Of a stretch of 42,887 nucleotides of DNA, positions 1 to 42,887 are shown one piece after another. The notes beneath the pieces were generated by a model. It worked only from the letters and a program-made list of their open reading frames with translations. It did not search any database and was not told the origin of the DNA. Position numbers and translations under genes: made by a program. This stretch comes from Butyricicoccus sp. (lineage in GTDB: Bacteria; Bacillota; Clostridia; Oscillospirales; Butyricicoccaceae). The stretch is taken from positions 1 through 42,887 of the forward strand of contig JARIAV010000114.1 in the NCBI GenBank assembly GCA_029257685.1, in the 5' to 3' direction. Numbering within the stretch: position 1 is the first letter of the stretch; each line of letters begins with the position of its first letter.

Positions 1-1154
1 GTAGCAGCAGCGATCGCAGATCTTCCTCTCAGAAAACAAGCACTTCTGCAACATCAGAGGATGGTAAAAAAGTGACGATCGCCACCAAGCCAAATGGTTC
101 CAAGGTAGAAACCATCAAAAATCCGGATGGCACGATCGATATCACAGAAACACAAAAAGATGGCACCATCATCACAACTCAGAAAAACAAGCAGGGTGAA
201 AAAACCGAAGAAGTGAAAAGAACGGATGGTTCCATCACCAGAACTATCAAACAGTCTGATGGCACTACAGCGACCACGGACATCGATCCTCATGGACAGA
301 CAACAACACAAGTAACCGTATCCAAACAGGCAATCAGCACCGCGAAAAAGGAAAGCAAACCACTGTCCCTCCCTATATCGCCTATGGATGCTTCCAATTC
401 CCGCAGTACCGCACCGATTCTAACCATCCGGACGCAGGATCCCCAACCGCTTCCCGTAACCATTCCCCTAAAGCATGTGACAGCTGGAACGGTCGCAGTC
501 CTTGTGCGCACAAACGGAACCGAAGAAGTGCTGCGGAAATCCGTCCCAGATACAGATGGCATCACAGTCTCTTTGTCAGATGGCACTTCTATGAAAATCA
601 TGGATAATTCTACTGCATTTGTAGATACACAAAGTCATTGGGCAAAAAATGCGATCGATTTTGTGACGAGCCATACTTTGTATACTGGCACTTCTGAGAA
701 CACCTTCAGCCCGGATATGCCTATGACACGCGGTATGCTCGCGGTCGCCCTGCACAATTTGGAAAACAACCCGATAGCCTCTGAAAAGTTGGAGCTCCCA
801 GATGTAAAGGCAAATACATGGTATACAAGTGCTGTTACATGGGCAGCTGGTCAGCATCTTATCCTGGGTTATAAAAACGGAAAATTTGGTCCAAACGACA
901 ATATTACAAGGGAGCAGATCTGCTCTATTCTTTATCGCTATGCAGGCAGCCCTGCACAGAATGAAAAAACACTCACATTTTCCGATGCAAAGAATGTAAG
1001 CGCATACGCAAAAACAGCAATACAATGGGCAGTTGCACAGGGCATCATGCAGGGAACCCAATATGATACATTGGATCCGCAAGCAAATGCAACCCGAGCA
1101 GAGGTTGCTGCCATGTTGATGCGTTTGATGCACAAAGGCGATCCAGCTTCCTAA
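1..1154 (+). CDS. SLH-domain cell-surface protein, C-terminal part (5' end outside window)
   Basis: The reading frame is open from base 3, so the true start lies left of the window; about 383 residues are visible. The first part is Ser/Thr-rich and then carries about six degenerate 11-13 residue repeats built on a DGT/DGS core (for example NPDGTIDIT, KDGTIITT, RTDGSITRT). A linker rich in Pro and Thr follows, then three S-layer homology domains with the usual pattern of an FxD start and a TR-E/M anchor: AFVDTQSHWA, LELPDVKANTWY and LTFSDAKNVSAY, ending in ATRAEVAAMLMRL. SLH triplets bind pyruvylated secondary cell-wall polymer, so the protein is anchored outside the cell by its C-terminus. 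What the missing N-terminal part does cannot be seen. The SLH assignment is firm; the repeat region has no assigned role. Confidence 0.9.
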   Translation, partial: SSSDRRSSSQKTSTSATSEDGKKVTIATKPNGSKVETIKNPDGTIDITETQKDGTIITTQKNKQGEKTEEVKRTDGSITRTIKQSDGTTATTDIDPHGQTTTQVTVSKQAISTAKKESKPLSLPISPMDASNSRSTAPILTIRTQDPQPLPVTIPLKHVTAGTVAVLVRTNGTEEVLRKSVPDTDGITVSLSDGTSMKIMDNSTAFVDTQSHWAKNAIDFVTSHTLYTGTSENTFSPDMPMTRGMLAVALHNLENNPIASEKLELPDVKANTWYTSAVTWAAGQHLILGYKNGKFGPNDNITREQICSILYRYAGSPAQNEKTLTFSDAKNVSAYAKTAIQWAVAQGIMQGTQYDTLDPQANATRAEVAAMLMRLMHKGDPAS

Positions 1155-1165
1155 AATATTCTACT

Positions 1166-1208
1166 GATTTCAAAAAAACAGGGCAAATGCCCTGTTTTTT
1201 TTGAAATC
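1166..1208. terminator. Bidirectional intrinsic terminator
   Basis: An ACAGGGC/GCCCTGT stem (1178-1184 with 1189-1195) is flanked by an A-run on the left and a T-run on the right, and the dyad extends outward to GATTTC/GAAATC. It lies between the convergent SLH gene and the PNPOx-fold gene and can serve both strands. Confidence 0.9.
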
Positions 1209-1255
1209 AAATTGTATACAGCCAAGAATGATCATCATGCGATCTGGTCACACCG

Positions 1256-1708
1256 TCAAATTTCATACGGCGTTCGGGTATAGGTCTCGTGCGCTACATC
1301 CAGAACTTCGATCAGAGCCTGATCTCCCTCGTAGATCCAACACTCGATCCGTTTGGGCTGAAAGCGGAACAAACGCTCATTTGGAAGTCCGGAATAATGG
1401 GCATACGATTTTGAAAAACGCTGTGCAAACACTTCACAAAAATCAGGACATTCCTTTGGATGTCCCAGTTCCTCACAGATCCCCTCGATCTGAATATTAT
1501 CGATACATAATGCTGCATTTGCATTTCCCATGAGCTGTTCATACTTTCGGAAAGTTCGATCGGTCTGAAAATAGAACACACCGTTCTTCTGCACCACACT
1601 CATCATCCTCGATGTGACCCGATCGTCCAGCGATGTAGAAAGCACCATACTCCTTCCGACCCCAAATTCCTGAAGGAATTGACAGAGCTTTTCTCTAAAT
1701 GTATACAT
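1256..1708 (-). CDS. Pyridoxamine 5'-phosphate oxidase-fold family protein
   Basis: This protein of about 150 residues has the split-barrel flavin-binding pattern of the small PNPOx-like family: an N-terminal helix, then GVGRSMVLSTSLDDRVTSRM, FYFQTDRTFRKYEQL and NANAALCIDNIQIEG. Related proteins bind FMN or F420 and reduce small molecules, but substrates are mostly unknown, and this short type is not a true PdxH. Two ATGs are adjacent (1711 and 1708); the GAGGTG ribosome site is better spaced from 1708. It is the last gene of the minus-strand sugar operon, 49 bases after the GNAT gene, and may be co-transcribed with it. No catalytic role can be assigned from sequence alone. Confidence 0.8.
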   Translation of the reverse strand: MYTFREKLCQFLQEFGVGRSMVLSTSLDDRVTSRMMSVVQKNGVFYFQTDRTFRKYEQLMGNANAALCIDNIQIEGICEELGHPKECPDFCEVFAQRFSKSYAHYSGLPNERLFRFQPKRIECWIYEGDQALIEVLDVAHETYTRTPYEI

Positions 1709-1760
1709 CATAAATCACCTCGACTCATTATATCATCATTTCCCTTCACGGAAAATCCCT

Positions 1761-2171
1761 TCAAAGCCGCTTGAGGAAATAATACCGGATCGTGCCGGCG
1801 AACGGAAGATCTGCTGCCTCTGCAATGCAGGTATACCCCAGCTTGCGATAAAATCCCCTTGCCTGATAGTCCTGCGTCGTCAGGTGGATCGTATGCAGCC
1901 CCAGTGCACGCGCTTGTGTTTCCAGTGCTTCCATCAGCTGCCGTGCGATCCCTCTGCCGCGAAATTCCTTTCTGACCGCCAAAAGCTCGATATAGCAGCT
2001 TTCAAACAGGGTCTGTGCAAGCAAACCGCCTGCATACACATTCTTTTCTTCAAACGCAAGCGAGATCGTCTGTGCGTTCCTTGTTGTCCTGCCGGTTTTC
2101 TCGGTCAGCTCCGCAAGCAGCAGGGCGTCCAAGGCAGCCCCGTTTTCTACCGCATCGCGGCAAACGATCAT
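1761..2171 (-). CDS. GNAT family N-acetyltransferase
   Basis: The protein has 136 residues, the usual size of a single GNAT domain. The acetyl-CoA pyrophosphate-binding motif is clear around residues 75-85 (FRGRGIARQLMEALE), followed by a typical C-terminal GFYRKLGYT segment. The substrate cannot be read from the sequence; amino sugars, antibiotics and protein N-termini are all used by this superfamily. Its start overlaps the stop of the sugar-binding protein gene by an ATGA, which implies translational coupling. That location makes a role in acetylating or de-toxifying an imported amino sugar conceivable, but this is only inferred from context. Confidence 0.88.
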   Translation of the reverse strand: MIVCRDAVENGAALDALLLAELTEKTGRTTRNAQTISLAFEEKNVYAGGLLAQTLFESCYIELLAVRKEFRGRGIARQLMEALETQARALGLHTIHLTTQDYQARGFYRKLGYTCIAEAADLPFAGTIRYYFLKRL

Positions 2172-3622
2172 GACACATTCTCCTCTTTGTAATCAAAGTC
2201 GGACAGAGCGATCTCGACCTTTTTCCCAACGCTGTCCACGGCACGGGTCAGGTTCTGCTGCATCTGCTGTGCATACTTCTGCAAATCGGCGGCATATCCC
2301 TTTCTGCCGGAGAACAGCGACGCAGCAATGTCTCCAAAATCCGGTGCGACCGGCTGGATCACACCGTAGACCAGTTCGATGTTTTCGTTCTCTGCGACCG
2401 GATTCTGATAGGACACGCTCTGTTCCATAGCACAGCGATAATACCGGCGCATGGTCTCATTCTGGATATCCGCTTCCCCAAGATCCTTTCGGATCGAGAT
2501 GAATCCGCCCTGTGCCATGAGCTGCTGCTGATATTCATACGAATACAGATATCTGAGATACTCTGCCGCAACGTCGGGATGCTTGCTGCTGGACGAAATC
2601 CCCATCCACCCCTTCACAAACGGGCGGATGGTTTTTTCCTGCTCCATCCCCTTTGGGGCAGGTACTTTCATCACACCGAACGCAAGCGCAGGGTTTTCCT
2701 GCTCCCAGATGGGGATACACCACGAACCCTGCATGATGAATGCAGCCTTTCCCTCTCCGAACAGCTTTCGCGCCTCAGGCGCGCTCAAAGCCCCCGTATC
2801 CGGATGAAAGCTCTTATCATCACACAGCGACTGATAGAAATCGAATGCACGCATGACCTCCGGTGCTGCAAAGGTGTTTTCTCCCTGCTTCAGCAGGATC
2901 TGTCCGGCCTGCCCCAGCTTCGCGCCTGCGACCTCCGCAAAGGCACGCAATTCGATATCCATACGGTTCTTCTGTGCCCCGCTCGCAATGATGCCATAAT
3001 ATTTGCCTTTTCCGTTTTCCGTCACCTTTCTGCACACCTGCCGAAAGGTCTCCCAGTCCATCTGCTCCACATCGTCCGTCACGCCTGCTTCCCGCAGTAA
3101 AGTCTTATTGTAAAAGATCATCGAGCTTGGGATATCGACCGCCTCTGGGAGCAGATAGATGTCCTCCCCCTTCATGGTGATATTCTGGCTCAGGAACTCC
3201 GGCTGGAACGCATCAAAAAACGCTTCCTCCAGATAGAGATTCATGGGAATGAACCATCCCTCATTGACGGCTGTGGAAAAGGTGACGGTAGAGGGCAGCG
3301 GAAACAGATCGGGTGCATCGCCCGAACGAATACCGGACAGCATGGTTTCATTGAACTGTGCCTGTGTGAGGGTCGTATAGTTGACCGTCACATTGGGGTG
3401 ATCTTCCATGAAGCGTGCATTGAGCTGTTCGCGTGCCGCCTTGGTGCTGTCACTCCAGTCCACCACATTGAGCACGACTTTTTCCGTTTCCGGCGTGTGG
3501 ATCTTCTCCACCTTTCCAACGCCGGTCTGTCCGTCTGCGTCCCGCGGCACGACCTGTACGCCGCCGCAGCCTGTCAGACCAACCGACAGGGCGAGCAGCA
3601 TCCCAAAGATCCGTTTTTTCAT
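2168..3622 (-). CDS. ABC transporter sugar-binding lipoprotein (solute-binding family 1)
   Basis: The 484-residue protein begins with a lipoprotein signal (MKKRIFGMLLALSVGLTGC; lipobox LTGC), so it would be lipid-anchored on the outer face of the membrane. The body matches the maltose/oligosaccharide-binding family: VLNVVDWSDSTKAAREQLNA, then a DAPDLFPLPS segment and a KAAFIMQGSW segment typical of cluster D proteins. AAGGAG sits before the ATG at 3622. It follows two permease genes and so supplies the binding partner of that importer. The substrate is unknown; oligosaccharides related to the DUF4838 enzyme's target are likely. No ATPase gene is nearby. Confidence 0.93.
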   Translation of the reverse strand: MKKRIFGMLLALSVGLTGCGGVQVVPRDADGQTGVGKVEKIHTPETEKVVLNVVDWSDSTKAAREQLNARFMEDHPNVTVNYTTLTQAQFNETMLSGIRSGDAPDLFPLPSTVTFSTAVNEGWFIPMNLYLEEAFFDAFQPEFLSQNITMKGEDIYLLPEAVDIPSSMIFYNKTLLREAGVTDDVEQMDWETFRQVCRKVTENGKGKYYGIIASGAQKNRMDIELRAFAEVAGAKLGQAGQILLKQGENTFAAPEVMRAFDFYQSLCDDKSFHPDTGALSAPEARKLFGEGKAAFIMQGSWCIPIWEQENPALAFGVMKVPAPKGMEQEKTIRPFVKGWMGISSSSKHPDVAAEYLRYLYSYEYQQQLMAQGGFISIRKDLGEADIQNETMRRYYRCAMEQSVSYQNPVAENENIELVYGVIQPVAPDFGDIAASLFSGRKGYAADLQKYAQQMQQNLTRAVDSVGKKVEIALSDFDYKEENVS

Positions 3623-3626
3623 CGTC

Positions 3627-4430
3627 TTACTCCTTTACTGCGCCCGAAATGCCCTGAATGAAATACCGCTGGAACAGCACGAACAGGATCAGCATCGGCA
3701 GGATCGTGATACACGCCCCCGCGGCAATGCTTCCCCAGTCCACGATGTTCTCCCCCTGAAACGAATAAAGCCCCACCGAAAGGGTGCGGATCTCAGGCTT
3801 GTTGACGGAAAGGATCAAGGGATACAGGAACGAATTCCAAGTCCAGATCGATTGTGTGATGACCACGGTCGCAATGATCGGCTTTGCCAGCGGAAAAATG
3901 ATCTGAAAGAACACCTGAAACGCGGTTGCCCCCTCCAAGACCGCAGACTCACGCAGAGACCCCGGCAAAGAGCGGAAAAAGTTTGCAAACAGCAGGATAA
4001 AGATCACATGTGCGCCGCCGATCTCCGCAAGGATCAGACCGATGCGCGAGCCCTCACAGTGCAGCATCCGCAGGATCTGGTAGACCGGAATGGTAAAAAA
4101 GATGGTCGGGATGCCCATCGAAAGCATCATCAGCGCAGACAGCAGCTTTTTCCCACGGAACGTAAAGCATCCGATGATATAGCCTGCAAATGCCGTCATC
4201 ATAAGGACGATGAGGACGGAAGCCGCCGTTACGATAAAGGTATTGAGAAAATACTTGGAAAACTCTGCTTCCTGCCATGCATGGATAAAATTCGCAAGAG
4301 TCATATCCGAAATGCTGAACAGCTCAGAAAAGGTATTGGTATTTTTACTGCTCAGCGCGATCAGCAGCATGATAAGGAACGGGATCGTCCACAGGATCAT
4401 TGCCGCAGCCAATAAAATCTTCTTAAACAT
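3627..4430 (-). CDS. Carbohydrate ABC transporter permease, MalG/CUT1 type
   Basis: The 267-residue protein has about six hydrophobic membrane segments. The EAA loop that docks to the ATPase is present (ESAVLEGATAFQVFFQ followed by IIFPLAKP), and the C-terminus ends in the usual YFIQGISGAVKE. It is the inner partner of the MalF-like protein encoded just upstream (5 bases away); its ribosome site overlaps the end of that gene. Together they form the channel of a CUT1 oligosaccharide importer. The family assignment is secure; the substrate is not. Confidence 0.94.
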   Translation of the reverse strand: MFKKILLAAAMILWTIPFLIMLLIALSSKNTNTFSELFSISDMTLANFIHAWQEAEFSKYFLNTFIVTAASVLIVLMMTAFAGYIIGCFTFRGKKLLSALMMLSMGIPTIFFTIPVYQILRMLHCEGSRIGLILAEIGGAHVIFILLFANFFRSLPGSLRESAVLEGATAFQVFFQIIFPLAKPIIATVVITQSIWTWNSFLYPLILSVNKPEIRTLSVGLYSFQGENIVDWGSIAAGACITILPMLILFVLFQRYFIQGISGAVKE

Positions 4431-4435
4431 TTGCT

Positions 4436-5320
4436 TCAGCCTGCTTTCTGTTGATTGCGGAACAATTTCACGATCAGGCTACAGATCATCACGAACATGA
4501 GACATACCACCACAGCCGCGCTCGCATAACTCAGTCTGGGTGCACCAAACGAGCTGGAAAACGCCGTGCGATAGATATAGGTCGAAATCATATCCGTTGA
4601 AAAGTATGGGCCGCCGCCTGTCAGGGTCTGGATCATATCAAAGATCTTGAGCGCGTTGAGGAACGTGATGCTGCTGACCGTCAAAATGACCGGCTTCATC
4701 AAGGGGATCAAAATATAGCGCAGGAAACCAAACTCCGTCACGCCATCCACTCTTGCCGCCTCGATCGCAGTCTTTGGCACCATCTGAAAGCCTGCGATCC
4801 AATAGATGAACAGGGTGCCGGTCTCTTTCCAGACGGTGATCAGTACGATCATCACAAACGCCCACTTTGGCTCCATGAACCATTGCAGCTTTTCCAGCCC
4901 CACTCCCTGCAATACGGAGTTGACAACGCCGTCGTAACTGAAAATGCTCTTCATAATGATGCCAATTGCAGCAGGTGTTGCTACAATTGGCATGATAAAG
5001 ATGATCTGCGCAAGTTTCTTGGATCGAAAGGTGCTATATTCCACGAGATAGGCAAGCAGGAAGGAAACGGCGACCTGAAACACCGTTCCGACCAGCGCAT
5101 AGAACACACTGTTTTGAATGGCACTCCAAAACAGTCCATCGTGCAAAAGCTCGCGATAATTTTCCAGCCCGATGAAGTTTGCCGTCTTGGTGATCCCGTT
5201 CCAATTCAGCAGGGAGTAAAAAATATTGAGCACGATCGGATAAAACTGAAACACTGCATACAGCACGAGCATGGGCAGTAAGAATACCGTTATGATCCGT
5301 CTATCTTCCTTTTTCTGCAT
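4436..5320 (-). CDS. Carbohydrate ABC transporter permease, MalF/CUT1 type
   Basis: This roughly 294-residue membrane protein has six predicted spans and an EAA loop (AIEAARVDGVTEFGFLRYI then IPLMKP). The first span is FLLPMLVLYAVFQFYPI, typical of short MalF relatives such as LacF or MsmF. Two ATGs lie side by side (5323, 5320); the AGGTG ribosome site is only two or three bases from the first, so 5320 is preferred. It pairs with the next gene to form the membrane channel. A 24-base gap separates it from the DUF4838 gene. Confidence 0.94.
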   Translation of the reverse strand: MQKKEDRRIITVFLLPMLVLYAVFQFYPIVLNIFYSLLNWNGITKTANFIGLENYRELLHDGLFWSAIQNSVFYALVGTVFQVAVSFLLAYLVEYSTFRSKKLAQIIFIMPIVATPAAIGIIMKSIFSYDGVVNSVLQGVGLEKLQWFMEPKWAFVMIVLITVWKETGTLFIYWIAGFQMVPKTAIEAARVDGVTEFGFLRYILIPLMKPVILTVSSITFLNALKIFDMIQTLTGGGPYFSTDMISTYIYRTAFSSSFGAPRLSYASAAVVVCLMFVMICSLIVKLFRNQQKAG

Positions 5321-5347
5321 CATTTCACCTTATAAAACACTTGTGTA

Positions 5348-7225
5348 TTATAACCGGAAGCCTGCGTAGTTCTTCGCGACCTCGATCACACGGTACACGT
5401 CAAGGTTCTGCTGGAAGCACATCTCATTCCGACGAATGAAATCGAGCACATCGCGCCACTGCTTCTGTGCCGCCTCGTTCTGACCTGCACTGATCAGGCG
5501 CAGGGCAGTCGCCATCTTGACGACGTATTCTCTGTGATAGCCGAGGTTCTTCCACTCTGCCTTCTGCTGTCCGGTCGTCTCCGTCGTATTCTTCTCGATG
5601 ACAGACAGCATATCCTGTGCCAGATTGACACACACGTCATATCGGGCAGACAGCACCGGATTCAGGCGATCTCCAATGGCATTGAAATAGTCACAGGAGG
5701 AGTATGCAGACAGGTTTTCCAGATACTTTGTGACCGTCTGCCAGTCTTCCCCATACATGCTGCCGAAATACTCTGCCTTCAGCTCCTCATAAGAACGGGT
5801 GTTGTTCCACAGCATGTGACCCATGACATAGTTCGGGAAGTTATGCGGGAAACCTGCACGCAGTTCCTGACAGCTGATATAGCCGTTGAGATGCAGATTT
5901 TTCAGGAACTTGATATCGCGATAGATCACGCTGCTGATCTTCATATAGCCAAGATCACCATAGTGCGCACGCCCCAGCGGATAGTCATAGACAAAGCTGT
6001 CGCCATCGAACATTTTCTGCCATGCAAACAGGTAGGAAAGGTTTTCCTCCAGAGAGTTCGGCAGGACGATCTTGTTTCTCACATACGGCTTTGCCTCCGG
6101 TACGCCGTTTACATAGTCCACATCGGCGTAGCTCATCTCAAAGGTACGCGTGATGGGCGCAAACATCATGGTGAAGCGCTCCGGATGGTTGAGCTTTTCC
6201 GTCTGCGGTGCAAACAGCAGCTCATGGTACAGCAGGAAGCAGATCTTGGTATCCAGCCCTTCTTGGGTCAATGCCGCATCGAGCTGGTTGAGGATCCGGA
6301 TATACTGGTCAGACGGGATCTCCTTCTGGCACTTCTCGCACTCACAGATATTGTTGCGTGCATCAGACAGCCATACATGCAGATAATCGACATCTTTGCG
6401 TGCCTTGGCATAGTCTACGATGAGCTGGGTCATGCGGTCCCCGACCTCCGGATTTGCAAAATCCAGACTGGTCAGGATGGGCGCGGTATCGAACAGCTCA
6501 CGCTTGCCGCCCAGCTCTGCAACGAGCGGCTTCTTGTCTTCGGGCAGGGTCAGTCCGGATTCCCAGCCATACTTGGAGGAAAAGCCGAGGACTTCTCCCG
6601 TCCAGCCATGCCCGACACGGTGATGCACCACGCCGCGCTTCGACATTTCCGCGTCGATCTTGTCGCTCAGCTGCTGTGCGATCTCCGTGCTGAACGGCTC
6701 TGCCTCTGCGTAGGGATTGAACTCATGGGTATACCATCTCTTAAAGAAGGAATACGGATTTTCAAACTGGATGAAGAAGCTGTTCATCCCGATCTTGGGG
6801 AGCCAGTCGATGAAGTCCTTGAGGTTTTCATAGGAATCTGCACCCTCGATGCACACACCTCTGTGCTTGAAGCTCGCAGTCTCATCGATCTCCAGTGTTT
6901 TGTGCTGAAAATCCGCCTCTGTCTGCTTCTTCACGACCTCATTCTTTCTGCCAGGTCTGATATAGTATACACCAAACTCATGAAAAAAGCGATAGACTGC
7001 AATGAGCAGGCCCACGACGGAATTGGCCTTGATGACACCCTTTCCGTTCGCCATGGTGATCTGGATATGGTCTGTGCCCGTTTCCTCGGTCACCATGAAT
7101 TCCAGATCGGCTTCGGTCTGGGCGCAGCTCGTCATTGCTGCGCCAAATACCCGATCCAGATAGTATGCGATCTCACGCTCCAAGAACGCCTTGTTCTCGG
7201 CTTCACACCAAACCTTTACATTCAT
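5348..7225 (-). CDS. DUF4838 domain protein, putative cytosolic glycoside hydrolase
   Basis: The 625-residue protein has no signal peptide. The N-terminal part (about 1-110) resembles the alpha/beta domain that precedes the barrel in GH67/GH20-like enzymes (VVGLLIAVYRFFHEFGVYYI). From about 120 a barrel-like domain begins (KHRGVCIEGADSYENLKDFI). The diagnostic DUF4838 stretch is near residue 295-310: LHVWLSDARNNICECEKCQK, with a CxCxxC cluster that could bind a metal. A long C-terminal helical region follows. DUF4838 proteins sit in glycan loci, but I know of no assigned reaction. A strong GAAGGAG site precedes the ATG; the gene lies 2 bases after the PTS EIIC gene. Function as a sugar hydrolase is inferred from fold resemblance and context. 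Confidence 0.8.
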   Translation of the reverse strand: MNVKVWCEAENKAFLEREIAYYLDRVFGAAMTSCAQTEADLEFMVTEETGTDHIQITMANGKGVIKANSVVGLLIAVYRFFHEFGVYYIRPGRKNEVVKKQTEADFQHKTLEIDETASFKHRGVCIEGADSYENLKDFIDWLPKIGMNSFFIQFENPYSFFKRWYTHEFNPYAEAEPFSTEIAQQLSDKIDAEMSKRGVVHHRVGHGWTGEVLGFSSKYGWESGLTLPEDKKPLVAELGGKRELFDTAPILTSLDFANPEVGDRMTQLIVDYAKARKDVDYLHVWLSDARNNICECEKCQKEIPSDQYIRILNQLDAALTQEGLDTKICFLLYHELLFAPQTEKLNHPERFTMMFAPITRTFEMSYADVDYVNGVPEAKPYVRNKIVLPNSLEENLSYLFAWQKMFDGDSFVYDYPLGRAHYGDLGYMKISSVIYRDIKFLKNLHLNGYISCQELRAGFPHNFPNYVMGHMLWNNTRSYEELKAEYFGSMYGEDWQTVTKYLENLSAYSSCDYFNAIGDRLNPVLSARYDVCVNLAQDMLSVIEKNTTETTGQQKAEWKNLGYHREYVVKMATALRLISAGQNEAAQKQWRDVLDFIRRNEMCFQQNLDVYRVIEVAKNYAGFRL

Positions 7226-7227
7226 GT

Positions 7228-8508
7228 TTATTCTCCTTCTTCCTGCTCTGCCAGTAAGTTTCTCTTGTCTGCTGCCTTAAAGAATGGGAAGTAGATGAGG
7301 AACGAAACAGCGACCAGAACGATCTGGAGCACTGCACCCTTCCAGCTTCCTGTTGCAAGGAATCCGCCCACGATCGGAGGCGTCGTCCACGGCAGGGTAA
7401 CACCTGTCGTATACGGTACGAGCCCCATCGCCATAACACCATAGGTCAGGATCGCATTGACGACCGGAGTCAGAACGAACGGGATCAGCATGATCGGGTT
7501 CAGGACGGTCGGGAATGTAAAGAGGATCGCTGTATTGATATTGAACAGCGCAGGGATACCGGATACCTTGCCCAGCGTCTTGTAAGATTTGCTCTTGCTG
7601 AAGAACATGAGGCACAGCGCCAGACCAATGGTCGCACCGCCGCCGCCAATGTAAACGAACAGATCCATGAACGGTGCTGTGATGATATTCGGCAGGGCCT
7701 CTCCTGCTGCCTGTGCGATACGGTTTGCGTCTGCGTACTGGATCCACAGCGGGTTCATGACCGCACCAACGACCTGACCGCCATTGACGCCGCAGAACCA
7801 GAACAGGGAGTTGAGCAGAACGGCTACGAAAGTACCGGGCAGGGTGCTTGCAATGAGACCCAGCGGCTTGCCGATCACGATGGAAAGGATGGCATTGAGG
7901 CTGCCAAGTCCGCTCACTTCGATGACTTTCAATACAACTGCAAAGAATGCGAGGATGACGATGCCTGGGATCAGTGCAGAGAAAGACTTGCTGACTGCAT
8001 CCGGCACGCCCTTCGGCATCTTGATGGTAATATTCTTCTGGATGAACCAGCGATAGATCTCAGCCGAGACCATTGCGACAACGATCGCTGCAAAGATACC
8101 CTTGCCGCCCAGCATATTGTATGGGATACCGGCAACGCCTGCTTCGCTCGTAATGGACGGGGTCATCATCAGGAACGTACCGATCGCCAGCACGCCAGCG
8201 GACGGGCCGTCCGTTTCATACGACTCTGCAAGGCGATAGGCCACGCCAAATACCGTGATCAGTGCCATAAGACCAAACGAGTTGTTCGCCATATTGGTCA
8301 GCAGTACGTCCAGTCCGCCATGTGCCTTGAGCCACTCGGTCCAAGTCGCGATCGGAAAATCTTTAATCAATGTAAAAAAAGAACCGAGCAATACGAGCGG
8401 CATTGCCATCATAATGCCTTCACGCAGTGCTTTCAAATGCCTTTGTTTTCCGATCTTCTCTCCTAACGGTGCCAACTTCCCTTCCAGGAACTCCAAAAAC
8501 TTTTTCAC
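7228..8508 (-). CDS. PTS EIIC, lactose/cellobiose (CelB) family, orphan
   Basis: The 426-residue membrane protein matches the PTS lactose/cellobiose EIIC family: N-terminal FLEFLEGKLAPLGEKIGKQR, then HLKALREGIMMAMPLVLLGS, and the conserved loop GGGGATIGLALCLMFFSKSK. EIIC forms the sugar channel and normally needs EIIA and EIIB to phosphorylate the substrate; neither is encoded in this window. Two GTG starts are possible (8520 and 8508); AGAAGGTGG is well placed only for 8508. It is the first gene after a clear promoter (8545-8573). The family is certain; whether it works with EIIA/EIIB encoded elsewhere or as a facilitator is open. Confidence 0.93.
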   Translation of the reverse strand: MKKFLEFLEGKLAPLGEKIGKQRHLKALREGIMMAMPLVLLGSFFTLIKDFPIATWTEWLKAHGGLDVLLTNMANNSFGLMALITVFGVAYRLAESYETDGPSAGVLAIGTFLMMTPSITSEAGVAGIPYNMLGGKGIFAAIVVAMVSAEIYRWFIQKNITIKMPKGVPDAVSKSFSALIPGIVILAFFAVVLKVIEVSGLGSLNAILSIVIGKPLGLIASTLPGTFVAVLLNSLFWFCGVNGGQVVGAVMNPLWIQYADANRIAQAAGEALPNIITAPFMDLFVYIGGGGATIGLALCLMFFSKSKSYKTLGKVSGIPALFNINTAILFTFPTVLNPIMLIPFVLTPVVNAILTYGVMAMGLVPYTTGVTLPWTTPPIVGGFLATGSWKGAVLQIVLVAVSFLIYFPFFKAADKRNLLAEQEEGE

Positions 8509-8544
8509 TCTAACCGCCACCTTCTACGTTTATTTTGTAATTTC

Positions 8545-8573
8545 ATACTACACGCTTTTATCTCCCTTGTAAA
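8545..8573 (-). promoter_or_regulatory. Sigma-A promoter of the EIIC-DUF4838-ABC operon
   Basis: Read on the minus strand: TTTACA (-35, 8568-8573), 17 bases, TAGTAT (-10, 8545-8550). It lies 37 bases before the GTG at 8508. A TTTTATT/AATAAAA dyad lies just upstream of the -35 box. Confidence 0.75.
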
Positions 8574-8580
8574 GTTTTTA

Positions 8581-8600
8581 TTTTATTTTTATAAATAAAA
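8581..8600. promoter_or_regulatory. Candidate operator dyad TTTTATT-N6-AATAAAA
   Basis: A perfect inverted repeat seven bases upstream of the -35 box of the EIIC promoter. The same arms recur at 8766-8781. The AT-rich arms recall the operators of NagC/XylR-type ROK repressors, and a ROK gene is divergent here. Binding is inferred. Confidence 0.5.
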
Positions 8601-8765
8601 GATGTAGCTCGATTTTTGTGCATTTTTTACAAAAATGCCTTTCTCTCTTCCTTTTTCCGTGGTTTTTTCCAGTGTATTCCGATTTATCTCCGCTTTTGAA
8701 TCCAAATATGCCTCTTTCTCCGGCGTTTCTCAACTTCCTGCACCGTTTCTGTGAAATCGTTTATT

Positions 8766-8781
8766 TTTTATTTTAATAAAA
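8766..8781. promoter_or_regulatory. Second operator-like dyad TTTTATT-N2-AATAAAA
   Basis: Same 7-base arms as the dyad at 8581-8600 but with a 2-base centre. It lies 65 bases upstream of the ROK gene's -35 box. Two sites about 180 bases apart would allow repressor looping between the divergent promoters; this is inference. Confidence 0.45.
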
Positions 8782-8846
8782 CAAAGAGTTGTCCTCTGTA
8801 AATTCACCAAAAATGATCGATCGCGTAATTTTTTTGAAGAATTCGA

Positions 8847-8875
8847 TTGTGAACAGACAAAATACATGATACACT
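8847..8875 (+). promoter_or_regulatory. Promoter of the ROK regulator gene (extended -10)
   Basis: TTGTGA (8847-8852), 17 bases, TACACT (8870-8875), with TG one base before the -10 box. Transcription would start near 8882, leaving a long leader of about 160 bases. Confidence 0.6.
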
Positions 8876-9041
8876 AAACATATATCGGAGTTTATCCACA
8901 GACCGATGTGCGGCACGCCGCTTTCCCTTGACACAGCCCCAGAAACAAGTCTTTTCCCTCTGTATCATGCCGGAAAAGTGCCGAAAACAGCCAAATCCCT
9001 TGTGATTTTTGCGCTATCATGGAGAAAGGATCTTTTTGCTC

Positions 9042-10268
9042 ATGTATAAAAAAAACTCTGATGTCTATGCCCAGCATATTTCTTCTGTTCTGGAGTTTAT
9101 GTACCGCAATCGCAGGACCTCACGCATCGAGATCTCTCAGGCCACACACCTGACCCCTGCCCTCATCACCGCCATCACAAACGATCTGATGGAACAGGGC
9201 TGGATCACGGAGACCGGTGACGAGATCAGCCATCTCCCCGGTTCCGGACGCAAGCGCAAGCTGCTGACGCTGAAATCCTTTGCCTTGTATGTCATCGGCA
9301 TCGAGATCAATCTGCGCGGCATCTTCGTCCGCCTGACCGATACCCTTGGAAACGCGCTGCATGAAGCCTGCCTGTCCTTCGCCTCCTACGATGTCCAGAA
9401 TATCAACACCGAGATCACCGATCAGATCCAGACCTGTCTGCGTAAGGTCGATCCCAGTCTTGTTCTCGGGGCAGCGATTGCCGTGCCGGGGCACTTCGAC
9501 TACACTTCCCATACCATCATTTCCAACAATCCGCTCTGGCAGTCCTTTCGCCTCGACCAGATCTCCCAGCACTTCGACTTTCCCTTTATCGTAAACAATA
9601 ATGTGGAATGTATGTCTCTTGGGGAATATCTCTTTCACCCGGAACATTGTCCGGATAAATTTTTATTTTATCACATCGGACACGGTCTGTTCTGCTCTTA
9701 CTTCAACGCAGAGCAAATGGGCATCAAGGAAAATCACCACATCGGAGAGGTGGGACACACCGTCGTAGATATCAACGGCCCCCTGTGCGAATGTGGAAAA
9801 AAAGGCTGTTTGCAGACCTATATCTCGGAATCCTGGCTCATCAAGAATGCAAAATTCCTGTTCGACCGTTCTTCCAACGGGATCCTGCGGAGCCTTGTCG
9901 ATTCCCCTGATGCAATCAATATCGAAACCATCATCAAGGCCTATGAGCTTGGAGATTCCTATTTCAGCCATCAGATCGATCAGGGCATCCGGCTGCTCAG
10001 TATCTCGATCGCCAATATCCTCATCATGCAGGACAGCGATAAGATCTACCTCAACAGCAAGCTGTTCGAGCATCAGGCGTTCGAGGCCCAGACCATCGCA
10101 CTCGTAGAGGAGCAGCTCAGCTTCCTTCCGATCAAGCAAAAGATCGAAGTCGAGATCGTGGACTTCGATCCATTCCGCGGTGCAAACGGCGCCTGTGCGC
10201 TCGCTGTCCTCGCTTTCTTTATCAAGCACAAAAACTTCCTCGGCGCGATCCATACACCCGAAAAATAA
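9042..10268 (+). CDS. ROK family transcriptional regulator
   Basis: The 408-residue protein has an N-terminal winged helix-turn-helix (RIEISQATHLTPALITAITN) and a C-terminal ROK sugar-binding fold (AIAVPGHFDYTS; GEVGHTVVDINGPLCECG). The zinc-site motif CxCGxxGCL is complete. The phosphate-binding loop that is Gly-rich in ROK kinases reads IGHGLFCSYFN here, so kinase activity is unlikely; this fits the NagC/XylR regulator branch. The frame is open back to a TTG at 9009, but ATG 9042 follows GGAGAAAGGA and gives the normal ROK N-terminus. It is divergent from the EIIC/ABC operon and is its most likely regulator, responding to a sugar or sugar phosphate. Confidence 0.92.
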   Translation: MYKKNSDVYAQHISSVLEFMYRNRRTSRIEISQATHLTPALITAITNDLMEQGWITETGDEISHLPGSGRKRKLLTLKSFALYVIGIEINLRGIFVRLTDTLGNALHEACLSFASYDVQNINTEITDQIQTCLRKVDPSLVLGAAIAVPGHFDYTSHTIISNNPLWQSFRLDQISQHFDFPFIVNNNVECMSLGEYLFHPEHCPDKFLFYHIGHGLFCSYFNAEQMGIKENHHIGEVGHTVVDINGPLCECGKKGCLQTYISESWLIKNAKFLFDRSSNGILRSLVDSPDAINIETIIKAYELGDSYFSHQIDQGIRLLSISIANILIMQDSDKIYLNSKLFEHQAFEAQTIALVEEQLSFLPIKQKIEVEIVDFDPFRGANGACALAVLAFFIKHKNFLGAIHTPEK

Positions 10269-10280
10269 TCTTGTACAAAG

Positions 10281-10318
10281 AAAACAGGCAGGAAATCCGG
10301 AGATTTCCTGCCTGTTTT
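10281..10318. terminator. Bidirectional intrinsic terminator
   Basis: A perfect 17-base stem (10281-10297 with 10302-10318) closes a CGGA loop. The arms begin with AAAA and end with TTTT, so it works on both strands. It separates the convergent ROK and flavoprotein genes. Confidence 0.92.
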
Positions 10319-10349
10319 CCTATATTTTATCAATACCGTGCTTTGCCGT

Positions 10350-12959
10350 TCATTCCTGAAGCCGATCCAGTCTCTGCTTGGTCTCCAGTCTTCTCTGCCA
10401 CATTTCTTCTTCTGTCTTGTAGCCTCTCTGCTGGGCCTGCGCCTTGGTATACTGCGCACCAAAGAGCAGATCCAGAATATGAACTGCGTCCTTGCCGCCT
10501 GCCTGCATCGAGCCGCGGCAGGAACCGCAATAGGTCACGACATGATCCTGCGGCATTTCCGCCGTTCTTCTCTCATACAGCCGCTGGTACAGCTCCGGAT
10601 TCGAGGAGCAGACCATGCCGCCAACACCGCAGCAGCGTGTATTCGTGCCATTGCGTTCGATCTCCTCCCACTGATAGCCCATCTCGTCGAGGAGCCAGCG
10701 CACGCTCGCATGGTGTGTCACTTCATCGCGTGTGACACAGGAGTCATGGATATTGAATACCACATCCGATCCGATGCCCACACCCTTTGCGCCTTCCGGC
10801 AGACCGATGAGGTTATACATGAGATCCCAGTACGAGATGACGCGCTGATTCTTTGCCGTCTCCTTGAAGATCTTGAAGCAGGAGGGACATACCGTGATGA
10901 TAACTTCCGCACCCATTTCGTCCAAAATATCGATCGCCTTTTTGTTGCGCTCCTCGAACTTGTCACTTTCACCTATAAAGCGTGTGACCTTACCACAGCA
11001 CTGGAGCAGCGCACCCACGTTCTCTGCGCCAAGCGCGGACTTCAGGTGCTTTACAACATGCTCAACGCCTTCCGGTGTATAAGCCGGAACGGTGCAGCCC
11101 GGCACAAAGACATACTTCGTCTTGGTCGGCTTGGGCTCCTGCTTTCTCTTTTCTCTTGGAGCCGCTGTTACTGTTGTACAGTAATCCTCTGCACATTCCT
11201 TGATCTGTGCAGCATCGCTCGGTTTGAGCTGTTCCAATGGTACCAGTCCTCCGTTCTCCTCGGCATAGGCGTCCTTCATCGCGGTAAAGGTGCTCTTGAG
11301 ATCGAATTCCTTGGGACACTTGAGCGTACACTGGCTGCATTCATTGCAGGAATATGCGATCATGCGATCCATATTCTCCACACCCTTTTCCAGATATTCA
11401 CGGAACAGGGCCTTGGGACAGTCGGTGTAATCATTGAGCATGAGACATTCCTTCATACACAGCTTACATTCACACTGTCTGCATCGGTCAGCCTCTCGCT
11501 GGGCTTCCTCCGGTGTATATCCCAGTGCAACCTCATCAAAAGACCGGATGCGCTCGATCGGGTCAAGCTCCTGCATATCCTCTCGCTTGCCGGGGATCTT
11601 CGACCAGTCGGTCGGCATTTGCAGCTTGGTCTCATAGGTCCATGTATCCCGAAGGGCTCTGCCCTCGGTCAGGCTCTCTCCCTTGAGGAAGCGCAGCACC
11701 GACTGTGCCGCACGGCGTCCGGTCGCCATCGCCTGAATAACGATCACGGACTCACCCGAGGCATCGCCGGCGATGAACACCTTTTCGTTGTCTGCCGACT
11801 GCAAGGTCAGCGGATCGCAGGCAAAGGTCGAGTTGGGACGCTGGGTGAGCATCTCCTTGGCGAATTCGCCCTCTACCCCCTGTCCGATCGCAAACACGAT
11901 GGTATCGACTTCCAGCTCGCGCGTATCCGCTTCATCGTAGGCAGGCGCAAAGCGTCCCGCAGCATCGAACATGGAAACACAGCGCTTGAGGGTCACGCCG
12001 CAGACACGCCCGTTTTCATCCACATGGATCTTCTGGATCGCCTGTGCATGGTTGAACTTGACGCCTTCCTGTCGCGCACCTTGGATCTCATGGTTTGAAG
12101 ATGCCATGCTGTCAAAGCTATCCTCGAGGCAAATGGAATATACCTTTGCAACCCCTGGGATACGCAGAGAGGTACGCGCACAGTCCATTGCAACGTCGCC
12201 GCCGCCCACGACCAGCACGACCTTGCCTGCTTCCTTGACATCCGCTGTCAGGGAAGCCTCCTTGAGATAAGCCGCCGCGCTGAAGATGCCCTCGGCGTCA
12301 AAATGTTCGAGGCTCCTGTCCACACGCCCCTGATGCTTGCCAACTGCTACGACCACGCTGTCGAATGTTTCGGTCAGCTCTGCAAGGGACTTGTCACGGC
12401 CGATCTCACAGTTCAGCTCAAACTGCACGCCAAGGCGGTCGAGGTAATCGATCTCATGCTCCAGCAGCGCACGCGGCAGGCGGTAAGCCGGGATCCCCAC
12501 ATGCATCATACCGCCGCGTACCGGCAGCTTCTCAAAGATGGTGACTGCGCAGCCTTCCCGACGCATATCGATCGCCGCCTGCAAGCCGGACGGGCCCGCG
12601 CCAATGACTGCGACCTTCTTTCCATTCTCCGGCTTTACGGAAACATCCCAGATCTCTTCCCGATCGAAGTGATCTGCGGCATATCGCTTGAGCGAAGCGA
12701 TCGCCATCGGGCTTTTGCCCTCGCTCCACTTACAGTTCTTTTCACACGGGTGCGCACAGATGCGCCCCAATGTCCCTGGCAGGAACAGCTTGTCGCGGAT
12801 CACCTTGATGGATTCCTCGCCCTTGCCTTCCTTGATCAGTCTGACATATTCTTTTACATTGGTATGCATCGGACAGGTCGCTTCACAGGCTGGGGTCTCC
12901 TCCCCCATACAGTTCTCCACGATCGTCTGCATATTTTCCAAAACTTCTTTCTTCAACAT
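10350..12959 (-). CDS. FAD/NAD(P)H oxidoreductase fused to heterodisulfide-reductase-like Fe-S/CCG modules
   Basis: The 869-residue protein is a fusion. Residues 1-105 carry the GltD-type N-terminal Fe-S cysteines (C17, C25, C29, C68, C72, C76). Residues about 113-440 hold two Rossmann folds (VAVIGAGPSGLQAA for FAD; VVLVVGGGDVAMDCARTS for NAD(P)H). A two-cluster ferredoxin-like region follows (CRQCECKLCMKEC; YSCNECSQCTLKCP). Two HdrD/GlpC-like cysteine-rich domains end the protein (VFVPGCTVP with LLQCCGKVT; CCGVGGMVCSS with YCGSCRGSM). It probably moves electrons between NAD(P)H and a thiol/disulfide or quinone-like partner in the cytosol. The ATG at 12959 follows AGGAGA; the open frame further upstream overlaps the transporter gene. 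The electron partner is unknown. Confidence 0.87.
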   Translation of the reverse strand: MLKKEVLENMQTIVENCMGEETPACEATCPMHTNVKEYVRLIKEGKGEESIKVIRDKLFLPGTLGRICAHPCEKNCKWSEGKSPMAIASLKRYAADHFDREEIWDVSVKPENGKKVAVIGAGPSGLQAAIDMRREGCAVTIFEKLPVRGGMMHVGIPAYRLPRALLEHEIDYLDRLGVQFELNCEIGRDKSLAELTETFDSVVVAVGKHQGRVDRSLEHFDAEGIFSAAAYLKEASLTADVKEAGKVVLVVGGGDVAMDCARTSLRIPGVAKVYSICLEDSFDSMASSNHEIQGARQEGVKFNHAQAIQKIHVDENGRVCGVTLKRCVSMFDAAGRFAPAYDEADTRELEVDTIVFAIGQGVEGEFAKEMLTQRPNSTFACDPLTLQSADNEKVFIAGDASGESVIVIQAMATGRRAAQSVLRFLKGESLTEGRALRDTWTYETKLQMPTDWSKIPGKREDMQELDPIERIRSFDEVALGYTPEEAQREADRCRQCECKLCMKECLMLNDYTDCPKALFREYLEKGVENMDRMIAYSCNECSQCTLKCPKEFDLKSTFTAMKDAYAEENGGLVPLEQLKPSDAAQIKECAEDYCTTVTAAPREKRKQEPKPTKTKYVFVPGCTVPAYTPEGVEHVVKHLKSALGAENVGALLQCCGKVTRFIGESDKFEERNKKAIDILDEMGAEVIITVCPSCFKIFKETAKNQRVISYWDLMYNLIGLPEGAKGVGIGSDVVFNIHDSCVTRDEVTHHASVRWLLDEMGYQWEEIERNGTNTRCCGVGGMVCSSNPELYQRLYERRTAEMPQDHVVTYCGSCRGSMQAGGKDAVHILDLLFGAQYTKAQAQQRGYKTEEEMWQRRLETKQRLDRLQE

Positions 12960-13008
12960 ACATTTCTCTCCTGATCTTTTATAAACCCATCCGCCTGCAC
13001 GGAACCTT

Positions 13009-14016
13009 TTATTGCTTGCGGAACGTCTTGAAATCGATTGCAAAAATGAATACACCTGCCACGATCACAGTGCCCCACAACGCCAGCGGCAGTGTGATCT
13101 TGCTGCCAAACAGGACAGCACTGAAAATGATCGTCCAAAGAGCAGCGGTACTATTGAGCGCAGTACCCATGGCAGAGCCGATGAGATCGACTGCCTTGTA
13201 CCACGAAAGATAGGTGATCGCACCGAGGATCGCGATCCCCGCATATCCAAATACCAGACCACGGGAAACGATCTGTCCAGCCATCGGATAACCGCCGATC
13301 GCAGGCAGCACGATGACTGCATAGGCGATCATGGAAATAAAATATCTGAGACACAGCAGCTGCTGTGGTGCCGCCTCAATATGATCCTCGTCCTTGATGT
13401 GCTTCATGGCAAAGCCGATGATGACGCCTTCCAGTGCCCAGCCCAACACGGCGAGGACGGCAAACAGAACACCCTTGAAGAAGGTATCCGGTACATCACC
13501 GCTCGGATTGAAGCCCAGCATAAAGGAACCGGTCAAGCTGACTGCAATGCCGATCACGGCACGCAGGGACAGCTTTTCCTTGAGGATGAAGTAAGACAGG
13601 ATCGCACCCACACCCGGATAGATCACGGAAATGCTGGAGGCATACGGTGCGGAGGCATACTTGATGCCGAGCAGATATGCGCTCATGCCGATCGGAGAAC
13701 CAACCAGGGCAGCGATCGCTGTCGCCTTGCCCTTCTTGGTCTTTGCAAGCAGATAGAACACCTGCTTGAGCTGTTTACTGAAAAGCAGCACCAAAGCGAC
13801 CCAGAAAAAGCAAAAGCTCTCATGAAAAAACGCAGTGACCAACGGAGACAGCGCAAAGCTGGTCTCGGAAACGCCCTGTGCCATGGCAAACGCCTCGTCG
13901 GTAAAAAGCGGATCGAGTCCAACGCGTCCCATCAGTACGCCATCCAATCCCCATGCGATGCCTACGAGGATGCCAAACAGCAATCCCTTTTTGAAATTTT
14001 TTTTACTGACTTCCAT
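13009..14016 (-). CDS. DMT/EamA family membrane transporter
   Basis: About 335 residues with ten hydrophobic spans in two EamA-like halves. The first half contains IGMSAYLLGIKYASAPYASS and a LSYFILKEKLSLRAVIG segment; the second contains ITYLSWYKAVDLIGSAMGTA. DMT proteins export or import small metabolites; the substrate cannot be predicted. ATG 14022 is only 3 bases from the AAGGAAGG site and 14016 is 9, so I chose the latter. It is the first gene of a two-gene unit with the flavoprotein, separated by 49 bases, and is divergent from the HxlR regulator that probably controls it. Confidence 0.87.
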   Translation of the reverse strand: MEVSKKNFKKGLLFGILVGIAWGLDGVLMGRVGLDPLFTDEAFAMAQGVSETSFALSPLVTAFFHESFCFFWVALVLLFSKQLKQVFYLLAKTKKGKATAIAALVGSPIGMSAYLLGIKYASAPYASSISVIYPGVGAILSYFILKEKLSLRAVIGIAVSLTGSFMLGFNPSGDVPDTFFKGVLFAVLAVLGWALEGVIIGFAMKHIKDEDHIEAAPQQLLCLRYFISMIAYAVIVLPAIGGYPMAGQIVSRGLVFGYAGIAILGAITYLSWYKAVDLIGSAMGTALNSTAALWTIIFSAVLFGSKITLPLALWGTVIVAGVFIFAIDFKTFRKQ

Positions 14017-14043
14017 TCTCATTTTCCTTCCTTGTTCGATGGT

Positions 14044-14072
14044 TTTATTTTGCGCGCGTCATCTATTGACAA
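14044..14072 (-). promoter_or_regulatory. Probable promoter of the transporter-flavoprotein operon
   Basis: Read on the minus strand: TTGTCA (14067-14072), 17 bases, AATAAA (14044-14049). Its -35 box shares bases with the -35 box of the divergent hxlR promoter, and a GTCA-N5-TGAC dyad (14058-14070) covers the overlap. One regulator bound there would affect both directions. Confidence 0.45.
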
Positions 14073-14094
14073 CTCCCCCTCAGATTGCTACTAT
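14066..14094 (+). promoter_or_regulatory. Promoter of the HxlR regulator gene (extended -10)
   Basis: TTGACA (14066-14071), 17 bases, TACTAT (14089-14094), with TG one base before the -10 box. Consensus strength is high; transcription would start about 39 bases before the ATG at 14140. Confidence 0.7.
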
Positions 14095-14139
14095 AATCGT
14101 ATGTTTCATCAATCTATCGCATTTTGAGGAGAGTATTAT

Positions 14140-14481
14140 ATGGGAGAAAGTTTTCTGCGTGCTATGGAAAACGAACGATTGGAGGACTCCGGATTCTACT
14201 ATACCCTTTCCCTGATCGGCGGCAAATACAAGGCCGCTGTCCTCTATACCCTTGCAGCCTTCGAGGTCGTAAGGTTCAATGAGTTCAAGCGGTTCATCAA
14301 GATGATTTCCTATAAAACGCTGAGTGCCACACTCAAAGAGCTGGAGGCGGATGCGCTCATCATCCGCACGGAATATCCCCAGATCCCACCACGTGTAGAA
14401 TACCGCCTGTCCGAGCGCGGCCGTTCCCTGATCCCCGTGCTGGATACCATTTGCAGCTGGGGTGAGGAAAACCGCCTCTGA
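14140..14481 (+). CDS. HxlR family winged-helix transcriptional regulator
   Basis: The 113-residue protein is a single HxlR domain of normal size: LIGGKYKAAVLYTLA, FNEFKRFIKMISYKTLSATL (recognition helix), LEADALIIRTEYPQIPPRVE (wing) and YRLSERGRSLIPVLD. It lacks the early Cys found in redox-sensing members such as YodB or HypR; only a late Cys is present in TICSWGEE. GAGGAG precedes the ATG by 7 bases. It is divergent from the DMT transporter and flavoprotein and likely represses them in response to a reactive compound; this is inferred from the arrangement. Confidence 0.93.
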   Translation: MGESFLRAMENERLEDSGFYYTLSLIGGKYKAAVLYTLAAFEVVRFNEFKRFIKMISYKTLSATLKELEADALIIRTEYPQIPPRVEYRLSERGRSLIPVLDTICSWGEENRL

Positions 14482-14531
14482 GCGAACCGCCCTTCTTTCG
14501 TTCTCGCAAAGGATTTTTTGTATATTTTTAC

Positions 14532-14562
14532 AAATCCATCTATCTTTATGATAGATGGATTT
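14532..14562 (+). terminator. Hairpin terminator after the HxlR gene
   Basis: A 13-base stem AAATCCATCTATC/GATAGATGGATTT closes a TTTAT loop, about 50 bases after the stop codon. A short T-rich run follows on the plus strand. Confidence 0.75.
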
Positions 14563-15003
14563 TCTTATCCCTATTATATCTTAATATCAAGGATCTGCAC
14601 AAGAGCTTACTTTTTCGTATGATACTAACCTTCTGGAAAGTATCTGTTGCATTTTTGCGCAAATACCAGTCATATTTTGAATACTTTTATAATAATTTTC
14701 CAGAATATTTCTTGTTTTATACCTCTGACAATGTATACAGGAAACATTGTTTCATATGTTTCAAAACCATATTTACGCAACACCATTCACAAGCACCATG
14801 CAGCATTGCATACACATTTCATGCAATCTCACGAAGCAAGAGGATTTTGTATTTATAAACAGTAATTTTGTTCTCCGTACGCGGACAGTTTCAGGCTCAT
14901 TTCTGTAAAAAAAGTGAAATCTCCACGCCCTAAAATATTTTCTATTATTCCCAAAAATTTTCCCTGTGCGTACTCCATCAGGGACACATCCAGACATACA
15001 AAA
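14563..15003. other. AT-rich intergenic interval without a recognisable gene
   Basis: This convergent gap of about 440 bases is strongly AT-rich in its first half. Short open frames exist on both strands, but none has a ribosome site or resembles a protein I know. I see no clear promoter, repeat or RNA fold apart from the terminators at its two edges. Confidence 0.6.
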
Positions 15004-15032
15004 ACCGCCCCATCTCGATGAGATGGGGCGGT
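15004..15032 (-). terminator. Intrinsic terminator after the sugar kinase gene
   Basis: A 13-base GC-rich stem (ACCGCCCCATCTC with GAGATGGGGCGGT) and a 3-base loop; on the minus strand it runs into TTTTTGT. It ends the ABC importer/beta-mannosidase/kinase unit. Confidence 0.93.
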
Positions 15033-15077
15033 GAAACAGAGCGGTTTCATGCGATGGATCTATTTTGCTGTGCTGCC

Positions 15078-16040
15078 TTATCTTGTGGCGATCAGCTGCT
15101 CGATCTCCTCTGCCATCGGCATGACGCGAAGGGCACCCTTCTTGGTGGTGATGAGAGAAGCTGCCGCATTGGCAAAGCGAAGCATTTCTGCCAGCTGCTG
15201 CTCAGTCAGATCCTCCAGCCCATGCTCGAGCACATAGTGGAGCGCACACGCACCGAAGGTATCGCCTGCACCTGTTGTTTCAATGGTATTCTCCTGAATA
15301 AACGGTGCTTCAAAGACCTCCAGATCCTTATAGAATGCAACGCTGCCTTCCTTGCCCAGTGTCACATTCATCAGCTTGATATTCGGATACTGTGCATGCA
15401 GGATGCGTCCACCCTCACGCGGATCCTCGCAGCCCGTCATAAAGGTGACTTCTTCGTCCGAGATCTTTACGAGGTCACACTGGGACAGACCGTAGGCGAT
15501 CTGCTCCTTTGCAGTTTCCAGATCGCTCCACAGCGGCGGACGCAGATTGGGATCGAAGGAAATGAGCAGCCCCGCTTCCTTTGCGATCTCGATGGCACGG
15601 CGTGTTGCCGCACGCACGGTATCGTGCGTCATCGACAGCGTGCCATAATGGAACGCGCGCGCATCCTTGAGGTACGCTGCATCGATCTGCTTTTCCTCCA
15701 GCATCATATCCGCGCCGGGGTTACGGTAAAATGCAAAGTCACGGTCACCATCTGCAAAGGTATGTACGAATGCCAGCGTAGTATGCACCTCTGGATGGGT
15801 ATACAGATGGCTGGTGTCGATCCCCAGCTCATCAAGTGCCCCACGCAGGGAAACACCGAACTGATCCTTGCCTACAACACCCAGAAAAGAGGTCTTTTTG
15901 CCAAGACGGTTGAGCATTGCGAGCACATTACAGGGCGCACCGCCCGGATTTGCCTCAAAGATGGGGTTTCCCTGCTCGCTCACGCCATTTTCAGTAAAAT
16001 CGATGAGCAGCTCACCCAATGCGATCACATCAAATTTCAT
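15078..16040 (-). CDS. PfkB family carbohydrate kinase (fructokinase-like)
   Basis: The 320-residue protein has both PfkB signatures: NPGGAPCNVLAMLNRLG near residues 31-47, and TTGAGDTFGACA with catalytic Asp260. Full-length similarity is to bacterial fructokinases (ALGELLIDFTENG; SFDPNLRPPLW). It phosphorylates a hexose with ATP in the cytosol. In this locus the substrate could be fructose made from mannose, mannose itself or another released sugar; sequence does not decide. It is the last gene of the unit, 18 bases after the beta-mannosidase, and is followed by a strong terminator. Usual family length; no anomalies. Confidence 0.93.
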   Translation of the reverse strand: MKFDVIALGELLIDFTENGVSEQGNPIFEANPGGAPCNVLAMLNRLGKKTSFLGVVGKDQFGVSLRGALDELGIDTSHLYTHPEVHTTLAFVHTFADGDRDFAFYRNPGADMMLEEKQIDAAYLKDARAFHYGTLSMTHDTVRAATRRAIEIAKEAGLLISFDPNLRPPLWSDLETAKEQIAYGLSQCDLVKISDEEVTFMTGCEDPREGGRILHAQYPNIKLMNVTLGKEGSVAFYKDLEVFEAPFIQENTIETTGAGDTFGACALHYVLEHGLEDLTEQQLAEMLRFANAAASLITTKKGALRVMPMAEEIEQLIATR

Positions 16041-16058
16041 TGTTCTGTCCTCTCTCCC

Positions 16059-18491
16059 TTATCGGATATCATATACGCTTTGCAGGCGCAGGTTTTCCGC
16101 CTTGCCGCGCACGATCTGTACACGCTTGCTGCCGCCGTTGAGGTCAAAATAGTTATCACTCAGCACCAGATCCTCGTTTTCGTTCTGGATCTCCACGCTC
16201 TTTGCGTATGCATCTGCATGTACGGTGATCCAGTCGCCCTCTACCGTATAGGACAGCTTGGGATCTTCGTAGCGGAAATACTTCGGATAGGAGAAGATCA
16301 CCGTACCCTCAGAGAGGACGGTATCCCCATCGCAAGCCTGGAAGCTGACATACTGTGTGAATACATCGATCTCCGGCAGCTCTACCTTATCCATCCATAC
16401 ACTGCTGAGGGCTGGGACCTCCAGCATGGATACATGCTCGGAAAGCACGCGTGCGGATGCATCGCGCACCTGCCACTTGACAGTCACCTTGCGGTCCTCG
16501 CGTGTCTCATTGGCAACATTGAGGCGAATGGACTTCTCATATACGAAGTGCTGACGGTTCATGTTTGCTTCCTGTGTCATCCAGCTTTCTTCCTCACAGG
16601 AGATCAGGATGGGTGCAAAGAAGCGTTTTGCATACGCATGCAGGGCCTTCCAGCGTCCGTGATAGTCGATGGACGACCAGGAGATGACCGGCCAGCAGTC
16701 ATTGAGCTGCCAGTACACGGCACCCATGCAGCGTCCGCGGTTGCGGCGGAAATGCTCCACGCCGTAGCGGATGCCATCCGCCTGAAGCAGCTGAGATGCA
16801 TAGAGCAGCTTGCCAAAGTCGGTCGGGTAGCGGTATGCCTGCTGCATATAGCTCATGATCTTGCCGTTCGCGCCATAGTTGCGCTGGTGCTTTTCCATGA
16901 TATAGGAGAAGATGTTCCAGTCTGCCGGATCGTCGGTAAAGCTCTCAATGGTCTTCTTGCAGGGGAATGCCTGAAAGCCAAATTCCGAGATATAGCGGAA
17001 GAAGAATTTACGATATTCAGAGAATGGGCGGTTGCCATGCCAAACCTTCCAGTAATGTACATCTCCGCGGTCAGGATCGTTCGGATCATCGAAAGAACCG
17101 CCGGAAGACGGGCTTGCCGGCCAGTAGAAGGTATCCGGATCATACTTCTGTAAGGTCTGCGGGATGATGCGCTCATACATAAAGAGATAGTCACGCACCT
17201 CGCTTGGCTTTGTGACCCAGCAGCGTTCGTCCACGAACATTTCCATCTCGTTGTTGCCGCACCACAGACCAAGGGACGCATGGTGACGCAGACGCTTGAT
17301 GTTGTCGATGAACTCCTGTACGATATTTGCTTCAAACTCCGGTGTCAGCTCATAGACCGAGCAGGCGAACATAAAGTCCTGCCATACAACGAGCCCCAGC
17401 TCATCACACTGATCGAAGAACCAATCATCCGGATAGAAGCCGCCGCCCCAGACACGGATGACATTGAAGTTTGCCGCCTTACAGTCCTCCAGCAGCTGAC
17501 GTGTCTTTTCCGGACTTCTGCGTCCCAGCAGATGATCCTCCGGAATATAGTCGGCACCCATCGCAAAGAAGCAGACGCCGTTGACCTCATGGGCAAAACT
17601 TTCGCCCCACTGATCCTTTTCCCGCTGGACGGTCATGGTGCGCAGACCGATGCGGCGCTCCCATGTGTCGCAGGCGATGCCATCGACCAAAAGCTCTGCA
17701 CGCACGGTATAGAGCGGCTGTGCGCCCAGTCCATTCGGCCACCACAATTCAGGAGACTCGATGGTCATGCTGCCGTCCTGTCCATCGGCAAATGTCACGG
17801 TCTGTGCCTTGCCGTCCGGTGCCGTCACAGTCACCTGCCACAGCGCAGACTCACAGTCACATGCCGTCTCAAAGGTCAGCGCAACTGCACCCTCTGTGTG
17901 CTTCTGGCGCACATAGACGCTTTCGATGCGTGCCTTCTCGATGCCCAGCAGCTTGACCGGACGGAAGATACCCGCGTCCGGAAGATGTGCGCCCCAGTCC
18001 CAGCCAAACATATAATGCGCTTTGCGCAGATGCATGAAGCCTTCATAGGTGTCATCGTTTCCGATATTGCCATATTTCTTATATGCTTCTGCAATGTATG
18101 CCAGCGGAGAATGGAAATAGACACGCAGTACATTCTCGCCATCCTGCAAACGATCGGTCACGTCGAATTCCCACTCACGATGCATGTTATATGCCTCGCC
18201 CAGCATTTCGTCGTTCCAGTAGATCGTTGCTACGGTATCCAGTCCGTCAAAGTGCAGGATCGCGCGGTCTGCCTGCAGGATCCCCTGCTCCGGTGTAAAC
18301 CGCAGTTCATACTCATAGTCCTTGTCCATCAGCGCACAGATCGAGTCCTCACGATCCTTCCAGAACGGATCCTGGATCTCTCCGTTACGAAGCAGGTCGG
18401 TATACACCGTTCCCGGCACTTCTGCTGTCTGCCATGCAGCATCTTGTACGCAGCGCATTTTCCAGCCCTGTGACAGGTGCATCTCTTTCAT
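16059..18491 (-). CDS. GH2 beta-mannosidase
   Basis: The 810-residue enzyme has the GH2 order: sugar-binding domain (about 1-180), Ig-like domain, TIM barrel, and C-terminal beta domains. The barrel holds NFNVIRVWGGGFYPDDWFF, the acid/base WCGNNEMEMF (Glu415) and the nucleophile ISEFGFQAFP (Glu503); these are beta-mannosidase-type sequences rather than beta-galactosidase. There is no signal peptide, so it acts in the cytosol, where it would cleave Man-beta-1,4-GlcNAc left after alpha-mannose removal. The frame is open further upstream to 18632, but ATG 18491 has the AGAGG site and gives the normal N-terminus. It follows DUF4432 after a 156-base gap holding a hairpin. Confidence 0.93.
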   Translation of the reverse strand: MKEMHLSQGWKMRCVQDAAWQTAEVPGTVYTDLLRNGEIQDPFWKDREDSICALMDKDYEYELRFTPEQGILQADRAILHFDGLDTVATIYWNDEMLGEAYNMHREWEFDVTDRLQDGENVLRVYFHSPLAYIAEAYKKYGNIGNDDTYEGFMHLRKAHYMFGWDWGAHLPDAGIFRPVKLLGIEKARIESVYVRQKHTEGAVALTFETACDCESALWQVTVTAPDGKAQTVTFADGQDGSMTIESPELWWPNGLGAQPLYTVRAELLVDGIACDTWERRIGLRTMTVQREKDQWGESFAHEVNGVCFFAMGADYIPEDHLLGRRSPEKTRQLLEDCKAANFNVIRVWGGGFYPDDWFFDQCDELGLVVWQDFMFACSVYELTPEFEANIVQEFIDNIKRLRHHASLGLWCGNNEMEMFVDERCWVTKPSEVRDYLFMYERIIPQTLQKYDPDTFYWPASPSSGGSFDDPNDPDRGDVHYWKVWHGNRPFSEYRKFFFRYISEFGFQAFPCKKTIESFTDDPADWNIFSYIMEKHQRNYGANGKIMSYMQQAYRYPTDFGKLLYASQLLQADGIRYGVEHFRRNRGRCMGAVYWQLNDCWPVISWSSIDYHGRWKALHAYAKRFFAPILISCEEESWMTQEANMNRQHFVYEKSIRLNVANETREDRKVTVKWQVRDASARVLSEHVSMLEVPALSSVWMDKVELPEIDVFTQYVSFQACDGDTVLSEGTVIFSYPKYFRYEDPKLSYTVEGDWITVHADAYAKSVEIQNENEDLVLSDNYFDLNGGSKRVQIVRGKAENLRLQSVYDIR

Positions 18492-18569
18492 CGTATCATC
18501 CTCTCGTATTTTTTCGATCGGGAATATCCCTTTCATAATATCGTCTGTTCCACGGGGTTTATTAAGCAA

Positions 18570-18595
18570 AAGAGCGAAGACAATGCTCCGCTCTT
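18570..18595 (-). terminator. Hairpin between DUF4432 and beta-mannosidase genes (possible attenuator)
   Basis: On the minus strand, stem AAGAGCG/CGCTCTT (18595-18589 with 18576-18570) is followed by TTGCTT. The stem is short and the T-run broken, so partial read-through is likely. A TATTAT -10-like box lies downstream, before the beta-mannosidase start. Confidence 0.5.
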
Positions 18596-18647
18596 GAAAA
18601 AATCTGCTTGTCCAGATCACGGCCGAACGCATCCGGCTTCGCGCATT

Positions 18648-19682
18648 TTATTTTGCCTTTTTCCGGATCGCATCGAACGCATCCGGTTCCAAAATACGCA
18701 GTGTCAGCTCCATGGTTTCAGACTGGAACGGCTCCAGATGGTGCAGATCTCCCTGCGCCTCATGATAGGCCCGTCCATATACGCTGGAGTTTGCAGGCTC
18801 CAGACCCAGAACATAGTCGCCGCTCGCCAGAGATTTCCACTGCATGAAATAGGGAAGGTTCTTCTTTGCGAAGGTGATGCACAATCCCAGCCCCAGCTTT
18901 TCATTGAGCACGGCTGCAAAGGTATTGCCATCTTCATCTTCCTCCAGCTCGTGCAGGAACACATACTCCGGCTCATTGTCGATGGGGGCTTCCATGTGAT
19001 CCCACGCATCTACATGCTGTGCAGCCACCGCATCGCGCGGCGTCACCTTGCGGGTCGGCAGGATGATCTCTGTGCCCTCATCGAGCAGCGGATAGCCCAC
19101 ATTGAAATGGTAGAGCAGCATCATCGGCTCCGGTCGGAAGCCCTGATTTTCCACCACATCACAGATCTTGATCTCGTTGTTCGGATAACAGGTGGTGATC
19201 GTGCGCCGCAGTACCATATTTTCTCCGAACAGTTCCGCTTCGCGCATTTCACCATGGATGGACATCTCATATCCATCCTCCGTCCAGCGTGTTGTCACGC
19301 CGGTGTGCTCTGCCGGTGTCGTGCGGATCCGTCCGTGCATGGGGTAATCCTTGTCCGCTGTATGATACGGCGGACAAATATTTTCCAAGCCGCAGGTGAA
19401 CAGCATGCCGCCCATAATGCTGCGCTGTGCTTCCTGCCCATTGGTGTCATAGTGATTGCGCCCCTGCAAGCCGGGCTTGGAGAGGAAGTTGATGTTTGCT
19501 CCGCGATAGGATACCTCTGCCAGATCCAGACACTTGTCCTTCATGACCGTGAACTGAAGTGCTCCGTTCCTGACCATCCAGCCTTCCATGCCCTGTGCGC
19601 GTCCGTCCCCAAAGGTGACGGGCACCACATCAGCCAGCTGGTGCATGTGACCGACTTTCCGTAAAACGTCTTTTGCCTGCAT
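18648..19682 (-). CDS. DUF4432 family aldose 1-epimerase-like protein
   Basis: The 344-residue protein fits the DUF4432 family, a branch of the galactose-mutarotase fold: KDKCLDLAEVSYRGANINFL, GGMLFTCGLENICPP, ADKDYPMHGRIRTTPAE (the conserved HGR) and LLYHFNVGYPLLDEGTE (conserved HxNxGYP). There is no signal peptide. Members are thought to interconvert sugar anomers or epimers, but few have been tested. It lies 14 bases after the binding-protein gene, so it is co-transcribed with the importer and would act on freshly imported or released sugar. The family is secure; the exact reaction is not. Confidence 0.88.
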   Translation of the reverse strand: MQAKDVLRKVGHMHQLADVVPVTFGDGRAQGMEGWMVRNGALQFTVMKDKCLDLAEVSYRGANINFLSKPGLQGRNHYDTNGQEAQRSIMGGMLFTCGLENICPPYHTADKDYPMHGRIRTTPAEHTGVTTRWTEDGYEMSIHGEMREAELFGENMVLRRTITTCYPNNEIKICDVVENQGFRPEPMMLLYHFNVGYPLLDEGTEIILPTRKVTPRDAVAAQHVDAWDHMEAPIDNEPEYVFLHELEEDEDGNTFAAVLNEKLGLGLCITFAKKNLPYFMQWKSLASGDYVLGLEPANSSVYGRAYHEAQGDLHHLEPFQSETMELTLRILEPDAFDAIRKKAK

Positions 19683-19696
19683 ATTTTATCAATCCT

Positions 19697-21193
19697 TTAC
19701 TTTGCAGCCTTCCATTCGTCGATCTGACGCTGCATCTCGTCGATCACCTTCTGGATCCCGGTCGCTTCCAGCTTCTTCTGCATCTGCGCGAGATAATCAG
19801 CCGGCTCTACGCTGCCCGTGTACAGAGCTCTGCCGAACTCATCGAGTACATTGCGGAAGCCTGCGACCTCAGTGCTGACCGGATCGAGGTTGAAGTCAAA
19901 TCCGAAGGAGGGTGCTTCATCTGCGGTATCATTGAATTCCTTGAAGGTCGCCCACTTATCGATCGGCTCATTGTCCATAACGTAGGTGCTGAACAGACCG
20001 CCCTGTACCCAGTACGGAACGGAGTAGTCCTTACGCTTTTCTTCATTGAGCTTGACCTTGCAGTCATAGATATAGGGCTTGCCTTCCGCAGCCTTCAGTT
20101 CTGCTTCATCCACTGGTACCTTATCCCAGTGTACACCTTCTATGCCATAATTCAAGAGGTTTCTGAGATATTGATCGGTATTGATGAGATTGAGCAATTC
20201 CACTGCCTTCTCCGGATGCTTGGTATTCTTGTTGATGGCAGTCAGCGCACCGCGTGCAGAGCCATTGGTCACCTGCGGATCCATGATGGAGCTTGCAACG
20301 ACTTCATAGCCCAGATCCTTGCTCCAGATGAGCTCGGCATACGGCTGACCGTCGCCCTTGGTCACGAAACGCTTGATGGACTTGTCATCGCTTGTGGTTG
20401 CGGCATCCTTGTTGATGTAGCCGTCCTTATAATACTTGCGCATGGTGTTGAGGGTAGACTGCATCTTTTCGGTCTGCAGCACGTTCTTCACCACGAGATC
20501 CTTGTCGCCGTACTCAACACCGACCGGATCCTGGATCTTATCCATGTAAGTCGGTGCGGTATAGTCACGGGTCAGATAGAGCGGTACGACATTGGGCTCA
20601 TTTTCCTTGATGAGCTTGAGCCACGGCTCCAGATCCTCCAGCGTGTGCAGATCCTGATACGGGATGTTGTACTTATCCACATATTCCTTGGTAAATACCC
20701 ACATCATGTTCGTACCGATCTCCTTCTCGCTCGGTACGCCATAGATCTTGCCATTCACCTTGGCAGCCTCCCAGAAGCGAGGATCGACTGCATCGAAAAC
20801 TTCCTTGCCCTGATTCTGGAGCAGTTCGTCCAGTTCGAGGAACGCGCCCTTGTTTACGTTTTGCAGATAGTCGTTTGCCCAAGAAGATGTAAAGCACAGA
20901 TCCCAAGTATCACCGGTGTTGATGATGACCTGCATCTTCTGGTTGTAGTCACCCCAGCCAACATAGTTGACCTTGAGCTTTACACCGATCTTGTTCATGG
21001 TGTACTCGTTGACCTTATCGATGACCATCTGCGCATCCTTCTGCGCGTCACCGACCTGATACCATACGAGCTCGACGACCTCGTCGCCATTTTCGTTGGT
21101 CTCTGCCTTGCTTCCACATCCGGCCAGCATACCAGCCGTCATGGTTGCCGCGCAGCCCATCGCCACCGCGCGTTTCCAAAATCCGTTTTTCAT
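19697..21193 (-). CDS. ABC transporter extracellular sugar-binding lipoprotein (LplA/YtcQ type)
   Basis: The 498-residue protein starts with a lipoprotein signal whose lipobox is LAGC (MTAGMLAGCGSK). The mature part has the LplA-like pattern (NTGDTWDLCFTSSW; GVPSEKEIGTNMMWVFTKEY) and ends with the C-terminal region common to these proteins, formerly called DUF3502 (ALYTGSVEPADYL). Such proteins deliver large or branched oligosaccharides to LplB/LplC channels. AGGAGG lies upstream of the ATG. Two permease genes precede it directly. In this locus a mannose-rich N-glycan oligosaccharide is the likely ligand, by context only. Confidence 0.93.
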   Translation of the reverse strand: MKNGFWKRAVAMGCAATMTAGMLAGCGSKAETNENGDEVVELVWYQVGDAQKDAQMVIDKVNEYTMNKIGVKLKVNYVGWGDYNQKMQVIINTGDTWDLCFTSSWANDYLQNVNKGAFLELDELLQNQGKEVFDAVDPRFWEAAKVNGKIYGVPSEKEIGTNMMWVFTKEYVDKYNIPYQDLHTLEDLEPWLKLIKENEPNVVPLYLTRDYTAPTYMDKIQDPVGVEYGDKDLVVKNVLQTEKMQSTLNTMRKYYKDGYINKDAATTSDDKSIKRFVTKGDGQPYAELIWSKDLGYEVVASSIMDPQVTNGSARGALTAINKNTKHPEKAVELLNLINTDQYLRNLLNYGIEGVHWDKVPVDEAELKAAEGKPYIYDCKVKLNEEKRKDYSVPYWVQGGLFSTYVMDNEPIDKWATFKEFNDTADEAPSFGFDFNLDPVSTEVAGFRNVLDEFGRALYTGSVEPADYLAQMQKKLEATGIQKVIDEMQRQIDEWKAAK

Positions 21194-21213
21194 TGTGAAA
21201 TACCTCCTGCTTT

Positions 21214-22176
21214 TTATTCCTTAACTGCGCCAATGGTCAGGCCATTGACAAAATATCTCTGGAAGAATGGATATGCGAAGATGATCGGCAGCGTCGAGAT
21301 AACAACGATCGCCATTTTGATGGTCTCCTTGGGCAGATTTGCCGCTGCGGTAATGCCATCGATACCCATCATCGCCTTGTTGCTGATGAGGAAGTCCATC
21401 GAGCTCTCGATCTTGATGAGCAGATACTGGAGCGGGATGAGATCCTGATTGTCGATATACATCATGGCGTTGAACCAGTCGTTCCAATATCCCAGCGTGA
21501 GGAACAGGCCGATGGTCGCAAGCCCCGGAAGTGCCATGGGGATGACGATCTTGAAGAACAGACGCCACTCCGAGGCCCCGTCGATCTTCGCAGACTCTAC
21601 GACGGCATCCGGAATACTGGTCTTGAAGAAGGTGCGCAGTACGATGATATTGAACGAGTTCATGCACAGCGGCAGGATCAGTGCCCAAATGGTATCCTTG
21701 AGCATCAGCACCTTGGTCACGACCAGATAGTTTGCGATCATGCCGCCCGAAAACAGCATGGGGATGGTGATGACCTTGGTGAAAAAGGAGCGATATGCAT
21801 AGGTCTTGCGTGAAAGCGCGTATGCATAGGTACCAATGAGGAACAGACCGATCACCGTACCCAGCACTGTGACCAGAATGGTCACGCCATAGCTGCGCAG
21901 GATGCTTTCCCCAGATTCCAGAATATAATTGTACGCATGCAGGCTCCATTTCTCCGGAATGAATCGATATCCATTCATTGCCAGTGCATTTTCATCGGTC
22001 AGTGAGATGATGATGACGAAGATGAACGGGATCACACTGATAAGTGAGAGCAGGATCATGATCGCATTGAACAGCACATTGGTGGGCTTGCGGATCATGC
22101 TGTATTCGCTTCGAACAGCCTCCTGCTGCTGCAATCGCTTTTCCCGATTGCGCGCCTGCCATTTTTCTTTGAGCAT
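21214..22176 (-). CDS. lplC: ABC transporter permease, LplC/YtcP type
   Basis: The 320-residue membrane protein has six spans and the EAA loop VVESAKIDGASEWRLFFKIV followed by IPMALPG. A basic cytosolic N-terminus (KEKWQARNREKRLQQQEAV) and a YFVNGLTIGAVKE ending are typical of LplC. It pairs with LplB, whose gene is 15 bases upstream, to make the channel. The ribosome site GAGGAGG is strong. As with the other importer, no ATPase is encoded nearby, so a shared MsmX-like ATPase is presumed. Confidence 0.93.
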   Translation of the reverse strand: MLKEKWQARNREKRLQQQEAVRSEYSMIRKPTNVLFNAIMILLSLISVIPFIFVIIISLTDENALAMNGYRFIPEKWSLHAYNYILESGESILRSYGVTILVTVLGTVIGLFLIGTYAYALSRKTYAYRSFFTKVITIPMLFSGGMIANYLVVTKVLMLKDTIWALILPLCMNSFNIIVLRTFFKTSIPDAVVESAKIDGASEWRLFFKIVIPMALPGLATIGLFLTLGYWNDWFNAMMYIDNQDLIPLQYLLIKIESSMDFLISNKAMMGIDGITAAANLPKETIKMAIVVISTLPIIFAYPFFQRYFVNGLTIGAVKE

Positions 22177-22191
22177 TGTGTTTCCCTCCTC

Positions 22192-23136
22192 TTAGAACAG
22201 TGCATTTTCCTGATCCACCTTGGAGACCAGCTTATTGGCAGCCAGGATCAGGACAAAGCCGACTGTGGACTGGAACAATGCAGCCGCGGAGCTCATACCG
22301 ATCTCGCCATTGGTTTTGAGCGCACGGAAAATATAAGTATCGAGTACGTTGGTCACCGGATACAGCGGGCCGGAGTCACGTGGCAGCTGATAGAACAGAC
22401 CGAAATCTGCCTTGAAGATACCGCCGACTGCCATAATGAGCAGGATCAGCACGACCGGACGCAGGAGCGGCAAGGTGATGTAGCAGATCTGCTGCCACTT
22501 GGTCGCGCCGTCGATGACAGCCGCCTCATAGTAGGTCTTATCGATGCCGCAGATGGACGCAAGATATACAACGGTGTTATAGCCGATGCCCTTCCACTGG
22601 CTCATGAAAATGATGATGAACGGCCAGAACGCGGACTCGGTGTACCAGGATACCCCTTCATAGCCAAGCTGCTGGAGCAGTACATTGAAGTAACCCTTCT
22701 CCGGACTGAGGAAGGCATACACACAATAGCTGACAACGACCCAGGACAAGAAGTACGGCAGGAACATCGAGCTTTGGTAGATCTTTGCCATGCCCTTGTT
22801 GCGCAGTTCGTTGAGCATCAGAGCGACAATGATCGGCAGGACGATGCCCAGTACGATGAAGCACGCATTGTACAGAATGGTGTTGCGCACGATGAGCCAT
22901 GCATCACCGCTGCTGAACAGGAACTTAAAGTTGTCCAGTCCCACAAACTTACTGGTGATCAGGCTCTCAAAGAAGCCGCCGGACAGACGATACTGCTTGA
23001 ACGCAACCAGCACGCCAAAGAGCGGCAGATAAGCGAACAACAGGAACCATACCGCACCGGGCAGACTCAGCAAAAACAGTTCTTTGTTTGCCTTGAAGCG
23101 TGCCAGCGCACCTGTCTTCTTTCCTTTCTTTTCCAT
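22192..23136 (-). CDS. lplB: ABC transporter permease, LplB type
   Basis: About 314 residues with six spans; the first is LFLLSLPGAVWFLLFAYLPL and the EAA loop is YYEAAVIDGATKWQQICYIT then LPLLRPV. The open frame runs further upstream to 23367, but that part overlaps the end of the response-regulator gene and a terminator. ATG 23136 has a perfect AGGAGG site and gives the normal N-terminus. It is the first gene of the importer/DUF4432 unit. Confidence 0.93.
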   Translation of the reverse strand: MEKKGKKTGALARFKANKELFLLSLPGAVWFLLFAYLPLFGVLVAFKQYRLSGGFFESLITSKFVGLDNFKFLFSSGDAWLIVRNTILYNACFIVLGIVLPIIVALMLNELRNKGMAKIYQSSMFLPYFLSWVVVSYCVYAFLSPEKGYFNVLLQQLGYEGVSWYTESAFWPFIIIFMSQWKGIGYNTVVYLASICGIDKTYYEAAVIDGATKWQQICYITLPLLRPVVLILLIMAVGGIFKADFGLFYQLPRDSGPLYPVTNVLDTYIFRALKTNGEIGMSSAAALFQSTVGFVLILAANKLVSKVDQENALF

Positions 23137-23196
23137 ATTGTTTCCTCCTTTTGAGACACCAGTACGACCGAGAACGGTCAGAACCATGTTTCTTAT

Positions 23197-23227
23197 ACTA
23201 TAAATATTACCTGAAGGCCCGCCAAAG
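23197..23227 (-). promoter_or_regulatory. Promoter region of the LplB-LplC importer unit
   Basis: On the minus strand TATAGT (-10, 23197-23202) is preceded at 18 bases by a weak TTTGGC. The nine bases CCGCCAAAG (plus strand 23219-23227) also occur at the GH85 promoter. A weak -35 box suggests an activator, for which the YesN-like regulator is the obvious candidate. Confidence 0.45.
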
Positions 23228-23285
23228 TTCGAGTAGAAATGTTTTAGGTTTGTTGTACATTTTATAGGAAGATGGACATAAAAAA

Positions 23286-23340
23286 TGGACAAATCCATGG
23301 CAGGAAAACTAGAATTTTTCCACTTGCCATAATTTGTCCA
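23286..23340 (-). terminator. Long intrinsic terminator after the YesN-like gene
   Basis: Arms TGGACAAA/TTTGTCCA, ATGGCA/TGCCAT and GGAAAA/TTTTCC stack into one long imperfect hairpin. On the minus strand it runs into TTTTTT. It starts 24 bases after the response-regulator stop codon. Confidence 0.85.
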
Positions 23341-23363
23341 CTTTGCCGCCTCGTCGAGCGGGA

Positions 23364-24890
23364 TCAATATTTTTTCATACTGCGCAGAGAAGCCGGAGAG
23401 ACCCCGTAATACTGCTTGAACTTGCGATAAAAGTAGCTCGTATCCGGATATCCGACCTCCTGTGCGATATCGTTGATTTTCAGATTGGTATGCAGGATCA
23501 GCTCGCGCGCCTTTTCGATCTTGGTATTGCTCAGGAATTGGTTGAAGGTACAGCCGACCTCCTTCTGGAAGATCTGTCCCAGATAAGAGGTGTTCATGTG
23601 GTACTTATAGGAGAGCATCTTGAGGTTCATATTCTCCTTATAATTTTCCTGCACCTCGCGCATGATCTGGCGCACGACCGGTGTATATTGAGACTTTTCT
23701 GCGTGCAGCTGGGTAATGATCGCTGTGATCTCCAGCATCAGCATGGTGCGCAGGGCAAAAATATCCCGCGCCCGATAGATCTTTTCGATCATCTCGGACA
23801 GTCCCTGCGTCTCAGAGGCCTGATCGATCTGATATTCCACCTTGATATCCTGCAGCAGCATCACGATCTTGAGGACGATCTGATAGGGCACATCCACATC
23901 CACCTCGGATTGCAGATGCCCGATAAAGAGATCCTCCAGATATTGCAGTGCATCGTCCTGATCCTTATTGAGGATGCTCTTGCGCAGACGTGCCTGATCG
24001 ATCGCAATATCCGAAGCGCGGCGGCTGCGGATATGCTCCTCTGTAAGGCACTGTCCATACCCACTCAAGATGCGGTATCGCTGCAAATGGTACGCCATAC
24101 GGTAGCTGTCCGGCAAAGCCTCACAGCTGCCGACTGCCGCGCCGATGGTGATGAAGCTCATGATGCCCTGATCGCTTTCCAGCGCATCCTGAAAGTCACT
24201 CAGCAGCTTTTTTGCCCATTCCTCGTCCTTGTCCTCCGTGCAATACAGGAACAGCACCATGGCCTCTGCCGTCAGATGGATGACATACACATCCGGTATC
24301 ATGCCTCGCAGGACACGCTTGATATGCTCAATGCCGCTCGCTTCTCCCAGCGTATCGAGATCCATACGCATGATCGCCGTATAGATCTGCTGTCCTGTGT
24401 GCAGCTCAGGCAGTTCCAGACAGAATCGCTGCCGCTCCCTTGGCTCCATCTTACCGCTCAGGAATTTGAGCCATGTGATCTTATCATCCGCGCGTTCATT
24501 TTTCTGCGCGTCGATCTCATCCAAATGCTGTGCGGCATTGACGAGGGCCTGTGTCAGATGCACTTCGTCGATGGGCTTGAGGATATAGTCCTCGACATCC
24601 AGCTTGAGTGCCGAACGTGCATATTCAAAGTCATCGGCTCCGGACAGGATGAGGCAGCGGGTGCGTGCGCTCTGCTCCCGCACGGCGCGGATCAGTGCGA
24701 TACCGTCCATCTCCGGCATTTCCACATCGGTCACAATGAGATCGACCGGCTCCCGCTCGATGCAGTCCAGAGCCTCCCGCCCATTGTGCGCCATGTGGAT
24801 GACCTGCATATCCAGCGCCTCCCAATCGATGAGATAGCGCAATCCCTGCAGGATCAGTTCTTCATCTTCTACCAACGCAACTCGCTTCAT
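23364..24890 (-). CDS. yesN: AraC-type response regulator (YesN-like)
   Basis: The 508-residue protein has an N-terminal receiver domain with acidic pocket VEDEE, phospho-acceptor Asp55 (LIVTDVEMPEMDG) and Lys105 (YILKPID). A long middle region follows, and the last 100 residues form two AraC helix-turn-helix units (NMNLKMLSYKYHMNTSYLGQ; KINDIAQEVGYPDTSYFYRK). YesN-type regulators activate nearby glycan genes after phosphorylation by their YesM partner. The start overlaps the kinase gene's stop by an ATGA. It probably activates the importer and hydrolase promoters in this locus. Confidence 0.94.
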   Translation of the reverse strand: MKRVALVEDEELILQGLRYLIDWEALDMQVIHMAHNGREALDCIEREPVDLIVTDVEMPEMDGIALIRAVREQSARTRCLILSGADDFEYARSALKLDVEDYILKPIDEVHLTQALVNAAQHLDEIDAQKNERADDKITWLKFLSGKMEPRERQRFCLELPELHTGQQIYTAIMRMDLDTLGEASGIEHIKRVLRGMIPDVYVIHLTAEAMVLFLYCTEDKDEEWAKKLLSDFQDALESDQGIMSFITIGAAVGSCEALPDSYRMAYHLQRYRILSGYGQCLTEEHIRSRRASDIAIDQARLRKSILNKDQDDALQYLEDLFIGHLQSEVDVDVPYQIVLKIVMLLQDIKVEYQIDQASETQGLSEMIEKIYRARDIFALRTMLMLEITAIITQLHAEKSQYTPVVRQIMREVQENYKENMNLKMLSYKYHMNTSYLGQIFQKEVGCTFNQFLSNTKIEKARELILHTNLKINDIAQEVGYPDTSYFYRKFKQYYGVSPASLRSMKKY

Positions 24891-26632
24891 GTTTCCTCTC
24901 TTTCTCCGACCATGATGCAGACCTCCAGTCCGCCTCCGGCAGCCGCCTGCATTTGGATCCCGTAGGCATCTCCATAGATCGCCTGGATCCGGCGATTGAC
25001 GTTATTCACTCCAATGGACTTTTTCTCGAATTTGTGATCGAGCGCGTGGCGCAATGCCTCGTTCTGCTGCGCGATCTCCTGCGCATCCATCCCGCGTCCA
25101 TTGTCGATGACACGGAAGCACAGCGTTTGTGCCGGCTGCTCCACGATGATTTGCAAATGGTTGTCCGTTTGCTGGCTGCGGATGCCATGGATGAAATAAT
25201 TTTCCAGAATGGGCTGTAGGATGAACTTCATCACCTGCTGTGTCAGGAGCTCCGGCGGACATACGATCTCATAGGTAAAGAGATCGGGATATCGATACTC
25301 GAACAGCTCCAGATACTGCCTGCAATATGCCAGCTCCTGCTCGACCGTGATCCAATCCGCTTCCTTGAGCTGACTGCGGAACAAAACCGACATACTGTAC
25401 AGCATCTTTCCGATCTCACGCTGTCCGTTGCAGATGGCTTTCATGCGAATGGCTTCCAGTGTATTATACAGAAAATGGGGATTGATCTGGCTTTGCCACG
25501 CCTCAAGCTCGGCATTCTTGCGCTCGATCTCCGCCAGATAGCGGCATCGGATATGCTCACGCAGCTTATCGCACATATCATTGAAATCCTCCGCGATCAT
25601 GTCGAGCTCATCGCCATGCTGTGTCGTCTCCAAACGGGCATTGAAATCTCCCTGCTTGACACGATCCATACCAGAAAGGATCCCCCCGACCCGTCCGGTG
25701 AGCCGCTTGATGTAGATATGCACACAGAAGATACTTGCCACCAGAACCAGTATCCCGATCCCCACGATCATCAAGAGTGTTTCCGGCGGCAGGACTGCGG
25801 CTTGGATCCGATCGAGGAACACATAGATCTGATAGTCCTCCACCGAGGTCTGGAACAGCTTGTATGCCGCAGTATCCGTGATTTTATCCTTCTGCCACTG
25901 ATCCAAATGTGCTGTCCGGCGTTCAAATCCCTCTGTATTCAGGATGGGCTGTACCTGCCGATAGGTAACGAATGTATCCACCCAGCTTTCGCGCACCGTC
26001 GGGAGGGCCCCTCGCCCATCAAATACGAATACGATGCTGCCCTTTGCTTCCAGCGTATCCGGATCGCGCACCTCGCGCTGGAATACGATCTCGTTGGGTG
26101 CGATCTTGCCCGTTGTCAGCTCCTCCAGCCTTTGCTTCCCGTCCCGTCCGGAAAACCGTGCACGCTTCTCGCAAATGGTCATTTCCATCGTGGGATAGCC
26201 GATCAGCTCGATGCGCATGAGACGCTTGTCCATCTCAAATGCACTGTTCAAAAATGTGTCAAAGCTGATATGATTGAGGTTGCCTGACGCCGCATAGTGA
26301 TCGAGCCTCCGGTTCCAATACGCCTGTGCATCCAGCTCCAGATACGCGATCAGGTCATCCATCTCCTGCGGTGTGCGATACAATGTATTGTACAGATAGT
26401 CTGCGATCTCCTTTTCGTCCTGTAAATATTCCGTTGCACGCTGACAGATCACACCTGCATCCTGTGTTCTCGTTTCTGCCAGATTATGCCGAAAGGCGAG
26501 CGCAAAATACACCACCAAAACAAGGACCACCGTACACACGATGGCTGTATAGATCCGAAATAACTTAAAATATAGCTGTTTTTTTCTTTGCAAGCCTGTC
26601 TGTCTCCTCATTTTTTTCAAAGCAAAAATCAT
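24887..26632 (-). CDS. yesM: Sensor histidine kinase (YesM-like)
   Basis: The 581-residue membrane kinase has a first span near residues 28-48 (IYTAIVCTVVLVLVVYFALA), an extracellular sensor of about 240 residues, a second span (LLMIVGIGILVLVASIFCVH), a HAMP linker, a His-kinase motif QSQINPHFLYNTLEAIRM, and an ATPase domain with VIDNGRGMDA and IGVNNVNRRIQAIYG. This is the LytS/YesM class in which His is part of PHFLYN. Start 26632 has a poor ribosome site and 26611 has none, so the start is uncertain. It has its own promoter and is coupled to the yesN-like gene. The signal is presumably an extracellular glycan fragment. Confidence 0.93.
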   Translation of the reverse strand: MIFALKKMRRQTGLQRKKQLYFKLFRIYTAIVCTVVLVLVVYFALAFRHNLAETRTQDAGVICQRATEYLQDEKEIADYLYNTLYRTPQEMDDLIAYLELDAQAYWNRRLDHYAASGNLNHISFDTFLNSAFEMDKRLMRIELIGYPTMEMTICEKRARFSGRDGKQRLEELTTGKIAPNEIVFQREVRDPDTLEAKGSIVFVFDGRGALPTVRESWVDTFVTYRQVQPILNTEGFERRTAHLDQWQKDKITDTAAYKLFQTSVEDYQIYVFLDRIQAAVLPPETLLMIVGIGILVLVASIFCVHIYIKRLTGRVGGILSGMDRVKQGDFNARLETTQHGDELDMIAEDFNDMCDKLREHIRCRYLAEIERKNAELEAWQSQINPHFLYNTLEAIRMKAICNGQREIGKMLYSMSVLFRSQLKEADWITVEQELAYCRQYLELFEYRYPDLFTYEIVCPPELLTQQVMKFILQPILENYFIHGIRSQQTDNHLQIIVEQPAQTLCFRVIDNGRGMDAQEIAQQNEALRHALDHKFEKKSIGVNNVNRRIQAIYGDAYGIQMQAAAGGGLEVCIMVGEREET

Positions 26633-26676
26633 TCAAAACAATCCATTTCCATAGACCCCATCCCGATTTTGCTTTT

Positions 26677-26705
26677 ATTATATCACAAATTTTTCCAGTT
26701 TTTAA
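26677..26705 (-). promoter_or_regulatory. Promoter of the YesM/YesN genes (extended -10)
   Basis: On the minus strand: TTAAAA (26700-26705), 17 bases, TATAAT (26677-26682) preceded by TG plus one base. The perfect -10 suggests constitutive sensor expression. A small GGGACG/CGTCCC hairpin (26707-26728) abuts the -35 box. Confidence 0.7.
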
Positions 26706-26743
26706 GGGGACGCAAAAAGATCCGTCCCGATACAATGCAAAAA

Positions 26744-26767
26744 GAGAGAGCTTGTTTCAGCTCTCTC
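26744..26767 (-). terminator. Terminator overlapping the end of the DUF624 gene
   Basis: On the minus strand, GAGAGAGC/GCTCTCTC with an 8-base loop runs into TTTTTGC. The left arm encodes the last residues of DUF624 and the stop codon (26757-26759) is in the loop, so translation reaching the stop would hinder folding. Confidence 0.75.
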
Positions 26768-27443
26768 GATCGGTCTTCATATCATCCAGCAGTTTGAATA
26801 CGGATTGATGCATAAACACCGTCAAAAATCCATAGATACTTGCCAAAAACAGGATCATCGTACCCGCGCGGATCTCAAACAGCATGAGCGCGAAGGCAAA
26901 AATGATACAGTTGCTCAGTGTGAGCAGGGGACGCGTGAGCATCAGCATCAATGCCCCCTTCCAGATATCGCGAAAGGACATCTGATAGCGTGCTGCAAGC
27001 AAGTACAGATTTGGGGTCACCAGCACCATCGCCGCAAACAGCAGAACAAATAAAATGAGCAGTGGGAACACGGGCAGGGAGAGGGAAAAGAACTCGATAT
27101 TCGTCCAGAACATCCAGATGAGCAGCATGTGTGCCGCCGAGATCGCCATTTTCTGTCCCCATGCATCGGTATAGCCTTCCCGATAATCGCTCCACGCCGT
27201 CGTATCATGCCGATGGAGCAGGCGGTTCATGGAAAAGAACACCGCACTCAAGGCCGGCCCCATCGGCACCAGACTGAGCAGGAACAGGGGCAGATAGGTT
27301 CGGATCTCCCCCACACCCAGAAAGAGGACAAAGAGCAGCGCCGGTGTATTGCACACCAAAAACAGCAGGTTCACCTTCAAAAAATACAGGATCTTCTCAC
27401 AGGCATTCAAAATATTATCGATGCGAAATACGTCACCCAACAA
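26757..27443 (-). CDS. DUF624 (YesL-like) membrane protein
   Basis: The 228-residue protein has five or six hydrophobic spans and the family start LGDVFRIDNILNACEKILYF. DUF624 proteins accompany YesM/YesN pairs and LplB/C importers in Firmicutes; their role is unknown, possibly in sensing or transport. The start codon is TTG: AAGGAG lies 8 bases before it. It is 28 bases after the alpha-mannosidase gene and therefore shares its transcript, with a terminator at its own stop codon reducing read-through into yesM. Confidence 0.87.
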   Translation of the reverse strand: MLGDVFRIDNILNACEKILYFLKVNLLFLVCNTPALLFVLFLGVGEIRTYLPLFLLSLVPMGPALSAVFFSMNRLLHRHDTTAWSDYREGYTDAWGQKMAISAAHMLLIWMFWTNIEFFSLSLPVFPLLILFVLLFAAMVLVTPNLYLLAARYQMSFRDIWKGALMLMLTRPLLTLSNCIIFAFALMLFEIRAGTMILFLASIYGFLTVFMHQSVFKLLDDMKTDRES

Positions 27444-27471
27444 ACTGCTCTCTCCTTTTCCTCATACTTTC

Positions 27472-30400
27472 TTACAGTTCAAACAAAACGGTCTTGATCT
27501 CATAGGGATGCAGGCTCATGCAGACCTTGTGCTCTGTGCTTGCCGTTCCGATCGGACGCTCACGCAGATCGCCTTCCGTCCAGCACTTATGGGAAAAGGC
27601 CGGTGTCAGGCAAACCTTCTGCTTGCTTCCTGCAAAGTCATGGAAGCGTACTACAAGATACTTGCCATCCTCAGACTTCTTAACGGCATCGATCTCGATC
27701 TGGTCATTGTCGATGGTGAAGAAGCTGTCACATGCGATCCCATCTGCACCGGCTGCCACCAGCATCGGGTTGTTCAGGGCATGTGCAGACTGTACCACAC
27801 CGCCTGCTACAAAGTCTCCGCTGTGCGGCAGGAGTGCATAGGTAAACGTATGCTGTCCGACATCCTGCAAGTGGTCTGGCTGCTTGCCCGAACGGAGCAG
27901 GGACAGACGCATAACATTGTCCTTGATATCATAGCCATACTTGCAGTCATTGAGCAGGCTCACGCCGAAGCCGCGCTCGGACAGATCGGCAAAGCGATGC
28001 CCGACGGACTCGAAGCGTGCCTGATCCCAGCTGGTGTTCCAATGGTTCGGACGGCGCACATTGCCGTACTGGATATCGTAGGTCGCGTAGGTCGTGCGCA
28101 CATCGACGGTGAATGCCGCCTTGAGCAGCTGCTGACGCTCCTGATAGTCCACGTCGGTCTTGAAGTCGATGCGGCGTTCCGTGCTGTACAGTACCATATC
28201 CTGCGCAATGCGCGTCTTCATGTACGTCCATTCCATGTGCAGCACGAGCTGGAGCGGACCACATTCCTTGACCTCCATCACGGTCAGATCGGTGATCTCG
28301 CGCATCTTCTGCTGATAGAAGATATCGATATCCCATGCGTCGTTATCGATCGGCTTGTCCTCGAACATCTGGAGCACATTGCCGCGCTCACCTGCCGCGA
28401 GCACTTCGCGCTGGTTGTCCTTGTCGAACAGACGTACCATCTGACCGTACTCGTTGAGTTCGATGAGGTAGAATGGGGTCTCGATCTTCTTGCCATCCAC
28501 GGTGAACGGGGACTTTGCCATCTCCGGTGTACCAGTCTGGAAGCCAATGACCTTATGGCCCATAGCCGGGATGTTGTCCACCTTGACATAGGTGACATCC
28601 TTGGCACGCTGTGCAGGCAGCACATTGCCCTCTGCATCGGTAAAGATGCCCTGCTCGGTCGTCGGTACTGCAACGATCTCGTCGAGTGCCCAGCCGGAAG
28701 CATTGTATACGGTAAACGCATCTGCTTTCTTTGCAACATTCTGCTCAAGATATGCGTCCACGACAGACTGTGCGATCTCCTGTGTCTTCTGGTAATCCTT
28801 GCGGGAATCCTCATAGACCTCATGGATGGACGAGCCCGGAATGATGTCATGGAACTGGTTGGTCAGGATGATCTTCCATCCCTCGCTCAGGGCCTCCTGC
28901 TGGGCCTCGTCCAGCTTTCCCTGCATGACTGCCTGCATTGCGGTCATCCATTCTGCCTGACGGTACAGGAGCTCCATCTTGCGGTTCATGCGCTTGTTAT
29001 AGCCCTGACTGGTATATGTGCCGCGGTGATACTCCAGATACAGTTCACCATCCCATGTATGTACATAGCGATCGGTGTTCTTGATGGTCTCCTTGAGATC
29101 GCGGAAATATTCACGCGCGGTGGAAGTCTTGAGCGATGGCAGACCCGGGATCTTGTCGATACGGCGACGGCGTTCCAGCAGGTCACGGTTGACACCACCG
29201 CCGCCATCTCCGTAGCCGTAGGAGATCAGCAGGTTTTTGTTTACGTCCTTTTCGCTGTAAGCATCCCATACGCCCTTGACTGTCTTTGCCGTCAGCAGAC
29301 CATTGTAGGTGTAGAACCACGAGCCCGGCTGGTTCCACGGCTCCGGTGTGGTGATGAAGTGCGTCAGGACCTCGCTTCCGTCGATGCCCTTCCAGTGGAA
29401 GGTATCATGGGGCATTCTATTGTACTGGTTCCAGCTGATCTTGGTCGTCATGAACATATCGATGCCCGACTTCTTGAGGATCTGCGGCAGTGCCCAGGAG
29501 TAACCGAATACATCAGGCAGCCACAGGTATTCCACGTCCTTGCCGAACTCGTCCTTGATGAACTTGCTGCCCAGCAGGATCTGACGGGTCAGGGATTCGC
29601 CGCTTGTGAGGTTGCAGTCTGCCTCGACCCACATGCCGCCGTCCACTTCCCAGCGTCCCTCTGCAATGCGCTTCTTCATTTCCTCGTAGATCTCCGGAAA
29701 ATCTTCCTTGATATACGCATACAGCTGCGGCTGTGTCTGGAGGAAAATATACTCTGGGAACATCTCCATCATACGCAGTACGGTGGAGAAAGAACGGGAG
29801 ATCTTCTCATGGGTGTGCTTGAGCCGCCACAGCCAAGCCACATCGATATGGGTATGGCCGACACAGCGCACCTCTACGAGAGATCTTTTGTCCATGCCGT
29901 CGATCTTCTCATTGAGCACTTCATCTGCCGTATGTACCGATTCGTAAAATTCCTCGCTGCCCGGATAGGACCAGTCGATGTGGTGGCAGGCCTCATCGAG
30001 TGCATTCCTGAGATCGTTCTTGATCGGGTCGCCGTCTGCCAGTTCGCGCACGGTGTCCCAAACCAGATGCCCCAGATAGTAGAAGTCATCGGTCTTTTCG
30101 TCCAGCCAAGCGAGATCTGCGCGGGCGATCTTATGCTCCTGCGGACGCGGCACACCGCCGCCCTCCAGACCGGACCACAGACGGAAGGTCAGGCGGAAGG
30201 TCGTTCCATACAGCTCCTCCGGAAAGAATACTTCCTTATGGTTGACGTCCACGCCCTGATAAGGCTTTTCATTGATATAGCACATCGCCTCGAAGCCTGC
30301 ATTGTTGCCGGCGCCCGTGTTGCCGAAATCGAAAATGCCGACCGCGCGGCGACCCTTCCACTCTGCGGGAATGGTGATCTCCTTATGCATCCAGAGGTAT

Positions 30401-30591
30401 CGGTCACGGCCGCTCCAGCAGTCTCCGACATGGATGGTGTCCCATCCGGAAAAATCCGTCGGCACCGTTGGATTGACGACGCCCTGTGTATCCTCACACA
30501 CTGCAAACTCTTTGAGTGCAGTTACATCGCGGTAGCAATACTCGCGTACTTCATTGATTCTGCGTTCCAGTTTTCTTTCGGTTAAAAACAT
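27472..30591 (-). CDS. GH38 alpha-mannosidase
   Basis: The 1039-residue enzyme has the GH38 order: N-terminal beta domain (1-230), catalytic domain with zinc motif GHTHIDVAWLW (His248, Asp250) and nucleophile WVEADCNLTSGESL (Asp325), helical bundle, and C-terminal beta domains. There is no signal peptide, so it acts in the cytosol on imported oligosaccharide and removes alpha-linked mannose. The length matches bacterial enzymes of the yeast Ams1/mammalian Man2C1 branch. GGGAGG precedes the ATG at 30591. It has its own promoter and shares a transcript with DUF624. Together with GH125 it would strip a high-mannose glycan to the beta-mannosyl core. Confidence 0.96.
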   Translation of the reverse strand: MFLTERKLERRINEVREYCYRDVTALKEFAVCEDTQGVVNPTVPTDFSGWDTIHVGDCWSGRDRYLWMHKEITIPAEWKGRRAVGIFDFGNTGAGNNAGFEAMCYINEKPYQGVDVNHKEVFFPEELYGTTFRLTFRLWSGLEGGGVPRPQEHKIARADLAWLDEKTDDFYYLGHLVWDTVRELADGDPIKNDLRNALDEACHHIDWSYPGSEEFYESVHTADEVLNEKIDGMDKRSLVEVRCVGHTHIDVAWLWRLKHTHEKISRSFSTVLRMMEMFPEYIFLQTQPQLYAYIKEDFPEIYEEMKKRIAEGRWEVDGGMWVEADCNLTSGESLTRQILLGSKFIKDEFGKDVEYLWLPDVFGYSWALPQILKKSGIDMFMTTKISWNQYNRMPHDTFHWKGIDGSEVLTHFITTPEPWNQPGSWFYTYNGLLTAKTVKGVWDAYSEKDVNKNLLISYGYGDGGGGVNRDLLERRRRIDKIPGLPSLKTSTAREYFRDLKETIKNTDRYVHTWDGELYLEYHRGTYTSQGYNKRMNRKMELLYRQAEWMTAMQAVMQGKLDEAQQEALSEGWKIILTNQFHDIIPGSSIHEVYEDSRKDYQKTQEIAQSVVDAYLEQNVAKKADAFTVYNASGWALDEIVAVPTTEQGIFTDAEGNVLPAQRAKDVTYVKVDNIPAMGHKVIGFQTGTPEMAKSPFTVDGKKIETPFYLIELNEYGQMVRLFDKDNQREVLAAGERGNVLQMFEDKPIDNDAWDIDIFYQQKMREITDLTVMEVKECGPLQLVLHMEWTYMKTRIAQDMVLYSTERRIDFKTDVDYQERQQLLKAAFTVDVRTTYATYDIQYGNVRRPNHWNTSWDQARFESVGHRFADLSERGFGVSLLNDCKYGYDIKDNVMRLSLLRSGKQPDHLQDVGQHTFTYALLPHSGDFVAGGVVQSAHALNNPMLVAAGADGIACDSFFTIDNDQIEIDAVKKSEDGKYLVVRFHDFAGSKQKVCLTPAFSHKCWTEGDLRERPIGTASTEHKVCMSLHPYEIKTVLFEL

Positions 30592-30626
30592 AAGTACCTC
30601 CCATTGGGTTGGAATCCTTTGTATCT

Positions 30627-30667
30627 ATTGTATCGAAAATCGACCACAGGAACAATTTTCGATTTTC
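30627..30667 (-). promoter_or_regulatory. Promoter of the GH38 gene with overlapping dyad
   Basis: On the minus strand: TTGTTC (30650-30655), 17 bases, TACAAT (30627-30632). An inverted repeat GAAAATCGA-N15-TCGATTTTC (30635-30667) covers the spacer and -35 box. The dyad may be an operator, or a weak end for the GH125 transcript. Confidence 0.6.
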
Positions 30668-30695
30668 TATCTTTTCTGTAAAAATTCTATGTTTG

Positions 30696-31982
30696 TCAGA
30701 TGTCCAGACGATATCCCATCGCATCCAAAAACAGCTCTGCATACATGGCATTCGCCCACGAAAACCATTCGCGCGTATAGCTCGCGGGATCATCCACATG
30801 GAAGCCCTCATGCATGACACCCGTTCCGCCGGTCGTGCCTGCCATCTTTTGCAGCAGCTCCAGCTTCTCTTCCTGCGTAGCTGCCGTCAGCCCCTGCACA
30901 GCCAGCGCGATATGCCAGATATAACGCGCCGGTGTATGCGGACTGCCGACCCCTGCCGCAGCCGTACCTGCATAGTAATAGGGGTTTGCCTCGCTCAAAA
31001 TGAACCGGCGTGTGTTTTCCATCACGTCAGGATCTGCCGGATACCCCAGATAGGACATGGCAAGCAGGCTCGGTACGTTTGCATCATCCATCAGGTTATA
31101 CATTCCATAGCCATCGGTTTCATAGGCGTAGATCTCTCCAAAGCCCTCTTTTTTCGTGCGTCCAAGCTGCTCGATCGCGCCCTGTACCTGCTCTTTCATC
31201 CGACGTGCTTCTTCGGCAAGGGATGCATCCCTCAGGATCTGCTCTGCGATCTCCTCCACATATCCAAGCACCACAACGGCAAACATATTGGACGGGATGA
31301 GATATCCATAGGTGCAGGCATCGTCACTGGGACGGAAGCCCGACCAGATGAGTCCCACATTGGGCTTCGTCAGCGCGCCCTTGCCGTCACGGGACAGGGT
31401 ATCGGTGAAATAGCTGCCCGTGCGCACAAAGCGATACGCCGACGCGCCCTCATGATCCTGCTCAGTGCGGAACACATCGAGGATCTCTCGCACGCCTTTC
31501 CGGAAGCTGTCATCGAACTGCCGGATGCAGCCTGTATTCTTCCAGATCAAATAGGCAAGCTGAATGGGATAGCACAGGGAGTCGATCTCGAACTTGCGCT
31601 CCCATACCCACGGGCTTTGATCGGGGTCGTCCTTCTCCCAGCAGGCCCCGCTCGGGCTGTCATTGAATGCATTGGCATATACATCGAGGGACAGATAGAA
31701 AAACTGCCGCTTGACCAAGCCAACCAGCAAGTCCAGCACTTCGGGATCTTCCTTTGCCAAAAACAGATATGGCCGCAGCTGTGCCGTGGAATCCCTGAGC
31801 CACATTGCAGGGATATCCCCTGTAATGACATGTACCGTTCCATCTGCCATGCGCTTGACCGTGGTATCCAATGTATTGGTATAGCAGGTGATAAACTGCT
31901 CCATCAATGCGGGATATGCTGCCGCCCGCTCGCTGAGCTTCTCTAAAAAAGCCTGCATCGGCTGTGATCGTTCTTTCTCCAT
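30696..31982 (-). CDS. GH125 exo-alpha-1,6-mannosidase
   Basis: The 428-residue protein fits the GH125 family along its length: IPAMWLRDSTAQLRPYLFLA near the N-terminus, NVGLIWSGFRPSDDACTYGY with the general acid Asp, and MHEGFHVDDPASYTREWFSW with the catalytic base region near the end. No signal peptide is present, so it works in the cytosol. GH125 enzymes remove alpha-1,6-mannose by inversion, complementing GH38 on the N-glycan core. AAGGAG lies 9 bases before the ATG. A GATACAAT -10-like box on the minus strand at 32017-32024 marks a probable separate promoter. Confidence 0.95.
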   Translation of the reverse strand: MEKERSQPMQAFLEKLSERAAAYPALMEQFITCYTNTLDTTVKRMADGTVHVITGDIPAMWLRDSTAQLRPYLFLAKEDPEVLDLLVGLVKRQFFYLSLDVYANAFNDSPSGACWEKDDPDQSPWVWERKFEIDSLCYPIQLAYLIWKNTGCIRQFDDSFRKGVREILDVFRTEQDHEGASAYRFVRTGSYFTDTLSRDGKGALTKPNVGLIWSGFRPSDDACTYGYLIPSNMFAVVVLGYVEEIAEQILRDASLAEEARRMKEQVQGAIEQLGRTKKEGFGEIYAYETDGYGMYNLMDDANVPSLLAMSYLGYPADPDVMENTRRFILSEANPYYYAGTAAAGVGSPHTPARYIWHIALAVQGLTAATQEEKLELLQKMAGTTGGTGVMHEGFHVDDPASYTREWFSWANAMYAELFLDAMGYRLDI

Positions 31983-32120
31983 TTCGGATATACTCCTTGC
32001 CCTTACTTGATTGGTTTCATTGTATCAGGACTGTCCGTTTCTTCCTAGTGGAATAAATTTAGAAATCCGTGTCATATTCTACCTTTTCATAAGGTGCATC
32101 CTGTCCCCTAAAAAAGAGAG

Positions 32121-32156
32121 CACCAGAGACACATCACAAGTGATGAATCTCTGGTG
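32121..32156 (-). terminator. Terminator downstream of the GH85 gene
   Basis: Nested arms CACCAGAGA/TCTCTGGTG and CATCAC/GTGATG fold into one long hairpin. On the minus strand CTCTC then TTTTTT follows. Confidence 0.85.
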
Positions 32157-32163
32157 TGAGGTC

Positions 32164-32202
32164 TGCCGAGGGGGTGAGATCGCGATCTGCGCCCCCTCGG
32201 CA
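32164..32202 (-). other. GC-rich hairpin between GH85 and its terminator
   Basis: TGCCGAGGGGG/CCCCCTCGGCA arms enclose the palindrome AGATCGCGATCT. It starts 17 bases after the GH85 frame's final stop and 7 bases before the terminator. It lacks its own T-run; it may stabilise the transcript's 3' end. Confidence 0.7.
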
Positions 32203-32218
32203 AAATCGGAGTGCGATA

Positions 32219-34993
32219 TTATGGATTGGGCAATCCAAATACCTGTACCTCGTAGATACGGGCCGCGGTATCTGAACCCTGTGTAGGCTTATGGATCTTC
32301 AGCTTGACGTAGCGTGCCGCGACGGGCGCGAAGGTGTCCTTGGTCTGTCCCTCCGCATTGCGTGTCACATTCACGACCTCCTGAAAGTCCTTTCCATCTG
32401 CGCTGACCGAAATGGTATACGCCTTGGTATTCATGTCTGCGCCTTCACCGCCTGCCTGTGCATGCGCGATCACAACTTCACTGACCTGATTGACGCTTCC
32501 GAGATCGATGGTGATCTCATGCGGCGGTGTCCCAACGGCACACCATTTCTTCTTGAGGTCGCCATCGAGTGCAAATTTTGGGGCCTCGTTTTCATTGACA
32601 AAGGAAGACGCCGCCGCAGTCTTACCCTGTGACAGATTTTTGAGGGTCTTTGCATTCTCTGCAATGACGATGCAGCCCTTGACGGTCTTTGCATCTGTGC
32701 CGGCACTGTTCTTCACGCGCACGGTGACATCATAAGTGCCCGGCTTGTCATAGGTAACGCTGACGGTCTCCCCGTCTGCCTGTGTCTTGCTCGCACCCGG
32801 CAGCTCCCATGCCACATCCTTGGTATTGAGCGAGCTTGTGCTCGTGAAAGTAATGGTCTCCTTGGGTGCAGCCAGCGTTTTGGAAGCCTTGAAGCCAGCC
32901 TTGGGCAGGCTGTTGTTGGGCCACGCCATCTGCGCGGTCGTTTCCGCGCCCTGTGTCTGGCTGAGATCGACCGGAACGACCGCAAACTTGGTCGTATTGC
33001 TTTCGCCCTCACGCGGCAGGGCATTGACTTAGTAGCTGTTGGTGTTGGAAACCCCGATCTAAGAGCGCGATCCATCCGCATTGACGCGGTACACCTCATA
33101 GTATGGCGCATTGCCCTCCGCCTTCCACGACAGACGGGCCCCTGCAAACATTGCATCCTCGTCAAATTCCGTTCCATCGACCTTGAGCGCGGAAACCTTT
33201 GCATTCTGGATCTGTGGTTTTTCATATACGGAGATATTGCCAAAATGGAAGGTATATTCCGGTGCTGCCTTGGATGCCGTCAGTTCATACGCGATACGCT
33301 GTACACGCTTGCCCGCCAGCTTGGATCCATCGAATTTCACGGTCGTCCAGTCTGCGCCGATCTCCTGATCTGCTGCAATGCACTGCTCTGTTCCGTCCTC
33401 CAAGGTGGCGATCAGCTGCAATCTGGTAGGCACCGACGCCTTTGCCGTGGTCGTCCAGAGGGTGTCCTTCGTAATGGGCAGATCGGCGCTGTAAAGCGTG
33501 ATCTTGCTTGCCTTGCCTGCTTCCATGCTGCCTGCCAGCTTGATGGAATTTCCACCATACCAAGCCTGTGTATTGTCAAAGGAAGCCTCCAGCTTGTTGC
33601 TTCCGGTATGTGTCATCAGGAAGCGATAGGTCGGCAGGAGATCGGACAGGCTGCGGTTGTTCCAGTCCATCTTGGACACTTCCTGTCCCTGACGGAAGAA
33701 GCTCGCACCATTGCCCAGCGAGAAGTTGGTCACGAACGGCGTGCCCGTGATCGCGGAACGCTCTACTACATAGCGCGAAACCCCGCGCCACTGATCCGGT
33801 GAAGTATAGGTCATCTTTGCAGACGGGTCGCCCTGTGCATTGACCCAGAGTGCGGACTCTTTCTTCAGGAAATCCTGCTGGTCGCTTGCTGAGGTATAGG
33901 TCCAGCTTGGGCAGTACAGACCCAGCGAAGTATGGGTACCGCCCTCCTTCTTCTCAAACAGATCCCAGCGGATCGGGGTCTCATATCCCTTGCTCTGGAT
34001 ATCGACACCGGCATAGAGTGCATAGGGATCGATCTTCTTTTCTGTCGCCAGCTTTGCAGAGCTTTCCAGCAGTTTTTTCTCTGCCAGATTCTTGTTCGTC
34101 CACCAGAAGTTGAGGAACATGTCATCTGCGACCGGCTTGCCCTCTGCATCCTGCAGGAACATCAGGTTTTCCTGCGTCAGCGCGTTCTGCCAGTCCATCG
34201 CACCGGTCCTGGTCATGGAATCATACCAAACAAGCTCCAGCTCCGGTGCTTTCTGCTTGAACTGTTTGATGAATGCCTGCATCTTGGAGGCATATTCCGG
34301 CTTCAAGCCGCCGTTCTTTTCGTTGTCCGTCTCCTGATTGATGAACCAGCCATCGAACCCATAGGTCTTTGCAACCTCAATGAGTTTATCTGCCATCGGG
34401 AACTTTCCGGCTGCATCCTGCTTCAGGAAGGTATCCAGCCACTCGATCTTTCCACCTGCAACGTCCTGCGGGAAAAACACGGTCCCGATCACGGGCACAC
34501 CATTCTTATGTGCGGCATCGGTGACATCCGGACTGGGCGGCACGATGAGCCCTTCCCCCGAAGAGCCGCCCCAGTAAACCAGCAGATCCACATACTGCCA
34601 GAAGGTGAATGTGTTGCTGTCCATTTCATTGAGGCCATGCGGCGCATTGCCGCTCGTGCTGGTATTCATGATCGAGATCGCCATGACCTTGGTATCCGGA
34701 TTCTGGGTATCATTGACCGGCTTGCGTTTGGATTTCTCCACACGCTTTGCCAGCGGCACATGGCTGATATTATGCTGCAGATCGGGATCCTTCTTGGCAT
34801 CCCATTCCAACAGCTGCTCCGGAAACCAATAAGAGGACTCCGGAAGTTTTTCCATCACAAGTCCCGGTGCTGTATTTTCTTCGGTCACATGGATTGCAGG
34901 CGCTGCCGCTGCCGCGACGGGATATGGGCTCAAACTCATGCACATTGCAGCGGTCAGGCTCACTGCAGTGATATATTTTACGGTTTTTTTCAT
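32219..34993 (-). pseudogene. GH85 endo-beta-N-acetylglucosaminidase interrupted by two in-frame stops
   Basis: A single frame spans 925 codons: Sec signal peptide (1-28, ending PVAAAAA), GH85 barrel with the catalytic pair Asn219/Glu221 in GWFINQET, beta-sandwich domains, a PKD-like domain (TITFTSTSSLNTKDVAWELP), and a C-terminal discoidin/CBM32-like domain (NLSQGKTAAASSF to YEVQVFGL). Codon 645 is TAG (33059-33061) and codon 655 is TAA (33029-33031), inside an Fn3-like third domain. The residues between and after them read as normal family sequence (IGVSNTNSY; VNALPREGESNTTKF), and no frameshift is seen. A 644-residue secreted product would keep the whole catalytic domain but lose the binding modules. 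It may be a recent loss, a sequencing error, or a shortened but active enzyme. ATG 34993 has an AGGAG site. Confidence 0.88.
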
Positions 34994-35063
34994 TTGTCGG
35001 CTCCTCTCCACCCTACGATAGATGTCTCTTTCATACAGCCAATCTTGCCTCGGCTTTATTTCC

Positions 35064-35088
35064 AGTATACCCGAAATATCCGCCAAAG
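35064..35088 (-). promoter_or_regulatory. Promoter region of the GH85 gene
   Basis: On the minus strand a TATACT -10 box (35064-35069) lacks a good -35 box. CCGCCAAAG (plus strand 35080-35088), the same nine bases found at the LplB promoter, lies 10 bases upstream of it. This fits an activator-dependent promoter. Confidence 0.45.
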
Positions 35089-35183
35089 AAAAGTGGAAAA
35101 AAGATAGGAGCATTGTAAAAATTATATAAACCCTTCCCATCTCCCAAAATCCGTCAGCCGGATCTCCTGTCCTGCGCAAAAAA

Positions 35184-35207
35184 GCGGCACAGCATTCGCT
35201 GTGCCGC
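35184..35207 (-). terminator. Intrinsic terminator after the PL8 gene
   Basis: A perfect 10-base stem GCGGCACAGC/GCTGTGCCGC with a 4-base loop; on the minus strand TTTTTT follows. It separates the PL8 and GH85 transcripts. Confidence 0.93.
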
Positions 35208-35235
35208 CCTCAGAACGGTCTGATATCGGGTCAAT

Positions 35236-37830
35236 TTATGCCTGTACTTCCAGTGTGATCTCCAAGGACTTACCATACAGCTCCTTGGTGTTGCACTTGA
35301 GCTGTACATTCTCCTTATTTGCAGTCGCCTGGATCTTTTCATCCTTGCTGACGATCTTTGCATTCGGGATATCCAGTACCAGCTCGATGCTGTCCTGACG
35401 GAACAGCGGATCGGACAGTGCAACCGTGATCTTGCCATCCGCCTGCTTCATCAGAACAGAGACCGGCTTGGAAGCCTTGATCCCGGCAGTCTTTCCTGCT
35501 TCAAAGAAGTTCACGGCTGTGACCTGCCCCTCGGTGTCCTGTACAGCATGGATGCTCTTGGAATTCTCGAGGATCTTGACATCCGGCTTTGCCGCATACT
35601 GCTTCATGCTTTCTGCGGTCGCATTGGGCAGCATGACATAGCTGTAAGCGTCCTCTGCCTTCTTGCCATGTTCGTAGGTCATGGTGAAGTACTTCTGGGT
35701 CACAGGGTATTCCTTCTGATTTGCTACATTGCGGACATTCTTCTGCTCGCCCTTGATGGTCGGGGTCGCGATCTTGATCTCCTTGCTCTCCGGGAAGTAA
35801 TAGCCGACCTTTGCCTTGATGCTGTCATCCTGATATGCCAGCCACTGCGGATCGAAGGTACCTTCCTTGATGGTCAGGGCCTTGCCATCGCGTCCCTGTG
35901 CGGTGATCTGCGGCTTTGCATCGACCGCCATCATGCGGTTATCGATGGTGGTGGTCACATCGCGCTTGTCTGCATCGCCAATGCCGGAGCCCATGAATAC
36001 GATCTTGTCCTCCATCATGAACCACGACTTATTGCCTGTTGCATTCTTATAGGTCACAAAGTCCTCAGGCAACTTGCCTGCCTTCTTTGCCGCGTATGCG
36101 TTCTCATCCCCAAGCTGCATGCCAGCCATGCTGACGCTTCCATCCTTCAGAGCTACACTGCCAGAGAAGGTATTGGTTCCAACCGGGAAGTATACATAGT
36201 CGTTCTGCTCTACGCTGCTCGGGCCATACTTCGGATAAGTGAAGCTGCCATCATACAGTTCCATAATGGTCTTACGCTGCTCATTCGGAACGGTCGTACC
36301 CGGCAGGCGCAGCGGATCGACGGTCGAGAAATAGTTGATGCCATACTGCTTGGTCTGGTCTACGCCGGACAGATACAGGTAGAATGCACCATCGCCCTGG
36401 AACCATGGTCTCAGGTTCTCACCGCTCATGTATTCATACTTTGCAATGCGGTCAGAGCTTCTGGACAGCGCAAAGGTGAAACCGTCTGCGCGCTGGAGAT
36501 TGCGATCCATGGCATTGAACACGGTGCTGCCCTTCGGGGTCACGCTTGCCGGCTGGATCTTTTCATCGTTCATGATCGCGGTGAACGGTGCGATCGCAGG
36601 CAGGTTGAGGCTGGAAGCAGAGAATGCAACCGGCATGGATTTCACAAAATGCTTGATCTGCTGCTGCATCTTCTTGCTGTTCTCCTCCGGCAGGAAGGTG
36701 GTCAGCAGGGTCATGGCCTCTACCACGCCAGCCGTATCCGAATAGCCGGTATTGGTACGGGAAACCGCACGCCCCTTTACGACCTCGGACATATAGCCTT
36801 CATGAATGAGAGGCAGGAAGCTCTTGTAGATCCAGTTTTCAATGGTCGCGACCTGCTCCTTGGGCTGCCACGGCGTATCTTGTAAGATATAGAGCGAAGA
36901 TGCCGCCTTCTGGAGCATCAGCTTGCCATAAGAGCCCGTGTATGCAACGCGGTGATGCTGGATGAAAGAACCGTCCGCATAGACACCATCGGTATTGTTA
37001 TTCACGATGTGATACGGGTCGATCGGCACGAAAACCGTCAGCATATCCTTGACAGCCTTTTCGATGCGCTTGGTATCCTCGATGAGCGCGCCCTGAATGA
37101 TGCGGTTGGTCGTGATATCGATCAGGTTCGTACCCGTATGCATGGCAGACTTGAGGTCGATGTCGCCATTCTTTCCGCATCTGAGATGATTGTCAAACAT
37201 CTTTACAAAGTTGCCGATCATCTTCGGATCATGCTTCTGGATTTCTTCCTGCATGAGAGCAAGTACACCGGTCATTTCGGTCGGGACACCGATCTCCCAG
37301 TTCCACCAGTTGCCGAACAGTCTGCCGTCCGCAGCCTTGAAGGAGGTGTGCTTATTATACACATTGTAGAATGCATCCACCGCTTCAACGATCTTCTTTT
37401 GCAGCTCGGCATCCTTATAATACTTGGAGCCACTGGTTGCATACGCAAGTGCCATGTCGAACAGGTACTGCGCATTCTTGTTGAACGCATTGGAGTTGCC
37501 CGGCTCTGCCTTGACGGTCTTTTCGTCGCTCATATCGAACGCATCTCCCGCGAACATGTGGTACGGGTCTTTTACCCCCTGATACGCTGCGATCGCCTTT
37601 TCCGCATCTTTCTCGATCGCGGTAATCTTGGACTTTACATTCTCATTCTGGTTCATCTCCACGCTGCCTGCGAGATACTGTCCGTAATTCTTGAGCAGTA
37701 CATGAGCCGCATTTTTTGTTTCCGGAGCTGCCGCCGTCTGTGCGGAAGCCTCTGCCGCCATAGCCGCCGGTACCGCGCCGCTGCCCAGCAGGATCGAAGA
37801 AACCAAAACACCAGAGATCAACTTTTTCAT
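35236..37830 (-). CDS. Secreted polysaccharide lyase family 8 protein
   Basis: The 864-residue protein has a Sec signal peptide (about 1-26, ending AAMAA), an alpha/alpha toroid with NWWNWEIGVP (174-183), and the PL8 catalytic set: Asn235 in HTGTNLIDIT, His292 and Tyr301 in DGSFIQHHRVAYTGSYG. The C-terminal half is beta-rich, as usual. PL8 lyases cleave hyaluronan, chondroitin or xanthan by beta-elimination outside the cell. The target here cannot be fixed from sequence. No GH88 for unsaturated products is present in the window. No SLH or sortase anchor is seen. ATG 37830 gives the signal peptide; the frame is open to 37899. A promoter and terminator flank it alone. Confidence 0.92.
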   Translation of the reverse strand: MKKLISGVLVSSILLGSGAVPAAMAAEASAQTAAAPETKNAAHVLLKNYGQYLAGSVEMNQNENVKSKITAIEKDAEKAIAAYQGVKDPYHMFAGDAFDMSDEKTVKAEPGNSNAFNKNAQYLFDMALAYATSGSKYYKDAELQKKIVEAVDAFYNVYNKHTSFKAADGRLFGNWWNWEIGVPTEMTGVLALMQEEIQKHDPKMIGNFVKMFDNHLRCGKNGDIDLKSAMHTGTNLIDITTNRIIQGALIEDTKRIEKAVKDMLTVFVPIDPYHIVNNNTDGVYADGSFIQHHRVAYTGSYGKLMLQKAASSLYILQDTPWQPKEQVATIENWIYKSFLPLIHEGYMSEVVKGRAVSRTNTGYSDTAGVVEAMTLLTTFLPEENSKKMQQQIKHFVKSMPVAFSASSLNLPAIAPFTAIMNDEKIQPASVTPKGSTVFNAMDRNLQRADGFTFALSRSSDRIAKYEYMSGENLRPWFQGDGAFYLYLSGVDQTKQYGINYFSTVDPLRLPGTTVPNEQRKTIMELYDGSFTYPKYGPSSVEQNDYVYFPVGTNTFSGSVALKDGSVSMAGMQLGDENAYAAKKAGKLPEDFVTYKNATGNKSWFMMEDKIVFMGSGIGDADKRDVTTTIDNRMMAVDAKPQITAQGRDGKALTIKEGTFDPQWLAYQDDSIKAKVGYYFPESKEIKIATPTIKGEQKNVRNVANQKEYPVTQKYFTMTYEHGKKAEDAYSYVMLPNATAESMKQYAAKPDVKILENSKSIHAVQDTEGQVTAVNFFEAGKTAGIKASKPVSVLMKQADGKITVALSDPLFRQDSIELVLDIPNAKIVSKDEKIQATANKENVQLKCNTKELYGKSLEITLEVQA

Positions 37831-37877
37831 GTGTGAAAACACCTTCCCTTTTTCTTTCTCGGAACGAGTATACTGTG

Positions 37878-37906
37878 ATATTACTATATATTTTTCCATA
37901 TATCAA
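37878..37906 (-). promoter_or_regulatory. Promoter of the PL8 gene
   Basis: On the minus strand: TTGATA (37901-37906), 17 bases, TAATAT (37878-37883). The leader is about 41 bases long. A TATACT box nearby is an alternative. Confidence 0.55.
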
Positions 37907-38030
37907 TCCCTGATTGTGCAATTTTCAGAGATACGTCTTTTATCTATATCTTATTGCACCTATCATATCTCCTCAATTGTGAAATAGATCGATTTTTTGA
38001 GCAAACTTTATCGGTTTTCCAAACAGAAAA

Positions 38031-38058
38031 ACGACCGGATCGCAGCCGATCCGGTCGT
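38031..38058 (-). terminator. Intrinsic terminator 290 bases after the MATE gene
   Basis: A perfect 12-base stem ACGACCGGATCG/CGATCCGGTCGT with a CAGC loop; on the minus strand TTTTTCTGTTT follows. It is the first terminator met after the MATE gene. Confidence 0.9.
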
Positions 38059-38344
38059 TCTCTCATCTGTGCCAATGCAACAGGAATATGCGATTTTATT
38101 TCTTCCTGCATACAAACGCGCAATGGTAAACCAAGGTAAACCACCTGCCGTGTGGAAAAACACAAATCAAACAGGAGTTGTTTTCTGCACACGCCTGCGG
38201 CGCTTTTTTCTGTTTCCTCCATGTTTTACCCCGAAATCATTTCATCGGTGCGCCGATACATTGTAAACCGTTTTACCTGTCTGCACACTTTATATATCGT
38301 TCTATCTTCGCACATATTTTCTTAATCTCAGGATGCAGCTACTC
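38059..38344. other. 286-base stretch with GGTAAA-type repeats and no recognised gene
   Basis: GGTAAACCA occurs twice with a 10-base period (38125-38133, 38135-38143), GTTTTACC at 38223-38230, and a dyad GTAAACCGTTTTAC at 38263-38276 that resembles a LacI-family operator. A minus-strand open frame of 92 codons starting at 38222 has no ribosome site and no resemblance I recognise. It is the MATE gene's 3' region or a separate small RNA ending at 38031. Confidence 0.5.
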
Positions 38345-39700
38345 TCAAATCACGCTCTTTTTTGCTTCCGCAAAATTTTTTCTGAGCCGACGCATGGTAA
38401 ACAGGTATGAGATCATAAGCGGCAGCAGGGATCCCGGCCACGCAAGCGCATACGCAACGCTGATGCCTGCAAAGCCAAAGGGTGCCGCAAACGCGATACA
38501 TCCAACCGCACGCATCAAAAGCTCCATGATGCCGGCAATGGTCGGGACAACCCCCTGTCCCAAGCCCTGCAAGGTGTAGCGCAAAATAAACAGCAGGGAC
38601 AGCGTCCAGTAAAACAGGCTGGTCAGGTGCAGATATTGCTCTGCCATCATAATGACCTCAGGCGTGTCCGAAACGAACAGATTGACCAGCGATGCACCGC
38701 CAAACTGCGCAATACAGGTAATGATCACCGTATAGCTCAGCGACATTGCCATACAGCGATGCACCCCCATGCGAATCCGGTCGATCTTTCCGGCACCGTA
38801 GTTCTGCGCGGTATAGGTCGCCATCGTCATGCCAAAGCAGTTGAGCGGCGAGCAGATCAGCTGCTCGATCTTCTGCGCCGCGGTATAGGAGGCGACCGCC
38901 TGCTCCCCCTGCTGGTTCAGGACGATCTGCAAAATAATGACACCGATGCCGATGATCGACGCCTGAAACCCCATGGGCAGACCGACAGCCAAATGCTGCT
39001 TGATCTCACCCGCCGTCAGATGGAAATCCTCTCTGCGCACATGCAGGATGGGAAATTTCTTTTTGATGTACAGGATACAGAGCACACCGGATACGACCTG
39101 AGAAATGACCGTTGCCCAAGCTGCACCCGAAACGCCCAGCCGTACATACCGAATGAAGGTGATATCCAAAATGACGTTCAGCACACTGGAAATGATGAGA
39201 AACAGCAGAGGTGTGCGGCTGTCCCCCAAGGCGCGCAGAACATTCGATAACACATTGAACAGCATTGCCGCGAATATACCACCATAGATCACGACAATAT
39301 AAGAATAGGCATCCTCGAGGATCGCCTCCGGTGTCTGCATCATGCGCAGGATCGGACGGGCAAACGGCACAGCGAGCGCGGTCAGGATCACGGTGACCAC
39401 TGCACCGATCACGATATTGGCGGCAAAGCTGCGCCGCACATATTCCAGATCGTTCGCGCCGAATTGTCGTGCCGTCACGATGGACAGTCCCGAGGTCATG
39501 CCCTGTGCAAATCCCAAGATCAGGAACATGATGCTTCCTGTGCAACCAACTGCTGCAAGCGCATTGACACCCAATATATTGCCGACGATGAGTGCATCCA
39601 TCATATTATAGAACTGCTGGAACAGGTTTCCCCCCAGCAGCGGCAATGCAAACAAAAAAATAAGGCGTGCTGGTCCGCCTTCCGTCATAGTCTTTGTCAT
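38345..39700 (-). CDS. MATE family efflux transporter
   Basis: The 451-residue protein has twelve hydrophobic spans in two MatE halves (LFALPLLGGNLFQQFYNMMD, the first-helix signature; VGLPMGFQASIIGIGVIILQ in the second half). MATE proteins export drugs, flavins or other cations using Na+ or H+. Start 39700 has a GGGGGAAG ribosome site; the open frame continues upstream to 40480, antisense to the DUF308 gene, and that part is not protein-like. It is a single gene with a TATATT -10-like box near 39720-39730. The substrate is unknown. Confidence 0.93.
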   Translation of the reverse strand: MTKTMTEGGPARLIFLFALPLLGGNLFQQFYNMMDALIVGNILGVNALAAVGCTGSIMFLILGFAQGMTSGLSIVTARQFGANDLEYVRRSFAANIVIGAVVTVILTALAVPFARPILRMMQTPEAILEDAYSYIVVIYGGIFAAMLFNVLSNVLRALGDSRTPLLFLIISSVLNVILDITFIRYVRLGVSGAAWATVISQVVSGVLCILYIKKKFPILHVRREDFHLTAGEIKQHLAVGLPMGFQASIIGIGVIILQIVLNQQGEQAVASYTAAQKIEQLICSPLNCFGMTMATYTAQNYGAGKIDRIRMGVHRCMAMSLSYTVIITCIAQFGGASLVNLFVSDTPEVIMMAEQYLHLTSLFYWTLSLLFILRYTLQGLGQGVVPTIAGIMELLMRAVGCIAFAAPFGFAGISVAYALAWPGSLLPLMISYLFTMRRLRKNFAEAKKSVI

Positions 39701-39883
39701 CGAACTTCCCCCTTTGGTTATCCTAATATACACCATTCTGCGCAAGACGCATAGCCGCAAAAAACACAATCTTTTTTTGATTTCCCCATGTTCTCTGGTC
39801 AGTGTGCCCAAATAAAAAAGATGGTTCTGGCGTTTCTCTTTTGGCTGTGCTAGAATGAAGGCAAAGATAAAGGAGATCTTATT

Positions 39884-40429
39884 ATGTTTGTATTTTTTTC
39901 GGGCGGCTCCAACCGCCAAACCCCCATACTGATGACCCTGCTTTCCCTGATCCTTGGCATCTTTTTGATCCGCTATCCCGGTATCAGCGGCAGCCTGTTC
40001 TGCTTTGCCCTCGCCGCGATCGCGCTGACCTATGCCGCAATGCGGCTGATCCGCTTTCAGCGCAGTAAAAAACAGGGCATCTATGCCCCACTCGATCCAT
40101 ATATCGGCGTTTTCCTGCTGGTGATCGGGCTTATCATCCTGTTTTTCCCACGCCTGATCCTGTCCTTCCTGCCCTTCACGCTCGGTACCCTGCTGTTTTT
40201 TGCCGGATTTTCCAAGCTGCCCTTTGCCATCGACGCATTCCAGATGCGCACCCCTGCCCGTATCCCTTTCCTGCTTTCCGCGCTCATCCCGATCGTACTC
40301 GGGGCGATCATTTTGATGAACCCCTTCGGTGTGACGCGGCTCGTGATCCGCTTTTTCGGTCTGAGCCTTGTGGTCAATGCCGCCTTGGAGCTTACCGCCG
40401 CATTCTTCAACCGTTCGGATCGCTATTGA
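39884..40429 (+). CDS. DUF308 (HdeD-like) membrane protein
   Basis: The 181-residue protein has six hydrophobic spans in three pairs, matching DUF308/HdeD-like proteins: LMTLLSLILGIFLIRYPGIS, PYIGVFLLVIGLIILFFPRL, and LLSALIPIVLGAIILMNPFG. The repeated G-x-x-x-hydrophobic-x-P pattern is characteristic. HdeD relates to acid stress in E. coli; the role in Clostridia is unknown. AAGGAG lies 7 bases before the ATG. It is alone, divergent from the MATE gene and 122 bases before trxA. Confidence 0.82.
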   Translation: MFVFFSGGSNRQTPILMTLLSLILGIFLIRYPGISGSLFCFALAAIALTYAAMRLIRFQRSKKQGIYAPLDPYIGVFLLVIGLIILFFPRLILSFLPFTLGTLLFFAGFSKLPFAIDAFQMRTPARIPFLLSALIPIVLGAIILMNPFGVTRLVIRFFGLSLVVNAALELTAAFFNRSDRY

Positions 40430-40466
40430 TCGGAACGCTCCCCCTACGCAGCTTCTATCGCCTTTG

Positions 40467-40508
40467 TGTGATTTAGTCACAGCAAACGATCGTCATTTCG
40501 GATATACT
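40467..40508 (+). promoter_or_regulatory. trxA-trxB promoter with CRP/FNR-like dyad
   Basis: TATACT (40503-40508) is a good -10 box without a -35 partner. Dyad TGTGA-N5-TCACA (40467-40481), flanked by TTTG and CAAA, is centred about 41 bases before the predicted transcription start, the classic position of a CRP/FNR-family activator. Confidence 0.5.
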
Positions 40509-40551
40509 ATGAGCATACAAACAAAACATGATGACACAGGAGGTTTTCCTT

Positions 40552-40863
40552 ATGTTAACTTTAACCACTGAGAATTTTGATAAAGAAGTCCTTGAAGCAA
40601 CCCAGCCGGTACTCGTTGAGTTCTCCGCACCATGGTGTGTTTACTGCCGCCGCATCGAGCCGGTGCTGCACCGCATGGACGGCAAGAGCGACGTTGTGAT
40701 CGCGACCATCAACATCGACGAACAGCCTGAGCTTGCACAGCGTTTTCAGGTAGAGGTGATCCCAACCTTCTATCTGTTCCAGAACGGCACACATGGCGAC
40801 AAGCTGATCGCGCCAAGCTCTCAGGCACAGCTTGAGGAATGGATCGCAGCACAGCGCGGATAA
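40552..40863 (+). CDS. trxA: Thioredoxin with CVYC active site
   Basis: The 103-residue protein is a single thioredoxin fold: LVEFSAPWCVYCRRIEPVL with Cys29 and Cys32, INIDEQPELAQRFQVEVIPT with the cis-proline, and FYLFQNGT. The canonical active site CGPC is replaced by CVYC, which should change redox potential and partner choice. AGGAGG lies 8 bases before ATG 40552; the earlier ATG at 40528 has none. The thioredoxin reductase gene follows after 20 bases, so the two form a working pair that supplies dithiol electrons in the cytosol. Confidence 0.95.
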   Translation: MLTLTTENFDKEVLEATQPVLVEFSAPWCVYCRRIEPVLHRMDGKSDVVIATINIDEQPELAQRFQVEVIPTFYLFQNGTHGDKLIAPSSQAQLEEWIAAQRG

Positions 40864-40883
40864 ACACAGGAGGAAACCCAATC

Positions 40884-41807
40884 ATGGAACAGATTTATGA
40901 TGTTGTGATCGTCGGCGGCGGCCCCGGCGGATATACTGCGGCGCTTTACTGTGTCCGCGCAGGTCTCAGCACGCTGGTGCTGGAAAAGCTCTCCGCAGGC
41001 GGACAGATGGCGACCACCTCCCAAGTGGACAACTACCCCGGATTCGACGAGGGTATTGACGGATTCGAACTTGCAGAGCGTATGCAGCGCGGCGCAGAGC
41101 GTTTCGGTGCAGTGACCGAATATGCAGAAGTGACCGCAATGGATCTCACTGCACAGCCCAAGCAGATCACCACCAGCGCAGGCACGTTCCTTGCCAGGGC
41201 TGTGATTCTTGCAACTGGTGCTTCCCCCCGTCTGTTGGGGCTCTCCAACGAAGAAGCCCTGCGCGGACGCGGTGTTTCCTACTGTGCGACCTGTGACGGC
41301 ATGTTCTTCCGCGGCAAGACCGTCGTTGTGGCAGGCGGCGGCAACTCGGCTGCCGAAGATGCACTCACCCTTTCCAAGATGTGCAAGAAGGTCTATCTGG
41401 TACACCGCCGCGACAGTCTGCGTGCGACCCAGAGTTATCTGACCCCACTGCAAAATGCAGAAAACATCGAATTTGTCTGGAACAAGCAGATCGATGTGCT
41501 CAATACAACAGATGGACACCTCAGCAGTATCCAGATGACCGACCGCGTAACAGGCGAAACCTCCACACTGGAATGTGATGGCTTGTTCGTTGCGATCGGC
41601 CGTATTCCGGACACCTCCCTTATCTCCGGTCAGGTATCCTGTGACGAACAGGGTTATATCATCGCAGATGAGACCACACGCACAAACCTTTCCGGTGTAT
41701 TCGCCGTTGGTGATGTGCGCCAGAAACCCCTGCGTCAGATCATTACCGCCGCTTCCGACGGTGCAACCGCTTCCAAGTTTGTAGAGGAATATCTGCAAAC
41801 CCTGTAA
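40884..41807 (+). CDS. trxB: Thioredoxin reductase (NADPH)
   Basis: The 307-residue flavoprotein is of the low-molecular-weight bacterial type. FAD site IVGGGPGGYTAALYC is near residue 9; redox-active Cys134/Cys137 lie in YCATCDGMFF; the NADPH fold begins VVVAGGGNSAAEDAL with HRRDSLRA; the second FAD motif is GVFAVGDVRQKPLRQIITAA. It reduces the CVYC thioredoxin encoded just upstream. ATG 40884 has AGGAGG 10 bases upstream. A bidirectional terminator ends the pair. Confidence 0.96.
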   Translation: MEQIYDVVIVGGGPGGYTAALYCVRAGLSTLVLEKLSAGGQMATTSQVDNYPGFDEGIDGFELAERMQRGAERFGAVTEYAEVTAMDLTAQPKQITTSAGTFLARAVILATGASPRLLGLSNEEALRGRGVSYCATCDGMFFRGKTVVVAGGGNSAAEDALTLSKMCKKVYLVHRRDSLRATQSYLTPLQNAENIEFVWNKQIDVLNTTDGHLSSIQMTDRVTGETSTLECDGLFVAIGRIPDTSLISGQVSCDEQGYIIADETTRTNLSGVFAVGDVRQKPLRQIITAASDGATASKFVEEYLQTL

Positions 41808-41817
41808 TCGACCAAAT

Positions 41818-41849
41818 AAAATCCCTCTTGATTTATCAAGAGGGATTTT
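41818..41849. terminator. Bidirectional intrinsic terminator
   Basis: A 14-base stem (41818-41831 with 41836-41849) and a TTTA loop, with AAAA on the left and TTTTTT on the right. It serves trxB and the convergent flavodiiron gene. Confidence 0.93.
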
Positions 41850-41858
41850 TTGTATGCC

Positions 41859-42887
41859 TTACGCCTTGAGCGATGCCACGATCGCCTCACACAGGGCGTC
41901 GAGTGTTTCCATCGTCTGTTTTTTGGGTGCGGATTTTACACTTACCACAGGCTCCAGTACGGTCATATTCTTCATGCCGTCGATGAGCGCACGCATATTC
42001 TTTGCACTTGTTGGTGCCCAAGAGCCATTCTCCATCAGTGCGATGGTACGGTTCTGCACGCTGAGTGCCTGCATATCATGCAGCAGCCCCAGCATGGGCG
42101 GATAAATGCCGTTGTTGTATGTGGGCGATGCCAGAACCACATGGCTGCATCGGAACACTTCGGAGATAAGGACGGAAACATCTGTACCAGATACATCATA
42201 CATCGCAATATTGTGGAGTCCTGCATCAGCCAGCTTTGCTGCCAGGATCTCTACTGCATTCTCCGTATCTCCATACATCGAGCCATAGAACAGCACAACA
42301 TTCTTTTCTTCTGGCTCGTAGCGGCTCCACAGATCATATTTTTCCAGCAGCATCTGCAAATTCTTACGCCAGATCAGACCATGCATCGGGCAAACGATCT
42401 GGATATCGAGCGCCGAGAGCTTCTTGAGTGCTGCCTGTACCTGTAATCCATACTTCCCGACGATATTTGCATAGTAGCGGCGGTAATCGTCCAGCCAAGC
42501 CTGCGTAAAATCGACTTCGTCGTCGAAGATATTGCCGCTGAGCGCACCAAAGCCACCGAACGCATCCGCGGAGAACAGCACCTTCTCTGTCTGCTCATAG
42601 GTCACCATGACTTCCGGCCAATGTACCATCGGTGCAAAGAAGAATTGCAGGGTATGCTGTCCAAGAGAGAGGGTATCGCCTTCCTTGACGATCACGGTAC
42701 GTCCCTCAAGTGACATATCATAGAACTGCTGGATGAGGTTCATGGTCTTAGCGTTGCCGACCAGCTTGAGATCAGGGAAACGCAGGATCAGTTCTTCGAT
42801 GCCCGCACAGTGGTCAGGTTCCATGTGGTTGACGACCAGATAGTCGAGCGGACGGCCTGCAAGCGTATGCAGGATGTTCTCCACGAA
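41859..42887 (-). CDS. Flavodiiron protein FprA-type (N-terminus outside window)
   Basis: About 342 residues are visible and the frame is open at the right edge, so roughly 50 N-terminal residues are missing. The metallo-beta-lactamase half shows the diiron ligands: NHMEPDHCAG (HxExDH), FAPMVHWPE (His), LFSADAFGGFG (Asp) and CPMHGLIW (His). The flavodoxin half follows (VVLFYGSMYGDTENAVEILA; VVLASPTYNNGIYPPM). Such enzymes reduce O2 to water or NO to N2O in the cytosol of anaerobes, taking electrons from rubredoxin or a related carrier. No rubredoxin domain is fused. It is convergent with trxB, which makes a small oxygen-defence cluster. Confidence 0.95.
   Translation of the reverse strand, partial: FVENILHTLAGRPLDYLVVNHMEPDHCAGIEELILRFPDLKLVGNAKTMNLIQQFYDMSLEGRTVIVKEGDTLSLGQHTLQFFFAPMVHWPEVMVTYEQTEKVLFSADAFGGFGALSGNIFDDEVDFTQAWLDDYRRYYANIVGKYGLQVQAALKKLSALDIQIVCPMHGLIWRKNLQMLLEKYDLWSRYEPEEKNVVLFYGSMYGDTENAVEILAAKLADAGLHNIAMYDVSGTDVSVLISEVFRCSHVVLASPTYNNGIYPPMLGLLHDMQALSVQNRTIALMENGSWAPTSAKNMRALIDGMKNMTVLEPVVSVKSAPKKQTMETLDALCEAIVASLKA

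Follow-up and report, generated by a model that had tools for sequence, protein, structure and literature searches.

Two closely spaced in-frame stops in a predicted GH85 endo-beta-N-acetylglucosaminidase gene of Butyricicoccus sp., probably a recent nonsense allele

A reading frame of Butyricicoccus sp. that is predicted to encode a GH85 endo-beta-N-acetylglucosaminidase contains two internal stop codons, which raises the question of whether the gene has been broken, usefully shortened, kept whole by read-through, or wrongly assembled. The window analysed here, a stretch of 42,887 nucleotides (contig JARIAV010000114.1), belongs to a draft genome of 2.37 Mb in 354 contigs that is 99% complete. 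Direct reading of the minus strand from the ATG at 34993 to the TAA at 32219 bore out the observation of an earlier note on this DNA that both stops lie in one frame common to the parts before and after them. Throughout the 924 codons, no further internal stop and no frameshift was found beyond TAG 645 and TAA 655 (Table 1). Both defects are substitutions, and indels are absent from the gene.

Table 1 Features of the interrupted GH85 frame and its surroundings, with positions in the window
Feature	Positions	Strand	Remarks
GH85 endo-beta-N-acetylglucosaminidase frame (predicted), two internal stops	32219..34993	-	924 codons; direct reading and codon alignment
Translated part: signal peptide-like start, GH85 catalytic domain, beta-sandwich, first GH85_C strands	33062..34993	-	644 codons
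In-frame TAG, codon 645	33059..33061	-	Leu/Phe in 20/20 homologues
In-frame TAA, codon 655	33029..33031	-	Tyr in 19/20 homologues
Untranslated, well-conserved remainder: rest of GH85_C, PKD, F5/8 type C (CBM32-like)	32222..33028	-	269 codons
PL8 (hyaluronate/chondroitin lyase-like), intact, upstream of GH85	35239..37899	-	
GH125 alpha-mannosidase, intact	30699..31982	-	
GH38 alpha-mannosidase, intact	27475..30591	-	
Two strong hairpins 3' of GH85, the second with a U-tract; probable terminator	32105..32212	-	-30.2 and -25.1 kcal/mol, z about -5.5 each

To place the stops in a family context, we compiled a codon alignment of 20 homologous loci from Butyricicoccus, Lachnospiraceae, Bifidobacterium, Enterococcus, and others. 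None of the 20 homologues has a stop at codon 645 or 655; the interruptions therefore lie within a frame that homologues keep open, as in a pseudogene or nonsense allele. The sole homologue without Tyr at codon 655 is the distant L031. The Tyr-Tyr pair that the earlier note had expected at TAC-TAA holds for its second residue, the Tyr at 655 being the invariant one, but not for its first, as most homologues have Phe-Tyr at 654-655. Enzymes with the same GH85-PKD-CBM32 architecture in Butyricicoccus MAGs (L012-L014), Lachnospiraceae, Bifidobacterium, and Enterococcus are 51-68% identical to the window's protein and differ from it in having sense codons at both sites. A survey of 394 genomes of the order gave no full-length GH85 match with internal stops apart from the window's copy; the one TAA recorded in G092 and in G093 is simply where the gene ends. 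Its nearest GH85 relatives are those of the Butyricicoccus MAGs, which represent a different genus of the same family and make Butyricicoccaceae the probable family of the window; GH85 is absent from the five other genomes of the window's genus. No sister allele turned up when viral contigs and plasmids were searched.

The part of the frame that follows the stops is as well preserved as the part that precedes them. Otherwise-invariant residues, counted with one distant and one short homologue excluded, are altered in the window at 4 of 189 positions in codons 50-644 and at 2 of 81 in codons 656-924, and the rates of such change in several other lineages are similar or higher. In protein trees, the lengths of the window branch and the sister-clade stem are 0.26 and 0.12 for the catalytic part, 0.42 and 0.24 for the middle part, and 0.32 and 0.29 after the stops. 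Third-position GC content is 0.66 before the stops and 0.66 after them. No relaxed constraint is thus visible after the stops, a pattern that would be expected of a very young break and also of one that is not a true loss. With conservation equal on the two sides of the stops, and the window branch relative to its sister clade no longer after them than before, these comparisons suggest that the downstream remainder was constrained until recently and that the interruption is recent. The two changes among 81 constrained codons suggest a rough upper bound on its age of a few per cent of neutral divergence.

The spacing of the stops carries some information on how they arose. Two stops placed at random in the GH85 gene are computed to fall 10 or fewer codons apart in 2.1% of cases, and the close spacing is mildly odd under stepwise decay (P about 0.02). 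Free decay is also expected to yield about 20 missense changes per nonsense change, and the frame shows no visible missense excess. Taken together, the clustering and the lack of excess missense change are somewhat easier to reconcile with one local event or an artefact than with stepwise decay. Repeats around the stops are short, imperfect, and at chance level, and none accounts for the clustering; repeat- or template-driven mutation was dropped as a source of the stops for this reason.

Translation would start at 34993 and terminate at codon 645, where the TAG would be read by release factor 1, with the TAA at 655 as a second stop. The expected outcome is a secreted 644-residue protein with the catalytic residues, a torn Fn3-like domain, and no PKD or CBM32-like modules. 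In a Pfam profile search, the truncated part matches the GH85 catalytic domain (PF03644) at residues 119-432 with 308.6 bits against a cut-off of 22.2, which assigns it to the family, whose characteristic reaction is hydrolysis of the N-glycan chitobiose core. This domain includes the catalytic Asn-x-Glu residues Asn219 and Glu221, which lie upstream of the stops and are invariant in a 19-row alignment, in agreement with the earlier claim that the short product retains them. The C-terminal Fn3-like domain GH85_C (PF21910) is matched by the truncated product only at positions 4-43 of 95, with 26.2 bits (below the cut-off of 27), and becomes complete, with 67.2 bits, when the stops are read through. 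The product as translated does not contain a complete Fn3-like PF21910 domain, a feature that is usual among bacterial GH85 enzymes and is not defining for the catalytic family. More than half of GH85_C is lost from the 644-residue product, together with the PKD and F5/8 type C (CBM32-like) domains located 3' of the stops. A second, independently translated secreted product from the region 3' of the stops was considered and rejected, as the first in-frame ATG there (32929) is not followed by a signal peptide.

AlphaFold2 models of moderate confidence (mean pLDDT 75-77) place the cut more precisely. In the read-through model, the Fn3 domain has seven strands (599-610, 616-626, 631-637, 643-649, 653-660, 667-675, and 685-690), and termination at codon 645 would remove four of the seven and leave three, rather than falling at a domain border. 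Only the first two Fn3 strands form in the model of the truncated product, and the third is missing. The partial Pfam match and the models agree with the earlier placement of the cut within an Fn3-like domain, here the seven-stranded GH85_C. The closest structurally characterized systems, Endo-A (3FHA/3FHQ/2VTF) and Endo-D/SpGH85 (2W91/2W92, 3GDB), likewise combine an Asn-x-Glu catalytic domain with an Fn3-like domain. At the positions equivalent to the window's two stops, the residues of Endo-A are Leu and Tyr; on its 621-residue chain, the cut would fall at about residue 572. Its Fn3-like domain 3, made up of residues 363-386 and 525-611, interdigitates with domain 2 (PMC2646837). Since the cut lies inside the Fn3 domain and the equivalent domain of Endo-A is interdigitated in this way, the 644-residue product, with its catalytic residues kept, is most likely unstable or poorly active. 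The loss of four strands, the unformed third strand, and the arrangement in Endo-A thereby lend indirect support to the concern, already raised from the sequence, that such a protein may be unstable. We found nothing in the open-access literature on truncated GH85 enzymes that settles whether these proteins can withstand truncation inside the Fn3 domain.

Other homologues also depart from the full architecture. L031, a more distant homologue, lacks PKD and CBM32 and terminates close to where its Fn3 domain does; the outer modules are therefore dispensable in the family, while L031 seems to keep a complete Fn3 domain. Two short GH85 frames of 482-483 aa in another genome (G375:C53:28376-29560 and G375:C55:10940-12124), whose matches end near the end of the catalytic domain, are possibly natural catalytic-only GH85 enzymes. 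In an uncultured Lachnospiraceae MAG, the GH85 homologue is frameshifted between PKD and CBM32 (L025:10240-10262); its CBM32 is intact and conserved in another frame, no long simple repeat was found at the frameshift site, and the break is independent of that in the window.

Several explanations other than a loss of function have to be weighed. The 644-residue product might be a stable, active, and soluble enzyme freed of its binding modules, as could be argued from its retained catalytic residues and signal-like start and from the existence of L031 and the 482-483 aa frames in G375. However, the cut falls between GH85_C strands and not at a domain border, the equivalent domain of Endo-A is interdigitated with domain 2, and the conserved downstream frame implies that the short form is not long established; we regard this adaptive shortening as unlikely. 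Programmed or regulated read-through of the stops, or a local change of code, would yield the full-length protein and would account for a downstream frame conserved as well as the upstream one. It is very improbable, given that RF1 (prfA) is present and intact (530.6 bits), that the two sites would require different residues, that none of the 20 homologues has the stops, and that local RNA structure is no stronger than in shuffled sequences (z 0.26), which also led us to reject a structure that promotes read-through. Among 43 tRNA matches, all typed but for two weak or truncated ones, no CTA or TTA anticodon was found, although the draft may miss a tRNA. A changed genetic code or a suppressor tRNA was set aside on the basis of the intact RF1 and the missing anticodons. 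Reported values of bacterial read-through are mostly 0.4-2% per stop, with up to 6% in one reporter set and TAA lowest (PMC11126739), so that passage of two stops in series would be very rare. We give very little credence to a variant in which the clustered stops act as a regulated brake: the soluble catalytic form would predominate, and serial read-through would supply traces of full-length enzyme with binding modules, by which the downstream frame would remain under selection. Phase-variable switching by repeats, inversion, or slippage could draw on L025, whose C-terminal part is interrupted as well. It appears extremely improbable, because the stops are substitutions and not slippage indels, the repeats around the site are short and at chance level, neither a repeat tract nor an invertible segment was found there, and L025 is interrupted at another place, by a frameshift with no long simple repeat at its site. 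The suggestion that the full-length protein might be made by read-through or phase-variable expression is thus not supported at this locus.

The main rival is an artefact of consensus, assembly, or strain mixture, in which the draft carries one or both stops while the population lacks them or has them only in a minority. The draft is fragmented, and the two stops lie within 11 codons of each other in an otherwise clean and well-conserved frame. However, both defects are substitutions, the gene has no indels or other defects, and no other recognised gene of the contig is broken. Closely spaced independent substitution errors are unlikely in a short-read consensus. We therefore consider an artefact rather unlikely, while giving it more weight than adaptive shortening, and regard the gene as probably a genuine nonsense allele by which this gut bacterium has recently lost the function of a secreted GH85 enzyme; that the living organism carries the stops, and that activity is lost, is what we infer. 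Recent decay or allele variation, already listed among the options in the earlier note, agrees with the open frames of the homologues, the undiminished downstream conservation, and the absence of any other recognised broken gene in the window. In-frame stops occur often in bacterial genes, and most of them are short-lived, persisting on the scale of population polymorphism (PMC7918605). Like the nonsense-interrupted genes described there, the window has stops in an otherwise conserved, apparently young carbohydrate-gene frame; it differs in having two close stops and not one. Most likely this is a gene of an ordinary kind, recently broken or variable within the population, and not a new genetic mechanism.

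The genes around GH85 point to the function that would be affected. Besides the PL8 lyase and the two mannosidases, a histidine kinase is located nearby, and all recognised neighbour genes in the window are intact. The gene order GH85-GH125-GH38-membrane protein-kinase is common to the window and L012. In L014 (Butyricicoccus sp. MAG.418), the histidine kinase of the locus is split by a frameshift (L014:8333-8393), and the GH125 gene present in L012 and L013 is missing. In Streptococcus pneumoniae, EndoD, GH38, GH125, and an ABC transporter act together on N-glycans (PMC5215778); on the strength of this cooperation, the PL8-GH85-GH125-GH38 locus most likely serves host-glycan use. The enzyme families for N-glycan cores are the same in both; unlike in the Streptococcus pneumoniae set, GH85 in the window adjoins GH125/GH38 and a PL8 lyase, and is broken. 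The double hairpin probably separates GH85 transcription from that of GH125-GH38, so that the truncation should not silence the mannosidases, and we consider their polar loss unlikely. A second GH85 gene in the same genome (L002:1159-4050, G000:C277) is intact, encodes 963 aa with the Asn-x-Glu residues kept, and is about 32% identical; it may have relaxed selection on the broken copy, so that its loss was tolerated. Elsewhere in the draft, an identical tRNA-Leu(gag)-tRNA-Leu(cag) pair with equal spacing occurs near the ends of two contigs (G000:C101:7518-7707 and G000:C136:9421-9610), either as a duplicated cluster or as a duplicated contig end.

As it stands, the finding matters little in itself, as another case of a young, broken carbohydrate gene of a gut commensal. 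It calls for caution in automatic annotation: a GH85 enzyme would be listed here even though its product breaks off inside a structural domain. The interruption suggests that N-glycan release in this genome may depend on the second GH85. Should the gene prove intact in sister strains, the locus would illustrate, on a small scale, how foraging on host glycans is lost at the level of strains.
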